64,000 nt of DNA. Source: a bacterium (lineage in GTDB: Bacteria > Zhuqueibacterota > Zhuqueibacteria > Residuimicrobiales > Krinioviventaceae). Numbering within the stretch: position 1 is the stretch's first letter; every line of letters starts with the position of its first letter. Below are positions 1-64,000 of this stretch, one piece after another. The position numbers were made by a program, and so were the translations under genes. The notes under the pieces were generated by a model that saw nothing but the letters and a program-made list of their open reading frames with translations, was not told the origin of the DNA and did not search any database. Location of the stretch: assembly GCA_029561455.1 (NCBI GenBank), contig JAKQIY010000065.1, forward strand, positions 273,501-337,500. The letters are read 5' to 3'.

Positions 1-986
1 TGGTAGCAGACAAAGGAAGCAATGGCGCCCAATGCCATAGCGCCGGCCGGCTGCACAACTCCCGCCGCCGGGGTTACCGCAACAAGACCTGCCAGAATAC
101 CGCTGGCAAATCCTAATGCTGTGGCTTTACCCTGGTGAATACCTTCAATAATCATCCACATTAATGCGCCTGCTGCCGCGGCTACCTGGGTTGCGGTCAG
201 CGCCTGGGCGGTACTTAATCCGCTGGAAATACTGCTGCCGGCATTGAACCCAAACCAACCGACCCACAGCAAACCGGCGCCGATCATAGTGATAACCAGG
301 TTGCTGGGCGGCATAGCAGTAGAGGGATAACCACGCCGCGCGCCAAGGTAAATTGCGGCAACCAGTCCGCTTACACCTGCAGAAATATGAACGACTGTGC
401 CGCCGGCAAAATCGATAGCGCCTTTGGCGCCCATATTGAACAAAAAGCCATCCGACGCCCACACCCAATGACACAGGGGATTGTAAACCAGCAGCCCCCA
501 TAACGCAATAAAAATACAATAGGTTTTAAAACGTACCCGCTCGGCAAACGCCCCGGCGATCAAAGCGGGTGTAATAATGGCAAACTTGCCCTGGAACATG
601 GAAAAAACATATTCCGGGATGCCGGCTTCCATAATAGAATTGTCGATACCGGCAAGAAACAGGTACTGCATATTCCAGCCGATCCAACCGCCCAGCACAT
701 TGGGGCCAAAACACATGCTGTACCCGCAAATGATCCACAGAACACTCATAATTCCCATGGCCGCAAACGAATGCATCATCGTGCCGAGCACGTTTTTGGT
801 ACGTACCAGTCCACCGTAAAACATAGCCAGCCCGGGTATCATCAGCAAAACCAGGGCAGTGGAGGTCAGCATCCAGGCGGTAGCGCCGGTGTCTACTCCA
901 TCGCCCTGCAGGGCAAATGCGGAATTGGCAAAGACAATGACCAGTAAACAAATTGTAAATAAAATGACTTTTTTGTTTTGTTTCAT
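1..986 (-). CDS. amt: Ammonium transporter (Amt family), 3' end outside the window
   Basis: Inner-membrane channel that conducts ammonium/ammonia. About 328 codons are visible and the frame stays open to the window edge. The reading frame opens with a signal-peptide-like stretch (residues 1-25) and then successive hydrophobic helices. Family landmarks are visible: MIPGLAMFYGGLVRTKN (49-65), FAERVRFKTY (147-156) and DFAGGTVVHISAG (192-204). The last contains the Asp and His (D192, H200) that match the pore/recruitment Asp160 and His168 of E. coli AmtB. The chosen ATG (984-986) has a purine-rich AAGGAAGG box just upstream. A PII gene (glnK) often follows amt, but it would lie beyond this window. 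Identification is firm; substrate is inferred from the family. Confidence 0.95.
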   Translation of the reverse strand, partial: MKQNKKVILFTICLLVIVFANSAFALQGDGVDTGATAWMLTSTALVLLMIPGLAMFYGGLVRTKNVLGTMMHSFAAMGIMSVLWIICGYSMCFGPNVLGGWIGWNMQYLFLAGIDNSIMEAGIPEYVFSMFQGKFAIITPALIAGAFAERVRFKTYCIFIALWGLLVYNPLCHWVWASDGFLFNMGAKGAIDFAGGTVVHISAGVSGLVAAIYLGARRGYPSTAMPPSNLVITMIGAGLLWVGWFGFNAGSSISSGLSTAQALTATQVAAAAGALMWMIIEGIHQGKATALGFASGILAGLVAVTPAAGVVQPAGAMALGAIASFVCY

Positions 987-1240
987 AGCGCCTTCCTTAT
1001 TAAATTCAGGTTAGTGTGATTTAGTGTTTCCCGTCGGTTATAAAATACATAAAATGTAGATATTTTCAAATTGTAAAATTGTGTACCGGATAGATAAAAC
1101 ATATTACAGCCAGGTTCATATTTTAACAAGAAACTTAATAATCAGGACATCTCAGGAAACAAACCCTTCATCATTACGTATAGCTTTATGAATTCACACC
1201 AACTATTTACATCAAAAAATCATAAACCAGGGAGTATAAA

Positions 1241-2320
1241 ATGAAGAAACTTTTACCGCTTTTTTTATTGCTTCTTTTATTAACAAATACCCTGATGGCC
1301 GGTGAAACCGATTCGCTGTCTACCGGTTCTTCCCCTGCCCTCAACCTCAGGATTAATGAATGTGGTCTGAGTATTGGCAATTCCAGCCGCCATACCGGGC
1401 TGCGTATTAACCTCATCGACAAAAATCTGCAGGAAATTAACGGCATCAACATTACTCTGTGGAAAGCCGCTAAAAATCCCACCGGCACGATCAACGGCCT
1501 GGCTATTGGTTTAGCGGGCCCGGAAGCGCATGAAATCAATGGAATTGCCATTGGCGGCGTAGGCGCAGGCGCGGATTATATTAACGGTTTTTCATTTGGA
1601 TTGCTTGGAACCGGCGCGGGTAATGATATTACAGGTATTGCCATTGGTGGTCTGGGCGCCGGAGCCGGTGATAATTTTTCCGGTTTTGGCATGGGCTTGC
1701 TCGGCCTGGGCGCCGGGAAAAACTTTAAAGGTATAGGCCTGGCCGGTTTGGGTATTGGTGCCGGTGAGAACTTTACCGGTTTTGGCCTGGGTCTACTTGG
1801 TATTGGTGCCGGGGAAAACGCCACAGGCATCATGCTTGGTGGATTGGGCGCCGGCGCTGGTGAAAATATGAGCGGTATAGTAATCGGCGGTCTGGGCGCA
1901 GGTGCCGGTGAAAACCTGACCGGATTGGTGTTTGGCCTGTTTGGCGCGGGCGCCGGTGAAGACCTGACCGGTATTGCCATTGCCGGGTTAGGCGCCGGCT
2001 GTGGCAGCAATTTGACCGGCTTGGCTTTCAGTCCCGTGGGAGTTGGCGCCGGTGATAAAATTAAAGGAATTGCCATCGGCGGTTTGCACGTGCGCACCCC
2101 GGAACTGGTCATCTTTGGCGCCAGCAGTTACCTGAAAGCGGAAAAGCTGACCGGCGTCGGCCTGGGCGGCCTGGTAAAAACCGATTACAGCAACGGATTG
2201 ACCATTGCTCTCATCAATGTTACCGACAATCTCAATGGCGTTCAGCTAGGAGTTCTAAACTGGGCCGGTAATAATGCCAAATTTTTACGGCTGCTTCCGG
2301 TAATAAACATGCACATATAA
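1241..2320 (+). CDS. Exported protein with ten or more 16-residue Gly-rich repeats
   Basis: A 359-residue protein of unknown function. Residues 1-21 form a signal peptide ending LMA before GETDS. From about residue 75 to 285 the chain is a run of 16-residue units with the pattern G-I-x-I-G-G-L-G-x-G-A-G-E-N-x-T (for example GIAIGGLGAGAGDNFS, GFGLGLLGIGAGENAT, GIVIGGLGAGAGENLT). Strict periodicity, small residues at fixed points and alternating hydrophobics suggest a beta-solenoid or roll. It recalls bacterial surface-repeat proteins such as the LA_2272 type, but the unit here is its own and I do not assign a family. The final 60 residues depart from the repeat. An AGGGAG box precedes the ATG. 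It is a single-gene unit closed by the terminator at 2350-2373. Confidence 0.85.
   Translation: MKKLLPLFLLLLLLTNTLMAGETDSLSTGSSPALNLRINECGLSIGNSSRHTGLRINLIDKNLQEINGINITLWKAAKNPTGTINGLAIGLAGPEAHEINGIAIGGVGAGADYINGFSFGLLGTGAGNDITGIAIGGLGAGAGDNFSGFGMGLLGLGAGKNFKGIGLAGLGIGAGENFTGFGLGLLGIGAGENATGIMLGGLGAGAGENMSGIVIGGLGAGAGENLTGLVFGLFGAGAGEDLTGIAIAGLGAGCGSNLTGLAFSPVGVGAGDKIKGIAIGGLHVRTPELVIFGASSYLKAEKLTGVGLGGLVKTDYSNGLTIALINVTDNLNGVQLGVLNWAGNNAKFLRLLPVINMHI
1540..2090 (+). repeat. In-frame 48-bp tandem repeat array
   Basis: Degenerate 48-bp units encode the 16-residue Gly-rich repeats of the gene at 1241-2320. The protein register is almost perfectly kept while the DNA has drifted at third positions, which indicates selection on the protein rather than recent DNA expansion. 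Confidence 0.8.
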
Positions 2321-2349
2321 AACCAATCCAATCCCCTTATAAAATATAA

Positions 2350-2373
2350 AAAGCCCGGAACTAGCCGGGCTTT
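2350..2373. terminator. Bidirectional intrinsic terminator
   Basis: Nine-base stem AAAGCCCGG / CCGGGCTTT with a 6-nt loop. A T-rich tail lies on the plus side and an A-rich run on the other side. It sits between the convergent repeat-protein gene and the aminotransferase gene. Confidence 0.85.
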
Positions 2374-2387
2374 ATTATTTATGCTAA

Positions 2388-3689
2388 TCAGGCTGAAGCA
2401 ATATATTCTTTGATGCTTTCAGCAATGGTATTCCAGGTCCACAACCGTTTTTCATCATCGCTTTCCAGCATGGTTATGCGGAATCCGTAACGGCTGCAAC
2501 AAAAGCCGGTCAGCGGCACAACGCATATTCCTTTTGCACCCAGCAGGTAATACACATATCGTTTATCCGGCTTTACATCCTGCACATGCTCCTCGATGAA
2601 TTTGCGGATTTGCTCGTTTTCGATTGCCAACCTTTGCCGGTCATTCAATACTCCCTCGTTAAACAGAATGGACATATAGAAAGCGCCTTGCGGCCGGGTT
2701 ACATAGATCCCTTTAACCTGCGAAAAAATGTTATATGCTTCATTCACACGCTTTTCAAACATCTTTTGCCGCATTTGCAAGTGTGGAATATAACGCGGAT
2801 CGCCCATCACCCGTGGGATGGAATACTGCGGCAAACTGGTTGAACATACCTCGAGCATTTTCGCATTGATCAGGCTTTTGATATAGCGCTGAAAATCGGG
2901 ATAACGCTGCTGGTTAAACACTTCGATCCAGCCGCAGCGCGAACCGGGCCAGGGATACTCTTTTGAAATACCACGCAGGGCAATGCCGGGCACCTCGCCG
3001 ATCACTTCGCTGAGGTGTACGGATTTGGCGCCGTTATAAACAATGTGCGCATAAATCTCATCGCACACCACAAACAGCTTGTAGCGCCGGGCAATATCCA
3101 CCATTTTCAGCAACAACTCTTTCGAATACACCGTACCCGTCGGGTTATCGGGATTGATAATGAGCATACCGGCAATGGAATCGTTGTATTTTACTTTATT
3201 TTCCAGATCAACAAGATCGGGCATCCAGTTTTTCTTCGGGTCCAGTTCATAAGTAAGATGTTCGTAGCCCGAATGGGCAGCTTCGGCGGAAGAATGCGTA
3301 GAATAGGCGGGCGACGGTCCGATCACCCTGGCTTCACGCTTGAGAAATCCGAACACCTTGGCCACGGCATCGCCGAGGCCGTTAAAAAACACAATGTCGT
3401 TCATGGTTACCTGGCAGCCGCCGCGTTCATTCACTTTTTGTGCCAGAAATTTCAATGTTTCTGTAACACCGCGGGTGGCGGCATAACCATAGGTACTGTC
3501 CTGGCTCACCAGGTCGATAATTATTTCTTTAATCCAGTCCGGTAGTTTTTCGCCTTTCTGGATCGGGTCGCCGATATTTTCCCAGACAATGTCCAGGCCC
3601 ATATCCTTCAATTGCACGCCAACATCGACGATCTCGCGGATTTCGTACGAAAGCTGGCTGGACCCTTCGTGTACAATGTTTCTACGCAT
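2388..3689 (-). CDS. Class I/II pyridoxal-phosphate aminotransferase
   Basis: A 433-residue fold-type I aminotransferase. Landmarks are the substrate/PLP segment NPDNPTGT, the Asp of CDEIYAHIVY, and the Schiff-base lysine in GISKEYPWPGSRCGW, followed by the Arg that anchors PLP phosphate. A C-terminal arginine segment (SRYGFRITML) would bind the substrate carboxylate. An upstream GTG/ATG would add 36 residues, but the start at MRRNI is preferred because AAGGG lies just before it and the homology-like sequence begins there. The N-terminal text (SSQLSYEIREIVDVG) is typical of Bacteroidota-type alanine or branched-chain transaminases. The exact amino donor cannot be read from sequence. It stands alone, between a terminator and a repeat-rich gap. 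Confidence 0.9.
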   Translation of the reverse strand: MRRNIVHEGSSQLSYEIREIVDVGVQLKDMGLDIVWENIGDPIQKGEKLPDWIKEIIIDLVSQDSTYGYAATRGVTETLKFLAQKVNERGGCQVTMNDIVFFNGLGDAVAKVFGFLKREARVIGPSPAYSTHSSAEAAHSGYEHLTYELDPKKNWMPDLVDLENKVKYNDSIAGMLIINPDNPTGTVYSKELLLKMVDIARRYKLFVVCDEIYAHIVYNGAKSVHLSEVIGEVPGIALRGISKEYPWPGSRCGWIEVFNQQRYPDFQRYIKSLINAKMLEVCSTSLPQYSIPRVMGDPRYIPHLQMRQKMFEKRVNEAYNIFSQVKGIYVTRPQGAFYMSILFNEGVLNDRQRLAIENEQIRKFIEEHVQDVKPDKRYVYYLLGAKGICVVPLTGFCCSRYGFRITMLESDDEKRLWTWNTIAESIKEYIASA

Positions 3690-3857
3690 TTTTAAACCCT
3701 TAGATATTGAACCGTCGGCAGGCTGTTGCCGGTCGTTTACCGGTATTTTTCTGCCGTTAAAAAACAATAATATACTATAATTTATAACGTAATGCAATGC
3801 AGAAAAGAAATTTCCCTGGGGTTAATAATTGCTTCCCTCCTCGGACGGGGTCGAAGA

Positions 3858-4160
3858 TCCGCCAAAGGCGGAGATGTTCCCCATGCCGTACATTAAAGCC
3901 GGACATTTTGTCCGGCGATAATCCAAAACGTACCTAAAGCTCGGACCGGGGATGTTCCCAGGTCCGCTCATTTACGCCGGACATGCTGTCCGGTGTTAAT
4001 CCAAAACGTACCTTTCTGAACATTATTGTAACAGTTATAATCAAACAATCGAATCTTTGTAAATATGCGTATATTGCATACTTTTCAGAATTTATCTCTT
4101 GCTTAATTTTCGGGGTATATACCCCGTCTATTTTACGCCCTGAGGAACATCCTCAGGGCG
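3858..4160. repeat. Cluster of short hairpins and two 63-bp direct repeats in a gene-free gap
   Basis: The gap between the aminotransferase and the zinc-ribbon gene holds no credible gene. Two copies of a 63-bp unit lie at 3873-3935 and 3951-4013; both begin GATGTTCCC and end AATCCAAAACGTACCT. Inside and around them are compact hairpins with 3-nt loops: 3858-3872 (TCCGCC/GGCGGA), 3898-3916 (GCCGGACA/TGTCCGGC), 3942-3966 (11-bp stem, one mismatch), 3976-3994 (8-bp stem with one wobble) and 4136-4160 (perfect 11-bp stem). There is also a perfect 16-bp palindrome at 4111-4126. The hairpin cores share GGAACATCC or its complement. This resembles a REP-like intergenic repeat family. Confidence 0.75.
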
Positions 4161-4215
4161 AGTTAAATTAAAATTCAAAATAATCATTAATAGATATCTC
4201 CCAAAGTGGTTCCTA

Positions 4216-4623
4216 TTATTTCCTATAATGATAAATATTTTTACACGAACAACAAACCCATGAACCTGATAAATATACTTGAAGCCTTATCAATGCTTTT
4301 TCTTTATCATAACAACGCTGACAATACGGACCTTCTTTGCCATTTGCATTGTCAAGCCAGTAATATGGAGCTTCATATCTTAGATTACCTTTAATTTCCA
4401 ATGCTTTTTCTAACTCATTAATTTTTTCATCTTTTTCAATTATTATTGTTTGTATGTTAGCAATGTTAATTTTGGCATCCGCAAGAGCTGTCATAAGATC
4501 TGATAATTTAATATTCATTTCAGCATTCTTTAATGATGAATTGATATCAATAAGATATTTTGCAATATCTACTGCAGTCTTAATGCCAGACAAAGTGGAT
4601 GATATCATTGTTAAATCAGTCAT
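4216..4623 (-). CDS. Small coiled-coil protein with C-terminal zinc ribbon
   Basis: A 135-residue protein. Residues 1-80 are helical, with a heptad-like coiled coil around 50-78 (ANIQTIIIEKDEKINELEKA). The C-terminal part carries two CxxC pairs, C101-x2-C104 (PYCQRC) and C124/C127 (WVCCSCKN), a typical zinc ribbon. This architecture, N-terminal coiled coil plus terminal zinc ribbon, is widespread among short uncharacterised bacterial and phage-linked proteins. No enzymatic motif is present. The gene is very AT-rich, unlike the core genes around it, and follows the RES-domain gene by 77 bp in the same direction, so the two are probably co-transcribed and co-acquired. An accessory or regulatory partner role for the RES protein is speculation. 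Confidence 0.75.
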   Translation of the reverse strand: MTDLTMISSTLSGIKTAVDIAKYLIDINSSLKNAEMNIKLSDLMTALADAKINIANIQTIIIEKDEKINELEKALEIKGNLRYEAPYYWLDNANGKEGPYCQRCYDKEKALIRLQVYLSGSWVCCSCKNIYHYRK

Positions 4624-4700
4624 GATTTTCGCCTTTCGTTATTAATAGAACAATAATAATTTAAGACATGAAACTTTGAGTGATAAATAATTAATTTTTA

Positions 4701-5879
4701 TTAAAAACGAGCAATTACATTAAATGAATCCTGAAAAACATTAAAAAATGCGTAATTCTTTACGTTTGGAATATGAGTGCTTGGATATGCAATTCCATCA
4801 ATTTTATGGTATTTACAACACTGAGCAAAAAAATTCGGTACCAAATATTCTGTTTTATAAGGACTATCATATTGAGCTGGTTTATTACACAATTCGAAAA
4901 TAGGAGCAACAAGTTTTGATATATCAATTATACATAAAGCTCGTTTAAGTATAACTTTGATTATTGTGATTTTTTTACAACTTTTATCATCAATACCAAA
5001 TTCAGCCTCTACAGCCTTTTTTTTATCAGAAAAATATAATGTTTGCAAACCATGTGGATTGAAGCGGCCTTGTGATGGTTTACCATAAGGAGCAACAAAC
5101 ATTTGATTATTAACATATGGAATATTTTGATTTTGTTCCCAAGGCCTACCGCGAAATAATTTTATATTATTAATAGTTCTTTTCTCAATTGTGGGAATAT
5201 ATTTAAATAATTTTTGTCCAATTTTATGTTTTGTTCCTAACATTGGTTTGTCTGATAAAAAATCAAAAAAATCATCTGCATCTTTATTACTAATATTTAA
5301 TAAGACTTGAATTCCTATAAAATCTTTTAACATTTCAATTGGGAATGTATGCTTTAAATCTTCTTTTATTGGATAATGATAATCTCGGCATAAAATATTT
5401 GGTTGCCCTGATTGATTAATGAGGTCAATCGCTAATCTATAACTTGAATTATTTAAATCTAATTTATTGGAAAGATTTTCCCAAATTGGTCTATGAGGTT
5501 CGTACCAACCAATAAGACCACTATTTAATTCTACAACTGGCTTAATCTGTTCCCATAAATTATATTTTCGATAACTATCATTATCAAAAATATCTAATAA
5601 GGGTTTATAACTTTCATCAAAATATGGATATAGAAATCGTTCTATTTCTTGTTGTTTCCTAATGTTTTCTAAAAAAGTAACATTTTTTCTCACATCATCG
5701 GGGGGGTAAATTGACTGAATTGATGCTCTTTGTTGTATTAAATTGTCAATATCTTCTGGGCAAACCTGCTTTCTTTGCTTCGCAAGTTCCTTTATTTTTT
5801 TCATATTATTATGAAAATTGGTATTTTCCAAGAAATCACCCATAAAATAATGAGTTAGTATTTTTTTTTTTTGTCCCAT
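4701..5879 (-). CDS. RES-domain protein (NAD-degrading toxin-like C-terminus) with long N-terminal region
   Basis: A 392-residue protein. The C-terminal 150 residues match the RES domain, named for conserved Arg, Glu and Ser. The landmarks are R272 in QGRFNPHG, Y282 in LYFSDKK, E293 in AVEAEFG and S367 in GIAYPSTH. Characterised RES toxins of RES-Xre toxin-antitoxin pairs degrade NAD+. Those are usually near 150-240 residues; here about 230 residues precede the domain and match no family I recognise. No Xre-type antitoxin gene lies beside it; the only neighbour is a zinc-ribbon gene. Base composition is extremely AT-rich (sampled lines roughly a fifth to a quarter G+C), which implies horizontal origin. 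A run of 12 A lies in codons 3-7. ATG codons at residues 13 and 26 are alternative starts. Confidence 0.8.
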   Translation of the reverse strand: MGQKKKILTHYFMGDFLENTNFHNNMKKIKELAKQRKQVCPEDIDNLIQQRASIQSIYPPDDVRKNVTFLENIRKQQEIERFLYPYFDESYKPLLDIFDNDSYRKYNLWEQIKPVVELNSGLIGWYEPHRPIWENLSNKLDLNNSSYRLAIDLINQSGQPNILCRDYHYPIKEDLKHTFPIEMLKDFIGIQVLLNISNKDADDFFDFLSDKPMLGTKHKIGQKLFKYIPTIEKRTINNIKLFRGRPWEQNQNIPYVNNQMFVAPYGKPSQGRFNPHGLQTLYFSDKKKAVEAEFGIDDKSCKKITIIKVILKRALCIIDISKLVAPIFELCNKPAQYDSPYKTEYLVPNFFAQCCKYHKIDGIAYPSTHIPNVKNYAFFNVFQDSFNVIARF

Positions 5880-6151
5880 TATCTTGTATAGATATGAACA
5901 AAGAAATAGTGTTATTCAACCCAAGACTCCCACCTTCCCACTCATCACCCTATATATAAAAAATTCCGCAATAACAAGCAACAATTAATTCAAAATTATT
6001 ATAATTTCCCCACATAAAAAAATCCCCTCCAACCCCCACATACAACTTGCAAAATATAAAATATATTACTACTTTATAGTTTCTACCCTAAATGTAAAAA
6101 GTGACAGTTATTATTGAATAATCATAAATTCATTTTCCTCAAGGAGAGCGA

Positions 6152-7297
6152 ATGAAAATAGCAGTCCCAAAAGAAATTATCCCCGGCGAACAACGGGTGG
6201 CGCTGACGCCCAATGTTATCGGCAAGCTGGCCAAGTCCGGATTTGAGGTCGTCATCGAAACCGGCGCCGGCGCAGAGTCCGGTCACCCGGATGCAGATTA
6301 TCAGGCCGCGGGCGCAGCTATCGCCGCCTCGGTTCAGGAATTATATAAAGACGCGCAGGTCATCCTCAAAGTGCGTCCCCCGGCGCCGCACCCCGTCAGC
6401 AAAAAACATGAAATCGAACTCTATCCTGAAGGCGCGGTATTGATCTGCTTCCTGGAAATTCTGCGCAACCCGGAAATTGCCACCCTGCTCGCCAAACACA
6501 AGGTCACCGCATTCAGCATGGACACCGTGCCGCGCATCAGTCGCGCGCAGAGCATGGACGCGCTGTCGTCCCAGGCATCGGCAGCCGGTTACAAAGCCGT
6601 GCTCATCGCCGCCGAAGCATCGCACAAATTCTTCCCCATGCTCACTACCGCCGCCGGCACCATTCCCCCAGCCAAAGTGTTTGTCATTGGCGCGGGCGTA
6701 GCTGGCTTGCAGGCCATTGCAACCGCCAAACGCCTGGGCGCTACTGTGGAAGGCTTTGATATTCGTCCCGCCGCCAAAGGCGAGGTAGAAAGTTTGGGCG
6801 CCAAATTCGTGCAGGTAGACCTGGGCGAAGCCACCGAATCCGGCGGCGGCTATGCCAAAGAGGTTTCGGAAGAAGCGCGTAAAAAAGAACACGAAGTTGT
6901 CCATCAGCATGTTGCCGCTGCGGATATTGTTATTACCACCGCGGCCGTGCCGGGCAAAAAAGCCCCGTTGCTGGTCACCTCCGATATGGTTAAAGCCATG
7001 AAACCCGGCAGTATTGTCGTGGATATGGCCGTGGAACAGGGCGGCAACGTGGAAGGCTCGAAACCCGGTGAAACGGTGCAGGTCAACGGCGTCAAAGTAA
7101 TGGGCCCGCTCAACCTGCCCTCTAAAATGTCCATCCATACCAGCATGATGTACGCTAAAAACATCACCACGCTGCTGGCGCTGCTGGTAAAAGATAAGCA
7201 AATGCAAATTGATTTTGAGGATGAGATCGTCAAGGGCAGTTGTATTACCCACAACGGTGAGATCATCCATGAACAGACCAAAAAATTATTGAATTAA
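6152..7297 (+). CDS. pntAA: NAD(P) transhydrogenase subunit alpha part 1 (NAD-binding)
   Basis: Soluble NAD(H)-binding domain I of the proton-translocating transhydrogenase, which drives NADPH formation from NADH with the proton-motive force. 381 residues, the usual size for the split form. The chain starts MKIAVPKEIIPGEQRVALTP, shared with alanine dehydrogenase relatives, and has the Rossmann loop VIGAGVAGLQAIATAKRLG near residue 180. The segment VDMAVEQGGNVEGSKPGE is typical of the family. AAGGAGAG lies just before the ATG. It is followed after 27 bp by part 2 and then pntB, so the operon is complete. The G+C content rises sharply compared with the AT-rich patch just upstream, marking the edge of that island. 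Confidence 0.95.
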   Translation: MKIAVPKEIIPGEQRVALTPNVIGKLAKSGFEVVIETGAGAESGHPDADYQAAGAAIAASVQELYKDAQVILKVRPPAPHPVSKKHEIELYPEGAVLICFLEILRNPEIATLLAKHKVTAFSMDTVPRISRAQSMDALSSQASAAGYKAVLIAAEASHKFFPMLTTAAGTIPPAKVFVIGAGVAGLQAIATAKRLGATVEGFDIRPAAKGEVESLGAKFVQVDLGEATESGGGYAKEVSEEARKKEHEVVHQHVAAADIVITTAAVPGKKAPLLVTSDMVKAMKPGSIVVDMAVEQGGNVEGSKPGETVQVNGVKVMGPLNLPSKMSIHTSMMYAKNITTLLALLVKDKQMQIDFEDEIVKGSCITHNGEIIHEQTKKLLN

Positions 7298-7324
7298 TAC
7301 AGTATATCAGGAAAGGAACGTGCC

Positions 7325-7618
7325 ATGCCTGAAGGATTGCTCATAGGCATAGAAGTTTTTGTGCTGGCGATGTTTGTCGGCTTTGAAGTGATAACCAAAG
7401 TGCCGCCGACGCTGCACACGCCGTTAATGTCCGGCGCCAATGCCATTTCCGGTATTGCTATTATCGGCGCCTTGCTGGTTGCCGGCGGTAAAAACGACCT
7501 TGTGGATACTATACTTGGCGTTATCGCCGTAATTTTTGCAATGATCAACGTGGTCGGCGGTTTTATGGTAACCGACCGGATGCTGCAGATGTTTAAAAAG
7601 AAACCCACAGAAAAGTGA
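7325..7618 (+). CDS. pntAB: NAD(P) transhydrogenase subunit alpha part 2 (membrane)
   Basis: A 97-residue membrane subunit, the small half of the transhydrogenase membrane domain II. Three hydrophobic helices are visible: LLIGIEVFVLAMFVGFEVI, the stretch GIAIIGALLVAG, and ILGVIAVIFAMINVVGGFMV. Between the first two is the family segment KVPPTLHTPLMSGANAISG. The split of the alpha chain into two genes is the arrangement seen in Rhodospirillum and many other bacteria. AGGAAAGGA precedes the ATG, and pntB begins 10 bp after its stop. Confidence 0.95.
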   Translation: MPEGLLIGIEVFVLAMFVGFEVITKVPPTLHTPLMSGANAISGIAIIGALLVAGGKNDLVDTILGVIAVIFAMINVVGGFMVTDRMLQMFKKKPTEK

Positions 7619-7628
7619 GAAATGAATT

Positions 7629-9014
7629 ATGACTACCATTATTGAATTATCATATATCCTGGCGGCATCGCTGTTCATCATCGGCCTCAAATACATGAGC
7701 GCCCCGGCCTCAGCGCGGCGCGGTAATTTGATTGGCGCCATCGGCATGCTGCTGGCCATTGTTGTTACCCTGCTGGATCGGCAGATTGTCAGCTTTACCT
7801 GGATCATTGTCGGTATGGTCATCGGCTCGGCTGCCGGCTGGGCATCGGCCAGGTATGTTAAAATGACCGCCATGCCGCAAATGGTGGGACTCCTCAACGG
7901 CTTTGGCGGCGGCGCTTCGGCGCTGGTGGCGGTTGCGGAATTCCTTAAACTGGCGAAAAATCCCCCTCTGCCAATGGACAGTTCCATTACGATCATTCTC
8001 GGTGTATTTATCGGCGGCATTACACTGACCGGTAGTTTTATGGCCTATGCCAAACTGGAAGGTCTGGTATCCGGCTCGCCCATCACTTTTCCGTTGCAAA
8101 AACCCCTTAACGCTATACTTATACTGACTATTCTGGCGCTCTCGGTATACCTGGTCGGCTGGACGCCCAATATGCTGTTCTTTTGGATAATCGTAGCCAT
8201 ATCGTTAATTTATGGGGTGCTGTTCGTTCTGCCCATTGGCGGCGCTGATATGCCGGTGGTTATCTCTTTGCTCAACTCGTTTTCGGGGTTGGCTGCCTGC
8301 GCGGCCGGTTTTGTGGTTGAAAACAACGTATTAATCGTCTCCGGTTCGCTGGTTGGCGCGGCAGGTTTGATCCTGACGCAGATCATGTGCAAAGCCATGA
8401 ACCGTTCTTTGACCAATGTGCTGTTCAGCGCTTTCGGCACCGGCGATAGCGCCGCTGGCGCTGCCGGCAGCACCAGCGATAAAACCGTCCGCTCGGTGGA
8501 CTCGGAAGAAGCGGCTATGGTCATCGGTTATGCGCAAACTGTGATTATTGTACCCGGTTACGGCATGGCCGCCGCCCAGGCACAACACGCCGTGCGCGAA
8601 TTGACGGAATTGTTGCAAGGGCGCGGCGTAGAGGTGAAATTCGCCATCCACCCGGTAGCGGGACGTATGCCCGGCCACATGAACGTTCTGTTGGCAGAAG
8701 CCAATGTGCCCTATACCCTGCTGCACGATATGGACGATATAAATCCAGAATTCCCGCATACCGATGTGGTGCTGGTCATCGGCGCTAATGACGTCGTCAA
8801 CCCGGCGGCGCGCAATGACAAAAGCAGTCCAATTTACGGTATGCCGATTCTGGATGTGGACAAGGCGCGCAACGTGATCATGATGAAACGCAGTTTAAAT
8901 CCGGGTTTTGCCGGTATCGAGAACGAACTGTTCTACAATCCCAAAACTTTGATGTATTTCGGCAGCGCCAAAGAAAAAGTGCAGGAACTGGTTGCCCAGG
9001 TAAAGAAATTATAA
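7629..9014 (+). CDS. pntB: NAD(P) transhydrogenase subunit beta
   Basis: A 461-residue subunit with about nine membrane helices (residues 1-270, the proton channel) followed by the soluble NADP(H)-binding domain III. Visible family motifs are LLNGFGGGASALVAVAEF, the cofactor segment IIVPGYGMAAAQAQHAVREL, VKFAIHPVAGRMPGHMNVLL and VLVIGANDVVNPAARND. The ATG at 7629 is used rather than that at 7622, which is out of frame and stops at once. Operon position directly after pntAA and pntAB and the terminator 12 bp after the stop give a clean three-gene unit. Confidence 0.96.
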   Translation: MTTIIELSYILAASLFIIGLKYMSAPASARRGNLIGAIGMLLAIVVTLLDRQIVSFTWIIVGMVIGSAAGWASARYVKMTAMPQMVGLLNGFGGGASALVAVAEFLKLAKNPPLPMDSSITIILGVFIGGITLTGSFMAYAKLEGLVSGSPITFPLQKPLNAILILTILALSVYLVGWTPNMLFFWIIVAISLIYGVLFVLPIGGADMPVVISLLNSFSGLAACAAGFVVENNVLIVSGSLVGAAGLILTQIMCKAMNRSLTNVLFSAFGTGDSAAGAAGSTSDKTVRSVDSEEAAMVIGYAQTVIIVPGYGMAAAQAQHAVRELTELLQGRGVEVKFAIHPVAGRMPGHMNVLLAEANVPYTLLHDMDDINPEFPHTDVVLVIGANDVVNPAARNDKSSPIYGMPILDVDKARNVIMMKRSLNPGFAGIENELFYNPKTLMYFGSAKEKVQELVAQVKKL

Positions 9015-9026
9015 AATATTGCTTGT

Positions 9027-9056
9027 AAAAACCCGCAACGTTCTTGCGGGTTTTTT
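9027..9056 (+). terminator. Intrinsic terminator of the pnt operon
   Basis: Stem ACCCGCAA / TTGCGGGT with a 5-nt loop (CGTTC), followed by six T. It lies 12 bp after the pntB stop; the A-run on the left side may also serve the convergent DHH gene. Confidence 0.9.
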
Positions 9057-9072
9057 GTTTTAGGATGTTACA

Positions 9073-10122
9073 TTAATATATCTCCTCGTCCAACAAATTT
9101 TTCCATTCCGGTTCGGTATAGCCCAGGGCGGATGTAAAACGGGTCCAGGTGCGTTCGACCAGTTTATGCAGGTTATTGTCACCCCCCTCTTTTACGGCTA
9201 TTCTACCTCCGGCAAAAGTTTCATGTCCGCCGGCAAAACGTTTGTTATCCACCAGTTTTAAAATAATGCGGTGTGCATGGATCTTTTGCTGGGCGGTACG
9301 CAATGACAGGTATAGACTATTTTTATAGAATCCGGTCACCAGCGCCCAACTCATGCGCTCATAACGTAGCAGCATATCAGCTACTTCGGCGATCAGTTCA
9401 GGCGTTTCCACAAAATCCAGGTGCGCCACTATGACATTGCGATACACCCGCGCGTGCTTTAAAGCATACGAGAGTGTGTTAAAATAAGAACGCCGCAGTT
9501 TCGGAAAGCTGATCTTACCCAGTTTGCGCAGGCTGGAGCGGGGATATACGGCCAGATATGCTTTAATATCCCGGTCGCTGGCTTCGCGGTTCAGTTCCTG
9601 GGTCTCGGTACGGATAGCATACGCCAGGGCAGTCGCCAGGTTAGCTTTTAAGGTTAAACCGCCGGCAATATATAATTCAGTTAACAATGTTGCTGTTGCC
9701 CCAACCCCGGTATTGTTAATGATCACATCGGCTTTGGAGGCGGCGTGAACCGGGTGATGATCGAATACCAGGTTACAGCGCGCGTCGGTCGGTAAAGAGT
9801 TGTTGCCGCGGCCCGGCTGCGTATCGATCAGTGCGATACGATCATACCTGCTCATATCGACAGTATCGATCTTGTAAACCGGAATGCCTAACAACCGCAC
9901 CATAGTGCGGTTCTCGGCGCGAGTCAGCAGCCCTCCATAAGTAATTATGACATTACTATGATACAGCCCCTCACATATCTGCTTCAAAGCAAAAGCGCTG
10001 GCTAGCGCATCGGGATCGGGATTATCATGCATCAAAATCAACAACGACATCCCTCCGTCCAACTGCGCCGCTAGTTCCTGAAAAACCTTGCCGGTGTTGG
10101 CAGTTGTTAGTAATATTTTCAA
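9073..10122 (-). CDS. DHH/DHHA1-family phosphoesterase
   Basis: A 349-residue protein of the DHH superfamily, whose members hydrolyse phosphodiester bonds in nanoRNA, cyclic dinucleotides, PAP or polyphosphate using two metal ions. Metal-binding motifs are in order: H32-x-N-x-D36-D38 (MHDNPDPDA), D100 (ALIDTQ) and D121-H122-H123 (VFDHHP). A DHHA1-type substrate motif follows near the C-terminus (GGHETFAGGRIAV). NrnA-type nanoRNase is closest in layout, but the substrate cannot be read from sequence. The start is a TTG at 10122 behind CCAGG; the next in-frame ATG is 24 codons later and would remove part of the first strand. It is a single-gene unit. Confidence 0.88.
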   Translation of the reverse strand: MKILLTTANTGKVFQELAAQLDGGMSLLILMHDNPDPDALASAFALKQICEGLYHSNVIITYGGLLTRAENRTMVRLLGIPVYKIDTVDMSRYDRIALIDTQPGRGNNSLPTDARCNLVFDHHPVHAASKADVIINNTGVGATATLLTELYIAGGLTLKANLATALAYAIRTETQELNREASDRDIKAYLAVYPRSSLRKLGKISFPKLRRSYFNTLSYALKHARVYRNVIVAHLDFVETPELIAEVADMLLRYERMSWALVTGFYKNSLYLSLRTAQQKIHAHRIILKLVDNKRFAGGHETFAGGRIAVKEGGDNNLHKLVERTWTRFTSALGYTEPEWKNLLDEEIY

Positions 10123-10224
10123 ACCTGGCTCGCTTTAATAATATTTATTCCGCCGGACGAGAGCGGGTTTATATAAATAAATACGTACAGTCAAAACCAA
10201 TTATCAGGAAGAATTATTTCCACC

Positions 10225-10279
10225 CTGCCATCTTGACACTGTATTTGACTATTTTTCTTATTTATCTGCCATTTTGACA
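10225..10279 (+). promoter_or_regulatory. Two direct copies of CTGCCATYTTGACA upstream of hsp20
   Basis: Copies lie at 10225-10238 (CTGCCATCTTGACA) and 10266-10279 (CTGCCATTTTGACA), 41 bp apart, about four helical turns. Each contains two TGNCA half-sites separated by 3 bp. They sit about 80-135 bp upstream of the sigma-54-like promoter, the usual distance for enhancer-binding activator sites. The rest of the 308-bp gap (10123-10430) is AT-rich with no gene. Confidence 0.6.
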
Positions 10280-10359
10280 AACTAACATTTTTTGCTATCA
10301 ACTTAAGAAAAGCATATATCATATTGTAATTATTAATATTAAATAAATAACAAAAATCT

Positions 10360-10375
10360 TGGCACGGGTCTTGTA
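10360..10375 (+). promoter_or_regulatory. Candidate sigma-54 (-24/-12) promoter for hsp20
   Basis: TGGCACGGGTCTTGTA matches the sigma-54 consensus TGGCACGNNNNTTGCW with exact spacing and one mismatch in the -12 element (TTGT for TTGC). The start of transcription would fall near 10385, leaving a leader of about 45 nt before the ATG. No sigma-70 pair with normal spacing was seen here. Confidence 0.6.
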
Positions 10376-10430
10376 TAATACTGAGCAGAAAACAAAAGAA
10401 ACAGCAAATTCAATATAAAAGGAGGTTTAT

Positions 10431-10877
10431 ATGTTTCTCGTAAAACGTAACAATAACTGGAACGATTATTATCGTATGCCCCGCATGATCGATAAATTTA
10501 TGCAAGATTTCTGGAATTCACCGGTTAGCGCCAATGTGGGAGAAGACTCGGTTGTGTGGAATCCCCGTATCGATGTTAAAGAAACCAAAGACGCTTATGA
10601 AGTGATGGCCGATCTGCCCGGATTGAAAAAGGAAGACATTGAAGTTTCACTGCACGAAAATGTGCTGACCCTGAAAGGGGAAAGAAAACAGGAAGAGAAA
10701 AAAGAAGGTGAAAACGAATATTATATGGAACGTACCTACGGCAGCTTTTACCGGTCGTTTGAAATTCCCGCCAAAGTGAAAGCGGAAGATATTAATGCAA
10801 CGTACAAAGACGGCGTTCTGCGGCTGACGCTGCCCAAAGCTGAAGAAGTGAAACCGCGCGAAATTCAAATCAAATAA
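10431..10877 (+). CDS. Small heat-shock protein, Hsp20/alpha-crystallin family
   Basis: A 148-residue ATP-independent cytoplasmic chaperone that holds unfolding proteins. The alpha-crystallin domain spans about residues 40-140: it opens with WNPRIDVKETKDAYEVMADL, has LKGERKQEEKK in the middle, and carries the conserved DGVLRLTLPK motif near the end. The short C-terminal tail REIQIK holds the I-x-I motif that links subunits into oligomers. A strong AGGAGG box precedes the ATG. The upstream region carries a sigma-54-like promoter with tandem repeats; a terminator follows directly. Confidence 0.96.
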   Translation: MFLVKRNNNWNDYYRMPRMIDKFMQDFWNSPVSANVGEDSVVWNPRIDVKETKDAYEVMADLPGLKKEDIEVSLHENVLTLKGERKQEEKKEGENEYYMERTYGSFYRSFEIPAKVKAEDINATYKDGVLRLTLPKAEEVKPREIQIK

Positions 10878-10879
10878 TC

Positions 10880-10905
10880 AAGCCCCCGTAAGGGGGTTTT
10901 TTTTT
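10880..10905 (+). terminator. Intrinsic terminator of hsp20
   Basis: GCCCCC-GTAA-GGGGG stem with a tetraloop followed by nine T, starting three bases after the hsp20 stop codon. Confidence 0.92.
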
Positions 10906-11014
10906 GCATCCTTTCCCGCCTTTTTACATCAAATAGTTATTGTTTATTTCAACAAATTCTATTATACTTGATCAAGATATCCCGCACTATCCTGATCTAA
11001 AAATCGAGAGATTT

Positions 11015-12451
11015 ATGAAAAGACAATCGTTCAAATGGATACTCTTGCTTTTCTCCGTAGCGCTGTTCCTCATTGCACCAATCCTCCTGCTCATTCCGCG
11101 ACCAGCCAAGCAATCCGATCCATGGAGTAACCTGCCAACGCGGCCAATCCACACCAATCATGCGGATTTGATCAAAGGAGAGTTTGCCGACGGTTCTGCC
11201 GTCACCCGGCGCTGCCTGGAATGCCACGAGGATGCCGCTGTACAGATCATGAAAACTTCGCACTGGACCTGGGAAAGCGAGCCGGTCTCCATTATGGGTC
11301 ACCCCAAACCGGTGATACTGGGGAAAAAGAATGCCATCAATAATTTTTGCATTGGTATTACATCCAACTGGCCGCCCTGCACTGCCTGCCACGCCGGCTA
11401 TGGCTGGGCCGACAACAGTTTTGATTTCGGCAATCACGAAAATGTCGATTGCCTGGTGTGTCACGACGGCTCTGGTCAGTATGTCAAGGGCAATGCCGGC
11501 TATCCGGCGGAAGGCGTCGACCTGGTTGCTGCAGCCAGGAGCGTAAAAATTGCCACCCGCGATAACTGCGGCGGGTGTCATTTCCGCGGCGGCGGCGGCG
11601 ACGCCGTCAAGCATGGCGATCTCGACGGCAGCCTCTACTTTCCTTCGGAACGCATCGATGTGCACATGGGCAAACACAATTTTATTTGCACCGATTGCCA
11701 CGTCACCCGCAATCACGATATTAAAGGCCGTTCCATTTCGGTCAGTTTTCATGCCCAAAACCAGGTCTATTGCACGGACTGCCATGACAAAAACCTGCAT
11801 GCAGACGAGCGTATTACTGCCCACGTATCGACCGTTGCCTGCCAAACCTGCCATATCCCGGAGGCGGCTCTAAAAGAGGCTACCAAAATGCACTGGGACT
11901 GGTCGGCAGCCGGTCAGGATTTACCCGAAGACACCCACGAGTATTTAAAAATCAAAGGCCGGTTCGTTTATGCTAAAAATATCCAGCCGGAGTACTTTTG
12001 GTACAACGGCTCGGCCACACATTACATTCTTGGCGACAAAATCGATCCCGACGAACCGACCATGCTCAATCCACCAAATGGCGATATAAACGACCGTAAT
12101 GCCAGGATATTTCCCTTCAAGGTCCATACCGCTAAGCAGATATTTGATGCGCAATACAATTACCTGCTCGTTCCTAAAACCTACGGCAAAGGCGGCTTTT
12201 GGACCGAGTTTGACTGGAATCAGGCGGCAAAGCTGGGCTCTGCCGATACCGGCCTGCCCTATAGCGGTCATTTTGGCTTTGTCTCAACGGTCATGTTCTG
12301 GCCAATTACTCACATGGTGGCGACCAAAGAAAAAGCCTTGCAATGTATAGACTGCCACAGCGACACTCAAAAATCCCGCATGGATTGGACCGCTCTGGGT
12401 TACGACGGCGATCCAATGTTCCGCGGCGGCAGAAAAACCAGTAAATTATAA
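11015..12451 (+). CDS. Octahaem c-type cytochrome, tetrathionate reductase (OTR) family
   Basis: A 478-residue membrane-anchored cytochrome with eight CxxCH haem sites in order: CLECH, CTACH, CLVCH, CGGCH, CTDCH, CTDCH, CQTCH and CIDCH. The N-terminal hydrophobic helix (about residues 8-28) is an uncleaved anchor or signal. The segment MKTSHWTWE after the first haem and the eight-haem count match the octahaem tetrathionate reductase family known from Shewanella, which in vitro reduces tetrathionate and also nitrite and hydroxylamine. The physiological substrate here is inferred from neighbours linked to sulfur. The frame could begin 25 codons earlier, but ATG 11015 with GAGAG upstream fits the signal sequence. 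It heads a four-gene unit. Confidence 0.88.
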   Translation: MKRQSFKWILLLFSVALFLIAPILLLIPRPAKQSDPWSNLPTRPIHTNHADLIKGEFADGSAVTRRCLECHEDAAVQIMKTSHWTWESEPVSIMGHPKPVILGKKNAINNFCIGITSNWPPCTACHAGYGWADNSFDFGNHENVDCLVCHDGSGQYVKGNAGYPAEGVDLVAAARSVKIATRDNCGGCHFRGGGGDAVKHGDLDGSLYFPSERIDVHMGKHNFICTDCHVTRNHDIKGRSISVSFHAQNQVYCTDCHDKNLHADERITAHVSTVACQTCHIPEAALKEATKMHWDWSAAGQDLPEDTHEYLKIKGRFVYAKNIQPEYFWYNGSATHYILGDKIDPDEPTMLNPPNGDINDRNARIFPFKVHTAKQIFDAQYNYLLVPKTYGKGGFWTEFDWNQAAKLGSADTGLPYSGHFGFVSTVMFWPITHMVATKEKALQCIDCHSDTQKSRMDWTALGYDGDPMFRGGRKTSKL

Positions 12452-12465
12452 TAAAGGTGGCCTGG

Positions 12466-15102
12466 ATGATGAAACGATATAACCTGTTATTCCCGGTTCT
12501 ATTGGGCGCAATCTTGTTTGCCCAGTGTTTATTTGCCCAACCTCAATCCATGCACCCGGCGTTCCCGCTGCTGGACGGCAACGGTAAAAACGTACTACAA
12601 TCCGCTCAACCGGTCTCAACCATGCTGACCTGTGGCAACTGCCACGACACCCGCTATATCGAATCCCACAGCGGGCATGTTGCCTTTGGCCTGTTTCCGC
12701 TCAATACCCAGGATTCCACCGCATCGCCGCAACACTGGAACCGGACGCTCTACAACTTACTAACAATGAACATGAAAAACCCCGCTACCGGCAGCGTTGC
12801 CAATCAGCTCATGAGCTACGGCGCCAGACACGTTGGCGGCGGCATGGCAGTGTACAGCTCTACAGGGCAACGTCTCGATAATATTCCTGCGCAAACCGAC
12901 AACCCCGAAACCTCATATTGGGACATGAACGCCGGGCAGATCGCTGCCTGGAACTGGCGCGAGTCCGGTGTGGTAGAAATGAATTGCTTTATCTGCCATA
13001 TTCCGGTAATAGATAACCAGGCCCGCCAGGCTGAACTTGCCGCCGGTCGTTTCGCCTGGGCAAACACAGCCACCCTGGCGCGCGCCGGCATTGTAAATAA
13101 AACCGCGGTTGGATTCGCTTATAACAAAACCAGTTTTCTGGCCGACGGCTCGGTCGATCCGGACAAAATACGCATCAGCGATCCCGGCAATGATAACTGC
13201 GGCAGTTGCCACGGCATTGTTCACAATGCCGCCACCGATATTCTCATCTCGCCGGGCTGCAATGCCGCGCAATGGGCAACTGAAACGACCGGGCAGATCA
13301 TTTCTCCGCAAAAGATCGCTGTCAGCGGCATGAACCTGGTCAATAAAAACGACCTCACCCGGTCCTGGGATATTCATGCGGAACGGCTGGTGGAGTGTGT
13401 GGACTGTCACCATTCTGCCAATAATCCCGCTTACTATCAGGAATCTGCGTCTTCCAAACCACAGCACCTGAACTTTGACGCCCGTAAAATGAGTATTCAG
13501 GAATATCTCTATCGCCCCAGCCACCAGTTTGTACGCGGGCAAAGCTGGCAATTATCAACCTCCACCCAAACCGCCAATACCATGCGGCGCTGCGAATCCT
13601 GCCACAACGCCGAATCAACCCACGCCTGGCTGCCTTATAAAAACCGGCATTTTAACGCTCTTGCCTGCGAGTCCTGCCATATTCCCAAGCTCTATTCGCC
13701 AACCCGCCGGCTTGTCGATTGGACCGTCATCAACGATCATGGGCAGCCGCGCACCGAATGCCGCAGTATCGATGGTAAATTTGGCTCGCTCAGCACGCCA
13801 ATTTATGGATACGAGCCCGTATTGCTCGGCAGGATTGAACCGGATGGCCGGCAGCGGCTGGCTCCTTATAACATTATATCTTTATGGTATTGGGTGCATG
13901 GCGCCCCGGAACAGCCGGTTACCCTGGCGATGTTGCAACAGGTATATTATCCAAACGGTTCCCCCGCCAATAATGTTCTTGCCTCACTCGACGCCAATCA
14001 AAATGGCGCCCTCGATGATGACGAATTATGCCTCGATACCCCAGCCAAAATCGACCTGGTGGCAAATAAACTGGCGGCGCTCGGCCTCAACTCGCCGCGT
14101 ATAAAAAGTGTTCTGGCGCCCTTTGCCATTCACCATAATGTTGCAGGCAGGGAATGGGTTACCCGCAATTGCGAATCATGCCATAGCAACCAGTCGCTCA
14201 TCACCAGGCCATTTCTGCTGGCTAATAATTATCCGCATAACGTACAGCCGGACCTCATCACTACCGGAATTCTTGATATGAATGGCTCATTGCAGTCGCA
14301 GGAAGGCGGCCTGGTGTTCAAGCCATCGGCGCGCGCTGCGGGTTTCTATATATTGGGCCATGACCGTGTAAACGGCGTCCAAATCGCCGGAGCCGCATTG
14401 TTCATTCTGGTATTACTCGGCATTTCTGCACATGGTTTGTTAAGGTATATTGCTTCCCGCAAACTTTTAAAAACCAAAGAAAAAACCAAACAGGTTTACA
14501 TGTACACCGCTTATGAACGTATCTGGCACTGGCTGCAAGCCCTGGCAATTATCGGACTCATCTTTACCGGTTTGATTATTCATTCGCCATCGGTGTTTGG
14601 CGTGTTGAGTTTTAGTTATGCGATATATCTCCACAACGTCCTGGCGCTTATCCTGCTCGTCAACGCCTTTTTATCAGCTTTTTACCATTTTGCCAGCGGC
14701 AAGATCAAAATGTTTCTGCCCGAACCGGAAGGATTTTTCAGTCAGGCAATCGATCAAATGTTATATTACCTGAGTGGAATCTTCAAGGGTGCACCGCACC
14801 CCTTTGAAAAGACCCATGACAAAAAGCTGAATCCGCTGCAAAAGCTCACCTACCTGGTGATCCTCAACATATTGCTACCGGTGCAGATCATTACCGGCAT
14901 ATTGATCTGGGGCGCGCAGCATTGGCCCACTATTGCTGCAAAACTGGGTGGACTTTTGTTCCTGGTTCCCTTCCACTCCCTGGTAGCCTGGTTTTTTGCC
15001 GCATTTCTTATTCTGCACATTTATCTGACCACTACCGGCCATACGGCTACTTCCAGCATTAAAGCCATGATCTCCGGATGGGAAGAAATCAAAAAAAGTT
15101 AA
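12466..15102 (+). CDS. Seven-CxxCH multihaem cytochrome fused to a cytochrome b membrane domain
   Basis: An 878-residue fusion. Residues 1-22 are a signal peptide (ending LFAQ). The periplasmic part carries seven CxxCH sites: CGNCH, CFICH, CGSCH, CVDCH, CESCH, CESCH and CESCH. Between the sixth and seventh sits a canonical 12-residue EF-hand loop, DANQNGALDDDE (509-520), likely binding calcium. The C-terminal 230 residues hold five hydrophobic helices with His residues (YERIWHWLQ, YLHNVLAL, FYHFASG, PFHSLVAW, LHIYLTTTGH), as in di-haem cytochrome b561/thiosulfate-reductase-type quinone subunits. It probably carries electrons from the quinone pool to the octahaem enzyme encoded just upstream (15 bp apart). 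An AAAGGTGG box supports ATG 12466; a GTG at 12457 is less likely. Confidence 0.87.
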   Translation: MMKRYNLLFPVLLGAILFAQCLFAQPQSMHPAFPLLDGNGKNVLQSAQPVSTMLTCGNCHDTRYIESHSGHVAFGLFPLNTQDSTASPQHWNRTLYNLLTMNMKNPATGSVANQLMSYGARHVGGGMAVYSSTGQRLDNIPAQTDNPETSYWDMNAGQIAAWNWRESGVVEMNCFICHIPVIDNQARQAELAAGRFAWANTATLARAGIVNKTAVGFAYNKTSFLADGSVDPDKIRISDPGNDNCGSCHGIVHNAATDILISPGCNAAQWATETTGQIISPQKIAVSGMNLVNKNDLTRSWDIHAERLVECVDCHHSANNPAYYQESASSKPQHLNFDARKMSIQEYLYRPSHQFVRGQSWQLSTSTQTANTMRRCESCHNAESTHAWLPYKNRHFNALACESCHIPKLYSPTRRLVDWTVINDHGQPRTECRSIDGKFGSLSTPIYGYEPVLLGRIEPDGRQRLAPYNIISLWYWVHGAPEQPVTLAMLQQVYYPNGSPANNVLASLDANQNGALDDDELCLDTPAKIDLVANKLAALGLNSPRIKSVLAPFAIHHNVAGREWVTRNCESCHSNQSLITRPFLLANNYPHNVQPDLITTGILDMNGSLQSQEGGLVFKPSARAAGFYILGHDRVNGVQIAGAALFILVLLGISAHGLLRYIASRKLLKTKEKTKQVYMYTAYERIWHWLQALAIIGLIFTGLIIHSPSVFGVLSFSYAIYLHNVLALILLVNAFLSAFYHFASGKIKMFLPEPEGFFSQAIDQMLYYLSGIFKGAPHPFEKTHDKKLNPLQKLTYLVILNILLPVQIITGILIWGAQHWPTIAAKLGGLLFLVPFHSLVAWFFAAFLILHIYLTTTGHTATSSIKAMISGWEEIKKS

Positions 15103-15122
15103 TTATATGAAGGATTATTGTT

Positions 15123-15659
15123 ATGACCGATAAAAAAACCATTGTCTCTTCGGCCAAGCCCTATATGAATCCATACCTGGCCGGAATTCTATTGGGAATC
15201 GTTTTATTTGCGGCTTTTTATTTGACCGGTAACGGTCTCGGCGCATCCGGTGGTCTGAACCGGATTGTTGTATATTTTCAAGATTTACTAGTACCAGAAC
15301 ATATCGACAGAACGCCTTATTTGCTCGATCTGGCCGGCGGCGATAAAAATCCGCTCGATAACTGGATCACTTTTATGGTCATTGGTACATTGCTGGGCGG
15401 CTTTCTCTCCGGCATGCTTCACAAACGAGTCAAACCGATGACCGCCAAAGGACCGAACATCTCGGTGCGCTCGCGCTGGCTGCTGGCATTTATTGGCGGC
15501 GCGCTGATGGGCTATGGCGCCCGTTTTGCCCGCGGCTGTACATCGGGACAAGCATTGTCCGGCGGCGCAGTGCTCTCAGCAGGCAGTTGGGCCTTTATGT
15601 TTGCAGTATTTGCCGGCGGCTATGCCCTGGCCTGGTTTGTACGTAAACTCTGGAATTAA
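15123..15659 (+). CDS. YeeE/YedE-family membrane protein (first half-size subunit)
   Basis: A 178-residue membrane protein with four hydrophobic segments and the family motif ARFARGCTSGQALSGGAV, in which C139 is the conserved cysteine. Characterised YeeE transports thiosulfate through a relay of such cysteines. This half-size form usually pairs with a second half, and the next gene (14 bp later) is exactly that. The genes upstream encode cytochromes of the tetrathionate/thiosulfate type, so uptake or handling of reduced sulfur compounds is the reasonable role. The ATG at 15123 follows a GAAGGA box. Confidence 0.85.
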   Translation: MTDKKTIVSSAKPYMNPYLAGILLGIVLFAAFYLTGNGLGASGGLNRIVVYFQDLLVPEHIDRTPYLLDLAGGDKNPLDNWITFMVIGTLLGGFLSGMLHKRVKPMTAKGPNISVRSRWLLAFIGGALMGYGARFARGCTSGQALSGGAVLSAGSWAFMFAVFAGGYALAWFVRKLWN

Positions 15660-15673
15660 TAAAGGATTGTAAT

Positions 15674-16900
15674 ATGGCTCCGTTTCCGTTAGAAATATTT
15701 TTTGGTAAATTTGGGGCTTACCTGGTTTACCTGTTTATTGGTATGGCATTTGGCGCGGTGCTGGAAATGGCGGGATTCGCTCATTCTCCCAAACTCGCCG
15801 CCCAGTTCTATTTTAAAGATATGACGGTTCTCAAGGTCATGTTCACCGCCATCGTCGTCGCTATGACGCTGATAGTCCTCGCTTCCGGCCTGCAGTTGCT
15901 CGATTTTTCGAGACTTTGGGTCAATCCCACCTACCTGTGGCCGGGCATCATTGGCGGCTTGATCATGGGTTTGGGATTCATCATCGGCGGGTTCTGCCCC
16001 GGCACCTCGCTGGTCGCCCTAGCCACCTTGCGTATCGACGGCCTGTTCTTTTCTCTCGGCGTACTGACAGGTATTTTCTTCTTTGGCGAGACGGTAGACA
16101 GCTTTGCCCGATACTGGAATTCATCCTACCTGGGCCGATTGACTATACCGGACTGGCTGGGACTCGGTGCCGGACCGGTTGTGGTTATCATCGTTCTCAT
16201 GGCTTTGTTCATGTTTTGGGGCGGCGAACAATTGGAAAAAAAATTCGGCAACCTCAATCCACCTGCCCCGAAATGGAAACTCCCTGCCGCCGCAGTTTTA
16301 TTGCTGGCTGCAATTTTAACCGTTTTTATCGGCCAGCCGTCGGCTATGGATAAATGGAACAAGATCGCTCCGCAAAAAGAAGCAGCACTCCTGGAACGTG
16401 AAATCCAGATACACCCCGGAGAATTATTGTCTCTAATGAATGACGAGACTAAAAACCTGGTGATGCTGGATATGCGCCCGGAAACAGATTATAATATATT
16501 TCATCTCCGCGATGCTAAACGAATTACAAATGAAGAATTATCGAACCTGGCAATAGATTTGCTCAACGAACCGGCCAACACGGTCATCGTTCTAATGAGC
16601 AATGATGAAGAACCGGCAACCACCGCCTGGAAAATTCTCACCGCCTCCAGCGTACCCAATATCTATATTTTGGAAGGCGGTATAAATTACTGGCTGGATA
16701 TTTTTAAAAATAATGAATTCACCAAATCCTGGGATCCGCAGGCAAGTCGCAACGAAGTACTGACGCATTCTTTTCCGGCAGCCCTGGGCTATCGACATAT
16801 TGCCGCCGACCCGGATTATGATAATTTAAAAGATAAACTACAATACACCCCCAAAGTGAAACTGGTCACCAAAGTGCGCCGTCAGGGTGGCTGCGGATAA
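15674..16900 (+). CDS. YeeE/YedE membrane domain fused to a rhodanese-like domain with GGCG tail
   Basis: A 408-residue protein. Residues 1-221 contain about six hydrophobic helices with the YeeE/YedE motif GGFCPGTSLVALATLR (C108). Residues about 245-345 form a rhodanese-like fold (MLDMRPETDYNIFHLRDAKR; ILEGGINYWL). The loop where active rhodaneses hold the persulfide cysteine reads VIVLMSNDEEPATTAW, so the catalytic Cys is absent and the domain is probably non-catalytic. About 60 residues further the protein ends in RRQGGCG, placing a lone cysteine (C407) one residue from the end. SoxY sulfur carriers end in a similar GGCGG swinging arm, so this tail may carry a sulfur adduct; that is inference. 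Last gene of the unit, followed by the hairpin at 16952-16985. Confidence 0.85.
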   Translation: MAPFPLEIFFGKFGAYLVYLFIGMAFGAVLEMAGFAHSPKLAAQFYFKDMTVLKVMFTAIVVAMTLIVLASGLQLLDFSRLWVNPTYLWPGIIGGLIMGLGFIIGGFCPGTSLVALATLRIDGLFFSLGVLTGIFFFGETVDSFARYWNSSYLGRLTIPDWLGLGAGPVVVIIVLMALFMFWGGEQLEKKFGNLNPPAPKWKLPAAAVLLLAAILTVFIGQPSAMDKWNKIAPQKEAALLEREIQIHPGELLSLMNDETKNLVMLDMRPETDYNIFHLRDAKRITNEELSNLAIDLLNEPANTVIVLMSNDEEPATTAWKILTASSVPNIYILEGGINYWLDIFKNNEFTKSWDPQASRNEVLTHSFPAALGYRHIAADPDYDNLKDKLQYTPKVKLVTKVRRQGGCG

Positions 16901-16951
16901 TTTCTATCCGGCAGCGCTGCTATGCAACCCAGGCTGTTTACCTGATTTTAC

Positions 16952-16985
16952 AAGCCCGTATTATCACAATCGATAATACGGGCTT
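16952..16985. terminator. Strong bidirectional terminator
   Basis: A perfect 14-bp stem (AAGCCCGTATTATC / GATAATACGGGCTT) with a 6-nt loop between the convergent sulfur module and the unknown exported-protein gene. T-tracts are short. Confidence 0.8.
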
Positions 16986-17005
16986 TAATATTTAGCAGTT
17001 GTTAA

Positions 17006-17596
17006 TTACTGAAGGGGAGTAACCGGGAAGCCTCTACGGAACACCTGCATTTTACCATTGTCGAATTTAAGCCGGAACGATACCAGCAACACCTGGGCGG
17101 TGGGATTATTTTCGCTATCGTAAACACTGGTTTGCACACCAAAGCGGACGGACTTGGATTGCCCGGAAGCCAGTTCCATGTCTAGTTTGCCGACAGTGCC
17201 CAGTTCCTGTCCGATTATTTCTTTTAAAAGTTTTGGATTGCTCTGGATTTCACCCAGGGTAGGCGCAACCATAAATGCCTTGTAATCGGGCACAGAACTA
17301 AGTATTTCGCTACCTGCCAGCGGTACCAGAAAGCCCATACCGTCGGTCACTTTTTCGATTGCGCTCAATTTTACAGCATCCGGCCCCTGGTTGGTGACGG
17401 CAACTTCATAAATAGCCAGGTAACTCCATTTTTCCGTTTCCTGGTCAAATACCGGGGTCATCAAGGTATTGCGTTCCTCGATCTCTATATCGGCAAGCGC
17501 CAAGCGGGCAGCATGACGGGCGGTAATTAACGCCAATCCTGAAACGATCAGCGCAACAGCAATTAAACAACAGAATATTATTGATTTTAAATTCAT
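17006..17596 (-). CDS. Unknown exported or membrane-anchored protein
   Basis: A 196-residue protein I do not recognise. Residues 4-24 (SIIFCCLIAVALIVSGLAL) form one N-terminal membrane helix or signal, leaving a mostly beta-strand-like soluble domain outside the cytoplasm. Phrases such as YLAIYEVAVTNQGPDAVKLS and VLLVSFRLKFDNGKMQVFR read like an immunoglobulin-like beta sandwich. No catalytic motif is visible. The ATG at 17596 is chosen over a GTG six bases upstream because AAAGGG lies at the right distance. It is a single gene facing the sulfur module, with a terminator shared between them. Confidence 0.7.
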   Translation of the reverse strand: MNLKSIIFCCLIAVALIVSGLALITARHAARLALADIEIEERNTLMTPVFDQETEKWSYLAIYEVAVTNQGPDAVKLSAIEKVTDGMGFLVPLAGSEILSSVPDYKAFMVAPTLGEIQSNPKLLKEIIGQELGTVGKLDMELASGQSKSVRFGVQTSVYDSENNPTAQVLLVSFRLKFDNGKMQVFRRGFPVTPLQ

Positions 17597-17602
17597 CGTC
17601 AC

Positions 17603-18040
17603 CCTTTCTGTACTAAAATTGTTTTTCTCGGTAAATTGATCACTATCAGTTTAAGAAAAAATGCTCACAAATTCAAGGGGATTTGTAAGATAAAAGTTGT
17701 CAGTTGTCAGCTATCAGCTTTCAGTTATCAGGTGTTACAGAAAGTTAAATTGGAAAAGAATGAATAAATAATCCAATGCGTAAATGTCTATAGATCACAG
17801 CGGGATTTACCGCAGCGCGTTACTATACGCCCGTTCGCGCTGCTCTCGACCTGACCACCCTATGACTGTTGGCATTTATTTATATCTCTCTTCACCAATA
17901 GGCCACTCCCGCTTAACGGGTTGGAAATGTCTGTGGGACGGGAACTGCTGCTCCAGCAAAACCTGTTTATTTCCCCCTTGCTCCAATCGGAAATCTGAAT
18001 ACCGCGGCAACAACCGTGTCTTGTCGCCCTGTTTCCGGCC
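17603..18040. other. 438-bp intergenic stretch with TCAG repeats and a G+C-rich, possibly structured block
   Basis: No credible gene is seen. At 17695-17732 the motif TCAG recurs five times in a run of near-copies (GTTGTCAG, CTATCAG, CTTTCAG). From about 17800 to 18030 the base composition rises to coding-like levels and several short complementary arms appear: GCAGCGCG/CGCGCTGC, CCCG-CTTAA-CGGG, and GGCAACAA/TTGTCGCC with one mismatch. These suggest a structured RNA or a decayed gene, but no known RNA family could be matched by eye. Confidence 0.4.
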
Positions 18041-18613
18041 CTACTTGATCACACTGGCTTTTTTATACTTTTTCATCGCTGCTTCTTTGCCCCGCGAAAT
18101 GATAAAATTCAGAGCTTCTTCGGCCCCGGTAAGAAACGTATCAAAATGTTCCTGCTCTTCCGGTGTGAACTTTTTCAGCACGTATGCCGCAACTTCACCT
18201 TCGGTCGGTTTGGAAATACCCAGCCGCAGCCGGTAAAACATATCCGTTCCCAAGCGCTGAACAATCGACCGCAAACCGTTATGGCCGCACAAGCCCCCGC
18301 CATATTTTAATTCAATTTCCCCATAATTCAGTTCGATATCGTCATGCACCACCAGCAAATCATCAGGTACAATCTTGAAAAACTGTAAAAAATTCTGCAC
18401 CGATTCCCCACTTTTATTCATAAACGACAACGGTTTTAAAAAATACACCTTGCCGCCCTGAAACATCTGTACAATATACATGCCCTTGAACTTGGATATC
18501 CATTTAGCGTTCTTTAATAACTCGCACCGCTCAGCCAAAAGCCAGGCAATATTATGCCGGGTATGCTGAAATTCCGCACCCGGGTTGCCAAGAAATACTA
18601 TAAACTTGATCAT
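18041..18613 (-). CDS. pth: Peptidyl-tRNA hydrolase
   Basis: A 190-residue cytoplasmic enzyme that releases tRNA from stalled peptidyl-tRNA. The family residues are in the expected places: N10 and H20 in FLGNPGAEFQHTRHNIAW, N66 in PLSFMNKSG, and the Asp pair at 91-92 in VVHDDIELNYGEI. GGGLCGHNGLRSI and FYRLRLGISKP follow as usual. The ATG has GGAAGA upstream. Often pth follows rplY (L25), but here it stands alone, downstream of a glycosidase-like gene and 50 bp from it. Confidence 0.96.
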   Translation of the reverse strand: MIKFIVFLGNPGAEFQHTRHNIAWLLAERCELLKNAKWISKFKGMYIVQMFQGGKVYFLKPLSFMNKSGESVQNFLQFFKIVPDDLLVVHDDIELNYGEIELKYGGGLCGHNGLRSIVQRLGTDMFYRLRLGISKPTEGEVAAYVLKKFTPEEQEHFDTFLTGAEEALNFIISRGKEAAMKKYKKASVIK

Positions 18614-18663
18614 ATTCTGTCTTCCATATTCAGTAAAAATGAATTCCTATCCATAAAGTTAAA

Positions 18664-20232
18664 TTATATTTTATCCGGTTTGATTTCAATTATTTTGCTG
18701 CCCTCCTGCCAGATCACATGTAAAGTAAAGGGTACATTTGCAGTTACGTTTATTACCGGTTCCACGGTAGCTTGCTTCCGTTTCTGGCAATGGAGATCAA
18801 CAAGGCCAGATACACCAAAAGGATATTGTTTTATTCCATGGTCATCGAGTAAACGAACATCCCAGGTCAGGGTGTTATTCGGTACATCCGCCCTGATGCC
18901 TAAAATATATTCCAGGAAGATAGCCGTTCCGGACAGTCCACCTTCGCCGACAAAATTGCGGCGGCCGCTGCCAGTTAATTTTTCCGGTGAATAATTCTCC
19001 CATATAATTCCCGTATCTTTATAAATTTTAACCACATTTTCAACATGATTTCTGGCAATCGCAAAAGCAAGAGAATCCTGATGAACTTTGGTCAACCCGC
19101 GCAAAACGGAATAGTTTGTCATAGCCCACACCGCTCCCCGCCAATACCCGCCATCAACCGGGTTATAGGAAAGATTATCGGCTGAAAGCGAAGGAATGCG
19201 GTGCGGGCGGTTAAACTCTGTGGTATCGGATAAATGCGCTATAAAACGCGGTAACTCGCGTTGCGGAACCACGTCTGCGAGCAATGCCCAAAAAGCTCCA
19301 ATAGTCTTAACATGTGATTGACTCCCATCCCGGAACACATCATAATACATGACCTGCTGCGGATTCCACATTTTTGTATTAACCAGTTCGGTGAGATCCA
19401 ATACAGCTGCTTTAATATCCTGTACATCCTGAGAACGTTCCAATACCTCTGCCATTTGTATTAAAATCTTACCGGCGACAATTTGCTGTAATGTAACGTC
19501 AATCCACGACATGTGACCATGACTAAAAGCGGGATTAAATCCTGCCGGCAACCTGGGTTGATTATCCATGCCACATCCCCAGCCGCTGGAAAAATAACTG
19601 CCATCCTGCCATGTCCGGTAGGTGCTGTACCACTGGTAATTAGCTAATAAAACAGGGAATATATTTCTTAACCGCTCTAAATCGCCAATATTTGTAAAGT
19701 ACTCCCATTCAGCCCAGGGGAAAATATTTATCCCCGCGCTGGAAGGATCAAATCGTTGAAAAGCATCATTACCGTTGGAACCGCGTATTTCCCGGCAAAT
19801 AAAACCGTCCTTGTGCTGTTTGGCATAAAAATTATCCAATGTTTGTTGAAAATTAAAAGCGCGATATGCATAGCGACAAAACAATACCATATATCCACAA
19901 TCTTCTGTGAAAATATTATCATTAAAAGCGGGATCGATATAAGGTCTAATAAATCCGTTATTATTATTGCCTAACCGGATATTAGCAAAGGCTATTTCCC
20001 AGGTACGCCAATAAAGGTCTATAATATCCTGCCTTGCCGGCCATATTGGTTGTGGTATTTTTCCCTTTATCTCTACAAAAACCGGAGTAGCGGATGTATC
20101 GGCAACTTTATTGAGGAAAATATTTTCCTTTACATATTTATTCGGCACATAGGTATCGAAATATGGCTGCCCTAGCAAAGTTCCACAAAATGTGAACAAC
20201 ATAACATTTACAACTTTAATACAATTTCTCAC
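18664..20232 (-). CDS. Secreted glycoside hydrolase-like protein, (alpha/alpha)6-barrel (MGH1/trehalase-like)
   Basis: A 522-residue protein with a short signal peptide (ending TLLGQ). The body is a six-hairpin toroid with repeated aromatic and acidic segments: IIDLYWRTWEIAFANIR, the catalytic-type acidic segment SSGWGCGMDNQPR, and SYNPVDGGYWRGAVWAM followed by NYSVLRGL. These patterns are shared by mannosylglycerate hydrolase, glucosidase and trehalase-like GH63/GH37-related families. The trehalase signature is not obvious, so the sugar is undetermined. A GTG start at 20232 is used because the only nearby ATG would cut into the signal sequence. A periplasmic location is inferred from the signal peptide. 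No sugar-transport genes are adjacent. Confidence 0.75.
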   Translation of the reverse strand: MRNCIKVVNVMLFTFCGTLLGQPYFDTYVPNKYVKENIFLNKVADTSATPVFVEIKGKIPQPIWPARQDIIDLYWRTWEIAFANIRLGNNNNGFIRPYIDPAFNDNIFTEDCGYMVLFCRYAYRAFNFQQTLDNFYAKQHKDGFICREIRGSNGNDAFQRFDPSSAGINIFPWAEWEYFTNIGDLERLRNIFPVLLANYQWYSTYRTWQDGSYFSSGWGCGMDNQPRLPAGFNPAFSHGHMSWIDVTLQQIVAGKILIQMAEVLERSQDVQDIKAAVLDLTELVNTKMWNPQQVMYYDVFRDGSQSHVKTIGAFWALLADVVPQRELPRFIAHLSDTTEFNRPHRIPSLSADNLSYNPVDGGYWRGAVWAMTNYSVLRGLTKVHQDSLAFAIARNHVENVVKIYKDTGIIWENYSPEKLTGSGRRNFVGEGGLSGTAIFLEYILGIRADVPNNTLTWDVRLLDDHGIKQYPFGVSGLVDLHCQKRKQATVEPVINVTANVPFTLHVIWQEGSKIIEIKPDKI

Positions 20233-20295
20233 TTTTTTATCCAGTTACTTTCAGTTAATTGCCTGATGTCATGCAAAAAATTAAATTCGCTTGTT

Positions 20296-21024
20296 TCAAA
20301 ATGATATTGATATACTCATATTAAAGCTTGTAGTTTTCTTTTTCCCACCCTCATCGTTAACCAGTTCGGCAAAGCCGTGACCAATACAAACGCCCAACAG
20401 CGCTCCGGTCAGTACATCCGAAAACCAGTGCTTGTTGGCATGAATGCGCTGGATGCCGGTAAGGGTTGCCAGTGTATATGCCGGTACCCCGGCACGGTTG
20501 CCATACAATTCCTGTAGTGCAGCCGCCACACAAAAAGCGCCGGTACTGTGCCCGGAAGGAAAAGAAAAATCATTTTGCTTTCCCGGCCGCTCACGCCGAA
20601 CAACAGTTTTTAATACATACGTCGCCGCCAGATTAACCGTCCATGCTTCATTGAACACCTGCAGGCGATCATACATCTCGTCTTTGGAATGCCCGCCCGT
20701 CAGGTAGTCGCCCAGTATATAACTGTTGCCGAGCGCCCAGTCAACCCCTTTACCATACCAGTCCGCGGCAAAAGAAACATGCCTGGTCAACAATCGTCCC
20801 GTAAAGCGATGTTGAATTTGTCCATCCAGCAAACTAACTCCGGCAATTCCGCCGCAGGTCCAGGCGAGCAGAGCTGGTTGTTCAAAACTGTTTTGTACAC
20901 CATCCCCGATATGGCGCATATAATGACCATTACCGGATGAAAAAGCAGCGTCGGTCATACCTGCAAATATAACACATATAATTATTAAATACAAATGGTT
21001 ATATTGAACTTTTCGTGGCAGCAT
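20296..21024 (-). CDS. PAP2-family membrane-associated phosphatase
   Basis: A 242-residue phosphatase with the three PAP2 motifs: KxxxxxxRP (KTVVRRERPGK), PSGH (FSFPSGHSTGAF) and a third motif ending in HxxxxD (IHANKHWFSDVLTGALLG). Hydrophobic helices flank them. Members remove phosphate from lipid phosphates or diphosphates such as undecaprenyl or shorter isoprenyl diphosphates and phosphatidic acid. Its ATG lies three bases after the stop of the diphosphomevalonate decarboxylase gene, so it is the last gene of the mevalonate operon. An isoprenyl diphosphate substrate is therefore an attractive guess, not shown by sequence. Confidence 0.88.
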   Translation of the reverse strand: MLPRKVQYNHLYLIIICVIFAGMTDAAFSSGNGHYMRHIGDGVQNSFEQPALLAWTCGGIAGVSLLDGQIQHRFTGRLLTRHVSFAADWYGKGVDWALGNSYILGDYLTGGHSKDEMYDRLQVFNEAWTVNLAATYVLKTVVRRERPGKQNDFSFPSGHSTGAFCVAAALQELYGNRAGVPAYTLATLTGIQRIHANKHWFSDVLTGALLGVCIGHGFAELVNDEGGKKKTTSFNMSISISF

Positions 21025-21027
21025 AAA

Positions 21028-22014
21028 TTATCCGAATGGAGCTATAATATAAACATTTTTAAATACTTTTTCAATCCGCTTTATTTCGCTCTGCAAAAAC
21101 AACAGTTTGACGTTAGGCCCGGCATCGATGGTAAAATAGACCTCAACATTTTGCTCCCGCAATTCCCACACATGTTTAAAAATGGCGATTGTTTCCGGCA
21201 GCCAATACAGCACCGGCGGCCATGCATCCAGCATGGTGGCGTGCATAGCCAAAGCGTTAGATTCCGCGGTTTTGCCCAAAAGCGCAAAATCCTTTTCACG
21301 GATAGCGGTTTTTAAGGCAAGCAGGTCTTTTTCTACTTTACCCGGCCATTGTTTGTAGAGTAGCGAAGTCTCTGTCGTCCGGTTCATGGCGTCGCGGGAG
21401 CTGTGCGGTTTTTCCTTTTCAGTCAACATAACAACGCCCAGCCGCATTTCCGGCCAGGAATCGGGCAGGGGTTCGGCATAGCTGTCCATACCGTCGGTGA
21501 GTTCGCCGGCCCGCCATTCCACAAAACCGTTATACAAAGACCGGCAGGCGCTGCCGCTGCCCAGCCTGGCGAGGATGGACAAGCTTTTGGAATCAATATT
21601 CAATTGTAATAACTCCCGCAGAGCGCAAACCAATGCGGCAAACCCGGACGCCGAAGACGCCAGACCCGCGCCGGTGGGAATTGTGTTAATGGTTTCGACC
21701 TGAAAAAACCGGCCGGGCAATCGAAACAGGTCTAAAAATTCCGTCAAGCGCCGGGCAAAAGAGCCAGCGCCGTCAACTCGTTGTCCATTAAGGGTGATTA
21801 TATCCTGTTCTTCAGTTAATGACAACACCGTTTCCGTGCCGAGTGCCCCCAGCGAAACCGATAAACTGGAGGTAATCGGCAGGTTAAGCTCTTTATCGCG
21901 TTTACCCCAATATTTACACAAAGCAATATTGGCTGGGGCAAACGCCTTGCCCTGCGGACGAATACTGCGTTCTTCAATGTGCACCAGTTTTTTTACAATT
22001 TCTGCTCTAGTCAA
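21028..22014 (-). CDS. mvaD: Diphosphomevalonate decarboxylase
   Basis: A 328-residue GHMP-superfamily enzyme that decarboxylates mevalonate diphosphate to isopentenyl diphosphate using ATP. Diagnostic text: FAPANIALCKYWGKRD, the phosphate loop IPTGAGLASSASGFAALV, GSGSACRSLYNGFVEW, MHATMLDAWPPVLYW and the catalytic-Asp segment TIDAGPNVKLL. The start is a TTG at 22014 that overlaps the previous gene by 8 nt, with CAGGG upstream; no ATG is available before the conserved N-terminus. It is the sixth gene in a seven-gene operon. Confidence 0.92.
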   Translation of the reverse strand: MTRAEIVKKLVHIEERSIRPQGKAFAPANIALCKYWGKRDKELNLPITSSLSVSLGALGTETVLSLTEEQDIITLNGQRVDGAGSFARRLTEFLDLFRLPGRFFQVETINTIPTGAGLASSASGFAALVCALRELLQLNIDSKSLSILARLGSGSACRSLYNGFVEWRAGELTDGMDSYAEPLPDSWPEMRLGVVMLTEKEKPHSSRDAMNRTTETSLLYKQWPGKVEKDLLALKTAIREKDFALLGKTAESNALAMHATMLDAWPPVLYWLPETIAIFKHVWELREQNVEVYFTIDAGPNVKLLFLQSEIKRIEKVFKNVYIIAPFG

Positions 22015-22933
22015 TTGATAGCCCTGTTTCTGAAAATTCCAAAGGCAGCACTTGCCAGGGTACCCCTGCGCCGGTCAATTTACCCACGCCGATCACACAA
22101 TCGCCCAGACCGGAACCGGAAATTTTGGAACCGGTGATACCCGGTTCAGTGCGCAGGCGATAATTGATCTCGGCGAGCAAATAATTACTAACGCCAATCG
22201 CGTCCATCAGACCCTGGTTGATACTAAACAATTCGCCCAAATATTTATAATCTGCTCTTTCAATAGCTTCCGTTGCAGCGGTCACGCTTTTATCCATTAA
22301 ATCATAAATTCCTGAAAACAATTCCGGGGAGCGGTTATATTTCTCTTCCACAATACCAATCACTTTGGCAGTCGCCAGCTTGCTACCGGAATTGATCACA
22401 GTTAGTGGAAAATCGGTTCCAATCTTTTTTACCGACTGTGGCTCTTTTTGATAACAAAGAATGCCGCCATACACACTGGCAGCCAGGTCCGCACCGGAAC
22501 CAGCGCCCTGGACTGCTTGTATGGTCTGCATTGCCGTGTCAAATACTTTATCGGGTTTAATTTTTCGCCGGCTAAGGTTGAATATAGCACCCATTACGGC
22601 AGCGGTAACGGCGGCTGAAGAACCCAAACCTAAATCGGCGGAAAAATCCGCTTCAATTTGCATGTCCATGCCGCAGGATAAATGCTCCTGCTCTTGCTGC
22701 AACGCTGTTAAAACAAAGCGGAAGGCAGGGATGATTTCAATATTATCCAGCCAGGTGCTGTATTCGCCCAGCGCTGAAGTTAAATGAATTTTACTGTCCT
22801 TTCTTGCCTTGCAGGTAACGGCAATACGCCGGTTCACTGCGCCCACCAGCGCTTTACGCCCATGTAGAACCGCATGTTCTCCCAACAGCATTAATTTGCC
22901 GGGCGCTGATACCCGGAACGATTCTCGCCCCAT
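22007..22933 (-). CDS. mvaK2: GHMP kinase, probable phosphomevalonate kinase
   Basis: A 308-residue GHMP kinase. The N-terminal substrate segment is SAPGKLMLLGEHAVLHG, the ATP loop LGLGSSAAVTAAV, the catalytic-Asp segment GAGSGADLAASVYGG, and motif 3 is KISGSGLGDCVIG. The N-terminus looks like mevalonate kinase, but the GSGxDxAxxxYGG segment is the form seen in phosphomevalonate kinases. With a clear mevalonate kinase encoded just upstream and a decarboxylase just downstream, phosphorylation of mevalonate 5-phosphate is the most economical role. A second mevalonate kinase or a different phospho-branch cannot be excluded. Its start overlaps the upstream gene by 80 nt; AAAGGGAG precedes the ATG. 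Confidence 0.75.
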   Translation of the reverse strand: MGRESFRVSAPGKLMLLGEHAVLHGRKALVGAVNRRIAVTCKARKDSKIHLTSALGEYSTWLDNIEIIPAFRFVLTALQQEQEHLSCGMDMQIEADFSADLGLGSSAAVTAAVMGAIFNLSRRKIKPDKVFDTAMQTIQAVQGAGSGADLAASVYGGILCYQKEPQSVKKIGTDFPLTVINSGSKLATAKVIGIVEEKYNRSPELFSGIYDLMDKSVTAATEAIERADYKYLGELFSINQGLMDAIGVSNYLLAEINYRLRTEPGITGSKISGSGLGDCVIGVGKLTGAGVPWQVLPLEFSETGLSID

Positions 22934-23918
22934 TTTTTTCTCCCTTTATTGATAATACTTTGTATCCAAAGTCAGCGCTGCTTGTTTCAACATTTTCCTC
23001 ACAAAGCGCCAGCACAATACCCGCCTGTTCTCCTTTTACCGAACCAGCGCCGGATATTTTTCCCGCTCCACCCTGCTTTTCCATTCCGGCTATGAAATGT
23101 TGCACCATCTCCGGCACTACGCCAATTGTACATAATAAACGATGATTTTCTCTCATACATCGTGTTAATTCGCTTTTATTCCTGTCTGAACACGCTTGTT
23201 CAAATGCATCGGTTACGGCTTGAAAATCCTTCCAGATAGAGCTGTTGCGGAACCATTGCGCTACCTGCGCCACACTCTCGCCTGTCGACGCTGCCGGGGC
23301 GCCGGTATTGACAATGGTAAATGGAAAATCCGGCATTGGCAAACGGTGCGGCTGTTTATGCCGGAACCGGCAAAAACCGCCATGCAGGGCAATATAGGGG
23401 TCCACCCCGCTGGAATGGCCATGCTGTAAATTTTCCGTTTCAAGCGCCAGGTCATAAAATATTTCCGGTGTATCCGATATATTAAAATATGCCGCCAGCG
23501 CTGTGATCAGGCTGACGATGGTTGCCGCCGAAGAACCCATGCCGCAGCCGGCCGGCACTGTCGATTTGATTGTTATAGTTAACCCGGCAGGGATTTTTAC
23601 AGCACACCTGTCGAGCATTGAAATATAAACATAAACAAACAAATCCACCGGCGTTGTAACGATCTCGGTTACATTCAGCCGGCCCTGCGCGAATCGTTCA
23701 TAGTTATATCGTAATAACCGGTACCTGTCGCGTATTTCGTCCATTGTAAAAGAAGCAATACTGTGCAAATCCGGCAATGAAAATACTATCTTTTGCTCGT
23801 CGGCGATGTCGATTTGGGCCGACGAATATTCGTTCACCGCCATGACCAGGGCAGAATTGCCATAGACAACGGCATGTTCCCCGCTTAGAATAATTTTACC
23901 GGGCGCTATCGCTTTCAA
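22854..23918 (-). CDS. mvk: Mevalonate kinase
   Basis: A 354-residue GHMP kinase that phosphorylates mevalonate at C5. Motifs: IAPGKIILSGEHAVVYG at the N-terminus, ATP loop VPAGCGMGSSAATIVSL, catalytic-Asp segment GHSSGVDPYIALHGGF, and the Gly-rich motif GKISGAGSVKGEQAG. The family-like sequence ends near residue 335; the last 20 residues (after KNGARI) are read through the start of the next gene, an 80-nt overlap on a different frame. This may be a harmless extension or the trace of a lost stop codon. The start overlaps the HMG-CoA synthase gene by 23 nt, which indicates translational coupling. Confidence 0.9.
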   Translation of the reverse strand: MKAIAPGKIILSGEHAVVYGNSALVMAVNEYSSAQIDIADEQKIVFSLPDLHSIASFTMDEIRDRYRLLRYNYERFAQGRLNVTEIVTTPVDLFVYVYISMLDRCAVKIPAGLTITIKSTVPAGCGMGSSAATIVSLITALAAYFNISDTPEIFYDLALETENLQHGHSSGVDPYIALHGGFCRFRHKQPHRLPMPDFPFTIVNTGAPAASTGESVAQVAQWFRNSSIWKDFQAVTDAFEQACSDRNKSELTRCMRENHRLLCTIGVVPEMVQHFIAGMEKQGGAGKISGAGSVKGEQAGIVLALCEENVETSSADFGYKVLSIKGEKNGARIVPGISARQINAVGRTCGSTWA

Positions 23919-25083
23919 GTTTCTGGTATATCCGTTTGTGCTCTTTTAAACCGGCGAACCGGAACAACCCGGTTTTGTTCCTGGGGGTTAAATACTCACC
24001 GCCGTCCTGCGGTATAGAGTATAAATAGAATTTTTTATATTCTTCATAGTTTAATTCTGTCCGGTTCTGCAAAAAGGCGCGGTGCTGTTCGGCAAGCAGG
24101 TACTGCTGATAACCCGGTAAAACCTGGCCGCTAAAAAACTCGCCAACACAGCCGGAGCCATAACTGAAAAATCCGATCTTTTTCCCTGCCAAATCCTGCG
24201 CCGAGTTTTCCAACAGCGCCATCAGCCCAATATACATAGAAGCAGCATACGTGTTGCCGATAATTTTTATATACTGCAAGGTTTCGTTAATTTGCCCTAG
24301 CAAATACTCTTCGCTAAAATCTTCCCGTCCGATATGTTTGGCCAGGTGGAAATGGGCCTTTTCGCCCATACGGCTGAAAGGTAAATGATAACAGAACCGA
24401 TAAAAATCATCAAACCGGCTGCCCGACCGGTCGGTATATTGCTGCCAGGCTTCGTATAACGATTTCAGATACATTTTTATGGAAAATTTCCCGTCGACAA
24501 ACGCTTCTTCACGGTAATTGGGCCGCCAGAAATCCATAACATCTTCGGTATAAATACCGGTTTCCTGGTCAAAAGCAATAATTTTAGGTTGTGAGGAAAG
24601 CACCATTGCCACGGCGCCGGCGCCCTGGGTTGGTTCCCCGGCGCTGCCCAAGCCATAACGGGCGATATCCGCAGCAACCAGCAACACCTTGCGATCCGGG
24701 TGCAACAACAGGTATGGCAGCGCCAGTTGAATACCGGCCGCTGCGCTGTAACATGCTTGTTTAACTTCCAGCACCCGGCAATTGCGGCTCAACCCCAGCA
24801 TGCTGTGTACATAGATACCGGCAGATTTGGATTGATCAATGCCGGATTCGGTGGCAAAAATGACCGTATCGATCTTTTCCGCATCTACCTTTTGAATGAC
24901 CTGGTAAGCGGCGTTGGCAGCCAGGGTAACGACATCTTCATCCGGGGGTGGCGCCGCCATTTTCTCCTGGCCAATGCCATGATAGAATTTATCTACCGGT
25001 GTTTGCCGTTCTTCCGCCAGATTCTTTAAATCAAAAAAATAGTGAGATGTATAAAAACTTATTGCTTCAATACCCGCTTTCAT
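23896..25083 (-). CDS. mvaS: Hydroxymethylglutaryl-CoA synthase
   Basis: A 395-residue thiolase-superfamily enzyme that condenses acetyl-CoA with acetoacetyl-CoA to HMG-CoA. The catalytic cysteine lies in VLEVKQACYSAAAGIQLA, the general-base Glu in PPPDEDVVTLA, and the His in FCYHLPFSRMGEKAHF. These are the bacterial HMGS signatures. The ATG at 25083 is chosen because AAAGGGAG lies five bases upstream; a GTG 15 bases earlier would place that box inside the gene. It begins 11 bp after the end of the isomerase gene. Confidence 0.94.
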   Translation of the reverse strand: MKAGIEAISFYTSHYFFDLKNLAEERQTPVDKFYHGIGQEKMAAPPPDEDVVTLAANAAYQVIQKVDAEKIDTVIFATESGIDQSKSAGIYVHSMLGLSRNCRVLEVKQACYSAAAGIQLALPYLLLHPDRKVLLVAADIARYGLGSAGEPTQGAGAVAMVLSSQPKIIAFDQETGIYTEDVMDFWRPNYREEAFVDGKFSIKMYLKSLYEAWQQYTDRSGSRFDDFYRFCYHLPFSRMGEKAHFHLAKHIGREDFSEEYLLGQINETLQYIKIIGNTYAASMYIGLMALLENSAQDLAGKKIGFFSYGSGCVGEFFSGQVLPGYQQYLLAEQHRAFLQNRTELNYEEYKKFYLYSIPQDGGEYLTPRNKTGLFRFAGLKEHKRIYQKLESDSAR

Positions 25084-25094
25084 TGTCTCCCTTT

Positions 25095-26132
25095 TCACAA
25101 GCCTTCATCCCATTTGAGTATTAATTTTTTATTATTCTGCATTGATTTTACATTTTTCACCCCGGTCAAAAACATGGCAACCTTGAATTCCTGCTTCAGT
25201 TTCTCGATAACGCTAATCACCGCCTCGGCAGATTCCATCGCCGGTTTCAAGAACGGTTTGGCAATGCCGCACAACGAAGCGCCGAGGATCACAGACTTGG
25301 CCATATCTACACCGCTGCGAATGCCTCCCGAAGCAATAACCGTTATTCTCTGCTTGAATTTTTCCAGCATGGTCAAAGCCAGCGGGGTGGGTATGCCCCA
25401 GTCCTGAAACTGGGTACCCAGTCCATAATTGTTGTTACTGCGGAATTCCTCGATCAGGCTCCAGGAGGTTCCGCCAGCCCCGGCAACATCGATATAATGA
25501 ATATTATTTTGCATCAACAATTCTACATCATCATCCGCAATGCCGGCGCCAACTTCTTTGATAATGACCGGGCAGGATAACTGTTCCGCAATTGCACCGA
25601 TTTTTCCGGCCAAACCGGAAAAATCGACATTGCCTTCCGGCTGGATTGCTTCCTGCAGCGGGTTCAGATGCAGGTACAAGGCATCGGCTGCCACCGCATG
25701 CACAGCTTCGCGGCATTCGCCAAGTCCGAACCCGTAATTTAATTGTACGGCGCCAAGGTTCGCGAATAACAAAGCATTTGGCGCATAGCGGCGAATAGCA
25801 AAACTGTCGCGCGCACCTGGACTGCTGAACATAACCCGCTGTGACCCGACGCCCATTGCCACACCGGTTTCCTGCGCCGCCAGGGCGCAATTCCGGTTTA
25901 TTTTCGCTACCATTTCATTGTCACCACCGGTCATGGATGAAATGAGCAATGGAAAAGATAATTTTTTTCGCATGAACTCTATACCGGTATCGATATCGTT
26001 GAGATTGATTTCCGGCAGGGCGCGGTGTTTGAGTATAATATTATCGAAATAATTTTTATCCCGGTCAATTCCCTCCCGGGAGTTTATGATCTGTATATGT
26101 TCGGTTTTGCGGACATTATTCAAATCGTGCAT
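25095..26132 (-). CDS. fni: Isopentenyl-diphosphate delta-isomerase, type 2 (FMN)
   Basis: A 345-residue TIM-barrel flavoenzyme that interconverts IPP and DMAPP using reduced FMN. Recognisable segments are HRALPEINLNDIDTG, the loop ISSMTGGDNEMV, VGSQRVMF, AVQLNYGFGLGECREA, VIIKEVGAGI and the FMN phosphate site IASGGIRSGVDMAKS. The start codon shares one base with the stop of HMG-CoA reductase (TAATG), so translation is coupled. No thiolase gene is present in the window; acetoacetyl-CoA must come from elsewhere. Confidence 0.95.
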   Translation of the reverse strand: MHDLNNVRKTEHIQIINSREGIDRDKNYFDNIILKHRALPEINLNDIDTGIEFMRKKLSFPLLISSMTGGDNEMVAKINRNCALAAQETGVAMGVGSQRVMFSSPGARDSFAIRRYAPNALLFANLGAVQLNYGFGLGECREAVHAVAADALYLHLNPLQEAIQPEGNVDFSGLAGKIGAIAEQLSCPVIIKEVGAGIADDDVELLMQNNIHYIDVAGAGGTSWSLIEEFRSNNNYGLGTQFQDWGIPTPLALTMLEKFKQRITVIASGGIRSGVDMAKSVILGASLCGIAKPFLKPAMESAEAVISVIEKLKQEFKVAMFLTGVKNVKSMQNNKKLILKWDEGL

Positions 26133-27166
26133 TAGCGCTCCAGCTTTTCATGAGTGCGCATTAACTCGCCGCGGTTGGTCAGGGCAGCCATTAAAGACAA
26201 TTCGCCGCATAATACAGCCGCCGCGGCAATCACCGCCAGACGCTGCGCATTCCCCCCCGCTTTCCGCTGTTCCAGGCAGCCCAGGGCTTGCAGATTATTT
26301 CTAACAAAATCCAGATCTTTGCCGTTACCTACAGTTCCAACGATCACATTCGGCAGGGTAGCGGCAAAATAAAGATCGCCATTCCTGACCTCGGCATGAA
26401 CCGTGCCCTGCGAGCCTTCGATGATATTGGCGGCATCCTGACCTGTTGCCAGATAAAAAGCCAGCAGGATATTAGCAAAATGAGCATTCGCGGTGCGAAT
26501 GCCGCCGCCCAGCATGGTTCCCAACAGATTCTTTTTTATATTCAACTCGACGATCTTTTCCGGAGTGGTTTTTAAATACCGGCGACAAAGTTTTTCCGGA
26601 ACAACTAATTCGGTTATCACATGTTTACCGCGTCCCAATATACCATTTACAGCTGAGACTTTTTTATCAACACAATAATTGCCTGAAACGGAGAGATAAC
26701 GTAATTCCGGTCGTTCCGCCAGTAGCCAGTCGAGAAAAGCATCGGCGGCTTTGGTGGTCATATTATGGCCGGAAGCATCTCCGGCGTTGATAGCGATACG
26801 GATATACAGCAGGTTCGCCGCATTCTCGCATTTTACTTCAATAAACCGGGCATAGCGGCTGGTGCTTTCAATGATACTGCGAATCGTTTCTGTTTGCGCT
26901 TGCAAAAAATGCTTAACCGCCAGGGCTTGTTCCGCATCCGGTGCCTCGACCAGCACAGAGCGCGTCATCCGGTCATCGGTAATGACTGCGCGAATGCCGC
27001 CGGACTGCACCGATACCCGCGCACCCCGGTTGGTGGATGGCCATAACGGCGTTTCAAAGGTAGCCAGGGGCACCATGATCTCTTCATTAACCACCGGGCC
27101 GGTGATTTTAACCGGGCCGATGGTCTGCATGGGTATGGCGGCAATGTTAAGCATTGATTCGGGCAT
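26132..27166 (-). CDS. mvaA: Hydroxymethylglutaryl-CoA reductase
   Basis: A 344-residue enzyme that reduces HMG-CoA to mevalonate. It lacks any membrane domain and begins with the substrate segment QTIGPVKITGPV and PLATFETPLWPSTNRGARV. The NAD(P)-binding region reads NAGDASGHNMTTKAADAFL; VSGNYCVDKKVSAVNG carries the catalytic lysine, and TLPNVIVGTVGNGKDL follows. This is the catalytic-domain-only form, resembling the class I type in motif wording. It is first in a seven-gene operon with overlapping or near-touching junctions. No clear ribosome-binding site is visible before the ATG. Confidence 0.93.
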   Translation of the reverse strand: MPESMLNIAAIPMQTIGPVKITGPVVNEEIMVPLATFETPLWPSTNRGARVSVQSGGIRAVITDDRMTRSVLVEAPDAEQALAVKHFLQAQTETIRSIIESTSRYARFIEVKCENAANLLYIRIAINAGDASGHNMTTKAADAFLDWLLAERPELRYLSVSGNYCVDKKVSAVNGILGRGKHVITELVVPEKLCRRYLKTTPEKIVELNIKKNLLGTMLGGGIRTANAHFANILLAFYLATGQDAANIIEGSQGTVHAEVRNGDLYFAATLPNVIVGTVGNGKDLDFVRNNLQALGCLEQRKAGGNAQRLAVIAAAAVLCGELSLMAALTNRGELMRTHEKLER

Positions 27167-27357
27167 AAGTAAAGTAGTAATAGTTATCTCGGATGTTTCA
27201 CTAAATTAACCCATTTTTATGATTTATTCAAGCGAAAGATAGCGCTAAAGGGTAACAGATTAATTTTTCCTGTTACGATAAAGCAACAGGGTTTAAATAA
27301 CGAACTTTATTTTCTTAAACTCTACAAGAACACCGGGGACATGAATATGGCGCCTGC

Positions 27358-28473
27358 TTAAATAGCTTTTTCGTAAAACCGATAGGTTTTGTATATTTTC
27401 GCATCCAGGTCTTCCAGCGCTTTGATCATACGCGTATTGGTTTCGACGATAATGGAGCACTCGGATTCCGTGAAACCCATTTGTACGCCTTTTTCAACTG
27501 TATTTAAATAAAATAATACGTCCAATCCCTTATTACGATGCTCTTTCAATACCCCCATTGCTATAGTGCGCAGCCGTTTGATCTTTTTCATTTCCAGCAT
27601 GATCTTGATTATTCCGAATGGGAACAACCTGCCATTGGCTTTTTTGATAGCAGGATTGGCATCGAGCAGGGTCAGGGAAAAACCGATACACTCGTCTTTT
27701 TCAAATGCAAAATAACTCAATTCCGGCACGGCCACCAGTTTCAATTCTTCCGCCATAGATTTCAACTGCCCTGGGGTGAGCGGCACATGCCCCCAGTTCT
27801 CCATCCAGGCATCGTTAAAAATTTTTCCTACCCGTTGAATAGCCACATCCAGCTTTTTCAAATCCATGTTTTCAACATGAAAATCCTTGTTGTTCAGCAG
27901 CCTTTCCCGTACTTTATAAAACACCGGCCTGATCTGCACATCTTTATTCACCTTGAACGCATACCAGTCAATCACCTTGGCAAACCCGGCGTTGGTCAGC
28001 AGATCATTATAATACGGGGGGTTGTACGACAGCATGATGACCGGACTGGAATCATAGCCATCGACCAGCATGGCGCATTCGTCATACGTGGTAAAGCTGA
28101 ACGGGCCAAGTATTTTGCTTTTGCCTTTAGATTTCAGCCATTCAGCGGCTTTAGCAAACAAGGCGTTGGCTGCTTCCTGGTCGTTAATGCACTCAAAAAA
28201 GCCAAAAAAACCGGTATTCGGGTCATGATATTTATCCCATTGCCGGCTGATGTGCGCAGAAACCCGGCCGGCGATAACGCCATCTTTGCGGACAATAAAA
28301 TATTCCGCCTCGCCGAATTCAAAAAATACACCTTTTTTTTTATCAAGAAATTTTAATTGTTCGGAAAAAATCGGCGGCACCCAATATGGATCACTTTTAT
28401 AGATCTGTCGGGAAAAATAGGCAAACTCTTTTAACTCTCGCCCGCTAACAACTCTGTCAACAGTATAACCCAT
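27358..28473 (-). CDS. GNAT-superfamily acetyltransferase-like protein
   Basis: A 371-residue protein of a family usually annotated as N-acetyltransferase-like (YghO type). The N-terminal half contains a segment typical of these proteins: YKSDPYWVPPIFSEQLKFLD and AEYFIVRKDGVIAGRVSAHI. GPFSFTTYDECAMLVDGYDS and MLSYNPPYYNDLLTNAGFA follow. The C-terminal half has a second acetyltransferase-like strand-helix (LRTIAMGVLKEHRNKGLDVL) with the R/Q-x-x-G/A-type loop (HRNKGL). The substrate is unknown. AGGGAG precedes the ATG. It is a single-gene unit between the mevalonate operon and rpsT. Confidence 0.75.
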   Translation of the reverse strand: MGYTVDRVVSGRELKEFAYFSRQIYKSDPYWVPPIFSEQLKFLDKKKGVFFEFGEAEYFIVRKDGVIAGRVSAHISRQWDKYHDPNTGFFGFFECINDQEAANALFAKAAEWLKSKGKSKILGPFSFTTYDECAMLVDGYDSSPVIMLSYNPPYYNDLLTNAGFAKVIDWYAFKVNKDVQIRPVFYKVRERLLNNKDFHVENMDLKKLDVAIQRVGKIFNDAWMENWGHVPLTPGQLKSMAEELKLVAVPELSYFAFEKDECIGFSLTLLDANPAIKKANGRLFPFGIIKIMLEMKKIKRLRTIAMGVLKEHRNKGLDVLFYLNTVEKGVQMGFTESECSIIVETNTRMIKALEDLDAKIYKTYRFYEKAI

Positions 28474-28649
28474 AGCGCTCTCCCTTGTTACAATGACATA
28501 AACCTTATCCGTAATAATGAATTACCTGGTTATTTTCTGCATCATGCAATATCTGGTATAATCCTGAAACGATAGTTATATACTCTGCCGATAGACTGTA
28601 ATATGGTTACAAATAAACCGGCTTTTTACAGGCAAAAGTAAATTTTTTA

Positions 28650-28678
28650 TTGAATTTTTGGAAATAATTTCATATATT
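28650..28678 (+). promoter_or_regulatory. Candidate sigma-70 promoter of rpsT
   Basis: TTGAAT and TATATT hexamers separated by exactly 17 bp, 40 bp upstream of the rpsT ATG. The match is good but the region is AT-rich, which raises the chance of coincidence. Confidence 0.5.
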
Positions 28679-28717
28679 GATTAGTTTTTCCAGTACATTT
28701 AAAAAGAGAGAGGTTAA

Positions 28718-28972
28718 ATGGCACATCACAAGTCAGCCTTGAAAAGGATTCAAACTAACGCACGTGATAACGAAAAAAATAAAGCGTATTTATCTGCTTT
28801 AAAAACAGAGCTTAAAAAAGTGCGTACGGCAAAAAGTAAAGATGAAGCTGTAATTCAGTTAAAATCGGCTGCGTCGCAGTTGGATAAACTTGTTAAAAAG
28901 GGTATCATTCATAAAAACAAAGCGGCTAATCAGAAATCCAGGTTAGCGATTGTTGTTAACAAATTACAGTAA
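28718..28972 (+). CDS. rpsT: 30S ribosomal protein S20
   Basis: An 84-residue basic protein that binds 16S rRNA in the small subunit. Its opening MAHHKSALKRIQTNARDNEK and the later KGIIHKNKAANQKSRLA are diagnostic. Lys-rich helices span the rest. AGAGAGG lies before the ATG, and a terminator follows within 20 bp, so it is a single-gene transcript as in most bacteria. Confidence 0.97.
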   Translation: MAHHKSALKRIQTNARDNEKNKAYLSALKTELKKVRTAKSKDEAVIQLKSAASQLDKLVKKGIIHKNKAANQKSRLAIVVNKLQ

Positions 28973-28989
28973 TATTCTTTAAAAATTTT

Positions 28990-29030
28990 AAAAACCGGGT
29001 CTGGTATTTTGTATCATTCCCGGTTTTTTT
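28990..29030. terminator. Terminator between rpsT and guaB
   Basis: Stem AAAACCGGG / CCCGGTTTT with a 19-nt loop, followed by a T-run on the plus strand and by A/T-rich sequence on the other side. It serves convergent rpsT and guaB. Confidence 0.8.
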
Positions 29031-29043
29031 ATTGTATCAATAA

Positions 29044-30513
29044 TTACTTTTTAGTTTGCAGCATATAATTCGGGGACTCGTGGGTTATTTCTATATCATG
29101 TGGATGGCTTTCCAACAGACCGGCCGAGGTGATTCGCATAAAGCGGGCCTTTTCCTTTAATTCCTGTATGGTCGCTGCGCCACAATAACCCATTGCCGAC
29201 CGCAATCCGCCTATCATCTGGTAAATAACATCGCTCACTTTGCCGCGATAGGGTATACGGCCTTCTATTCCTTCCGGAACCAGCTTTTTCACATCCATTT
29301 CCCCTTCCTGGAAATAGCGGTCGCCGCGCCCGCCGCGCATTGCCCTTATCGAACCCATGGCCCGGTACACTTTGTAGCTTCTGCCTTCATATAATATGGT
29401 TTCACCGGGACTTTCTTCCGTACCGGCCAGCATATTACCTAGCATAACCGAATCCGCGCCGGCAGCTATGGCCTTGGCAATATCGCCGGTTTGTTTAATG
29501 CCGCCATCGGAAATAAGCGGAATATCATGTTTGGCGCATACTTCAGCGCAGGTCATTACCGCCGTTAATTGCGGTACGCCGGTGCCGGCAACAATACGGG
29601 TTGTACAAATGGAACCGGCGCCTATGCCCACTTTGACCGCATCCGCTCCGGCGGCGATCAAATCTTCAGCCGCTTCTGGAGTAGCAATATTTCCGGCTAT
29701 TACATCGACATCCGGATAATTCTTTTTCAAAAATTTCACAGTTTCCAAAACGCCTTCGGAGTGTCCATGCGCCGTGTCGACCACCAGCACATCAACCCCG
29801 GCGTCAATCAATGAGGCAACGCGTTCGCTGGTGTCGCGCGCAACGCCAACGGCTGCACCTACCAACAAACGGCCATGCTTATCTTTGGAGGCATTTGGAT
29901 ATTTCTTGCGATTTTGAATATCTTTGACGGTGATCAATCCCTTTAAACGCTGATCTTTATCAACAACAAGTAGTTTCTCAATACGATATTTTTGTAATAT
30001 TTTTTCCGCATCATCCAGCGACGTCCCGATTGGTACAGTAATTAAATTTTCACTGGTCATCAGGGTTGAAACACGCTTGTTCAGGTTGGTTTCAAAACGC
30101 AGGTCGCGGTTGGTCAATATACCCACTAATTTTTGCCCGTCGACGATTGGAATACCGGAAATTTTATAGCGGGACATCAACTCCATAGCTTCGCTGATCT
30201 TGCGGTCTGGCGATAGCGTGAACGGATTGATGATCATACCGCTTTCCGATCTTTTTACCTTGTCGATTTCTGTGGTTTGTTCCTGAATTGTATTATTTTT
30301 GTGCACAATCCCGATTCCGCCTTCACGCGCCAAAGCTATTGCCAGGTCCGATTCAGTTACCGTATCCATAGCAGCGGACATGATTGGAATTTTCAGGGCG
30401 ATCTTGCGGGTTAAACGAGTTTCGACTTTGGTTTCTTTTGGTAATACTTTCGATTTATTCGGCACCAGTAATACATCATCAAAAGTATATCCTTCACCGA
30501 TTATTTTTATCAT
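29044..30513 (-). CDS. guaB: Inosine-5'-monophosphate dehydrogenase
   Basis: A 489-residue enzyme that oxidises IMP to XMP, the first step to GMP. It has the usual TIM barrel with two CBS domains inserted at about residues 95-210. The catalytic cysteine is in [18 protein letters not shown], the IMP-binding loop in [14 protein letters not shown], and the mobile flap region carries [13 protein letters not shown]. The N-terminus [15 protein letters not shown] is characteristic. GGAGATAAG precedes the ATG. No guaA is adjacent. Confidence 0.97.
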
Positions 30514-30749
30514 CTCTTATCTCCATATAATACGCCTTTTACAGCGATTCACACCCAGGTTAATATTCTTTACCGTAAGTTGTATTAAACAACAGCCTGG
30601 TTAATAAAAAATATAACCGGGTTTTTTAAGAAAAATTGATTATTTATTTTAACAAAATAATTAATAATAATCAACCAATTTTTCATAAATCATAACTGGA
30701 TTTGTTTACATAGCGATTAGTAAAAAAACCCCCTGTGTACAAATATACT

Positions 30750-31445
30750 TTATAAAGATCCCTGGGTACGAAACTCGTTGTATAACTTTAATACAGCCGG
30801 AACATAGTCGCGGGTCTCAGCCCATAAAATGCTGTTATTTCTGTCCGATGCCAGCCATAATTCAGCTATCTTGGGGCCGCCATTGTATGCTGCCAGACCG
30901 CCGTCTTTTTCATACATGTTAACCATTTCACTCAGGTACCGGCAACCGAGGCGGATATTAACAATTGGATCATATAATATATTATCGGTGGTCCATTCAA
31001 TGCCTTCTTCAGCAGCCAGGAAAGCGCCGGTTGTCGGCATTATTTGCATCAGGCCAATGGCGCCGACACGGGATATGACTGTAGGATCCCACGTCGATGC
31101 ACTTTCATGAGTGATAGTAGCCGCAATAAAATCGATATTCAAATTGGGATACTTTTGGCTCATCAGGTATATTTCGGTGGCTATTGCAGTTTTTTGTTCC
31201 TGCGGTATCGTGCGGTTATACCGGGATATAATATCAGCGACCTTGTTGATACTCATGGTACGTTGATTGTCAATTGCTGCTACAACAGAATGGATTTGTA
31301 AAGTTTGCGATATTTCACCTATAGTATTGGTTTCGCTTTTTAAAATGTCGCTGATATGATATAAAAACAGAGTCAGAAAGGTTGTAAAAACAAAAAGTAC
31401 TATCATCAACTTTTTATTCCGGTTATTTATCTGATTCGTTTTCAT
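30750..31445 (-). CDS. Membrane-anchored lytic transglycosylase, SLT domain
   Basis: A 231-residue enzyme that cleaves peptidoglycan glycan strands in the periplasm. Residues about 12-32 form an N-terminal membrane anchor. The catalytic Glu is in TITHESASTWDP, followed by the family motif GAIGLMQIMPTTG, then NIRLGCRYLSEMVNMY and LAAYNGGP. This order is the SLT/MltC-like goose-type lysozyme fold. The ATG at 31445 has GGGAG upstream, so an ATG 12 bases earlier is less likely. It is divergent from the fumarase genes. Confidence 0.9.
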   Translation of the reverse strand: MKTNQINNRNKKLMIVLFVFTTFLTLFLYHISDILKSETNTIGEISQTLQIHSVVAAIDNQRTMSINKVADIISRYNRTIPQEQKTAIATEIYLMSQKYPNLNIDFIAATITHESASTWDPTVISRVGAIGLMQIMPTTGAFLAAEEGIEWTTDNILYDPIVNIRLGCRYLSEMVNMYEKDGGLAAYNGGPKIAELWLASDRNNSILWAETRDYVPAVLKLYNEFRTQGSL

Positions 31446-31709
31446 TATGTCTCCCATCTTTTCTATATTAATTCACCACAATTCATATTCATATTCTGCT
31501 ATCTTTAATACAATATTTATGCCATGTATAAAAACCAGGTGTGAGCAAAATCATAAAATCAACAACGACATCATTTATTATATTTCTATTAAAAACAACA
31601 AGATAACATTAATGTCCAACATTAAAAAATTAAATTTTCATCCCCTTTTTCAAGTTAAAAAAGCAGCTGTGGCATAAAGTGCAGAAATAAGCGGCAATTA
31701 TCTCATCAT

Positions 31710-31781
31710 GGTACAGTCAGTGTACCGTTATAAAAATATTTTACAGTTCAGCTTGACATAATAAAAAAACTTTTGTATACT
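31710..31781 (+). promoter_or_regulatory. Fumarase promoter with upstream inverted repeat
   Basis: TTGACA (31753-31758) and TATACT (31776-31781) are separated by 17 bp, a near-consensus sigma-70 promoter about 60 bp before the fumarase alpha ATG. Upstream lies the perfect inverted repeat GGTACA-GTCAG-TGTACC (31710-31726), centred about 70 bp before the predicted start of transcription, a typical activator position. The rest of the 397-bp divergent gap (31446-31842) shows no gene. Confidence 0.65.
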
Positions 31782-31842
31782 AATCAGGCAGAATCGCTGC
31801 CTCTTCCACAATCCTGCTCATTAAAAAACGGGAGGTTCTTGC

Positions 31843-32685
31843 ATGCGGGAAATCAATTACAATGATCTAGTTGCCAATGTGGCAAAAATTTGTATTGACG
31901 CCAATTATAATCTGGGGCAAGATGTAATTGATGCGTTGCAAAAACACCTGGCGACGGAAGAATCGCCAACCGGCAAAGCCATTCTCCAACAAATTATTGA
32001 AAATGCCGCTATTGCCAGGGAAGGAGTTTTCCCCTTGTGCCAGGATACAGGTTTTGCAGTATTTTTTGTCAATCTCGGACAGGAAGTTCATATTAAGGGA
32101 GGATCATTAAACGATGCGATAGCTGAAGGAGTGCGTAAAGGTTATGGCGATGGTTTTTTGCGTAAATCCATAGTCGCCGATCCCCTGCGCCGGGTGAACA
32201 CCAAAGATAATACCCCGCCCATCATTTGGACAGAAATTGTCCCTGGCGACAAACTGAATGTAACCATTGCTCCCAAAGGCGGTGGCAGTGAAAATATGAG
32301 CGAAGTAGCCATGCTGACCCCTGCCGACGGCGCTGAAGGCGTTAAAAAATTTGTCGTTGATAAAGTAAGCCGTGCTGGAGGAAATCCCTGTCCCCCGGTA
32401 ATTGTCGGTGTAGGTATAGGTGGCACTTTTGAAAAAGTAGCCTGGCTGGCAAAAAAGTCTTTGCTGCGCCCGGTAGGCAGCCGCAACCCCGATCAGTTTT
32501 ATGCAGATATGGAACTGGAACTCCTTGATAAAATCAATAAACTAGGGATCGGGCCGCAGGGATTAGGCGGGCGTACAACAGCTCTTGACGTCCACATCGA
32601 GGCTTACCCGTGTCATATAGCCTCCTTGCCGGCTTCGGTGAATATTCAGTGCCATTCCGCAAGACATAAATCCTTTGAACTATAA
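31843..32685 (+). CDS. Class I fumarate hydratase, alpha subunit (Fe-S)
   Basis: A 280-residue subunit of the two-chain, oxygen-sensitive [4Fe-4S] fumarase/tartrate dehydratase family, which interconverts fumarate and malate. Visible features: FPLCQDTGFAVFFVNLG with the first cluster cysteine, PKGGGSENMSEVAMLTPADG, NPCPPVIVGVGIGGTFEK with the second, and the C-terminal VNIQCHSARH with the third. Length is normal for the alpha chain. GGGAGG precedes the ATG. The beta subunit starts 23 bp later, and sdh genes lie close by on the other strand, so a TCA-cycle role fits better than tartrate dehydration. Confidence 0.93.
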   Translation: MREINYNDLVANVAKICIDANYNLGQDVIDALQKHLATEESPTGKAILQQIIENAAIAREGVFPLCQDTGFAVFFVNLGQEVHIKGGSLNDAIAEGVRKGYGDGFLRKSIVADPLRRVNTKDNTPPIIWTEIVPGDKLNVTIAPKGGGSENMSEVAMLTPADGAEGVKKFVVDKVSRAGGNPCPPVIVGVGIGGTFEKVAWLAKKSLLRPVGSRNPDQFYADMELELLDKINKLGIGPQGLGGRTTALDVHIEAYPCHIASLPASVNIQCHSARHKSFEL

Positions 32686-32708
32686 TCACACTAACAAGGA
32701 AAGAGATA

Positions 32709-33269
32709 ATGGCTGAAATTATAAAATTGACGACTCCCCTGGATGATAGCCAGGTTAAAAAATGCCGCGCCGGCGACAATGTGCTGATTACCGGCCCGAT
32801 ATATACAGCGCGCGATGCTGCCCACAAAAAACTGGTCGATTTATTGGATGCCGGTAAACCCCTGCCGGTTGATCTGACCGGTCATTTAATTTATTATGTC
32901 GGGCCCTCGCCAACCAGGCCCGGACAAGCCATTGGTTCGGCCGGCCCGACCACCAGTTACCGTATGGACCCGTATGCCCCCAAAATACTGCAGGCCGGTT
33001 CAAAAGGAATGATTGGTAAAGGTGAAATGGGTAAAGGTGTGGCAGATGCATTACAAAAATATACCGGCGTCTACCTGACATCTGTCGGCGGCGCCGCGGC
33101 TTTGATCGCAAAATCCATAAAATCCAGCAAGGTGGTTGCCTATGAAGAACTTGGCGCCGAAGCTATCGTTCTGCTAATGGTGGAAAACTTTCCGGCCATC
33201 GTTTCACAGGATTGCTACGGCGGCAACAGCTTTGTCGAAGGCTTGAAAAAATACCGGATCAACGGTTAA
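32709..33269 (+). CDS. Class I fumarate hydratase, beta subunit
   Basis: A 186-residue beta subunit that completes the active site with the alpha chain. Motifs: DNVLITGPIYTARDAAHKKL, YYVGPSPTRPGQAIGSAGPT, and MIGKGEMGKGVADALQKY. The C-terminal LGAEAIVLLMVENFPAIVS is typical. AAGGAAAGAG precedes the ATG, and the stop lies three bases from the stop of the convergent pentapeptide gene, with no terminator hairpin seen between them. Confidence 0.93.
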   Translation: MAEIIKLTTPLDDSQVKKCRAGDNVLITGPIYTARDAAHKKLVDLLDAGKPLPVDLTGHLIYYVGPSPTRPGQAIGSAGPTTSYRMDPYAPKILQAGSKGMIGKGEMGKGVADALQKYTGVYLTSVGGAAALIAKSIKSSKVVAYEELGAEAIVLLMVENFPAIVSQDCYGGNSFVEGLKKYRING

Positions 33270-33272
33270 TGA

Positions 33273-33653
33273 TTATTGTTTAATGCCGCTTAAATTAGCG
33301 CCTATTAAATTGGCGTCCTTAATATCGGCGCCGGTCATGTCGGTTTCCCGCAAATCGGCATTCCACAAGTTTGCGCTTTTTAAATTTGTATTCGCTAACA
33401 AGGCGCCGATAAAATTTACACGCCTAAAATCTGCACTCCAGCAATCGGCGCCCCGTAAATTTGCCTTGCGCATATCAGATTCATGGAAATCGACCCGGCG
33501 TAAATCCGCGTCCCGTAAATCGACTCCACGTAAATCTTCTTTATAAAAAGATAACCCCCGTAAATCCACCTTTACACCGGGATTCTTGCTACGCCACTCG
33601 TTCCAGTGTTTTACTCCTTTAGTAAAAATCTGAACTTGATCCTCATTTGCCAT
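33273..33653 (-). CDS. Pentapeptide-repeat protein
   Basis: A 126-residue protein. After a short N-terminal region (MANEDQVQIFTKGVKHWNEW) come about 15 consecutive A(D/N)LxX-type pentapeptides (such as LRGVDLRDADLRRVDFHES), which form a right-handed quadrilateral beta-helix. Some such proteins mimic DNA and bind gyrase, but nothing here singles out that role. The ATG at 33653 is preferred over a TTG six codons earlier. It is placed between fumarase and the succinate dehydrogenase operon without obvious functional link. Confidence 0.85.
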   Translation of the reverse strand: MANEDQVQIFTKGVKHWNEWRSKNPGVKVDLRGLSFYKEDLRGVDLRDADLRRVDFHESDMRKANLRGADCWSADFRRVNFIGALLANTNLKSANLWNADLRETDMTGADIKDANLIGANLSGIKQ

Positions 33654-33834
33654 AACTGCTTTAAACCTCAAGTGAGTAAAAACATTAATCTATGGATAGT
33701 CTGCTGGAAATTTCTTTACTGATTTTAAATTCATAACCTGTATATCTTTCTTTTTCTAATATAAACATTTATTTCATTGTACACAACAGTTATTACATTT
33801 TTAAAAACCCTATTTCAGCCATATCAATTATTTT

Positions 33835-34674
33835 TCAAACTGTTGGTTTAGGCGGATTGGGAATATTCTCCTGGGGAATATATTCCCTGGCAGTTTTTAA
33901 AACTGTGGCGCCAGCATGATCTTTTTTAATCCGCATGGTTTTTAAAAATATATCCTTTTTTAATAACTGAATGGCAAAAGAGGGATCGACACCTTTGGGG
34001 CACACATCGGAACAGGTGCCGGCAAAATGGCATTTGCTCACACCCTGCTCGTCATAGACAAACTTTTGCCGTTCACTGCACCCCTCATCACGCGAATCGG
34101 AATTATAACGCCATGCCTGCGCAAGCGCCTGCGGGCCGGTAAACTTTTCATCTGTCGCCATGGTCGGGCAGGCCGACAGGCACAAACCACATTTAATACA
34201 GTATGCAAATTGAATATAGCGAGTCAATTCATCGGGGGACTGAAAATATTCGCCCGTGGGCATATTTTGTTCCGCTATATCCCTACGAATTAAATACGGT
34301 TTGACTGATTTATGTTTCCTGAAAAACTTTTCCAAATCCGGCACCAGGTCCCGGATTATTTCATAATTGGGCAGCGGCTTTATGACAATTCTTTTTTCAC
34401 TGAGATGTAATATCTGGTTACTGCACGCCAGTCGCGGATAACCATTGATAAACATCCCACACGAACCGCACACACCCATCCGGCACGAAGAACGCCAGGA
34501 CAAACTGCCATCGAGGTTTTCTTTTATCCAGTGCAAGCCGTCCAACACGGTCATACCTTTACTTACCGGGACCTCAAATTCCTGCATCCGGGGAGTAGTA
34601 TCGGTTTCAGGATTATAACGTAATACCTGGAAAATTACCGGTACTGTTTTCCCGGCCTGATTATCTTCATTCAT
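33835..34674 (-). CDS. sdhB: Succinate dehydrogenase/fumarate reductase iron-sulfur subunit
   Basis: A 279-residue subunit carrying three iron-sulfur centres. The [2Fe-2S] ligands lie in SSCRMGVCGSCGMFING and RLAC, the [4Fe-4S] site in YCIKCGLCLSACP, and the remaining cluster cysteines in KCHFAGTCSDVCPKGVDP. It passes electrons from the flavin to the membrane quinone site. The chain is somewhat longer than the usual 230-250 residues, with a C-terminal extension. It is the last gene of the sdhACDB operon; a GAGG box precedes the ATG. Confidence 0.94.
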   Translation of the reverse strand: MNEDNQAGKTVPVIFQVLRYNPETDTTPRMQEFEVPVSKGMTVLDGLHWIKENLDGSLSWRSSCRMGVCGSCGMFINGYPRLACSNQILHLSEKRIVIKPLPNYEIIRDLVPDLEKFFRKHKSVKPYLIRRDIAEQNMPTGEYFQSPDELTRYIQFAYCIKCGLCLSACPTMATDEKFTGPQALAQAWRYNSDSRDEGCSERQKFVYDEQGVSKCHFAGTCSDVCPKGVDPSFAIQLLKKDIFLKTMRIKKDHAGATVLKTAREYIPQENIPNPPKPTV

Positions 34675-34685
34675 ATCCTCTTCTC

Positions 34686-35048
34686 CTATTTCACAAAAAT
34701 AAAAATTGCCGTATACGCGCCATACGCAAATAATATCAAGCCGCTAACCGTTAAAACGCCGGCAATTACTTTTTCAATGACGTGGGATAAATTCATTTCA
34801 TTAATGATATTTTTCAAACCATATAATCCATGATAGAGCGCTGCTCCCAGCAGAATGATATAAGTAACCATAAAAAATGCCTGCCGGCTGCGGGCAAAAA
34901 CGGAAGCGGCGTCGATGGGCTCCCGGTAACCAATACCGAGCCATGCCAAAATACTGTCAAGATGCATTATAAACATATGCAATCCCAGCAGAAAAAAGAT
35001 AATCGCTCCGGCCAGCAGGTGCAATAACCATAATTTTGATTCTCGCAT
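34686..35048 (-). CDS. sdhD: Succinate dehydrogenase membrane anchor, small subunit
   Basis: A 120-residue protein with three hydrophobic helices (LLHLLAGAIIFFLLGLHMFIM, VTYIILLGAALYHGLYGLKN, VIAGVLTVSGLILFAYGAY). His residues in the first and second helices are candidate haem b ligands. Its identity rests on size, helix pattern and its place between the cytochrome subunit and SdhB genes. GGAGAAAA lies before the ATG. Confidence 0.85.
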   Translation of the reverse strand: MRESKLWLLHLLAGAIIFFLLGLHMFIMHLDSILAWLGIGYREPIDAASVFARSRQAFFMVTYIILLGAALYHGLYGLKNIINEMNLSHVIEKVIAGVLTVSGLILFAYGAYTAIFIFVK

Positions 35049-35057
35049 AATTTTCTC

Positions 35058-35516
35058 CTATTCCCCTAAAAGATAAAAATCGAATCCGCCCAGAATAATT
35101 ATCACCAGGGCTATAATCATTAAAACAACCAAAGCCGGGCGCTGCCGCCGCACTGCATTTTTATAAGGAATGACCGGTCGTTGCGGTTTTCCCATCCAGC
35201 ACCCTAGTTCGGTAAACAACAACCGCAAGCCGTTGAGCGCATGATAGGCAAAAGCTATAAAGACCAGGAACTCACCCGCCTTAAAAACAGGGCTATCAAA
35301 AAGCGCCATTGTCCGCGTCCAGGCCGCTTCGCCCCATATCCGGGAGCCGGTGGCAAAAATATGCAGGATAAAATAAAATAAAATTCCCAACCCGGTAATA
35401 CGATGCAGGGTATAAGCATAACGTTCGGCTCCATACCGGCCGCCATACACCCACCCGGCAATTCCCAACCGGTTCTTTTTATGTTGAACAGTTTGCAATT
35501 TCTTTTCGTCAGGCAT
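35058..35516 (-). CDS. sdhC: Succinate dehydrogenase cytochrome b subunit
   Basis: A 152-residue membrane subunit with three helices. The diagnostic segment is YAYTLHRITGLGILFYFILH, containing the HRxTG motif of the SdhC family, followed by HALNGLRLLFTELG with a second histidine. It binds haem b and quinone together with SdhD. The gene begins 16 bp after sdhA ends, behind a GAGGAG box. Confidence 0.92.
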   Translation of the reverse strand: MPDEKKLQTVQHKKNRLGIAGWVYGGRYGAERYAYTLHRITGLGILFYFILHIFATGSRIWGEAAWTRTMALFDSPVFKAGEFLVFIAFAYHALNGLRLLFTELGCWMGKPQRPVIPYKNAVRRQRPALVVLMIIALVIIILGGFDFYLLGE

Positions 35517-35531
35517 TGTTAACTCCTCACA

Positions 35532-37250
35532 TTAATATTTCCGTTCGACCGGTTTCCAGGTCGTTATATTTACCGGTTTATAAGAGAGTTCCGGTCCTTT
35601 AGCGCTATAAAACGCCAGGGTATGTTTTAACCAGTTCTCATCATCCCGCACGGCAAAATCACGCCGGGCATGAGCGCCGCGCGATTCGGTGCGCACCAGT
35701 CCCCCGGTGACCGTCACTTCCGCCAGGTCCAGCAAGTTTTGCAGCTCCAGGGCATGGATCAAATTGGTGTTATAAGCCAATGCCTTGTCCTGTACCTGGA
35801 TGTTTTTATATCGTACCTGTAATTCACGGACGATCTTTAACGCTTCTTCCATACCGTCTTTATTACGGAACACTCCCATATTCATATCCATACAGGTGCG
35901 TAATTCACGGCGTAACTGGTAGAGATTTTCCGTGCCGTTGCTGTTGCGCAGCAGATCGAGAACCCGCTGTTGTTCTTTAATAAAGGTTTGTTCGGAAAAG
36001 GCCGGCAAGGTTGAGACTTTTTTACAATACTGCGCGGCAAGCGCTCCGGTTATTTTCCCCCACACCAAACATTCGGCTGTTGAATTCGACCCCAGTCGGT
36101 TGGCGCCATGCAGACTGACACAGGCCGCTTCGCCCGCTACCCAAATTCCCGGAATACGGGTAGCGCCGTCGATGTCGGTCTCTACCCCGCCCATAGAATA
36201 ATGTGCCACCGGGCGGCAGGGGATTGGTTCATGGATCGGATCTATATCGTTATATTCCAGGCACACTTCCCTGATCAGCGGTAGCCGGTCGTTGATCTTG
36301 TCGGCGCCCAAATGCCGCAGGTCGAGATGAATATAATCCAAACCGTTCGGGCCTTTAAAACCATTGCCTTTCTCAATTTCCATAATTTCCGAGCGCGATA
36401 CCATATCGCGCGGCGCCAGTTCCTTCTTTTCCGGGGCGTACTGTTCCATAAACCGTTCGCCCTTGTTATTCAACAGGTAACCACCCTCACCGCGGCAGGC
36501 TTCGGTCATCAGAATTCCGGAGGGCACCAGTCCGGTGGGATGAAACTGTAAAAATTCCATATCTTCAAGCGGCAGCCCGGCCCGGTATGCCAAAGCCATA
36601 CCGTCGCCCGTTACAGTTTGCGAATATGTTGTAAAGCCAAAGAGTGTGCCGCCGCCGCCGCTGGCTATGATCAAACCCTTGGCCCGGATAAACACAAACT
36701 TGCCGGTCGTCATATTAATTGCGGTCAAACCGCGAAACTCTCCGCCTTCAACTATAATGGCCGTAATAAAAAATTCATTATAATGGGTAACATGTTCATA
36801 TTTTGTCAGGGTATCGTAAAGGGTTTGTAATTCAAAAAAGCCGGTCTTGTCCGCAGCCAGCACCGCGCGGGGATAACTGTGCCCGCCAAAGGGGCGCTGG
36901 GCGATCTTACCGTCATCCAGACGCGTCCACGGTATACCCCAATGATCCAGTTGCAATATTTCATCGGGAATGATGCGGACAAACCGGTCCACAACATCCT
37001 GATCGGCAAGAAAATCGCTGCCCTTTACGGTATCCCATGCATGAAGCTCATAACTGTCGCCTTTGTCCATCCGCATCACCGCGGCTGTGCCCCCTTCGGC
37101 AGCCACAGAATGCGCCCGCATCATTTGATTCTTGGTCACTACTGCGATATCAATGTCGCCTTTGGCTTCCCGTGCAGCTTCAATTGCCGCACGAATTCCG
37201 GCAAGCCCGGCGCCAAAAATAACCAGGTCATGACTTATTATCTCATGCAT
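35532..37250 (-). CDS. sdhA: Succinate dehydrogenase/fumarate reductase flavoprotein subunit
   Basis: A 572-residue flavoprotein that oxidises succinate or reduces fumarate. The FAD-binding start is DLVIFGAGLAGIRAAIEAA; the covalent-flavin histidine is in MRAHSVAAEGGTAAVM. Active-site segments are FGGHSYPRAVLAADKTG and HGANRLGSNSTAECLVWG, with the C-terminal ESRGAHARRDF. Whether it runs as dehydrogenase or fumarate reductase cannot be decided from sequence. The ATG at 37250 has GGAGG five bases upstream, so the earlier ATG that would absorb that box is rejected. It is the first gene of sdhACDB. Confidence 0.95.
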   Translation of the reverse strand: MHEIISHDLVIFGAGLAGIRAAIEAAREAKGDIDIAVVTKNQMMRAHSVAAEGGTAAVMRMDKGDSYELHAWDTVKGSDFLADQDVVDRFVRIIPDEILQLDHWGIPWTRLDDGKIAQRPFGGHSYPRAVLAADKTGFFELQTLYDTLTKYEHVTHYNEFFITAIIVEGGEFRGLTAINMTTGKFVFIRAKGLIIASGGGGTLFGFTTYSQTVTGDGMALAYRAGLPLEDMEFLQFHPTGLVPSGILMTEACRGEGGYLLNNKGERFMEQYAPEKKELAPRDMVSRSEIMEIEKGNGFKGPNGLDYIHLDLRHLGADKINDRLPLIREVCLEYNDIDPIHEPIPCRPVAHYSMGGVETDIDGATRIPGIWVAGEAACVSLHGANRLGSNSTAECLVWGKITGALAAQYCKKVSTLPAFSEQTFIKEQQRVLDLLRNSNGTENLYQLRRELRTCMDMNMGVFRNKDGMEEALKIVRELQVRYKNIQVQDKALAYNTNLIHALELQNLLDLAEVTVTGGLVRTESRGAHARRDFAVRDDENWLKHTLAFYSAKGPELSYKPVNITTWKPVERKY

Positions 37251-37603
37251 GAGCACCTCCAATAATTATAATAGGTAATTTTGTTAAAAAAGGTGAGACA
37301 CCAGAGGGTGGTAAGGTATTTCCGGGAATGTTGCTTATTTCCATCATAGGTTATCAATACAATAATCCTGTTTTTGACGATGGTCTGTTAACAACCCGGC
37401 CTGTACAAGGCATGTATAAAGATATAGCAGAATTTCTTCCCAGTCAAGGAAAATTGTTCATAAAAACGATTATTTGGATATAAAAAATTCACTCGCCTTT
37501 TAATTTTACTTGCTTATTCTTTTTTTGTTTAATATTATGTTTTGCAACGGAAATTATAAAATTTCTGCACTGCCAATTTCATATACCGACATGGAAATAC
37601 GCT

Positions 37604-40582
37604 ATGGATGTTTATTTTGAACGACTTAAAAATCGTTCCCGCGAGCTCGGCAACCATTACCGTAAATATACTGCCAATATTGATGCCAACCTCAACGGGC
37701 TTATGAACCGGCTGGAAAACGCCGGCGCTGTGGAAAGAGTCCATCTCTGGGCTGCCGCCCATGATTATAAGGAAGAGATGTCCATTATTGCCGATATTGG
37801 CAATACCTTGCAGGAAAAACTTGAGGACCTGGGGTGTTATTTCGCCATTCAGTTTCTGCAAATGAATATTAACGCCCTCGACGCTCTGATGCTCGAATTG
37901 ACCAGGAATGAAGATAAATTATATATCTATAAAAAATTCATGCTTCGCACCGGTCACGATTTCCGCATGCTTACCGCTGCATATATGAAACAACTGTTGA
38001 GATTATACCTTCCTCCCAATGAAAAACTGAAATTTGTCTTTTTAGGGGTGGGCACCCGCTCGGATCAGGATGATATCGATATTGGTGTTGTTGATAATGG
38101 CGAAGAGTACCGCGACATTTTAAATCGCTGCATCGGTAAAATGAATACCGAAATGCTTAAAAAAGCCATCAGTCTGCATTTTCACATCTCGGAACATGTG
38201 GGCAACCTCTCCTCCTATTCGGCATCTATCCAGGAATACAGCGAGCTTCTCGATAAAGAGATACATGATTTTGTTATCATCAATGAAATGCTGGGCGCCG
38301 CGCGCATCCTGGGCAGCCGGAAATTGTTTTTCGAATTTACCCGCAAGATCACCTCGCGTTATTATTTTTATGGCCCCGAACATGACAATATAAAATTTCA
38401 TGAAGGTTACCTGCGCGGTATTATCGGCGAAGCCCGCTCGTTCATGTTACAGGAACTGCCCCACGATACGATCAATCCCAAAGGTGACGGCTTGCGCATG
38501 ATCAAGGGACTTCTCTTTGCCGCTAAAACCATCTTCCGGTTGCGGCAGGTCAATGCCTGGGCTACTCTTGATTCCCTGCGCTATCACGATAAATCACGGC
38601 GCGCCCTGTATAATGACCTGGAATGGCCGCTCACATTTCTGGAAATTTTTCGCTACCTTTACCAGTTGCTTATAGCCCAGGAAGAAGAAATTCACCTCGG
38701 CGACAAAGCCGGACGCGATAATCTCGCCCGGGTTGCCGAAGTAATGGGTTATCGTTCGGTTGGCGTTGCTACGGCGGCAAACTTTCTTATTACCGATTAT
38801 TATCAAAACATTCTGCAAGCCAAAGATACCCTGAAAAACCTGCTGCCTTATTCGGCGCGTCATCTGGAATCGATTACCCTGTTGGGAAAAGTTTTGCATC
38901 ATAAAAAGGTCGCCACCTCCGGTGAAAAAAGAGTGGGTAACCTGGCGCAACGTTTTATTCAGGATACTCAGTTTTTCCGTGGCACACGTTACTGGGATGA
39001 TATCATCGCCGTTATGCAGCAAAAGGACGGTTATATCCTTATCAGGATGGCGAATGACATCACCGCCCTGAATGAGGAACAACAAAATGAAATCCTCAAT
39101 AAATTTGTCGATTGGGGGTGGAACTCGCTGATCTCTATGCTGTCCCTGTTACATCTAACCTATACGCATAAAGACAAGCTGCGCGACCCGGATATTTTTT
39201 ACAAATTAAATGAAAAATTTCTAGCCCGCTTAAAGTTGAGCGAGGAAATAGTTCGCCGCATAAGTGTGGTTTTTACCCATTACCCGGATCTGATGAATAA
39301 ATACATATCCCTTTTAACCCTGGAACAACAACGCAATTTATATTCCTTGCTGGATTATAATGTGTGGGAATCGACTGTCAAAACTGCCCGTGACCGCCTG
39401 CGTTTCCTGTTAAAACTGCATTTCTCTACCGACAAATACTATAAATACCGGATGCAAAATGTGCTGCAACTGCAACCCAAATATATTAATCACCTTAATA
39501 ATTTTCAGCGGTTAAACCTTATTGCCAAAGGCAGCCTGGCTGAAGTGGAACGCGCAAAAAACATCCGCCAAAAATTGGCCAACCTGAAATTCTATTTTGA
39601 TTTTGAGTTCTTTCGTATCGGCATGGACGCGCTCGATGGCAATTCTTCAATTGGCGTTTCTTTTCAATTTACCGAATTCTCGGATAACTATTTACGGCTG
39701 GTTTTTGACGCCTGCAAAAAAGAAGTTGATGAAACCCGCGGAGAAAAAATTGTTACCCAGGATCTGCTGGGCGTTTTTGTTACCGGCGGACAAGGGCAAA
39801 TGCAGGCTTTTGATGATGATTATGATCTCATTATTCTGTTAAATTCAGATGATAAAAATATGTATGACTATTGCTCGGCAATCATTAAAAGAATGCACCA
39901 GGAAATTTTAAAATGTGGTATACTGCCGCATTACCGTTTGGCCGACTTTACCGGTTCTTATATTTGCTCTTTTTTACAATTAAAACAACTATTGGCCGAT
40001 GGTTCCGCCGAACGCTTTATCGACAAAGCCCAACTACTTGGCGCCCGTATGATCGTCGGCAGCAGTATATTGCAGGATGCTTTTGCCAAACAGATTCTCC
40101 AACCCTTTATATTCCATAAAGAACAAGCCTTTATTAACGACATGCTGAACGAACTGGAATCACGCCACTTGCATTCCTTTGAAGTCAATAACGATGAAAT
40201 CAATCTCAAAGAAACTACCGGCGGCTTGCGAGATATTGAAATATTACTCAGTGTTATCCGTACCAAATATAAAATTAAAGAGCCGTCAAATTTCAGATTA
40301 ATGGTAATTTTACAAACCGTACTGCCCGACCTGGCCGGAGATTTTCAAAAACTATTCCGGGTATATGAATTTTTGAGAAGGATCAGAATTCTGAACCGGC
40401 TTACGATTGCCGCTGAAGATACCATCAATATGAATTATATGGGAAATGTTATCGATAATTTAAACAGTAATACCAAAAAAGAATATACCCCGACCATGCT
40501 CATTGCCCGGCTGCATGCTACCTTGCGTTCATCCGACCGGACTATAAAAAAAATTATCCAAAAGGTTATTCTGCCGCACTAG
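37604..40582 (+). CDS. Large protein with two GlnE/GlnD-like nucleotidyltransferase centres
   Basis: A 992-residue soluble protein with the layout of GlnE, the glutamine synthetase adenylyltransferase/deadenylylase, which also has two nucleotidyltransferase domains in about 950 residues. The first centre is FLGVGTRSDQDDIDIGVV (146-163), with acidic residues D157 and D159. The second is FVTGGQGQMQAFDDDYDLI (from about 724), and LKETTGGLRDIEILL near 868 matches the conserved segment of GlnE and GlnD. The motifs are divergent: the usual GGRELxxxSDxD signature is not intact, and the second site reads DDDYD. Helices fill the rest. No glnA lies nearby. It is divergent from sdhA. Target protein unknown. 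Confidence 0.7.
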   Translation: MDVYFERLKNRSRELGNHYRKYTANIDANLNGLMNRLENAGAVERVHLWAAAHDYKEEMSIIADIGNTLQEKLEDLGCYFAIQFLQMNINALDALMLELTRNEDKLYIYKKFMLRTGHDFRMLTAAYMKQLLRLYLPPNEKLKFVFLGVGTRSDQDDIDIGVVDNGEEYRDILNRCIGKMNTEMLKKAISLHFHISEHVGNLSSYSASIQEYSELLDKEIHDFVIINEMLGAARILGSRKLFFEFTRKITSRYYFYGPEHDNIKFHEGYLRGIIGEARSFMLQELPHDTINPKGDGLRMIKGLLFAAKTIFRLRQVNAWATLDSLRYHDKSRRALYNDLEWPLTFLEIFRYLYQLLIAQEEEIHLGDKAGRDNLARVAEVMGYRSVGVATAANFLITDYYQNILQAKDTLKNLLPYSARHLESITLLGKVLHHKKVATSGEKRVGNLAQRFIQDTQFFRGTRYWDDIIAVMQQKDGYILIRMANDITALNEEQQNEILNKFVDWGWNSLISMLSLLHLTYTHKDKLRDPDIFYKLNEKFLARLKLSEEIVRRISVVFTHYPDLMNKYISLLTLEQQRNLYSLLDYNVWESTVKTARDRLRFLLKLHFSTDKYYKYRMQNVLQLQPKYINHLNNFQRLNLIAKGSLAEVERAKNIRQKLANLKFYFDFEFFRIGMDALDGNSSIGVSFQFTEFSDNYLRLVFDACKKEVDETRGEKIVTQDLLGVFVTGGQGQMQAFDDDYDLIILLNSDDKNMYDYCSAIIKRMHQEILKCGILPHYRLADFTGSYICSFLQLKQLLADGSAERFIDKAQLLGARMIVGSSILQDAFAKQILQPFIFHKEQAFINDMLNELESRHLHSFEVNNDEINLKETTGGLRDIEILLSVIRTKYKIKEPSNFRLMVILQTVLPDLAGDFQKLFRVYEFLRRIRILNRLTIAAEDTINMNYMGNVIDNLNSNTKKEYTPTMLIARLHATLRSSDRTIKKIIQKVILPH

Positions 40583-40599
40583 GGTGGGCAGAATAACCT
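40563..40599. terminator. 13-bp perfect hairpin over the stop of the GlnE-like gene
   Basis: AGGTTATTCTGCC and GGCAGAATAACCT form a perfect 13-bp stem with an 11-nt loop, and the stop codon (40580-40582) lies within the loop. No strong T-tract follows, so it may be a terminator or an mRNA-end stabiliser between two convergent genes. Confidence 0.55.
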
Positions 40600-40613
40600 C
40601 AAATAATACCTGC

Positions 40614-41444
40614 TTAGAATGAATAAGATGCTGTTACAATAAGGCCTTTAACACCAATATTAACGTCGTTTTCAATTGTCTCACCCAAAATTTCGTATTC
40701 AGAAGTAAGGGTGAATAAATCAGCCCGGTAACCGGCATTAATACCCAACCCGCCATCAAAACGATAGCCCAAGCCTAAATTGATTGTTGCCAGGGTGGTG
40801 GAAAGATCACCATTATCCGTTGTATTCGTTCTTCCCTGAGCCTCGAATGTGGTTTCATTTGTCAGCGTTCCTCCCATACCTGCTAATGATCCAAATAAAT
40901 AAAGACCTTCGGAACCAATCGGGACTACCGCTGAAACTCCCAATCCATATAACGGGCCGCTCACCGCATCTTCATAAGAAATATCAACCATTTCATACAG
41001 CGGATAGCCCCAATTATCATAACCGGCATCGAGCGGATAATCTTCAATATTCATCTCTGTCGACCATTTCAGATATTTTACGCCAAGAAAAATATTGATA
41101 TAACGATGTACACGGTATCCCAGGGTAAAATTAAGATCATTGCGGCTCATATCAACTTCTTCATTAACTTCCTCCAGTCCGACATTGTATTCTTCCACCG
41201 GGAAGGAACCGAACAACAGCGATGCGCCAAAATTCACTTTGCCATGGTTGATGCTGATATATGGACCAACCGAATTACCGGAACCAATATCAGCCAGTTT
41301 GTTGCCATCTTCATCTTCATAACTATAAGCTGCATTCCACCAGGAGCCACCGACTGTTACTATTGTACGTTCCTGGGCAAATACAACTGTCGCCAGCAGC
41401 ATTAAAATAATGCTTATTACCAACTGATTCTTTCTTGTAACCAT
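40614..41444 (-). CDS. Putative outer-membrane beta-barrel protein
   Basis: A 276-residue protein with a signal peptide ending VVFAQ. The mature part alternates polar and hydrophobic residues in about 8-12 strands, with turns rich in Gly, Asn and Asp, and it ends in VTASYSF, a terminal aromatic as outer-membrane barrels have. Segments include YRVHRYINIFLGVKYLKW and TINLGLGYRFDGGLGINAGY. I do not recognise the family. GGAGG precedes the ATG at 41444. It lies 19 bp downstream of a CsgG-like gene in the same direction, so the two probably form an envelope operon. Confidence 0.75.
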   Translation of the reverse strand: MVTRKNQLVISIILMLLATVVFAQERTIVTVGGSWWNAAYSYEDEDGNKLADIGSGNSVGPYISINHGKVNFGASLLFGSFPVEEYNVGLEEVNEEVDMSRNDLNFTLGYRVHRYINIFLGVKYLKWSTEMNIEDYPLDAGYDNWGYPLYEMVDISYEDAVSGPLYGLGVSAVVPIGSEGLYLFGSLAGMGGTLTNETTFEAQGRTNTTDNGDLSTTLATINLGLGYRFDGGLGINAGYRADLFTLTSEYEILGETIENDVNIGVKGLIVTASYSF

Positions 41445-41463
41445 TTTGTCCTCCATTAGTAAT

Positions 41464-42300
41464 TTAGAAAACCGGCGGTGCTTCTACCGGAGCTTTTTTA
41501 TCGTCTTTTTGTGGTTTAGGTTCAACGGGTTTATTTACTGTTGTTTCTTTTTTAATACTCACAGGGGTGCCGGTCAGTCGCACTTTATCGCCCAACCGTA
41601 TTGTTTCACGGGCATTAAGTATCTGCGCCTCGGCATATTCTTTTTTAACGTTAATAACCTTGATTATGCCAATCCGGTCTTCTGATCGCCCCACGGTACT
41701 GCCGGCCAGATCGGTAATAACATCGCCAACCCGGATCACTTCCAATGCCTGATCTTTTTTAATGCCATGATCGGCGCCCAAATCGATAAGCACAACATTC
41801 TGCGCTACTTTGATCACAGCGCCTTCCACAATCACCTTTTGTGATATTTTGGCAACCAATTCGCCTATCGCCGCCGGCAGGCCGTCTTCGCCATTGTTAC
41901 TTTTGGTATTTTCAGCCAATTCTAGCGCGCCGGTTTCCACATCGACAAGCCGGGTATTGATGATATAGGTCTGTCCCAACCGGCTCACACTGCCGATCAT
42001 GATCTTTTCGGCATTCAATATTTTTCCGATTTCAGCGGCTTGCGACATATCGGTAACACCGGTCATCTGTAATTCCTGCTCGGACAAGATCCTCAAAATT
42101 GCCTGTCGCTCGATCACATCAAAGCGATTGGTGTTAAACAATTCAGTACTCAAAATATCGGCTACAGCATCTGCCGATTCCTGACTTAGATTTTTAGCTT
42201 CAAAATTTAAAACCGCTATTTTAGTTTTATTCTGGGCATATAAAAAGGATTGACTAACAAACAAAATCAGGATCACTAATGAAACACGCATTGTTTTCAT
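41464..42300 (-). CDS. CsgG-like periplasmic protein with FlgT-type C-terminal region
   Basis: A 278-residue exported protein (signal peptide ending FLYAQ, no lipobox). Residues about 25-150 match the CsgG/TolB-N-like fold: KIAVLNFEAKNLSQESADAV, FDVIERQAILRILSEQ and ILNAEKIMIGSVSRLGQTY. Residues about 165-250 (VVLIDLGADHGIKKDQALEV, then AEAQILNARETIRLGDKVR) resemble the C-terminal domain of flagellar FlgT. The last 30 residues are Lys/Pro-rich and low in complexity. CsgG forms curli export pores in the lipidated form; the missing lipid cysteine makes a pore less likely here. It is followed by a barrel-protein gene. Confidence 0.8.
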   Translation of the reverse strand: MKTMRVSLVILILFVSQSFLYAQNKTKIAVLNFEAKNLSQESADAVADILSTELFNTNRFDVIERQAILRILSEQELQMTGVTDMSQAAEIGKILNAEKIMIGSVSRLGQTYIINTRLVDVETGALELAENTKSNNGEDGLPAAIGELVAKISQKVIVEGAVIKVAQNVVLIDLGADHGIKKDQALEVIRVGDVITDLAGSTVGRSEDRIGIIKVINVKKEYAEAQILNARETIRLGDKVRLTGTPVSIKKETTVNKPVEPKPQKDDKKAPVEAPPVF

Positions 42301-42508
42301 TTTATATCTCTTTGGTTTGTTATCGGTTGTATCGAGTTATTTACACAGAAAATATAAGTACAACTTGAATACGTGTCAAGCGGTTTTTGGAATCTTGTGA
42401 TATACAGCAATTTTTTGTTTTACCGAATTTGATCCGGCTAACAATTTTAATATTATTCAGTAGCAGCGCTATAAACAACAGGTAGGTAATTGGGTTTATT
42501 CCCGCCGG

Positions 42509-43108
42509 TTAATAACTGTTATTTTCGCTCTCGATAAATTCGGCAAGCTGTTTGCGCAAAAATAGCCTGGCCCGGTGTAAATTAGATTTAACCGCTGCCA
42601 GGCTCATACCGGTCATTTCTGCGATTTCCTGTAGAGATTGTCCTTCAATATCTTTTAATACAAAAACGGTACGAAATTTTGGCGCCAGTTTGGCAATAGC
42701 CCCTTCCATTTCGCGGCGAAGTTCATCATTCATGATTGAACTTAATGGATTGGCAGTAACAGACTTGTTAAAGGTTTCCAGGGTATCCTTTTTAACCTGG
42801 GAATCTATATCATCGAGACCGCTGACCAGCTTTTTTTTACTACGCAGCCGCATCAGGGCATAATTGGTAGCTATCCGGTATATCCATGTAGAAAGTTGAG
42901 ATTCCCCTTTAAAATCCGGCAAGGCTTGAAAAACCTTTAAAAACGTCTCTTGTAAAACGCATTCAGCTTCATCAGTATTAGCTAACAACCGTAGGGCAGT
43001 ATTATAGACCAGTTTTTCATTGCGTAAAACGATTTCGGTCAGCGCAGTTTTATCCCCTTGTTTGGCGCTTTCTACCAGTTCAGCTTCTGTATTATATTTT
43101 TTTGACAT
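42509..43108 (-). CDS. ECF-type RNA polymerase sigma factor
   Basis: A 199-residue group 4 (ECF) sigma factor. Region 2 spans about residues 24-95 (YNTALRLLANTDEAECVLQE, FKGESQLSTWIYRIATNYAL) and binds the -10 element and core polymerase. Region 4 spans about 135-190, with the helix-turn-helix LQEIAEMTGMSLAAVKSNLH. The linker between them is longer than usual and Lys/Ser-rich. No anti-sigma factor gene is adjacent, which is uncommon for ECF factors; the next gene downstream is the CsgG-like envelope protein, 208 bp away. The regulon is not evident from the window. Confidence 0.92.
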   Translation of the reverse strand: MSKKYNTEAELVESAKQGDKTALTEIVLRNEKLVYNTALRLLANTDEAECVLQETFLKVFQALPDFKGESQLSTWIYRIATNYALMRLRSKKKLVSGLDDIDSQVKKDTLETFNKSVTANPLSSIMNDELRREMEGAIAKLAPKFRTVFVLKDIEGQSLQEIAEMTGMSLAAVKSNLHRARLFLRKQLAEFIESENNSY

Positions 43109-43225
43109 TCCGTCCTTTATCTTGAAAAGTTCAGGAATGTCAAAATACCAAAAAAATATTACTTTATCAAGTTTTTTCAGAATTCATCAACCAGGTTATG
43201 CAAAATGAAGCACACCCTGGTCAAC

Positions 43226-43636
43226 TTATCTTATTTCATAACTCGTTTCAATTTCTGTCGCTTTTTTCAACATGGCAGAAGCCGAGCAATAGGTGTTTTC
43301 CGATAGCTCTATAGCCCGTTTCACTGCTTCATCGGAAATATTTTTGCCCCAAAAAATAAAATGAATTTTTACTTTGGTAAACACCCGCGGATGCTCGTCA
43401 CGACGTTCAGCTTCTACATGGCATTCATAATCATCCAGGGCAATTCGTTTCTTTTTTAATATCGATAAAACATCCATCGAGGTACAGCCGCCGAGCCCCA
43501 TCAGCAACAATTCCAGGGGCGTTGCGCCGCCGTTATGTCCGCCATTGGCTTCTGAAGTATCCATAATCACCCAATGCCCCGAATCCGCCTTGCCGGTTAA
43601 AGTAAGATCCTTTACCCGTTTTATTTCTGCTTTCAT
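43226..43636 (-). CDS. OsmC/Ohr-family protein (YhfA-like)
   Basis: A 136-residue member of the OsmC family of thiol peroxidases and related proteins. The two conserved cysteines are in MGLGGCTSMDVLSILKKK and ENTYCSASAML. The text GHWVIMDTSEANGGHNGG and TPLELLLMGLG is typical of the YhfA-type subgroup, whose role is less certain than that of OsmC or Ohr. A cytoplasmic location is expected. It is a single gene. Confidence 0.9.
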   Translation of the reverse strand: MKAEIKRVKDLTLTGKADSGHWVIMDTSEANGGHNGGATPLELLLMGLGGCTSMDVLSILKKKRIALDDYECHVEAERRDEHPRVFTKVKIHFIFWGKNISDEAVKRAIELSENTYCSASAMLKKATEIETSYEIR

Positions 43637-43738
43637 TTTTTCTCTGTCTTAATATGATAGATTGATAGTTACTTATCTACCTGAATTTCTAAATTGAGTT
43701 TAAAGAAATTAAAATTTGACCTTTATTGAACGATAGGC

Positions 43739-43817
43739 AGTGTCCCACTATTCATTTTCATGTATTTTGTAATGAATAATAGTATATTTTTTTAAGTTAT
43801 TGCCTTAGTGGGACACT
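43739..43817. mobile_element. 79-bp inverted-repeat element (MITE-like)
   Basis: The perfect 12-bp inverted repeat AGTGTCCCACTA (43739-43750) / TAGTGGGACACT (43806-43817) bounds an AT-rich core. Inside the left end a second arm pair, ATTCATT (43749-43755) and AATGAAT (43771-43777), makes a nested hairpin. No coding capacity and no clear target-site duplication were seen. The form suits a miniature transposable element or the ends of a decayed insertion sequence. Confidence 0.6.
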
Positions 43818-43859
43818 ATCCATCCTATATGCTGTCTTCTGGTGATAGATAAGCATATT

Positions 43860-44363
43860 CTACAATAAAGCTTTGATATCGGTTTCAAATACGCTTTTAT
43901 CCTGATAACCAACATACTTTTTATAAATATTCCCGTTCCGGTCAATTAAAAACGTGGTCGGAATGCTGGTTATATCGCCAAATCCGTTTACGATTTCTTC
44001 ATTCGCCAGGGCATTGGGATAATTAATTTGGTACTCTGCAATAAAGCTAGTCAATGCCTCGGTTCCTTCCCGGCCAAACGCCACGCCAAGAATTTCCAGA
44101 CCCTCGCCCTGATATTGGGAATATAATTCAATAAAGTGCGGTATTTCAGCTTTGCAGGGCGGGCACCAGGTATCCCAAAAATCCAGCAACAGTACTTTTC
44201 CCTTATAATTATCCAACGATATTGAATTGCCGTTTAACCCGCTAACGGAAAATTCAAATGCCGGCTGCTTTACTTCAGTTTTTCCTGTTCCTTTGCAAGA
44301 GATAACTGCCAGGACAAAAAGGGCTAGCAGCGCCAATGTCACTAGTTTGAAATTATTTTTCAT
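43860..44363 (-). CDS. Thioredoxin-fold lipoprotein, TlpA/ResA type
   Basis: A 167-residue periplasmic thiol-disulfide oxidoreductase. The signal peptide ends with the lipobox AVISC, with C23 as lipid anchor. The thioredoxin fold follows with the active site FWDTWCPPCKAE (C67, C70) and the later cis-Pro segment SIPTTFLIDRNGNI. The CPPC motif and the WCPPC context match TlpA/ResA proteins that keep cytochrome c haem-site cysteines reduced. The multihaem cytochromes in this window would need such an activity, but no link is shown. Its start overlaps the stop of the preceding small gene by 4 nt. Confidence 0.92.
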   Translation of the reverse strand: MKNNFKLVTLALLALFVLAVISCKGTGKTEVKQPAFEFSVSGLNGNSISLDNYKGKVLLLDFWDTWCPPCKAEIPHFIELYSQYQGEGLEILGVAFGREGTEALTSFIAEYQINYPNALANEEIVNGFGDITSIPTTFLIDRNGNIYKKYVGYQDKSVFETDIKALL

Positions 44364-44590
44364 TGTTTCTCCATCAGTTTTTGGTTACCATTTTTATCAA
44401 AATAATTTGTGATTAATATACTTACATGTTTCTGTAAATATTCCATTACATTGCTATTTTTACAATTTTGCTCAAGCTCTGCACATAACCGGTTCATTAA
44501 TAATACAGCAATATCACGGCTTTTGCAAGCATTAATTCTCTCCTCAATCTGGCCGCAATATTTTTTTATTATTTTTAATTCACTATCCAT
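44360..44590 (-). CDS. Small hypothetical protein coupled to the thioredoxin gene
   Basis: A 76-residue mostly helical protein with three cysteines (KYCGQIEERINACKSRDIA, RLCAELEQNCKNS). No family recognised; there is no signal peptide, so it is expected in the cytoplasm. The ATG at 44590 follows GAGGTG by three bases; an earlier ATG 15 codons upstream has no such box. Its stop overlaps the start of the TlpA-like gene (ATGA), which supports it being a real, translationally coupled gene. Confidence 0.6.
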   Translation of the reverse strand: MDSELKIIKKYCGQIEERINACKSRDIAVLLMNRLCAELEQNCKNSNVMEYLQKHVSILITNYFDKNGNQKLMEKQ

Positions 44591-44780
44591 TTTCACCTCA
44601 TTATTTTGATGCACAAGGCCGGAAAAAAGATTCATCTCCTATTAAAAAAAGAAAAAGCATAAAAAACATAGCTTTTAAAAATTAATTTCTTTATTTTACT
44701 GGTATAATGGCATAACCTGGCAAATAAAACTGTTCTTATATGCAAAATATAACAATTAATCAAAAGCAGGAATTTATAAA

Positions 44781-45986
44781 ATGAAAAGTTCAAAATCTCT
44801 TACAACCAGTTTTATATTGACAATTCTATTCTTTGCTTTTACAATGCAGACCTTTGCCGCCGAGCCCCTCATCCCCGATGAAAAAACCCGCACCGACCTG
44901 GTGAATTATTATGACAGTATCTGCCAATGGATCATCAAAGCGGATTTACGCAGCGGCGAATTGAAAATTACTGAAAAACGCCGCACCTCGATTTTTATCA
45001 ACAGTAACCTGGCGCGAGTGCTGGTTGCCGGTTATGAAATAACCGGGAAACAGGAATACCTTGAAGAAGCGTTGTTGTGGTTCGACCGTCTGGTGAGTTT
45101 ACAACAGATCACTATCGCTTCAGATGGCCGGGAAGCCGGTTGGTGGGGTGATTTTACTCCCAAAGATAATATATATCTTGGCGATGCCGGCACCAGCGCC
45201 ACCGCCCTTGCCGTGATAGTTCGCTATGCCGACGGCGAACGCCGTGAAAAATACATGAAAGCCCTGGAACTCTATGCCAACTTTGTTATTTATGGCACCA
45301 AAGAAGATCCCCAGGGTCTGAACCGCGGCGGTTCAAACGGCTGGATCATCCGCGAGGGTGAAAATGCCGGCGCTATCGGCTGCGGTTATTACAAAGGCGA
45401 ATTATCCCAGGCGCCTTATACAATATCGACCAGCGTCACCGGCGCCGCCTTTTTTTCCTGCATGTACAAACTGACCGGTAATCGCGAGTACCTTGAAATT
45501 GCTGAAAATGCCGTTAATTATCTTTTAAATGTGCGCGATCCATTCGGCGAGTTTCCCTATATTTTACACAATTTTCAGCTAGACGAATGGCCGCTGGATA
45601 CCATGAGCTATATGGCCGATGGTATTATTAGCTGTTATATAAATTCCGATGACGAAGAATTCAAAAAAAGCGTCGGTAAACGCATTGCCCGCAGTATTCA
45701 GTGGCTGCTTAATCGCCAGGAAGATAATGGTGTGTGGGGCGAAATGCGCAGCGAAGATCAGCAACGTAGCCAGGGTGTTTTAAACCTGCTGGTTTGGTAT
45801 TATCATGACATTGCACACTATCCACAAATTGCCGCAACCATTCGCGCCAATTACAATTTTTTCCTCAATCCCAAAAATTCCAGCTTTTTTGGTGTAAATG
45901 AACTGCCCATTACTACCGGCTTTGTCGGGCTTGGAATTGCCGAAGTCATTGAACCCGGCATTACCTACCGCCTGGTGAATGAATAA
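44781..45986 (+). CDS. Exported (alpha/alpha)-barrel, glycosidase/epimerase-like protein
   Basis: A 401-residue protein with a signal peptide (ending QTFAA). The mature chain has a repeating pattern of paired helices with Gly-rich ends (FINSNLARVLVAGYEITGKQ, DAGTSATALAVIVRYADGE, STSVTGAAFFSCMYKLTGN, RIARSIQWLLNRQEDNGVWG), the hallmark of a six-hairpin alpha/alpha toroid. Such folds occur in glycoside hydrolases, polysaccharide lyases and glucuronyl epimerases. No signature residue fixes the reaction. It is followed 6 bp later by a DHH phosphoesterase gene in the same direction. Confidence 0.7.
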   Translation: MKSSKSLTTSFILTILFFAFTMQTFAAEPLIPDEKTRTDLVNYYDSICQWIIKADLRSGELKITEKRRTSIFINSNLARVLVAGYEITGKQEYLEEALLWFDRLVSLQQITIASDGREAGWWGDFTPKDNIYLGDAGTSATALAVIVRYADGERREKYMKALELYANFVIYGTKEDPQGLNRGGSNGWIIREGENAGAIGCGYYKGELSQAPYTISTSVTGAAFFSCMYKLTGNREYLEIAENAVNYLLNVRDPFGEFPYILHNFQLDEWPLDTMSYMADGIISCYINSDDEEFKKSVGKRIARSIQWLLNRQEDNGVWGEMRSEDQQRSQGVLNLLVWYYHDIAHYPQIAATIRANYNFFLNPKNSSFFGVNELPITTGFVGLGIAEVIEPGITYRLVNE

Positions 45987-45992
45987 TACTAT

Positions 45993-46967
45993 ATGTTCAA
46001 ACGAATTATCACCCACAGTGATTTTGATGGTGTTGCGAGCGCCGCGTTGTGCTCGCACACCATGAACATTAGCATAATCACTTTCACCCAACCGCGGATA
46101 ATCAGTGATGCGCTGATTTCACTCACCACAGAGGACATTGTTTGCGATTTGCCCTACCCCCTGGAATGTGGTATGTGGTTCGATCATCACGAAGGCAACC
46201 TCGAAGACCTGAATTATCGTAAAATCGACCCGGCAACAATTGCCGGTCGCTTTGCCGTCAAAGATTCATGCGCCCGGGTGGTCTATGAATATTTTTTAGA
46301 AAAACAAACCCTGCCCGACTTTTTTAAAGAACTGGTGGATGAAGCCGATATTATTGATTCCTTTAATTATTCAAGCATTGAGGACTGGCGCAGGGAAACA
46401 CCGGGGAAAATAGTTGACGCTGCCATCAAAGTTACCGAAGACAGCCAGGAAGTAAAATGGCAGTTTCTGAAAAGCCTGGTCATGCTGCTTAAAGAGAGAC
46501 CACTGAATGAAGTAGCCAAATTACCGGGTATTACAAAACGATACCGGAAATACCTCGCCGAAGAGCAGGAAATGATGAATAAAATCCGCACCGACATCAC
46601 ATTCTTACCGCAAGATGAGAACCAGCAACTGATGATCATCGACCTTACTAAATACAATCGCCGCCCGTTTATCATGAAAAATCTGGCATATATGATCCAT
46701 CCGCAAGCGCTGGCGGTGGTTCAGGTAAGTAACTTGTTCCGCAATAATGTCAAGTCCAATGATCTATCGTTTTCCATATCGCTCAGCGTTAATTTAAATT
46801 CAATGCAGCACAATAAAGATGTAGGGGAAATTATGCGACAATTGAATATCGGCAATGGTCACGCCGGAGCCGCCTCAGGACTTGTCTATGGCGATTCCAA
46901 AGAGGATATGCTGAAAAAAAAGGCCAAAACCCTGGAAAGTATTTATAACATATTCATAAAACAATAA
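45993..46967 (+). CDS. DHH-superfamily phosphoesterase, short type
   Basis: A 324-residue DHH protein. Motif I is ITHSDFDGVASAAL (H8, D10, D12), and the DHH motif itself is WFDHHEGNLED (D64-H65-H66). The intermediate Asp occurs in TEDIVCDLPYP (D52). C-terminally, GNGHAGAASGLVYGD resembles the Gly-His-rich substrate motif of DHHA1. The protein is distinct in sequence from the DHH protein at 9073-10122. It is probably an exopolyphosphatase- or nanoRNase-like hydrolase; substrate not readable. No clear ribosome-binding site is seen, and it begins 6 bp after the previous stop, so coupling is likely. Confidence 0.85.
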   Translation: MFKRIITHSDFDGVASAALCSHTMNISIITFTQPRIISDALISLTTEDIVCDLPYPLECGMWFDHHEGNLEDLNYRKIDPATIAGRFAVKDSCARVVYEYFLEKQTLPDFFKELVDEADIIDSFNYSSIEDWRRETPGKIVDAAIKVTEDSQEVKWQFLKSLVMLLKERPLNEVAKLPGITKRYRKYLAEEQEMMNKIRTDITFLPQDENQQLMIIDLTKYNRRPFIMKNLAYMIHPQALAVVQVSNLFRNNVKSNDLSFSISLSVNLNSMQHNKDVGEIMRQLNIGNGHAGAASGLVYGDSKEDMLKKKAKTLESIYNIFIKQ

Positions 46968-46981
46968 CCCCCGATTTATCT

Positions 46982-47680
46982 TTAATACGTATCGCTTTCT
47001 TCGCCCATAATCAAAGATACCCGTTCAATTCCCTCGCGGGCGCTCAGTTCGCTGATAAAGGCTTGCTGGTCGTCCTCCCGTTTAAAACGAATGCTGAACG
47101 ATACTTCAAGGAATTGTCCCAACCGGGCGGAACGCATATACATGAGCGAATGTTGGGAAAGATACTTTTTAAAAACCGGCAGGTATGGCTGCTCATCATT
47201 TAATTCGGCCTGCATCCAAAACCGTAAAATCAATTCTTTATGGTAAATGTAACCATAATTGGTATAATATAAAATGAGTATGATGATACTTATTAAAATT
47301 GTGCCCACCATTGCCAGCATAATACTGCCGGCGCCAACAGCCATTCCCGCAGCCAGCCCGAAAAACACAAAAGCAATATCGCGGGTATCTTTAACGGCAG
47401 CGCGAAAACGGATGATCGACATGGCGCCCACCAACCCAAACGCCCGCGCCAGGTTATCGCCAATGATCATTATCACAATAGCGGTTACCATGGTAATAAT
47501 AACAACAGTATTCACAAATGAGGAAGAATAGGAATAGCCTTTATAGGTGATCCGGTACACTGAAGAAATAATAAAACCCACAACAAAAGCGATGAGAATA
47601 TTTATTACCGCATCAAAAAAATAAACATTTGTTGTATTGGTAAAAAGGGCATCGTAAACATTTTGTGCAATTCCTGTCAT
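46982..47680 (-). CDS. DUF4956 membrane protein
   Basis: A 232-residue membrane protein of the DUF4956 type. Four hydrophobic segments occupy residues about 15-145, with the conserved loop ARAFGLVGAMSIIRFRAAVK DTRDIAF between helices. The soluble C-terminal half (LNDEQPYLPVFKKYLSQHS and after) is cytoplasmic and looks ferredoxin-like. Function is unknown, but genes of this family commonly sit beside VTC-domain polyphosphate polymerase genes, as here: the VTC gene ends 21 bp upstream. The ATG at 47680 is chosen for its AAGGA box. It is last in a three-gene unit with HlyD and VTC. Confidence 0.88.
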   Translation of the reverse strand: MTGIAQNVYDALFTNTTNVYFFDAVINILIAFVVGFIISSVYRITYKGYSYSSSFVNTVVIITMVTAIVIMIIGDNLARAFGLVGAMSIIRFRAAVKDTRDIAFVFFGLAAGMAVGAGSIMLAMVGTILISIIILILYYTNYGYIYHKELILRFWMQAELNDEQPYLPVFKKYLSQHSLMYMRSARLGQFLEVSFSIRFKREDDQQAFISELSAREGIERVSLIMGEESDTY

Positions 47681-47701
47681 TCCCATTCCTTTACACACTC
47701 C

Positions 47702-48433
47702 TCACGCAAGCAGGCATTTTTCTATGCTCATACAATATTTTGAAATTGATTGCGGGCTCACTTTTAACTCATGCACCAGTTCCCGCATCCACTTGGGCAT
47801 AAAACTGTCATATTTTAATTCCAGAATACACTGGGTATCAACAACCGGGATCAATATGCCATCCTGAAAGATCGTGCTGATTTTATCACATTTACGCGAT
47901 CGTACGTTATAATCGATTGTTAACCGTACGCGGTTATCCAGCTTGCCGATAAAAGCATCGCGGTTGTAAACAATTAAAACTACCGGTTCAAGCTCCAGCT
48001 TGGAAATATTATATAAAAACTTGCTTAGCACCAGGGTGCCGTTTATTTGCTTTAACACTCCCCAATCCCGGTTCTCGGGGTTGAGAAAGTTTTCTATCTC
48101 GGCAAATGTATACTTGGCGCGTTCTTTGACTACTGTTTTACTGAAACGCCGCTTAATTTCTAAAAATCCAATGGCATTAGGATCATATTCATTGTACACA
48201 CGAATGCGCAGTTTACGCCGCACCGGCAGACCATCGAGTTTTTGATAATAAAAATCCAACTGCGGCGAATCAAGATAGATACTGCGGATGATATATTGTT
48301 GATTGGCAAGATCGGCGCTATATGGATCAAGATCGGCATAAGGCCGGATAAATTCCTTTATTAGCGGTACTTTATCCAATGGTACATAGTATTTAATTTC
48401 GGAACGCCCTTTTATGCTTTTTATATTAACCAT
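47702..48433 (-). CDS. VTC-domain polyphosphate polymerase-like protein
   Basis: A 243-residue protein matching the catalytic VTC domain that in yeast Vtc4 makes polyphosphate from ATP inside a tunnel lined by basic residues. Visible features are the N-terminal RSEIKYYVPL, IRSIYLDSPQLDFYYQKLDG, the basic strand RRKLRIRVYNEYD, LEIKRRFSKTVVKERA, RVTIDY-like text (RLTIDYNVRSRK), and ILELKYDSFMPKWMREL. The glutamates and Lys/Arg expected to hold metal and phosphate are present. It lies between a HlyD-type adaptor gene and DUF4956, so the polymer or its machinery may be membrane-linked. Confidence 0.88.
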   Translation of the reverse strand: MVNIKSIKGRSEIKYYVPLDKVPLIKEFIRPYADLDPYSADLANQQYIIRSIYLDSPQLDFYYQKLDGLPVRRKLRIRVYNEYDPNAIGFLEIKRRFSKTVVKERAKYTFAEIENFLNPENRDWGVLKQINGTLVLSKFLYNISKLELEPVVLIVYNRDAFIGKLDNRVRLTIDYNVRSRKCDKISTIFQDGILIPVVDTQCILELKYDSFMPKWMRELVHELKVSPQSISKYCMSIEKCLLA

Positions 48434-48450
48434 GCTCTGTCTTGTCAGCT

Positions 48451-49527
48451 TTATCGAAGTAAATAATTATCCCATTCCATTTTTATCAGGGAAACAAGAT
48501 CCATCTTGCCGGCTTTAATTTTTACATATCCTGTCATTCCCGGTAAAATATCGGAAGAGTTATTTGCTATTCTGGCTTTGGCAATATAAATAGGCATTCC
48601 ATAAATCAATTCCGCTTTGTTACCTATACTTAAAACCCGTGTACTATCTACGCGGCCACGGAATCCATTATAATAAACTTTAACCGGTAAATCCGGCCTG
48701 ATATACCTTAACTGGTTTTCACGCAGCATGATCTGCACAACCATTGTATCCACTTTATTGACCAGGCATAATACCGTACTGTCAAGCAGCGATTCACTCA
48801 CTTGTCCGCTGATCGGGGCGGTTATATACTGTGATCTTAACTTTTGCTCCAGCACCTGAATCTGGTTTTCGTAATCTTCCAGTTCATTTTGACTTTTCCT
48901 GATCTCTGCGGACTTTTCTCCGGTTTCGACAACCTTGACGCGCGCCTCAGCCAGGGCGACATTTACCTTGTAAAGATCAAAAGTAGCCTGGGCTATATCC
49001 ATCTCGTTATCACTGGCTAATTTTTGCCCATATAGTTGCTTAACCCGCTCATACTGGGGAGTAAAATTAGCGAACTGAGCCCTGGCATGGTTTAGGGTCT
49101 GTATAGCTTCTTCCCGGATTGCCGGCTTTTCACCTGTGGTCATAACTTCCACATCAGCTTGTGCTACATTACGTAATCCCTGAAGCTGCGCCAACAAGAT
49201 CTGGTCCTGAAAAGAATAAACCCTGGCAACAATATCCCCTTTTTTAACCAGGCCGGTTTGATAAATGGTATCGTTAATAGTATAATGAATGTAATCCGGA
49301 CGGCTGATCTGCAAAAGATTGAACTGCTGGACCATGTTTGAATCATTTCGTTTGATCACTGAAAAAATTTTGTCCGGTTCGTTTTGAATGACTTTCCATT
49401 CGGCCTGGGCAACAAAACGGCAGGGGGTTTTAAGAAAATGATCAAACTTGATTAAAAATGTCAGCGCGATCAGGGCGCAGCCAAGAACTCCAAAATAGAA
49501 AATATTATACCTGGTTTTTCGTTTCAT
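48451..49527 (-). CDS. HlyD-family membrane-fusion/adaptor protein
   Basis: A 358-residue inner-membrane-anchored adaptor. One helix lies at residues about 8-26 (FGVLGCALIALTFLIKF). A lipoyl/barrel-sandwich half (VKKGDIVARVYSFQD) precedes a long coiled coil of about residues 115-235 (LNHARAQFANFTPQYERVKQ, NELEDYENQIQVLEQKLRSQ), then the second half ITAPISGQVSESLLDSTVL and a beta-barrel. Adaptors of this kind link an inner-membrane transporter to the outer membrane, but no transporter gene is next to it; instead the VTC and DUF4956 genes follow at 17 and 21 bp. The ATG at 49527 is preferred over a TTG 18 bases earlier. Confidence 0.85.
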   Translation of the reverse strand: MKRKTRYNIFYFGVLGCALIALTFLIKFDHFLKTPCRFVAQAEWKVIQNEPDKIFSVIKRNDSNMVQQFNLLQISRPDYIHYTINDTIYQTGLVKKGDIVARVYSFQDQILLAQLQGLRNVAQADVEVMTTGEKPAIREEAIQTLNHARAQFANFTPQYERVKQLYGQKLASDNEMDIAQATFDLYKVNVALAEARVKVVETGEKSAEIRKSQNELEDYENQIQVLEQKLRSQYITAPISGQVSESLLDSTVLCLVNKVDTMVVQIMLRENQLRYIRPDLPVKVYYNGFRGRVDSTRVLSIGNKAELIYGMPIYIAKARIANNSSDILPGMTGYVKIKAGKMDLVSLIKMEWDNYLLR

Positions 49528-49543
49528 TATACCCGATTTCTGC

Positions 49544-49570
49544 AAAAAAATACCCGGTTCACACCCGGGT
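49544..49570 (-). terminator. Terminator-like hairpin in the leader of the HlyD/VTC/DUF4956 operon
   Basis: Read on the minus strand, ACCCGG and CCGGGT form a 6-bp stem with a 7-nt loop, followed by A and then seven T. It ends only about 17 nt before the HlyD ATG, so any transcript from upstream would meet an intrinsic terminator just before the operon. The 49571-49947 stretch upstream of it is very AT-rich and holds no convincing gene. Confidence 0.6.
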
Positions 49571-49947
49571 TGTATATATTATTATTCAAACTAGTTTACA
49601 GATGTAACAGTAATAATTAAATATAAATATTTATAAATATCAAGATAAATATTTTCAACGCATTTTATGGATGGCATGTCTTCCAATGGATGTCTTTCAG
49701 TATATTCAGCTATGTTAACGAAAATATAATCAAAAAGTTCCGAAAGTAAGCTAAATAATTATTTTAACTGTATTTGTATTTTCATATCTTTTGGTATATT
49801 AATGACTACCGCAGATGTTTTATTTAAGGTAAACTCTAACATTTAATATTTGTTATTAAATAGTGTATGTAACTTGTATACCTGATGGCAGGATTTTTCA
49901 GTCGTAGTATTTTTTTAAAAATTCTTTTCCAGATTGCCAAAAAAGCA

Positions 49948-49973
49948 AAAAGCCCGATATTATCGGGCTTTAA
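49948..49973 (-). terminator. Terminator of tRNA-Asn
   Basis: Minus-strand stem AAAGCCCGATA / TATCGGGCTTT, followed by T-rich sequence, beginning three bases after the tRNA 3' end. Confidence 0.85.
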
Positions 49974-49975
49974 AG

Positions 49976-50048
49976 CTCCGGTGGTAGGACTCGAACCTAC
50001 AACCTAGTGGTTAACAGCCACCCGCTCTGCCGGTTGAGCTACACCGGA
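49976..50048 (-). tRNA. tRNA-Asn, anticodon GTT
   Basis: A 73-nt cloverleaf on the minus strand: acceptor arms TCCGGTG and CACCGGA with discriminator G, D arm beginning TAGCTCAACCGGCAGAGC, anticodon loop CTGTTAA with GTT, and the T arm GTAGGTTCGAGTCCTAC. CCA is not encoded. A terminator follows immediately. Confidence 0.97.
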
Positions 50049-50133
50049 AAAATGAATATTAATTTATACTTTTTTCAAATAAAAGTCAAGTGATTTATAT
50101 TCTTTTACTGATATATTCCGGCTATTTTTTTCA

Positions 50134-51111
50134 CTATTTTTCTTGCCCGCGCATTGCGTTCAGGTTCGGGTCATCGCCAAAATATAAAAACCGATCCATC
50201 AGTTTTACATAACTGCTCCATTTTTTATGTTGACTTTTTTCCTTATCATATATACGGTCAAAAGCATTTAATTTGGAATCAAGTTCATCAGCATAATACA
50301 ATATTAACGATTCCCGGCACATGGGCACCACCGGCGAACCATGCTCCAGTTCGCCCTGGTGCGATAAAATCAGGTGTAGAACTTTGTTGGCCAATTCTTC
50401 CGGAAACTTTTTATTTCTCTCAATAAACCCGGCAACAATATGGTAGCCTATTGAAATATGGCCCAGCAGCCTGCCCTCATCCGAATAATCTATAAAATAG
50501 CCGGTTTTGTATTCACGAATTTTGCCAATATCGTGTAACAGCGCCCCGGCGATCAATAACTGCCGGTCAACCTTGAGAACCTGCATGGCAATACTCTCAG
50601 CAAAATTACACACACCCAGAGTATGTTCCAGCAAACCGCCTTCATAACAATGATGCCAGAGTTTACCGGCCGGCGCCTTTAATAACGCTTTTCTGATGGT
50701 TTTATCATTATAGACCGACAGTAACAAACTGCGCAGGTTTTCATCTTCAACAGTTCCGATCTTTTGGAATATTTTATCCAGGTTCTCCTGCGGATCACAT
50801 GTTCCGGCGGGAATTAAAGAATCGGAATCGACCCTGTCATTAACTTGAGCAAGACGGATTTTTTCAACTGATAAATGCAGCTTCCCCTTCCATTCGATAA
50901 CTTGACCTTTAACTTTAACAATATCCCCCTCTTTTAATAACTTGAGCATCTCATCGACTTGCTTCCACAAGGTGCCAAAAATTCGCCCCGATGCGTCACC
51001 CAATTCGAGAGACAAGTATAGCTCGCCTTTTTCAGCCTGCTTGCGGCATTCCGCTTTGCGCAATACAAAAAAGTCTTCAATCGCCTGACCCGGCTTGAAT
51101 TCTGCAATCAT
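50134..51111 (-). CDS. 3'-5' exoribonuclease, YhaM type (OB fold plus HD domain)
   Basis: A 325-residue nuclease. Residues about 1-95 form an OB-fold (YLSLELGDASGRIFGTLWKQ, EGDIVKVKGQVIEWKGKLHL). Residues about 155-290 form an HD phosphohydrolase domain with WHHCYEGGLLEHTLGVCN, the HD pair in LLIAGALLHDIGKI, and LILSHQGELEHGS. This order is that of YhaM, a metal-dependent exonuclease acting on RNA and DNA ends in Bacillus. GGGGTG lies five bases before the ATG at 51111. It is transcribed toward tRNA-Asn, 85 bp away. Confidence 0.9.
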   Translation of the reverse strand: MIAEFKPGQAIEDFFVLRKAECRKQAEKGELYLSLELGDASGRIFGTLWKQVDEMLKLLKEGDIVKVKGQVIEWKGKLHLSVEKIRLAQVNDRVDSDSLIPAGTCDPQENLDKIFQKIGTVEDENLRSLLLSVYNDKTIRKALLKAPAGKLWHHCYEGGLLEHTLGVCNFAESIAMQVLKVDRQLLIAGALLHDIGKIREYKTGYFIDYSDEGRLLGHISIGYHIVAGFIERNKKFPEELANKVLHLILSHQGELEHGSPVVPMCRESLILYYADELDSKLNAFDRIYDKEKSQHKKWSSYVKLMDRFLYFGDDPNLNAMRGQEK

Positions 51112-51192
51112 CTTGCACCCCACTAATTATCACTGCCGATAAAATCCGGCTATATAGTTATTGTATAATCGGGATAATTCAGGGAATGGCTT

Positions 51193-51708
51193 TTACCGGT
51201 CGCGCGTTGACTTGTCATTTCCCCTGGCTTTATCATCCGTTGATTGTGTATCCTTGCGGCGTTCAAAATCACGGCGGTTATCGGTTTGTTCGGTTTGGGT
51301 TGTGTTTTCCGGGGTTTTTTTACTTAACCCGGACTGCGACGGCATCACCGGGATCGGGGTTATGGCGTCACTGCTATAACCGGGGGTTACACCCGGTAAA
51401 CGAGCCCCGGTCGGGTCTGCGGATTCAGTTGCATTGACCGGGAAAAAATCAAATTCATCCTGCCACCAGGCGGAATTGGTATAAAACTGCCAGTCGTAAT
51501 CATTTTCCACTGCAGCCGGTAATACAGAGCCAGCTTGCAGCGTCCCATCCGCATGACATTCCGAGCAACTGCCGGCAATGCCGCTATTACTCCGGTTTAT
51601 GCGTTTACCCTGCGAATCAACAAGCGGATGCGTAAAACTGGTGTAACACCCCGAAGTTAATGCAGCCCCTGCCAGTAAAAGGATGAAAATTTTCAGTTTG
51701 CTTTTCAT
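51193..51708 (-). CDS. Lipoprotein with one CxxCH haem c motif
   Basis: A 171-residue lipoprotein. The signal peptide ends in LTSGC (C21 lipid anchor), followed by CYTSFTHPLVDSQGKRI. A single c-type haem site, CSECH (48-52), comes early, then an acidic/aromatic stretch (DYDWQFYTNSAWWQDEFDFF). The last 60 residues are charged, polar and of low complexity (Arg/Asp/Lys/Thr). The opening CYTSFTHP resembles CYTRVGNP of the lipoprotein at 55792-56880, suggesting a shared lineage-specific type. Role unknown; a one-haem electron carrier anchored to a membrane is possible. The start is four bases from the stop of the barrel-protein gene upstream. Confidence 0.75.
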   Translation of the reverse strand: MKSKLKIFILLLAGAALTSGCYTSFTHPLVDSQGKRINRSNSGIAGSCSECHADGTLQAGSVLPAAVENDYDWQFYTNSAWWQDEFDFFPVNATESADPTGARLPGVTPGYSSDAITPIPVMPSQSGLSKKTPENTTQTEQTDNRRDFERRKDTQSTDDKARGNDKSTRDR

Positions 51709-51711
51709 AAC

Positions 51712-52575
51712 TTATCTTATTGTTCCATAATACACAAACTTTATAATTCTGTTTATATCGGTTACTTTATTTTCTTTTGCTGCCAAAATATTCTTGAAAT
51801 CAAATTCGATAAACATATAATCGGTAAATGCCCAGCGGACACCAGCGTTGAGATAGCCTTTGTCGTCATTGTTCTTTCTCATCAGGTCGTCATTAGCGGC
51901 AAAGTCATATTCAGCAATAAGCGCAATATCGCGACTCATCATGGCGTCCATTCCTATAAACACCGTAGGACTTTTATCCTCATCGTTATCTTCAAGACTG
52001 TAATTGATACCACCATGCAACCCCATTTTAAGCAAAGAGCTATAACCTTTGGAGACAACGCAGAAAAAACCTTTTGATTTGACCGAGTAACGTTCCGACA
52101 AAACCTGGGGCGCATGTTCCGAATCGGGCGAGGGTTCGATTTTATCCCAATAGGGGCCATACCCCTGCGAATCGAAACCTAAAACCAGCGCCGGCATTAC
52201 CAGGTCTTCCTCGAGCATGCGGTACATAAAATGAATTCCCGGGGCCTGGTTCCAATCAACATTACCGCTGCCGATAATATTGGCGCCGCCAAACGATATA
52301 CCAAACATAACTTTGTTAGAAATACCTACCGATAATGCTCCCAGGGCGCCGCCCTGTTCAAACAACCGGATGCTGGTATTAATATCGCCGCCCTGTAAAA
52401 TGCTGGCGGTCGGCGCATCGACAAGTTGCACAGGTTTGGAAAAATAAGAATCCGGATTTATCCCCGGCAAGCGTTTGCTGCCCAATAATGTTCGGTCATC
52501 TAACTGGCTTGCCGCCGGTTGACAAAATAACACCAGGAGTGCGGAAATAAGCAAAAATTTTATTGAATAATTCAT
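51712..52575 (-). CDS. Putative outer-membrane protein (beta-barrel)
   Basis: A 287-residue exported protein, signal peptide ending PAASQ. The mature part has alternating beta-strand patterns and Gly-rich turns (SVGISNKVMFGISFGGANII, MGLHGGINYSLEDNDEDKS, IALIAEYDFAANDDLM), and it ends with strands FIEFDFKNIL and IIKFVYYGTIR. It resembles YjbH-type or small-porin-like barrels in organisation, but I cannot name the family. It is co-directional with the haem lipoprotein gene that starts 4 bp after its stop, so the two are probably co-expressed. Confidence 0.75.
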   Translation of the reverse strand: MNYSIKFLLISALLVLFCQPAASQLDDRTLLGSKRLPGINPDSYFSKPVQLVDAPTASILQGGDINTSIRLFEQGGALGALSVGISNKVMFGISFGGANIIGSGNVDWNQAPGIHFMYRMLEEDLVMPALVLGFDSQGYGPYWDKIEPSPDSEHAPQVLSERYSVKSKGFFCVVSKGYSSLLKMGLHGGINYSLEDNDEDKSPTVFIGMDAMMSRDIALIAEYDFAANDDLMRKNNDDKGYLNAGVRWAFTDYMFIEFDFKNILAAKENKVTDINRIIKFVYYGTIR

Positions 52576-52676
52576 GTTATACCCGGTTATCAGGAGTGAT
52601 TTTTCTTTAATTTACTATAAACACCTGTTAATGTCAATATTATTAACGCCGGTTATTAAAAAATAATTCAAAAATT

Positions 52677-53273
52677 TTACAACACCACAAACACAGATAA
52701 ACCGACGGAAATAAGAAATATTGTCCGGGGATCATCAAATACCGGTCCGTTCGGCAGCATGTGGATTACTTGCGCATTAACGCGCAACAGGGCGGTCTTG
52801 CTGATTCCTGTACGCGTTCCCAGCCCCCCCGATATAACCGGACCTGAATAGGTTTTACCGGAAGGATCATCTTTTTGAGTAAAGCCGTCTATCCAGAAAC
52901 CGACCAGGCCGGTTGCATAGACGCCCGGCGCGGTTCCCAATTCCCGGCCCCGCTGCCGGCGTTGTAAATAATCATCGGGTACGACGTCAAAAATACGGTA
53001 TGAAAATCCGCCCATTAAAATTGAAGAAACGTTTACATCATCATGCTGAAAATTAACCCGTACCAGCGGCTGAAATTCCGTTGCCAGTTTTCTGCTCATG
53101 TAATAGCCAACCACCCATTGTAAATCCAGGTCGCTGCCGCTGCTATCTTTTTCGGAATAAGCACGGAAAGAAAACATGCCGCCCGTATCAACAGCGCCCT
53201 TGCGCTGGGCAAACAACAAATTACCGGCAAACAGTATAATTATTAAAAAAAGCATCAATGTACGCTTGAACAT
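52677..53273 (-). CDS. Putative outer-membrane beta-barrel protein, small
   Basis: A 198-residue exported protein (signal peptide ending LLFAQ). The mature part has an eight-strand-like pattern (LDLQWVVGYYMSRKLATEF, VSSILMGGFSYRIFDVV, VYATGLVGFWIDGFTQ, LLRVNAQVIHMLPNG) and ends in LSVFVVL. No family recognised. GGAGG precedes the ATG at 53273, ruling out a TTG six codons upstream. It is a single gene among other envelope genes on the same strand. Confidence 0.72.
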   Translation of the reverse strand: MFKRTLMLFLIIILFAGNLLFAQRKGAVDTGGMFSFRAYSEKDSSGSDLDLQWVVGYYMSRKLATEFQPLVRVNFQHDDVNVSSILMGGFSYRIFDVVPDDYLQRRQRGRELGTAPGVYATGLVGFWIDGFTQKDDPSGKTYSGPVISGGLGTRTGISKTALLRVNAQVIHMLPNGPVFDDPRTIFLISVGLSVFVVL

Positions 53274-53533
53274 ACTACCTCCACATACCAAACTTGTCCT
53301 AAATTCAGACGGCGTTATGAAATTACACTTGTAAATATATGCAATTTTACTGAATTAATCAAATTATGCAGAAATTAAAATGTTTTCGTTACCCTATCGC
53401 TCAGAGCTTGCCTGATGTTTGCCTGCAATATTTTAAAATATTAAATTTGCATATACCGGCGAACCAAATTTAAGTCAGAATCAACAACAGAATACCGGTT
53501 AAATCGATAATAGAATAAAGAGAGTATAGAAAA

Positions 53534-54310
53534 CTACAAATTTTGCAATTCATTCAGCCGGGTATTGAGCACATCGAGATAATGCAGTGACCGCTGCATA
53601 AACCGGGGATTCTTTAATGTTTTCATGCGCAATAAATATTCAGCTTCAATGATCTGCTTCATCAGGTCGTCTTTAAGTATGATCTTGAAAGGGCAATCCG
53701 GGTAACGTTCCCAGAAATCATCATACAGAACAAATGGGGCCGGTATTACATCCCAAAACTCGCGCCACTTTTTTGTCGAAGAGTCAGTCAGGGCAAGTTC
53801 AATGGTTTTATTTATTTTTACTTCATTATTCTTTTTAATATACTCGACCATACCGGAGTATTTTGTGTACAAACGCTGTAACAAGGTCTTACGTTTTTCC
53901 AGGTCTTTTTCTTCATCGATCTGTCTTTGAATATGCCGAACTTCGGAAAGCCATGAATTTTCATCAAAATCAATTTTCTGTAATTTATAACGCAGTTCCA
54001 GCCGGGTCCAGGAGCCAATGGGGTTATCATTATAAACGGCAGGTGCATATTCTACCTTGCGCGAAAAACTTACAGCGGCGCTGTCCAGATCCTCGCTGCC
54101 GGACGAGCGTAAAATATTTACTTCCAGCGGTTTTCCATCTTTATCGACAAAGACGCCCACCAGCACATCACCCTCAACTTTATTGAGTTGTGCGCTGAGT
54201 GGGTAATCCAATTCCCCATCAAAGAGCACTTTGGGCGCCTTGTAATCCCCTTTAGTTGTGGCGCAGCCGCAAATTAAACTGCATAACAGCAGGATGCCAT
54301 ACCGCGCCAC
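53534..54310 (-). CDS. Lipoprotein with N-terminal TonB-C-like domain and helical tail
   Basis: A 258-residue protein. The N-terminus has a signal peptide with lipobox LICGC (C16). Residues about 28-112 match a TonB C-terminal domain (LDYPLSAQLNKVEGDVLVGV, VDKDGKPLEVNILRSSGSED, FSRKVEYAPAVYNDNPIG). Residues 115-258 are helical and charged, with no known fold. In classical TonB this domain is at the C-terminus behind a membrane helix and Pro-rich linker; here it comes first behind a lipid anchor, so it cannot transmit proton-motive force the usual way. A GTG at 54310 is the listed start; an ATT at 54334 with GAGGG upstream would give a better signal peptide (KRRFGIIVARYGILLL). Confidence 0.72.
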   Translation of the reverse strand: MARYGILLLCSLICGCATTKGDYKAPKVLFDGELDYPLSAQLNKVEGDVLVGVFVDKDGKPLEVNILRSSGSEDLDSAAVSFSRKVEYAPAVYNDNPIGSWTRLELRYKLQKIDFDENSWLSEVRHIQRQIDEEKDLEKRKTLLQRLYTKYSGMVEYIKKNNEVKINKTIELALTDSSTKKWREFWDVIPAPFVLYDDFWERYPDCPFKIILKDDLMKQIIEAEYLLRMKTLKNPRFMQRSLHYLDVLNTRLNELQNL

Positions 54311-54347
54311 TATTATACCAAATCGTCTTTTAATATTACCCTCGCAA

Positions 54348-55745
54348 TCAGAATCTGATGGATAAGGTACCGACCAGTTTATTAAAAGTTACCTTTTCAA
54401 GAGTTGGAGAATATGTCAAATTATCGGTGGTTTCACGTTCCCAACTGCCATGCGTCAAGCCGAAATCAACCATCACCTGCTTGTCCAGCATCAGGCTGGC
54501 GCCGGCAGTCAGGTATTCCTTGTCCGGCGTTACATTTGTATACTTGTACGCCGAAGGATCGTTATAGTATCCCGCCCGCACCCGCGCCTTGATGACCGGC
54601 ACATACACTTCGGCGCCGAGTCTTATTCTGGTAACCGATTGCAGCTCTTTTTTGATTTTGCTGTTTATATCGGCCTTGCTGACACCATAACTGGGGGCGT
54701 CGGTCTTGAATTTAGCTTGCGTCCAGTCTTTGAACTCGACGCTGCCGGAAAGCAGTATATTGATCAGTTTGAATGAACCGCCGACCGCCAGGGCATAAGG
54801 CTCAACAAATTTGTATTTGATGCCTTCGCCGCTTTGTTCATCGACATATTGTTCATCAGCCAAATCATAGGTTTCGGTTATGGTTTGTGACCAGCTTTCA
54901 TTTATAGAATACTGCGTTGGGAAAACAACCGTGGCGCCGAGCCGGATTGCCCGGTTCATCTGGTACAATACGCCCATCTTTAAACTGGCGGCGCTGAAAT
55001 CGGAAACAATACTCTGGTCGAAAACCCAGTTATTCAGGTCCGACAAAATCCGGTAACCCAGCGAATCGTCATACGGGGGGGTATTATAATAATCATATAT
55101 ATCCGATTCAATGAATTTCAGATTGTAATCATCCTTGCCGCCGATAAAATTCAGCGAAGCGCCCAGCATGACATTTTTTTGTACTTCCAAAGCGCCGGAG
55201 AGGGTGAACTGATTCAAACTGCCCTCTTCGATAATAGATTCGTCCTGTTGCAAATCGCCATAAATATCTGTAGCATATTCATCACCCCAAATCGGCATAA
55301 CATTGTCGGCATACGCGGTATAATCCTTGTTAAAGCCGGTTATTTCCAGGGCGGTATCGAAATCCCTTATTTTATTATAGCCAACGCCAAATACCAGACT
55401 GCCCTGGTACGTGGGCACCGGGAACACAAACCCGATCGAATTAAGCCGCGTGAAACTGGTCTCGCCTTTCATGTCAGTCGCTAAAAAAGTTGCATTATTG
55501 GCATACTTGTTATGAGAAAAACCGATATTCATTTCCATACGGCGTAACTGTCCCAGGCCGGCGGGGTTCCAGTAGATTGCGGAATAATCATCGGCAACGC
55601 CGAGGAATGCGCCGCCCATACCCATTGCCCGCGCCCCGATACCGGTCTCTTCACCCAGGAAGAATATTTCCTCTTGGGCAAATAATGTTGTAACACCTGC
55701 CAGCGCTATCATTATCGTCAATATAAATAAACTCTTGCCTTGCAT
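54348..55745 (-). CDS. Outer-membrane protein, FadL/UPF0164/PorV-like
   Basis: A 465-residue outer-membrane barrel, signal peptide ending TTLFAQ. The N-terminal hatch reads GIGARAMGMGGAFLGVADDY and SAIYWNPAGLGQLRRMEM, diagnostic of the OmpP1/FadL and UPF0164 superfamily, which includes hydrophobic-compound channels and the PorV secretion partner. Many amphipathic strands follow, with RIRLGAEVYVPVIKARVRAG near the end and a terminal LVGTLSIRF carrying the C-terminal Phe. AAAGGAG precedes the ATG. The TonB-C lipoprotein gene follows 37 bp downstream. Transport substrate unknown. Confidence 0.85.
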   Translation of the reverse strand: MQGKSLFILTIMIALAGVTTLFAQEEIFFLGEETGIGARAMGMGGAFLGVADDYSAIYWNPAGLGQLRRMEMNIGFSHNKYANNATFLATDMKGETSFTRLNSIGFVFPVPTYQGSLVFGVGYNKIRDFDTALEITGFNKDYTAYADNVMPIWGDEYATDIYGDLQQDESIIEEGSLNQFTLSGALEVQKNVMLGASLNFIGGKDDYNLKFIESDIYDYYNTPPYDDSLGYRILSDLNNWVFDQSIVSDFSAASLKMGVLYQMNRAIRLGATVVFPTQYSINESWSQTITETYDLADEQYVDEQSGEGIKYKFVEPYALAVGGSFKLINILLSGSVEFKDWTQAKFKTDAPSYGVSKADINSKIKKELQSVTRIRLGAEVYVPVIKARVRAGYYNDPSAYKYTNVTPDKEYLTAGASLMLDKQVMVDFGLTHGSWERETTDNLTYSPTLEKVTFNKLVGTLSIRF

Positions 55746-55791
55746 TTATTTCTCCTTTCATCCCTGTTCGGCAGAACCGGTTATTTTTTTA

Positions 55792-56880
55792 CTATCTTTT
55801 TCTTCCGTTGCTTGAACTGCTGCCTGACGATTTGCTGCCGGAAGAGGAACTTCTGCCGCTCGATGAACTGCTGCCCGACGAACTGCCGCTGCTTTTGTTA
55901 CCGCTATAACTGGAGCCGCTGCTTGAGCTTCCGGAATTGCCGGAAGAACGATTGGATGAACTGCTCGAACGCGGCGTATATGACGGACTGCTACTGCGGG
56001 TGCGTCTTTCCACAGTTCTGGAGCGCGACTCGGAGCTGCTGCTGCCGGAATTGCTTTTGGGTCTGGACACCGACTGCCCGGATTCACTGCCTGAACTACC
56101 CTGACTTGGAGTTTTCACAGTTGAGCGACGTACGGTAGACGGGGTGTCCGAGACGCCAGTTCGGCTGCGGCTGGAAGAAACCTCGCCGGAGCGCGTGGTG
56201 CGGGCGACCGGCTGCCGGATCGATCCGGTTGCGGTATTGTCGTTATTTGTTCTGATCGCTGCCGGTGTTGTTACATTACCGGTTCTGGACGCGCGCGTCG
56301 TCGTTCTGCGGCTGATATTTGTCGACCGGTCGCTGCCGGTATCCATACGGCGCACCGAATTGGGTGGATTTGTGACCAATGTTCTCCTGGAAAAATCGCG
56401 TCTTACCGCCGGTGTATTGTCATGAGAGGAACCTTGTCCGTAATAATAATGCGGGTAATACGAGTTGTGATAATAATGGTGTCCTCCCCAATAGGAAACC
56501 GGCGCCCAGTAATACGGGTCGCGCCAGCCGTAATAATCATAGCCATACCAGGGATCCCAGCGATGATGATACCGCCACCAGTAATAATCGGAACTATAAT
56601 AAAACGGATCATACCGCCAACTATTCCAATAATAGGGATCTGCAAAACCACCGGTTACATAAACATCGTGATCATACTGATGATACACAACCTGGTAATT
56701 TGCCGATTCATCACTATCCTCATATTGCTCTTCGCTATTTTCATCATACTCGGTATAATAATCATCCTGAGCTGTCGTTTGTAAATTGGGGTTTCCCACA
56801 CGGGTATAACACCCGGCGAGCAGGGCAACAAAAAACAAGCTGCCTGCAATCAATATGAATCTTTTCTTATATAACATCAT
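55792..56880 (-). CDS. Lipoprotein with Tyr/Trp/His-rich and Ser-rich low-complexity regions
   Basis: A 362-residue lipoprotein (lipobox LLAGC, C24). Three zones follow: an acidic stretch (about 38-60), a strikingly aromatic/His-rich zone about residues 78-150 (YYWNSWRYDPFYYSSDYYWW and similar), and a long Ser/Thr/Arg/Gly zone to the C-terminus made of RSS, SGS and SSS tracts. No catalytic motif. The opening CYTRVGNP resembles the haem lipoprotein at 51193. It may be an envelope or surface component; the reading frame stays open despite low complexity and has a strong GGAGG box, so it is a real gene. Confidence 0.75.
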   Translation of the reverse strand: MMLYKKRFILIAGSLFFVALLAGCYTRVGNPNLQTTAQDDYYTEYDENSEEQYEDSDESANYQVVYHQYDHDVYVTGGFADPYYWNSWRYDPFYYSSDYYWWRYHHRWDPWYGYDYYGWRDPYYWAPVSYWGGHHYYHNSYYPHYYYGQGSSHDNTPAVRRDFSRRTLVTNPPNSVRRMDTGSDRSTNISRRTTTRASRTGNVTTPAAIRTNNDNTATGSIRQPVARTTRSGEVSSSRSRTGVSDTPSTVRRSTVKTPSQGSSGSESGQSVSRPKSNSGSSSSESRSRTVERRTRSSSPSYTPRSSSSSNRSSGNSGSSSSGSSYSGNKSSGSSSGSSSSSGRSSSSGSKSSGSSSSNGRKR

Positions 56881-57089
56881 GACCGCCTCCTTCTATAAAA
56901 GCGTCCGGTATATATAATGTAGTGCTATTAATTCTGATATATACCGGTCTGTTGTAACAATATACTAATCGGGTCTTAATCAAGCAATATTTAATTTTAT
57001 CCTTCTGTGCCGTTAAACTGTTGCTTCTTTGTCTATTGGACGTATTCTGTATTGTTTTTGTTTACATGAGCAATTAAATTTCATCATGG

Positions 57090-57731
57090 TTATGGCGATT
57101 GTTTAAAACTGTAAACACAACTGGTCCACATTTCTATATTGCGGTTGTCGGATCGCGCCGGAATATAAGTGCTCTTGTAGGCAGCAGCTACAGCCAGTTC
57201 ACGGCATTCCTCGCTGCCGGTGGTATTTCCGGCCATTACTACATCTACCACCCGTCCGTTTTCATCCACCTTGAGCAGTAACTTGACGCTTCCTTCAACA
57301 CGTTTTTTTTGTAACTCTTCAGGATACTCCGGCAGTGTTTGCATCAATGGGCGCGGCGGAATGGTATCGGCCTTGCCAATGGTCAACCCGCTTCTGCCAA
57401 AAGGTGAATCGCCCAAAGTCCATCGCACATTCGTCTCATCAATAGTATCATCTTCGGGATAGACTTCGTCCGACGGCACCGGAATTACCGGCCGTGAAGG
57501 CGCAGGATTACCATGCCGCAGCCGCTGTTCGGTCGCCGGAATATCTTCAACTTTTATACTGATTTTTACTGCGGCAAGTTCCGGTTGCTTATTAACGAAA
57601 CGTTTGGGGATTATTTGCAGGGTAAAAATTATTAACAAAAGGGTAAAAACAAGCGCTCTCTCGACATGAACCCGGTGGGCAAATTGATAAAGTTTTTCTC
57701 TGGTGCTCATAAAAGGCAAAGCGGCAGTCAT
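57090..57731 (-). CDS. TonB-like energy-transducer protein
   Basis: A 213-residue protein. Residues about 28-42 form one membrane helix (ALVFTLLLIIFTLQIIP), followed by a Pro-rich periplasmic linker (NPAPSRPVIPVPSDEVYPED) and a TonB C-terminal domain at about 125-210 (LPEYPEELQKKRVEGSVKLL, LKVDENGRVVDVVMAGNTTG). This is the normal TonB order, with the Y-P-E-x-A/L-type motif. ExbB/ExbD genes are not adjacent. Start is uncertain: ATG 57731 is kept, and MSTREKLY seven codons later is also reasonable; neither has a strong box. Confidence 0.82.
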   Translation of the reverse strand: MTAALPFMSTREKLYQFAHRVHVERALVFTLLLIIFTLQIIPKRFVNKQPELAAVKISIKVEDIPATEQRLRHGNPAPSRPVIPVPSDEVYPEDDTIDETNVRWTLGDSPFGRSGLTIGKADTIPPRPLMQTLPEYPEELQKKRVEGSVKLLLKVDENGRVVDVVMAGNTTGSEECRELAVAAAYKSTYIPARSDNRNIEMWTSCVYSFKQSP

Positions 57732-57896
57732 GGGGATACGGACCGCCGGGCTTCTTTCACTATTATTTATTCAGCATTATAACATATCATTTGAAAATAA
57801 ATCTGAAAAATGAGTATTACTTTCTGAACCTGAAAACCATACAATTGTGAGAGCTCTTATAATATGCAGTCCATTCTATCCGGGTTTAGTCACACC

Positions 57897-58652
57897 TCAG
57901 ATAATTTCAACAGCGCCGGCGCGAATCCAGCCAATATTACCGTCCGCCAGCTTTATTTCAAGATAATCGCCGCTTTGTTCGGAAACCACTACCTTGACGC
58001 CTTCATGCAATGTAAAAATAATTGTATCACCTTGTGACGGCGAACTGGTGGCGTCTACTTTGTCGACGATCACGATTCCATGCTTTACATGGATATCCGA
58101 ATTGACTCTTTGCAGGAATAACAAACTGGTAAACAGTAGCAGGACTAGTACAGGAATAGCGGCAATTTTGGCAACTTTTTTCACAACCATAGACCGGGAT
58201 AAAATTCTTACAATAACAAACACAATAAACAGTACATAAAATACCAGCGTAATATAACCCAGGTCGCGTATATTGAAAAGACCGGCCAGCTTATTCCAGA
58301 AACGCACATAAAACAATTGCGGCGGTTCATTGATCTTGTCGACAATCCGCAGTTGGGCGATGTCCAGGTTATATTGAATATCAGGGTCGCGGGAATCCAG
58401 TCGTTTGGCGCGTTCATAATTGAGTATACTGCGCCCGACCTGTCCGGTTTTATAATAACTGTTACCCAGATTATAATACAATTCAGCGCTCATATACCCC
58501 GTATGCAGCGCCAATTCATAGTATTCCACAGCTTTATTATAATCGCCGCTTTGATAAAACTCATTGCCCTTGTTAAAATCTGTAACCGCTTTTCCAACTT
58601 CAGCTTTGGGAGCCAGTAACAGAAAAATCCATGCAATCGTTGCTATTTTCAT
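57897..58652 (-). CDS. batE: BatE: TPR and SH3-like membrane protein
   Basis: A 251-residue protein. After a signal/anchor, two to three tetratricopeptide repeats (NKGNEFYQSGDYNKAVEYYE, AELYYNLGNSYYKTGQVGRS) occupy residues 25-95. Two hydrophobic helices follow (LVFYVLFIVFVIVRIL; AIPVLVLLLFTSLLFL), then a C-terminal SH3-like domain (TLHEGVKVVVSEQSGDYLEI, GWIRAGAVEII). This order is that of BatE in the Bacteroides aerotolerance (Bat) operon. It is the last bat gene and abuts batD. Confidence 0.9.
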   Translation of the reverse strand: MKIATIAWIFLLLAPKAEVGKAVTDFNKGNEFYQSGDYNKAVEYYELALHTGYMSAELYYNLGNSYYKTGQVGRSILNYERAKRLDSRDPDIQYNLDIAQLRIVDKINEPPQLFYVRFWNKLAGLFNIRDLGYITLVFYVLFIVFVIVRILSRSMVVKKVAKIAAIPVLVLLLFTSLLFLQRVNSDIHVKHGIVIVDKVDATSSPSQGDTIIFTLHEGVKVVVSEQSGDYLEIKLADGNIGWIRAGAVEII

Positions 58653-58653
58653 A

Positions 58654-60495
58654 TTACAATGCTTTTTCCAGGTTGATAATTGCTTCTTTGGCTTTTTTGA
58701 ACATGTCCTGCATCTGCTCCCGGCTCATATCGGCTGGAGCAAAACGCTGAAAATCACATACTTGCAGTAATTCCTTATACTCTTGAATCAGAGAATCATC
58801 AAGCTGCCGTTTTTTCAACAATTCTTCCAGTTCATCGCTGATGATACCGGCCTGGGCGAGGTTGAGCTTGTCTGCCGCAAACCCCAGCAAAGCGTGGGAT
58901 ATTTCAGCGAAAAATTCTTTTTGTGTATTTTCGTCCAGTAAACTTTTAGCGCGGGCCAGTTTTTTCATAGCCATAGTGTTGGCGCGGCGGCTGCGTGCAT
59001 AAGCAACATTGGCGCTCAGTTTGGTTAAATGACGATTATAACCCACCGCCCCGGCCAGCGCCAGCAGCGGCAATAAAATAGCGGCAAAAAATAAAAACTG
59101 GTTGTAAAATTTAAAACTGCCGGGGATCAAATTCCGGGTCGTCAATTTGATGAACCGTATGTCCTGCCCCACCAGCCGCACCTCTTCCTTGCTCAGACCG
59201 GAGCCCATAGATACCAGTTCGTCGCTTCCCTTTTCTACTGTTAATACAAATTCCGGGGTGGTCAGGGTTTTGTAAACTTTGCCATAAGGATCAAAATAAC
59301 TAAACTCAACAGGCCTGATGCGCTGCTCGCCAGGGAAACGGGGCACCAGCACATATTCAAACGTTTTATTGCCGCTAACGCCATCATTGTTGCGAACAAT
59401 ATTTTCGGTAGTTTTGGGATCGTATTGCTGAAAGTCCGCAGGGATTACCAAATCCGGTTTGGGGATGATCTTGATGTTACCGGTTCCGGCGATCTTGATC
59501 CTTAAAGTAACAGCTTCGTTGGTTTTTACATGGCTTTTATCCATAGCTGCATCCATATCGAAACGCCCGACGCATCCGGAGAAGTTGGCCGGCTTACCCT
59601 CTAGCGGCAATGGCAGCACATTGATCTCCAGGGGTTGTGAAAATATAGATTTTCGTACAGTGCGGGAGAAAAACGGGTCGTCAAAAAAACTGTCGAATAT
59701 ATCATTACTGCGCTTTTGCGTAGAAACACGAATATTGCAATCTATACCCAATGAACCGATGGTTTTTTTACCGGGAGAAGCCGGGAAAAGGATGGTCTTT
59801 TTAATATCGGCCAGAACGAACTTTTTGCCATTAATCGTCTCTTCCCACACCGGTGGCTGATTGCCGATTTCTATTTCTTCCGCCCAAAAACCGACCGACT
59901 CGGGTAGTTTGTTAATGCCATAATTAGTTAAATTAACCTTGGCGCTTTTGTAAATGCGAAATGAAACTACCACCGGCTCATTCTGGTAAACGGTGCGTTT
60001 GGCCGGTATCGCTTTGATGAATAAATCTTCACCGGTGTCCACTTCGGAACCCGGTGTGGGCGCCGGGGTGGCCGGAGTCGCCGGAGCCCCTGAATTGATC
60101 ACTGTTATCGTTACCGGCTCGGATGCCGCTTCATTATTTTTATAACTGATCTTGATCGACGGTATGGTACACGTGCCTTCCATTGCGGCGATATAAAAAT
60201 AAACCTGTGATTTGGTAACCGACATTCTGCCATTAATGAACTGAATATTTTGGGAATTGCCGCCGCTGCCGGCCAGCTTCAAATAATCACCCAAATCCGG
60301 CGGAGCGGGATAATCCACCTTGTTGGCGCCTTCGCCGGATAGTTCAATGGTAAGCATTAACTGCTGGTTAACGGCAACGGTTGTCCGGTCGACTACTGCA
60401 CGGATGGACAACGGTTCCTGCGCCGGCAAAACACCGCTAAACATAAATATAAACAGAACTGTAATAAAATATATTTGATGATTCCTGTTTTTCAT
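58654..60495 (-). CDS. batD: BatD: large membrane-anchored periplasmic protein
   Basis: A 613-residue protein of the BatD/oxygen-tolerance family. A signal peptide (ending LPAQ) is followed by repeated immunoglobulin-like beta domains (IRAVVDRTTVAVNQQLMLTI, FIKAIPAKRTVYQNEPVVVS, MDKSHVKTNEAVTLRIKIAG) and a hydrophobic helix near residue 465 (FFAAILLPLLALAGAVGYN). The final 130 residues are helical and cytoplasmic. These features match BatD, thought to act with BatA/BatB and chaperone-like partners in the envelope. The ATG at 60495 is used; it overlaps nothing and sits 9 bp from the batC stop. Confidence 0.9.
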   Translation of the reverse strand: MKNRNHQIYFITVLFIFMFSGVLPAQEPLSIRAVVDRTTVAVNQQLMLTIELSGEGANKVDYPAPPDLGDYLKLAGSGGNSQNIQFINGRMSVTKSQVYFYIAAMEGTCTIPSIKISYKNNEAASEPVTITVINSGAPATPATPAPTPGSEVDTGEDLFIKAIPAKRTVYQNEPVVVSFRIYKSAKVNLTNYGINKLPESVGFWAEEIEIGNQPPVWEETINGKKFVLADIKKTILFPASPGKKTIGSLGIDCNIRVSTQKRSNDIFDSFFDDPFFSRTVRKSIFSQPLEINVLPLPLEGKPANFSGCVGRFDMDAAMDKSHVKTNEAVTLRIKIAGTGNIKIIPKPDLVIPADFQQYDPKTTENIVRNNDGVSGNKTFEYVLVPRFPGEQRIRPVEFSYFDPYGKVYKTLTTPEFVLTVEKGSDELVSMGSGLSKEEVRLVGQDIRFIKLTTRNLIPGSFKFYNQFLFFAAILLPLLALAGAVGYNRHLTKLSANVAYARSRRANTMAMKKLARAKSLLDENTQKEFFAEISHALLGFAADKLNLAQAGIISDELEELLKKRQLDDSLIQEYKELLQVCDFQRFAPADMSREQMQDMFKKAKEAIINLEKAL

Positions 60496-60503
60496 AACCC
60501 TGA

Positions 60504-61238
60504 TCACCAATCTTTAGATACGGATATATTACCCTGCATCTGCTGCTTGCGGGCTTCTTTCATTTTTTCTTCATCTTCATTCAAAGAATTTAAAATCCGC
60601 TCGGCGTCCTCTTTGGAAATATCCTGCGGTTGAGCCTGCTGTTGTTGCTGCTCTTGTTGTTGCTGTTCGTCCTGCTGCTCCTGATCTTGTTGTTGCTGCT
60701 GTTGTTCCTGTTGTTGCTGATCCTGCTGCTGTTCATCCTGGTTCTGTTGCTGCTGCTGATCCTGGTTTTGCTGTTGTTGCTGCTGTGGATTCTGCTGCTG
60801 TTTTTGCGCTTCATCTTTTAACTTTTTACGTACAAATTCCAGGTTATACTTGGCGTCTTCATCATTCGGATTCAGCTCCAGGGATTTTTTATATGCGGCA
60901 ATCGCTTCCGGCAGTTTATTCAACCTGTACAATGAATTACCCATATTATAATAGGACTGCGCCTGTTTCAGCACATCATCGCTGCTTAACGATGCTTCAA
61001 ATTCCTTGATCGCTTCTTCGTACTTGTTTTTTTTGTACTGGGCATCGCCGATATTGAACTTGAGCAGCGGTGATTCCGGGGCGTGCACCTGCGCATCAAT
61101 GTATTTATTCAACGCCTCGTCATACATTTCTTCAACGTATAACTTGTTCCCGGCTACTACTTTTCTCCTTAACGCTTGTCCATACACACACTGAAAAGCC
61201 GTAAAAAAAATAATTATAAATATAAATACTCTGTTCAT
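60504..61238 (-). CDS. batC: BatC: TPR protein with long poly-Gln segment
   Basis: A 244-residue exported protein with TPR repeats at about residues 25-135 (PLLKFNIGDAQYKKNKYEEA, AQSYYNMGNSLYRLNKLPEA, KSLELNPNDEDAKYNLEFVR). About 60 residues of glutamine broken by Asn, Asp and Glu follow (146-205), then a charged tail (EDAERILNSLNEDEEKMKEA). BatC proteins of Bacteroides-type operons share exactly this TPR plus Gln/Glu-rich layout. The CAG/CAA tract is encoded by mixed codons, so it is not a simple trinucleotide expansion. GGAACT precedes the ATG. Confidence 0.93.
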   Translation of the reverse strand: MNRVFIFIIIFFTAFQCVYGQALRRKVVAGNKLYVEEMYDEALNKYIDAQVHAPESPLLKFNIGDAQYKKNKYEEAIKEFEASLSSDDVLKQAQSYYNMGNSLYRLNKLPEAIAAYKKSLELNPNDEDAKYNLEFVRKKLKDEAQKQQQNPQQQQQQNQDQQQQQNQDEQQQDQQQQEQQQQQQDQEQQDEQQQQEQQQQQAQPQDISKEDAERILNSLNEDEEKMKEARKQQMQGNISVSKDW

Positions 61239-61250
61239 AGTTCCATTACT

Positions 61251-62282
61251 CTACATAAATCGTCCGCGCCATTCCTGCTTTACTTTACGCCGTTCAGGAA
61301 TAACAGTTTCAAGTACTAATAACAAAATTGCCAGACCCAAAAAATATTGAAAGCGGTCTTCAAACTGGGAAAATTTAAGCGAGCCCAACTGCTTTTTTTC
61401 CATATTTTCAATATCATTATATATTTTATCCAGTTCATCCTCGCCGCTGGTTGCCCGGAAGTATTTGCCGTTAGTTTGCAGGGCAATTTTCTCCAGGGTG
61501 ATCTCATCCAGCTTGGAGATAATGACCTGGCCGCTTTTATCTTTTTTAAAGCCCATACCAGCCGAACCCTCGGCGCTGGCCGGAATCGGTTCGCCTTTGG
61601 GAGACCCAATGCCTACGCAATAAATAATTATGCCCTGCCGTTCAGCCTCTTCCACATATTTCATAACCTCGCCCTGGTGATCTTCGCCGTCGGTGATCAA
61701 AACCAGAACTTTGTGTTTTCTTTCTTTTTGGTCGAATGTTGCAATGGCTTTTTCAATCACCTTGCCCAGGGCAGTACCCGGAGTGGGAATCAGATCAGGC
61801 TCCATAATATTTAAAAAAATCTTGGCGGCGCCATAATCCAGGGTGAGCGGGCATTGCACAAAAGGCACGCCGGCAAAAGCGATCAGACCGATGCGGTCAC
61901 CGCGCAGCCGGTCGATAAAGCCATTCACTTCATGCTTGGCCTTGGCTAACCGGCTAGGCTGTATATCTTCAGCCAGCATGGACTTGGACACATCCATGGC
62001 AACCAGAATATCGATACCTTCGCGCTTGACTTCCTCAAGTTTTGTGCCGATCTGCGGACGAGCCAGGGCAATAATTGCACATGTAACCGCGCTCAATATT
62101 ATAACAATTTTCCATACCTGGCGGGCGCGGCTGGTGCTGCTGCTCAGTTTTTTCAACAATTCCAGGTTGCCGAATTTTTGCATGGTATGCTTTTTCGCCC
62201 TGAACGCAAATATGAAAAATATCACCAGCGCCGGTACAAGCCATAAAAAATAAAGATAATATATATTTGCAAATCGCAGCAT
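61251..62282 (-). CDS. batB: BatB: von Willebrand factor A membrane protein
   Basis: A 343-residue inner-membrane protein. Two N-terminal helices (YYLYFLWLVPALVIFFIFAF; IVIILSAVTCAIIALARPQ) precede a vWA domain with the MIDAS motif DVSKSMLAEDIQPSRL, the T of PLTLDYG and the third metal residue in VLITDGEDHQGE. A C-terminal helix (FLGLAILLLVLETVIP) closes the domain outside the cytoplasm or between helices. GAGGAAAG before ATG 62282 rules out an earlier ATG that would overlap batA. BatA and BatB are paralogues and probably form a complex. Confidence 0.93.
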   Translation of the reverse strand: MLRFANIYYLYFLWLVPALVIFFIFAFRAKKHTMQKFGNLELLKKLSSSTSRARQVWKIVIILSAVTCAIIALARPQIGTKLEEVKREGIDILVAMDVSKSMLAEDIQPSRLAKAKHEVNGFIDRLRGDRIGLIAFAGVPFVQCPLTLDYGAAKIFLNIMEPDLIPTPGTALGKVIEKAIATFDQKERKHKVLVLITDGEDHQGEVMKYVEEAERQGIIIYCVGIGSPKGEPIPASAEGSAGMGFKKDKSGQVIISKLDEITLEKIALQTNGKYFRATSGEDELDKIYNDIENMEKKQLGSLKFSQFEDRFQYFLGLAILLLVLETVIPERRKVKQEWRGRFM

Positions 62283-62304
62283 ACTTTCCTCGTAAACACT
62301 AACC

Positions 62305-63297
62305 TCAGGGAATTTTTCTAAAGCGCGTATGCGCCAGTACAATTTCTGTTAACAATATCATAATGGCCAGCAGCAGGTAATTGATGAATAGCTCTTTGTA
62401 CCGGGTATATTCTTTCACTTCAATTTTGGTTTTTTCCATTTCACCAATTTCAGCATAGATCTTTTCCAGGCTGGTCTCATCGGTAGCGCGGAAATACTGA
62501 CCACCGGTTATCGATGCCATTTGCTGAAGTAAATCTTCATCGATTTCCACCGGCACTTTGACATAACGCTTGCCAAAGATCGGGTCGTCGTAAGGATACA
62601 ATGCTTCGCCCAGTTTACCGGCGCCGATGGTATAGACCCTTATATTATAAGCTTTTGCCACTTTGGCGGCGGTAACCGGGTCCAACTCGCCGCGGTTATT
62701 ACGGCCGTCGGTCAATAATATCACCACCTTGCTCTTGGCCTTGCTGTCGCGCAGCCGGTTGACGCAATTGGCCATAGCCATGCCGATGGCGGTGCCATCC
62801 TCGATCATCCCGATATGAATATCTTCCATAAACCGCAGCAATATGCCATAATCGAGAGTCAACGGGCATTGGGTAAAACTTAATCCGGAAAACACCACCA
62901 GGCCGATACGGTCGTTGCTACGCCCCTTGACAAAATTGGCGGCCACAACTTTGGCGGCCTCCAGGCGGTTCTTGGGTTTGAAATCTTCAGCCAGCATACT
63001 GCTGGAAACATCCATCGCCAGGATAATATCGATCCCTTCGGTGATGATCTCCTCTTCGCTGCGTCCGGATTGCGGCCGGGCAAAGCCAATGATCAGCAGG
63101 GAAATGACCAGCAGCCGTAAAATAAACAGTATATGACGGTATTGTTTCCACGGCGATTTCTTGACGGATTTGATAATTCCCAGGTTCGAATAGCGCAGAG
63201 TGGCGCCGCTTTTATTATTACGTTTAATATAATAATAAATCAACACCGGGATAACGGCAAAAAGCGCCAGAAATTCAGGATTGGCAAAACGAAACAT
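62305..63297 (-). CDS. batA: BatA: von Willebrand factor A membrane protein
   Basis: A 330-residue vWA protein with the same plan as BatB: N-terminal helices (FLALFAVIPVLIYYYIK; ILFILRLLVISLLIIGFARP), MIDAS DVSSSMLAEDFKPKNR, VVILLTDGRNNRGE, and a C-terminal helix (FINYLLLAIMILLTEIVLA). GAGGAGG lies nine bases before the ATG at 63297, which follows the preceding gene's stop by one base. The tight spacing through the operon (1 to about 20 bp gaps) indicates one transcript. Confidence 0.94.
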   Translation of the reverse strand: MFRFANPEFLALFAVIPVLIYYYIKRNNKSGATLRYSNLGIIKSVKKSPWKQYRHILFILRLLVISLLIIGFARPQSGRSEEEIITEGIDIILAMDVSSSMLAEDFKPKNRLEAAKVVAANFVKGRSNDRIGLVVFSGLSFTQCPLTLDYGILLRFMEDIHIGMIEDGTAIGMAMANCVNRLRDSKAKSKVVILLTDGRNNRGELDPVTAAKVAKAYNIRVYTIGAGKLGEALYPYDDPIFGKRYVKVPVEIDEDLLQQMASITGGQYFRATDETSLEKIYAEIGEMEKTKIEVKEYTRYKELFINYLLLAIMILLTEIVLAHTRFRKIP

Positions 63298-63298
63298 A

Positions 63299-64000
63299 TC
63301 AGCGCGCCTCCTCTGTTTCCGAATCAACTGTGGTGGTAACGACGCCGTTGCTGGCAGTTGCCGGTTCCGCAACCGCTTCACCAGCCGGAGCAGCGACTTC
63401 AGGTTGCGCCATGATCATTTTCGTCTGTTCCACAAAATCAAAAGCCAGTTGGGTAATAATGTTCGTTTCTGCCGGTTCCGGAACATATTTGGCAAACTTG
63501 ACCAGGTCGCAGCTTGACAAAAATTCACCGGTCATATCAATATATTGGGTTTCAATTCGTTCATCGCGCATTTTATCCAGCAATTGCGAGGTGGTCATTT
63601 CCGGTGCATAAATAAAGAACCTTCCTTCAATATAACGGCGGATTATATCCGATAAGCGGATATAATACTCTTTAATCTGTCCGGTTGCCAGCAAATCGCT
63701 CTGCGCCAGTTCCTGTAATTCTTCCAGGGCAGTCTCATGCACCGGGCGCGGCGGTTTTTGCCGGGTTGGCAGTAAAGCTTTGCCTTGCCGGCGGCGCCTG
63801 AGATAATAAATCAAAACAACCACCGCGGCAACGACCGCAAGCAGGATCAAACCTGTAATTATATATTGCCGGTATTCACGGGGCGGGGTTAACGGCGCTT
63901 TTATATCCCGTATATCGCCCTTTTCTTCCGGATTCAGGCTTTGCACCGTTATAGTCAACGGTTCGGTTTTGATGAACCGCACAGTGGAATCGGTTGTAGT
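63299..64000 (-). CDS. Bat-operon membrane protein, DUF4381-like; 5' part outside the window
   Basis: The frame is open to the window edge, so the gene starts beyond 64000; 233 codons are visible. The visible N-terminal part is periplasmic beta-like text (TVRFIKTEPLTITVQSLNPE), then one membrane helix (QYIITGLILLAVVAAVVVLI) and a basic stop-transfer (YYLRRRRQGK). A cytoplasmic helical domain follows (ALEELQELAQSDLLATGQIK, YYIRLSDIIRRYIEGRFFIY), similar to DUF4381-type proteins that occur between DUF58 and batA genes in Bat operons. The last 30 residues are Ala/Pro/Glu-rich and variable. A MoxR ATPase and DUF58 gene would be expected further upstream. Confidence 0.8.
   Translation of the reverse strand, partial: TTTDSTVRFIKTEPLTITVQSLNPEEKGDIRDIKAPLTPPREYRQYIITGLILLAVVAAVVVLIYYLRRRRQGKALLPTRQKPPRPVHETALEELQELAQSDLLATGQIKEYYIRLSDIIRRYIEGRFFIYAPEMTTSQLLDKMRDERIETQYIDMTGEFLSSCDLVKFAKYVPEPAETNIITQLAFDFVEQTKMIMAQPEVAAPAGEAVAEPATASNGVVTTTVDSETEEAR

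Follow-up and report, generated by a model that had tools for sequence, protein, structure and literature searches.

What is the role of a terminal Gly-Gly-Cys-Gly sequence on a protein that joins part of a YeeE/YedE-type sulfur channel to a rhodanese domain lacking a catalytic cysteine? The window, i.e. the whole 64,000 nucleotide stretch of bacterial DNA that was analysed, encodes such a protein (Table 1). Its reading frame specifies 408 residues and ends CAG GGT GGC TGC GGA TAA (Q-G-G-C-G-stop), such that the C terminus reads RRQGGCG with C407 as the penultimate residue; C108 is the only other cysteine. Pfam analyses assign residues 43-189 to Sulf_transp (PF04143; 51.8 bits, cut-off 27), i.e. 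to the YeeE/YedE family, and residues 249-341 to Rhodanese (PF00581; 41.9 bits, cut-off 22.2), with the SoxY domain (PF13501) being absent among the Pfam matches of the protein at E ≤ 1. The reading frame and Pfam results confirm what a preliminary description had read from the DNA, namely a YeeE motif with C108, an active-site loop (MSNDEEPA) without a cysteine, and the RRQGGCG end. The top 50 Foldseek matches listed for the predicted structure are to rhodanese folds, including that of the Sud rhodanese (1qxn), with a probability of 1.00 and E-values of just 0.005-0.03. None of these 50 is to the Spirochaeta thermophila channel StYeeE and none has E ≤ 0.001, so the YeeE assignment of the first half of the protein rests on sequence, i.e. 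on Pfam and alignment with StYeeE.

Table 1. Positions in the window of the operon genes and of the functional elements of the 408-residue protein.
Feature	Position	Strand	Basis
Octaheme c-type cytochrome (tetrathionate reductase family) with 8 CXXCH and a membrane anchor at the N terminus	10940..12451	+	TIGR04315, 564 bits
Fusion of a seven-CXXCH part with a membrane domain of cytochrome b561 type	12457..15102	+	Motifs, Pfam/NCBIfam
YeeE second half, 178 aa; C139 (codon 15537-15539) corresponds to StYeeE C293	15123..15659	+	Pfam; adjoins the gene in 77/77 loci with room
YeeE first half, extra transmembrane helix, Cys-less rhodanese and GGCG tail, 408 aa	15674..16900	+	ORF reading, Pfam, homologue alignment, AF2
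C108 codon (FCPGTS), channel cysteine corresponding to StYeeE C91; always Cys or Sec	15995..15997	+	StYeeE alignment, homologues
Sixth transmembrane helix (residues 202-219), predicted in-to-out, carrying the rhodanese outside	16277..16330	+	Loop charges, AF2
Rhodanese-like domain (residues 249-341)	16418..16696	+	Pfam, Foldseek
Rhodanese active-site loop MSNDEEPA (308-315), without Cys; N310 and E312 (nearly) invariant	16595..16618	+	Homologue alignment
Tail Gly-Gly-Cys-Gly (405-408); C407 codon 16892-16894	16886..16897	+	C or U in 134/134

The adjoining upstream ORF (15123-15659) and ORF 15674-16900 are predicted to encode the two halves of a YeeE channel with two of its three relay cysteines. 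The 178-residue upstream protein matches PF04143 (86 bits, cut-off 27), and its sole cysteine, C139, lies in a GCTSG motif. Sequence comparison pairs C108 with StYeeE C91, C139 with C293, and A36 with C22; along the path through StYeeE, C293 is the first (outer), C91 the middle and C22 the third (inner) cysteine (Ikei et al., PMC11073785). A cysteine equivalent to C22 was found in none of 80 aligned sequences, such that of the three channel cysteines of YeeE/YedE proteins the third is missing here. Scores under the TsuA NCBIfam models (NF052577/NF041049) are far below the cut-offs (18.2 and 42.2 bits versus 400; 28.2 versus 645). Since split members with one cysteine per half, i.e. PmpAB, are known, the broad YeeE/YedE assignment stands, but an assignment of TsuA function does not.

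Among 84,980 species genomes scanned, 177 relatives were identified, and 80 of these were kept; addition of 396 genomes from the class of one homologue and of 82 from the phylum of the window led to a total of 134 distinct full-length proteins, spanning 30-60% identity. Position 407 is a cysteine in 129 of these and an in-frame UGA in the other five, with no other residue being observed. Counting UGA at the cysteine codon, GGC is identical in all 134 sequences and the last glycine is present in 98%. Column identity averages 33% over residues 346-366, 0.57 over residues 381-400 and about 55% over residues 381-404, compared with 0.99 over residues 405-408; given how poorly the preceding linker is kept, conservation of the tail is far above chance. 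Relatives with ~30% identity still keep the tail cysteine (...IQGGCAID in L187, ...VLGGC in L194), and two homologues (L011 and L042) end in GGCGG, the exact SoxY motif. The GGC tail is thus a hallmark of the YeeE/rhodanese family, and the preliminary description, which had let its proposal of a sulfur-carrying arm stand or fall with conservation of the terminal GGC(G), is borne out on this point. The missing rhodanese cysteine is also a trait of the whole family: in place of the catalytic loop cysteine of active rhodaneses the window protein has SNDE, and a loop cysteine occurs in only one of the 134 homologues (L013, 502-1716; loop TICNNE), where it is possibly a relic or a regain.

The five tail UGA codons are from Anaerolineae genomes (L106, L111, L113, L125 and L126), in which the tail is encoded as GGG-UGA-GGN-stop. 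The five proteins group together in a single clade (support 0.99), with just 59-74% identity among themselves, implying that the UGA codon has been kept through a long divergence. A hairpin with a 7-bp stem and a 3-nt loop starting with G is located 12-13 nt 3' of every one of these codons, with 100% of its pairs being kept, including two compensatory pairs with changes on both sides. Published limits for bacterial SECIS elements are a loop of 3-9 nt, a G within the first two loop positions and a UGA-to-loop distance of 16-37 nt, and all five hairpins fall within them (limits from PMC13188914). For comparison, 16 of 120 Cys-type genes have some hairpin of ≥7 bp in the same zone, mostly as long terminator-like stems at other offsets. 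The tRNA-Sec was identified in four of the five genomes and SelB in three of those four; the fifth (G125) gave neither. On the criteria of an aligned UGA, a bSECIS element and the Sec machinery, these five Anaerolineae homologues, i.e. excluding the window protein, are predicted selenoproteins. A chance stop codon or sequencing error was ruled out, because the codon is in five genomes always TGA at the cysteine position, followed by glycine and a stop, with a covarying hairpin. Reading through downstream of a normal GGCG, as is possible at several loci, reflects an ordinary TGA stop, and such cases were left out of the Sec counts.

In three of the five UGA-tail genomes a UGA also takes the place of the channel cysteine codon (G[FY]UPGTS). 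Two proteins from the phylum of the window (L174 and L178, in genomes G454 and G453, respectively) have UGA at the channel cysteine and cysteine in the tail (GGCG/GGCS). A hairpin starts ~14 nt downstream of each of the channel UGAs, being SECIS-like in G454 and G453, which appear to represent a second lineage with Sec in the YeeE/rhodanese family. The window gene has cysteine at both sites, although its genome (G000) has both tRNA-Sec and SelB, and the octaheme proteins encoded by the Sec genomes lack an internal UGA. All Sec-tail genomes are in one clade, and the Cys-to-Sec swap at the tail may therefore have happened once. Separately, stand-alone YeeE first halves of ~185 residues from Anaerolineae (L208:15759-16283, L211-L230) carry UGA in place of the second cysteine (G[FY]UPGT) in 20 of 20 TGA-bearing genes fetched; in the neighbouring halves the first-cysteine site remains GCTSG, in contrast with the GUxSG of the selenoprotein catalogue.

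Selenocysteine is the more reactive selenium analogue of cysteine. A residue in a flexible tail that may be Cys or Sec and nothing else most readily suggests a nucleophile or a redox centre, and the combination of absolute constraint with Cys/Sec exchange makes it very probable that the tail residue is a reactive thiol or selenol. Lipidation of the terminal cysteine was set aside, with Sec being unexpected at a lipidation site; we know of no bacterial lipidation signal of the GGCG type.

The gene context provides the best clue to function. In the window the order is octaheme cytochrome, seven-heme/b561 fusion, YeeE second half and the 408-residue protein; the best NCBIfam match of the b-domain of the fusion, albeit below cut-off, is to thiosulfate reductase cytochrome b. 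At loci with room on the contig the operon is fixed: besides the invariable YeeE second half, a heme/cytochrome b protein is present in 70 of 71 cases, and the TIGR04315 octaheme protein is upstream in 63 of 64 and just downstream in the remaining one (64/64 together). The same operon occurs in all five Sec-tail genomes. A split form of the cassette (L200, L201 and L205; also L180-L192) comprises a PhsA-like molybdoenzyme, which at 474-483 bits falls short of the equivalog cut-off (694), as well as an Fe-S protein, NrfD, the YeeE second half, the YeeE first half, and an anchored Cys-less rhodanese ending KKK..(E/A)GC. It is this association of one module with two unrelated quinol-linked reductases, sulfur-linked by family, that is most informative. 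Elsewhere in the window, a cluster on the reverse strand (21028-26132) is by eye of a mevalonate-type isoprenoid-like kind, encoding decarboxylase/kinase-like, HMG-CoA-synthase-like and type 2 isopentenyl-diphosphate isomerase-like proteins.

On balance we favour the view that the 408-residue protein supplies one half of a two-part YeeE/YedE sulfur channel and bears its own covalent carrier outside the membrane, and we judge it somewhat better than an even prospect that the tail ferries sulfur between the YeeE pore and a respiratory reductase on the outer side, the nature of the cargo and its direction of travel being matters of inference. An alternative that we consider serious, though less likely, is that the tail Cys/Sec serves the reductase, presenting bound sulfur to the octaheme or Phs-like enzyme in the manner of Sud, with the YeeE pair feeding or draining thiosulfate independently. 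The occurrence of the cassette with two unrelated extracytoplasmic reductases and the structural match to Sud are consistent with such a role, as is the apparent lack of an import route in the window's genome: a TusA domain was absent from this genome (98.8% complete) and from G001, with controls being positive in 11 of 14 genomes, such that the usual type of cytoplasmic partner for YeeE is unavailable there. (TusA is present in two Sec genomes, G319 and G201.) A role confined to the reductase sits less well with the observations that the rhodanese is fused to a YeeE half in the main family and even when split still adjoins both YeeE halves, and that Sec occupies the tail position and the channel-cysteine position in the same proteins.

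It is also conceivable, if improbable, that the tail cysteine enters the empty rhodanese pocket, in cis or in trans, so restoring a sulfurtransferase site. The Cys-less loop does retain N310 and E312, and the tail follows the rhodanese in both fused and split forms. The AF2 model (mean pLDDT 83), however, gives the tail no confident place, residues 404-408 having pLDDT <50, indicative of flexibility, compared with good confidence for residues 367-400; further, the loops differ, being SNDE in the fused and SNGG or SEGG in the split forms. In the model only about the last eight residues look free, which, for the favoured carrier role, would limit the reach of the arm unless its partner is close.

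With respect to the side of the membrane on which the tail lies, the loop charges over the alignment are -0.6 (N terminus), +1.4 (residues 34-51), -1.0 (75-86), -1.5 (141-167), +1.8 (184-202), -1.1 (after TM6) and -9.7 (rhodanese), an alternation in the order expected with the N terminus outside. In the AF2 model the seven helices of the YeeE half extend to residue 192 and are separated from the rhodanese by an additional helix (202-219). Homologues of the split type from the same phylum have a separate rhodanese with an N-terminal signal anchor, matching in position the helix at residues 202-219, with no loop cysteine (YSN/YSE) and with a C-terminal ...GC, the cysteine being the final residue in all those examined. 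From the charge bias, the helix count and these signal-anchored split rhodaneses, we infer that the rhodanese and tail are probably outside the membrane, on the C139 side, where the thiosulfate path begins. The contrary arrangement, in which a cytoplasmic tail replaces YeeD/TusA as a 'fourth cysteine' at the inner pore exit, has a precedent in StYeeE-YeeD, in which a carrier cysteine is stationed where the pore opens to the cytoplasm (PMC11073785), and the loss of C22 together with the absence of TusA means that something may replace both. Four features nevertheless indicate an outside location, namely the charge distribution (positive inside), the added sixth helix, the marked acidity of the rhodanese, and the signal anchor that the split rhodaneses bear, and we consider a cytoplasmic tail improbable. 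Selenocysteine is uncommon in structural disulfides and the split form keeps its terminal cysteine while pairing with a molybdoenzyme and NrfD rather than multiheme cytochromes, arguing that, despite multiheme neighbours in the main family, the tail residue is very unlikely to act as a ligand to metal or heme, or to form a structural disulfide locking the protein to a cytochrome. (Sec has been proposed as a metal ligand in some other selenoproteins; PMC13188914.)

The preliminary description had made its swinging arm depend also on the tail being on the same side as the YeeE cysteines, and the predicted location agrees with this. The Cys/Sec exchange, the fixed respiratory operon and the lack of a TusA partner go beyond what that description could draw on. 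Its overall idea is in part supported, i.e. with respect to the conserved tail and to its lying on the C139 side; its suggestion that the rhodanese fold serves only for docking fits a Cys-less structural or docking domain, a property which holds across the family and the split homologues. Overall, the evidence that the tail matters is strong and that for its role moderate.

Returning to the favoured carrier role, the mechanism might operate as follows. The extra transmembrane helix after the seven helices of the YeeE half would, on the model, take the rhodanese and tail outside, where the tail thiolate or selenolate may attack the S-S bond of tetrathionate, thiosulfate or polysulfide, so that a persulfide or S-thiosulfonate is carried on the tail. 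The rhodanese body would dock or position the arm, which would swing from the octaheme reductase to the pore entrance at C139, with sulfur passing from C139 to C108. The cysteine relay of YeeE-YeeD would in this way be shifted outward, an outer carrier cysteine replacing the inner C22 and the TusA-like YeeD. The cytochrome chain that accompanies the channel in the operon is quinol-linked and ends in the octaheme cytochrome of the tetrathionate reductase family. On chemical grounds, reduction of tetrathionate is of its S-S bond, and a Cys-S-SSO3 adduct is half of a tetrathionate; such a reductase could therefore act on the loaded arm. Import is favoured because this is the known direction of YeeE, the alternative being export of sulfur to the reductase. 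Import would, however, have no known cytoplasmic acceptor here, neither TusA nor a third cysteine being present, which is a reason for caution; the pore may function in another way.

More broadly, and tentatively, the results may point to a widespread, undescribed respiratory module in which an outer, membrane-tethered Cys/Sec arm shuttles covalent sulfur between a quinol-driven reductase, of octaheme or Phs type, and a YeeE pore, extending the relay outward and dispensing with YeeD/TusA. If so, transport and respiration of one sulfur compound would be physically coupled. The channel-plus-arm pair, which accompanies an octaheme 'tetrathionate reductase family' cytochrome at every locus with room, is likely a missing component of the systems of these cytochromes. 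That the same cassette occurs with a Phs/Psr-like enzyme suggests that the arm is a feature of sulfur respiration and not of any single enzyme. Because Cys and Sec replace one another naturally, the mechanism can be tested directly via a single residue.

We found no description in the open-licence literature of a YeeE-rhodanese-octaheme operon, or of a rhodanese with a terminal Cys or Sec. Geobacter ExtI was considered as a YeeE/rhodanese relative and dropped, being described as an outer-membrane porin (PMC5877670). One close comparison is with StYeeE/TsuA (PDB 6LEO/8K1R) and YeeD: the fold family (PF04143) is the same, C139 and C108 are the counterparts of C293 and C91, and in both systems a carrier cysteine lies beyond the channel. 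The present system differs in its two halves, the missing third cysteine, the extra transmembrane helix and the outer rhodanese with its GGC(G)/U tail, and in having no cytoplasmic TusA-like YeeD. PmpA and PmpB similarly are separate YeeE halves with one conserved cysteine each (PMC11582611), but are of ~130 residues each, are without rhodanese or tail, and have other gene surroundings. The YTD cluster of sulfur disproportionators shares a YeeE-type gene in a sulfur-energy context; it contains TusA, a DsrE-like and two other proteins (PMC13047784), none of which adjoins the gene for the 408-residue protein, and the window has no adjacent TusA and DsrE-like genes. SoxY (as SoxYZ) resembles the tail in that its C-terminal cysteine, flanked by glycines, sits on a flexible arm and acts extracytoplasmically (PMC6067878). 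The SoxY likeness noted in the preliminary description applies to the arm only: the GGC(G) arm is universal in the family, a SoxY domain is lacking, and the 408-residue protein is tethered to a membrane channel and has reductive-type partners, such that the likeness is one of functional analogy. (A SoxY search of the genomes checked gave no match but, being without a positive control, carries no weight.) Sud, the polysulfide-sulfur transferase of Wolinella succinogenes, likewise has an extracytoplasmic rhodanese fold serving a quinol-linked sulfur reductase; Sud, which is located outside the cytoplasm, feeds polysulfide reductase. Sud employs a loop cysteine, whereas here the cysteine is in the tail, the loop is Cys-less and the protein is membrane-bound. 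Finally, a 2026 selenoprotein catalogue already includes YeeE/YedE (GUxSG), rhodanese forms 1-5 and the TIGR04315 octaheme protein, but none of its entries has a C-terminal GGU(G) Sec, and the channel Sec observed here is at UPGT rather than GUxSG (PMC13188914); the list of selenoproteins would gain both a C-terminal GGUG form and a form with Sec at the second YeeE cysteine.
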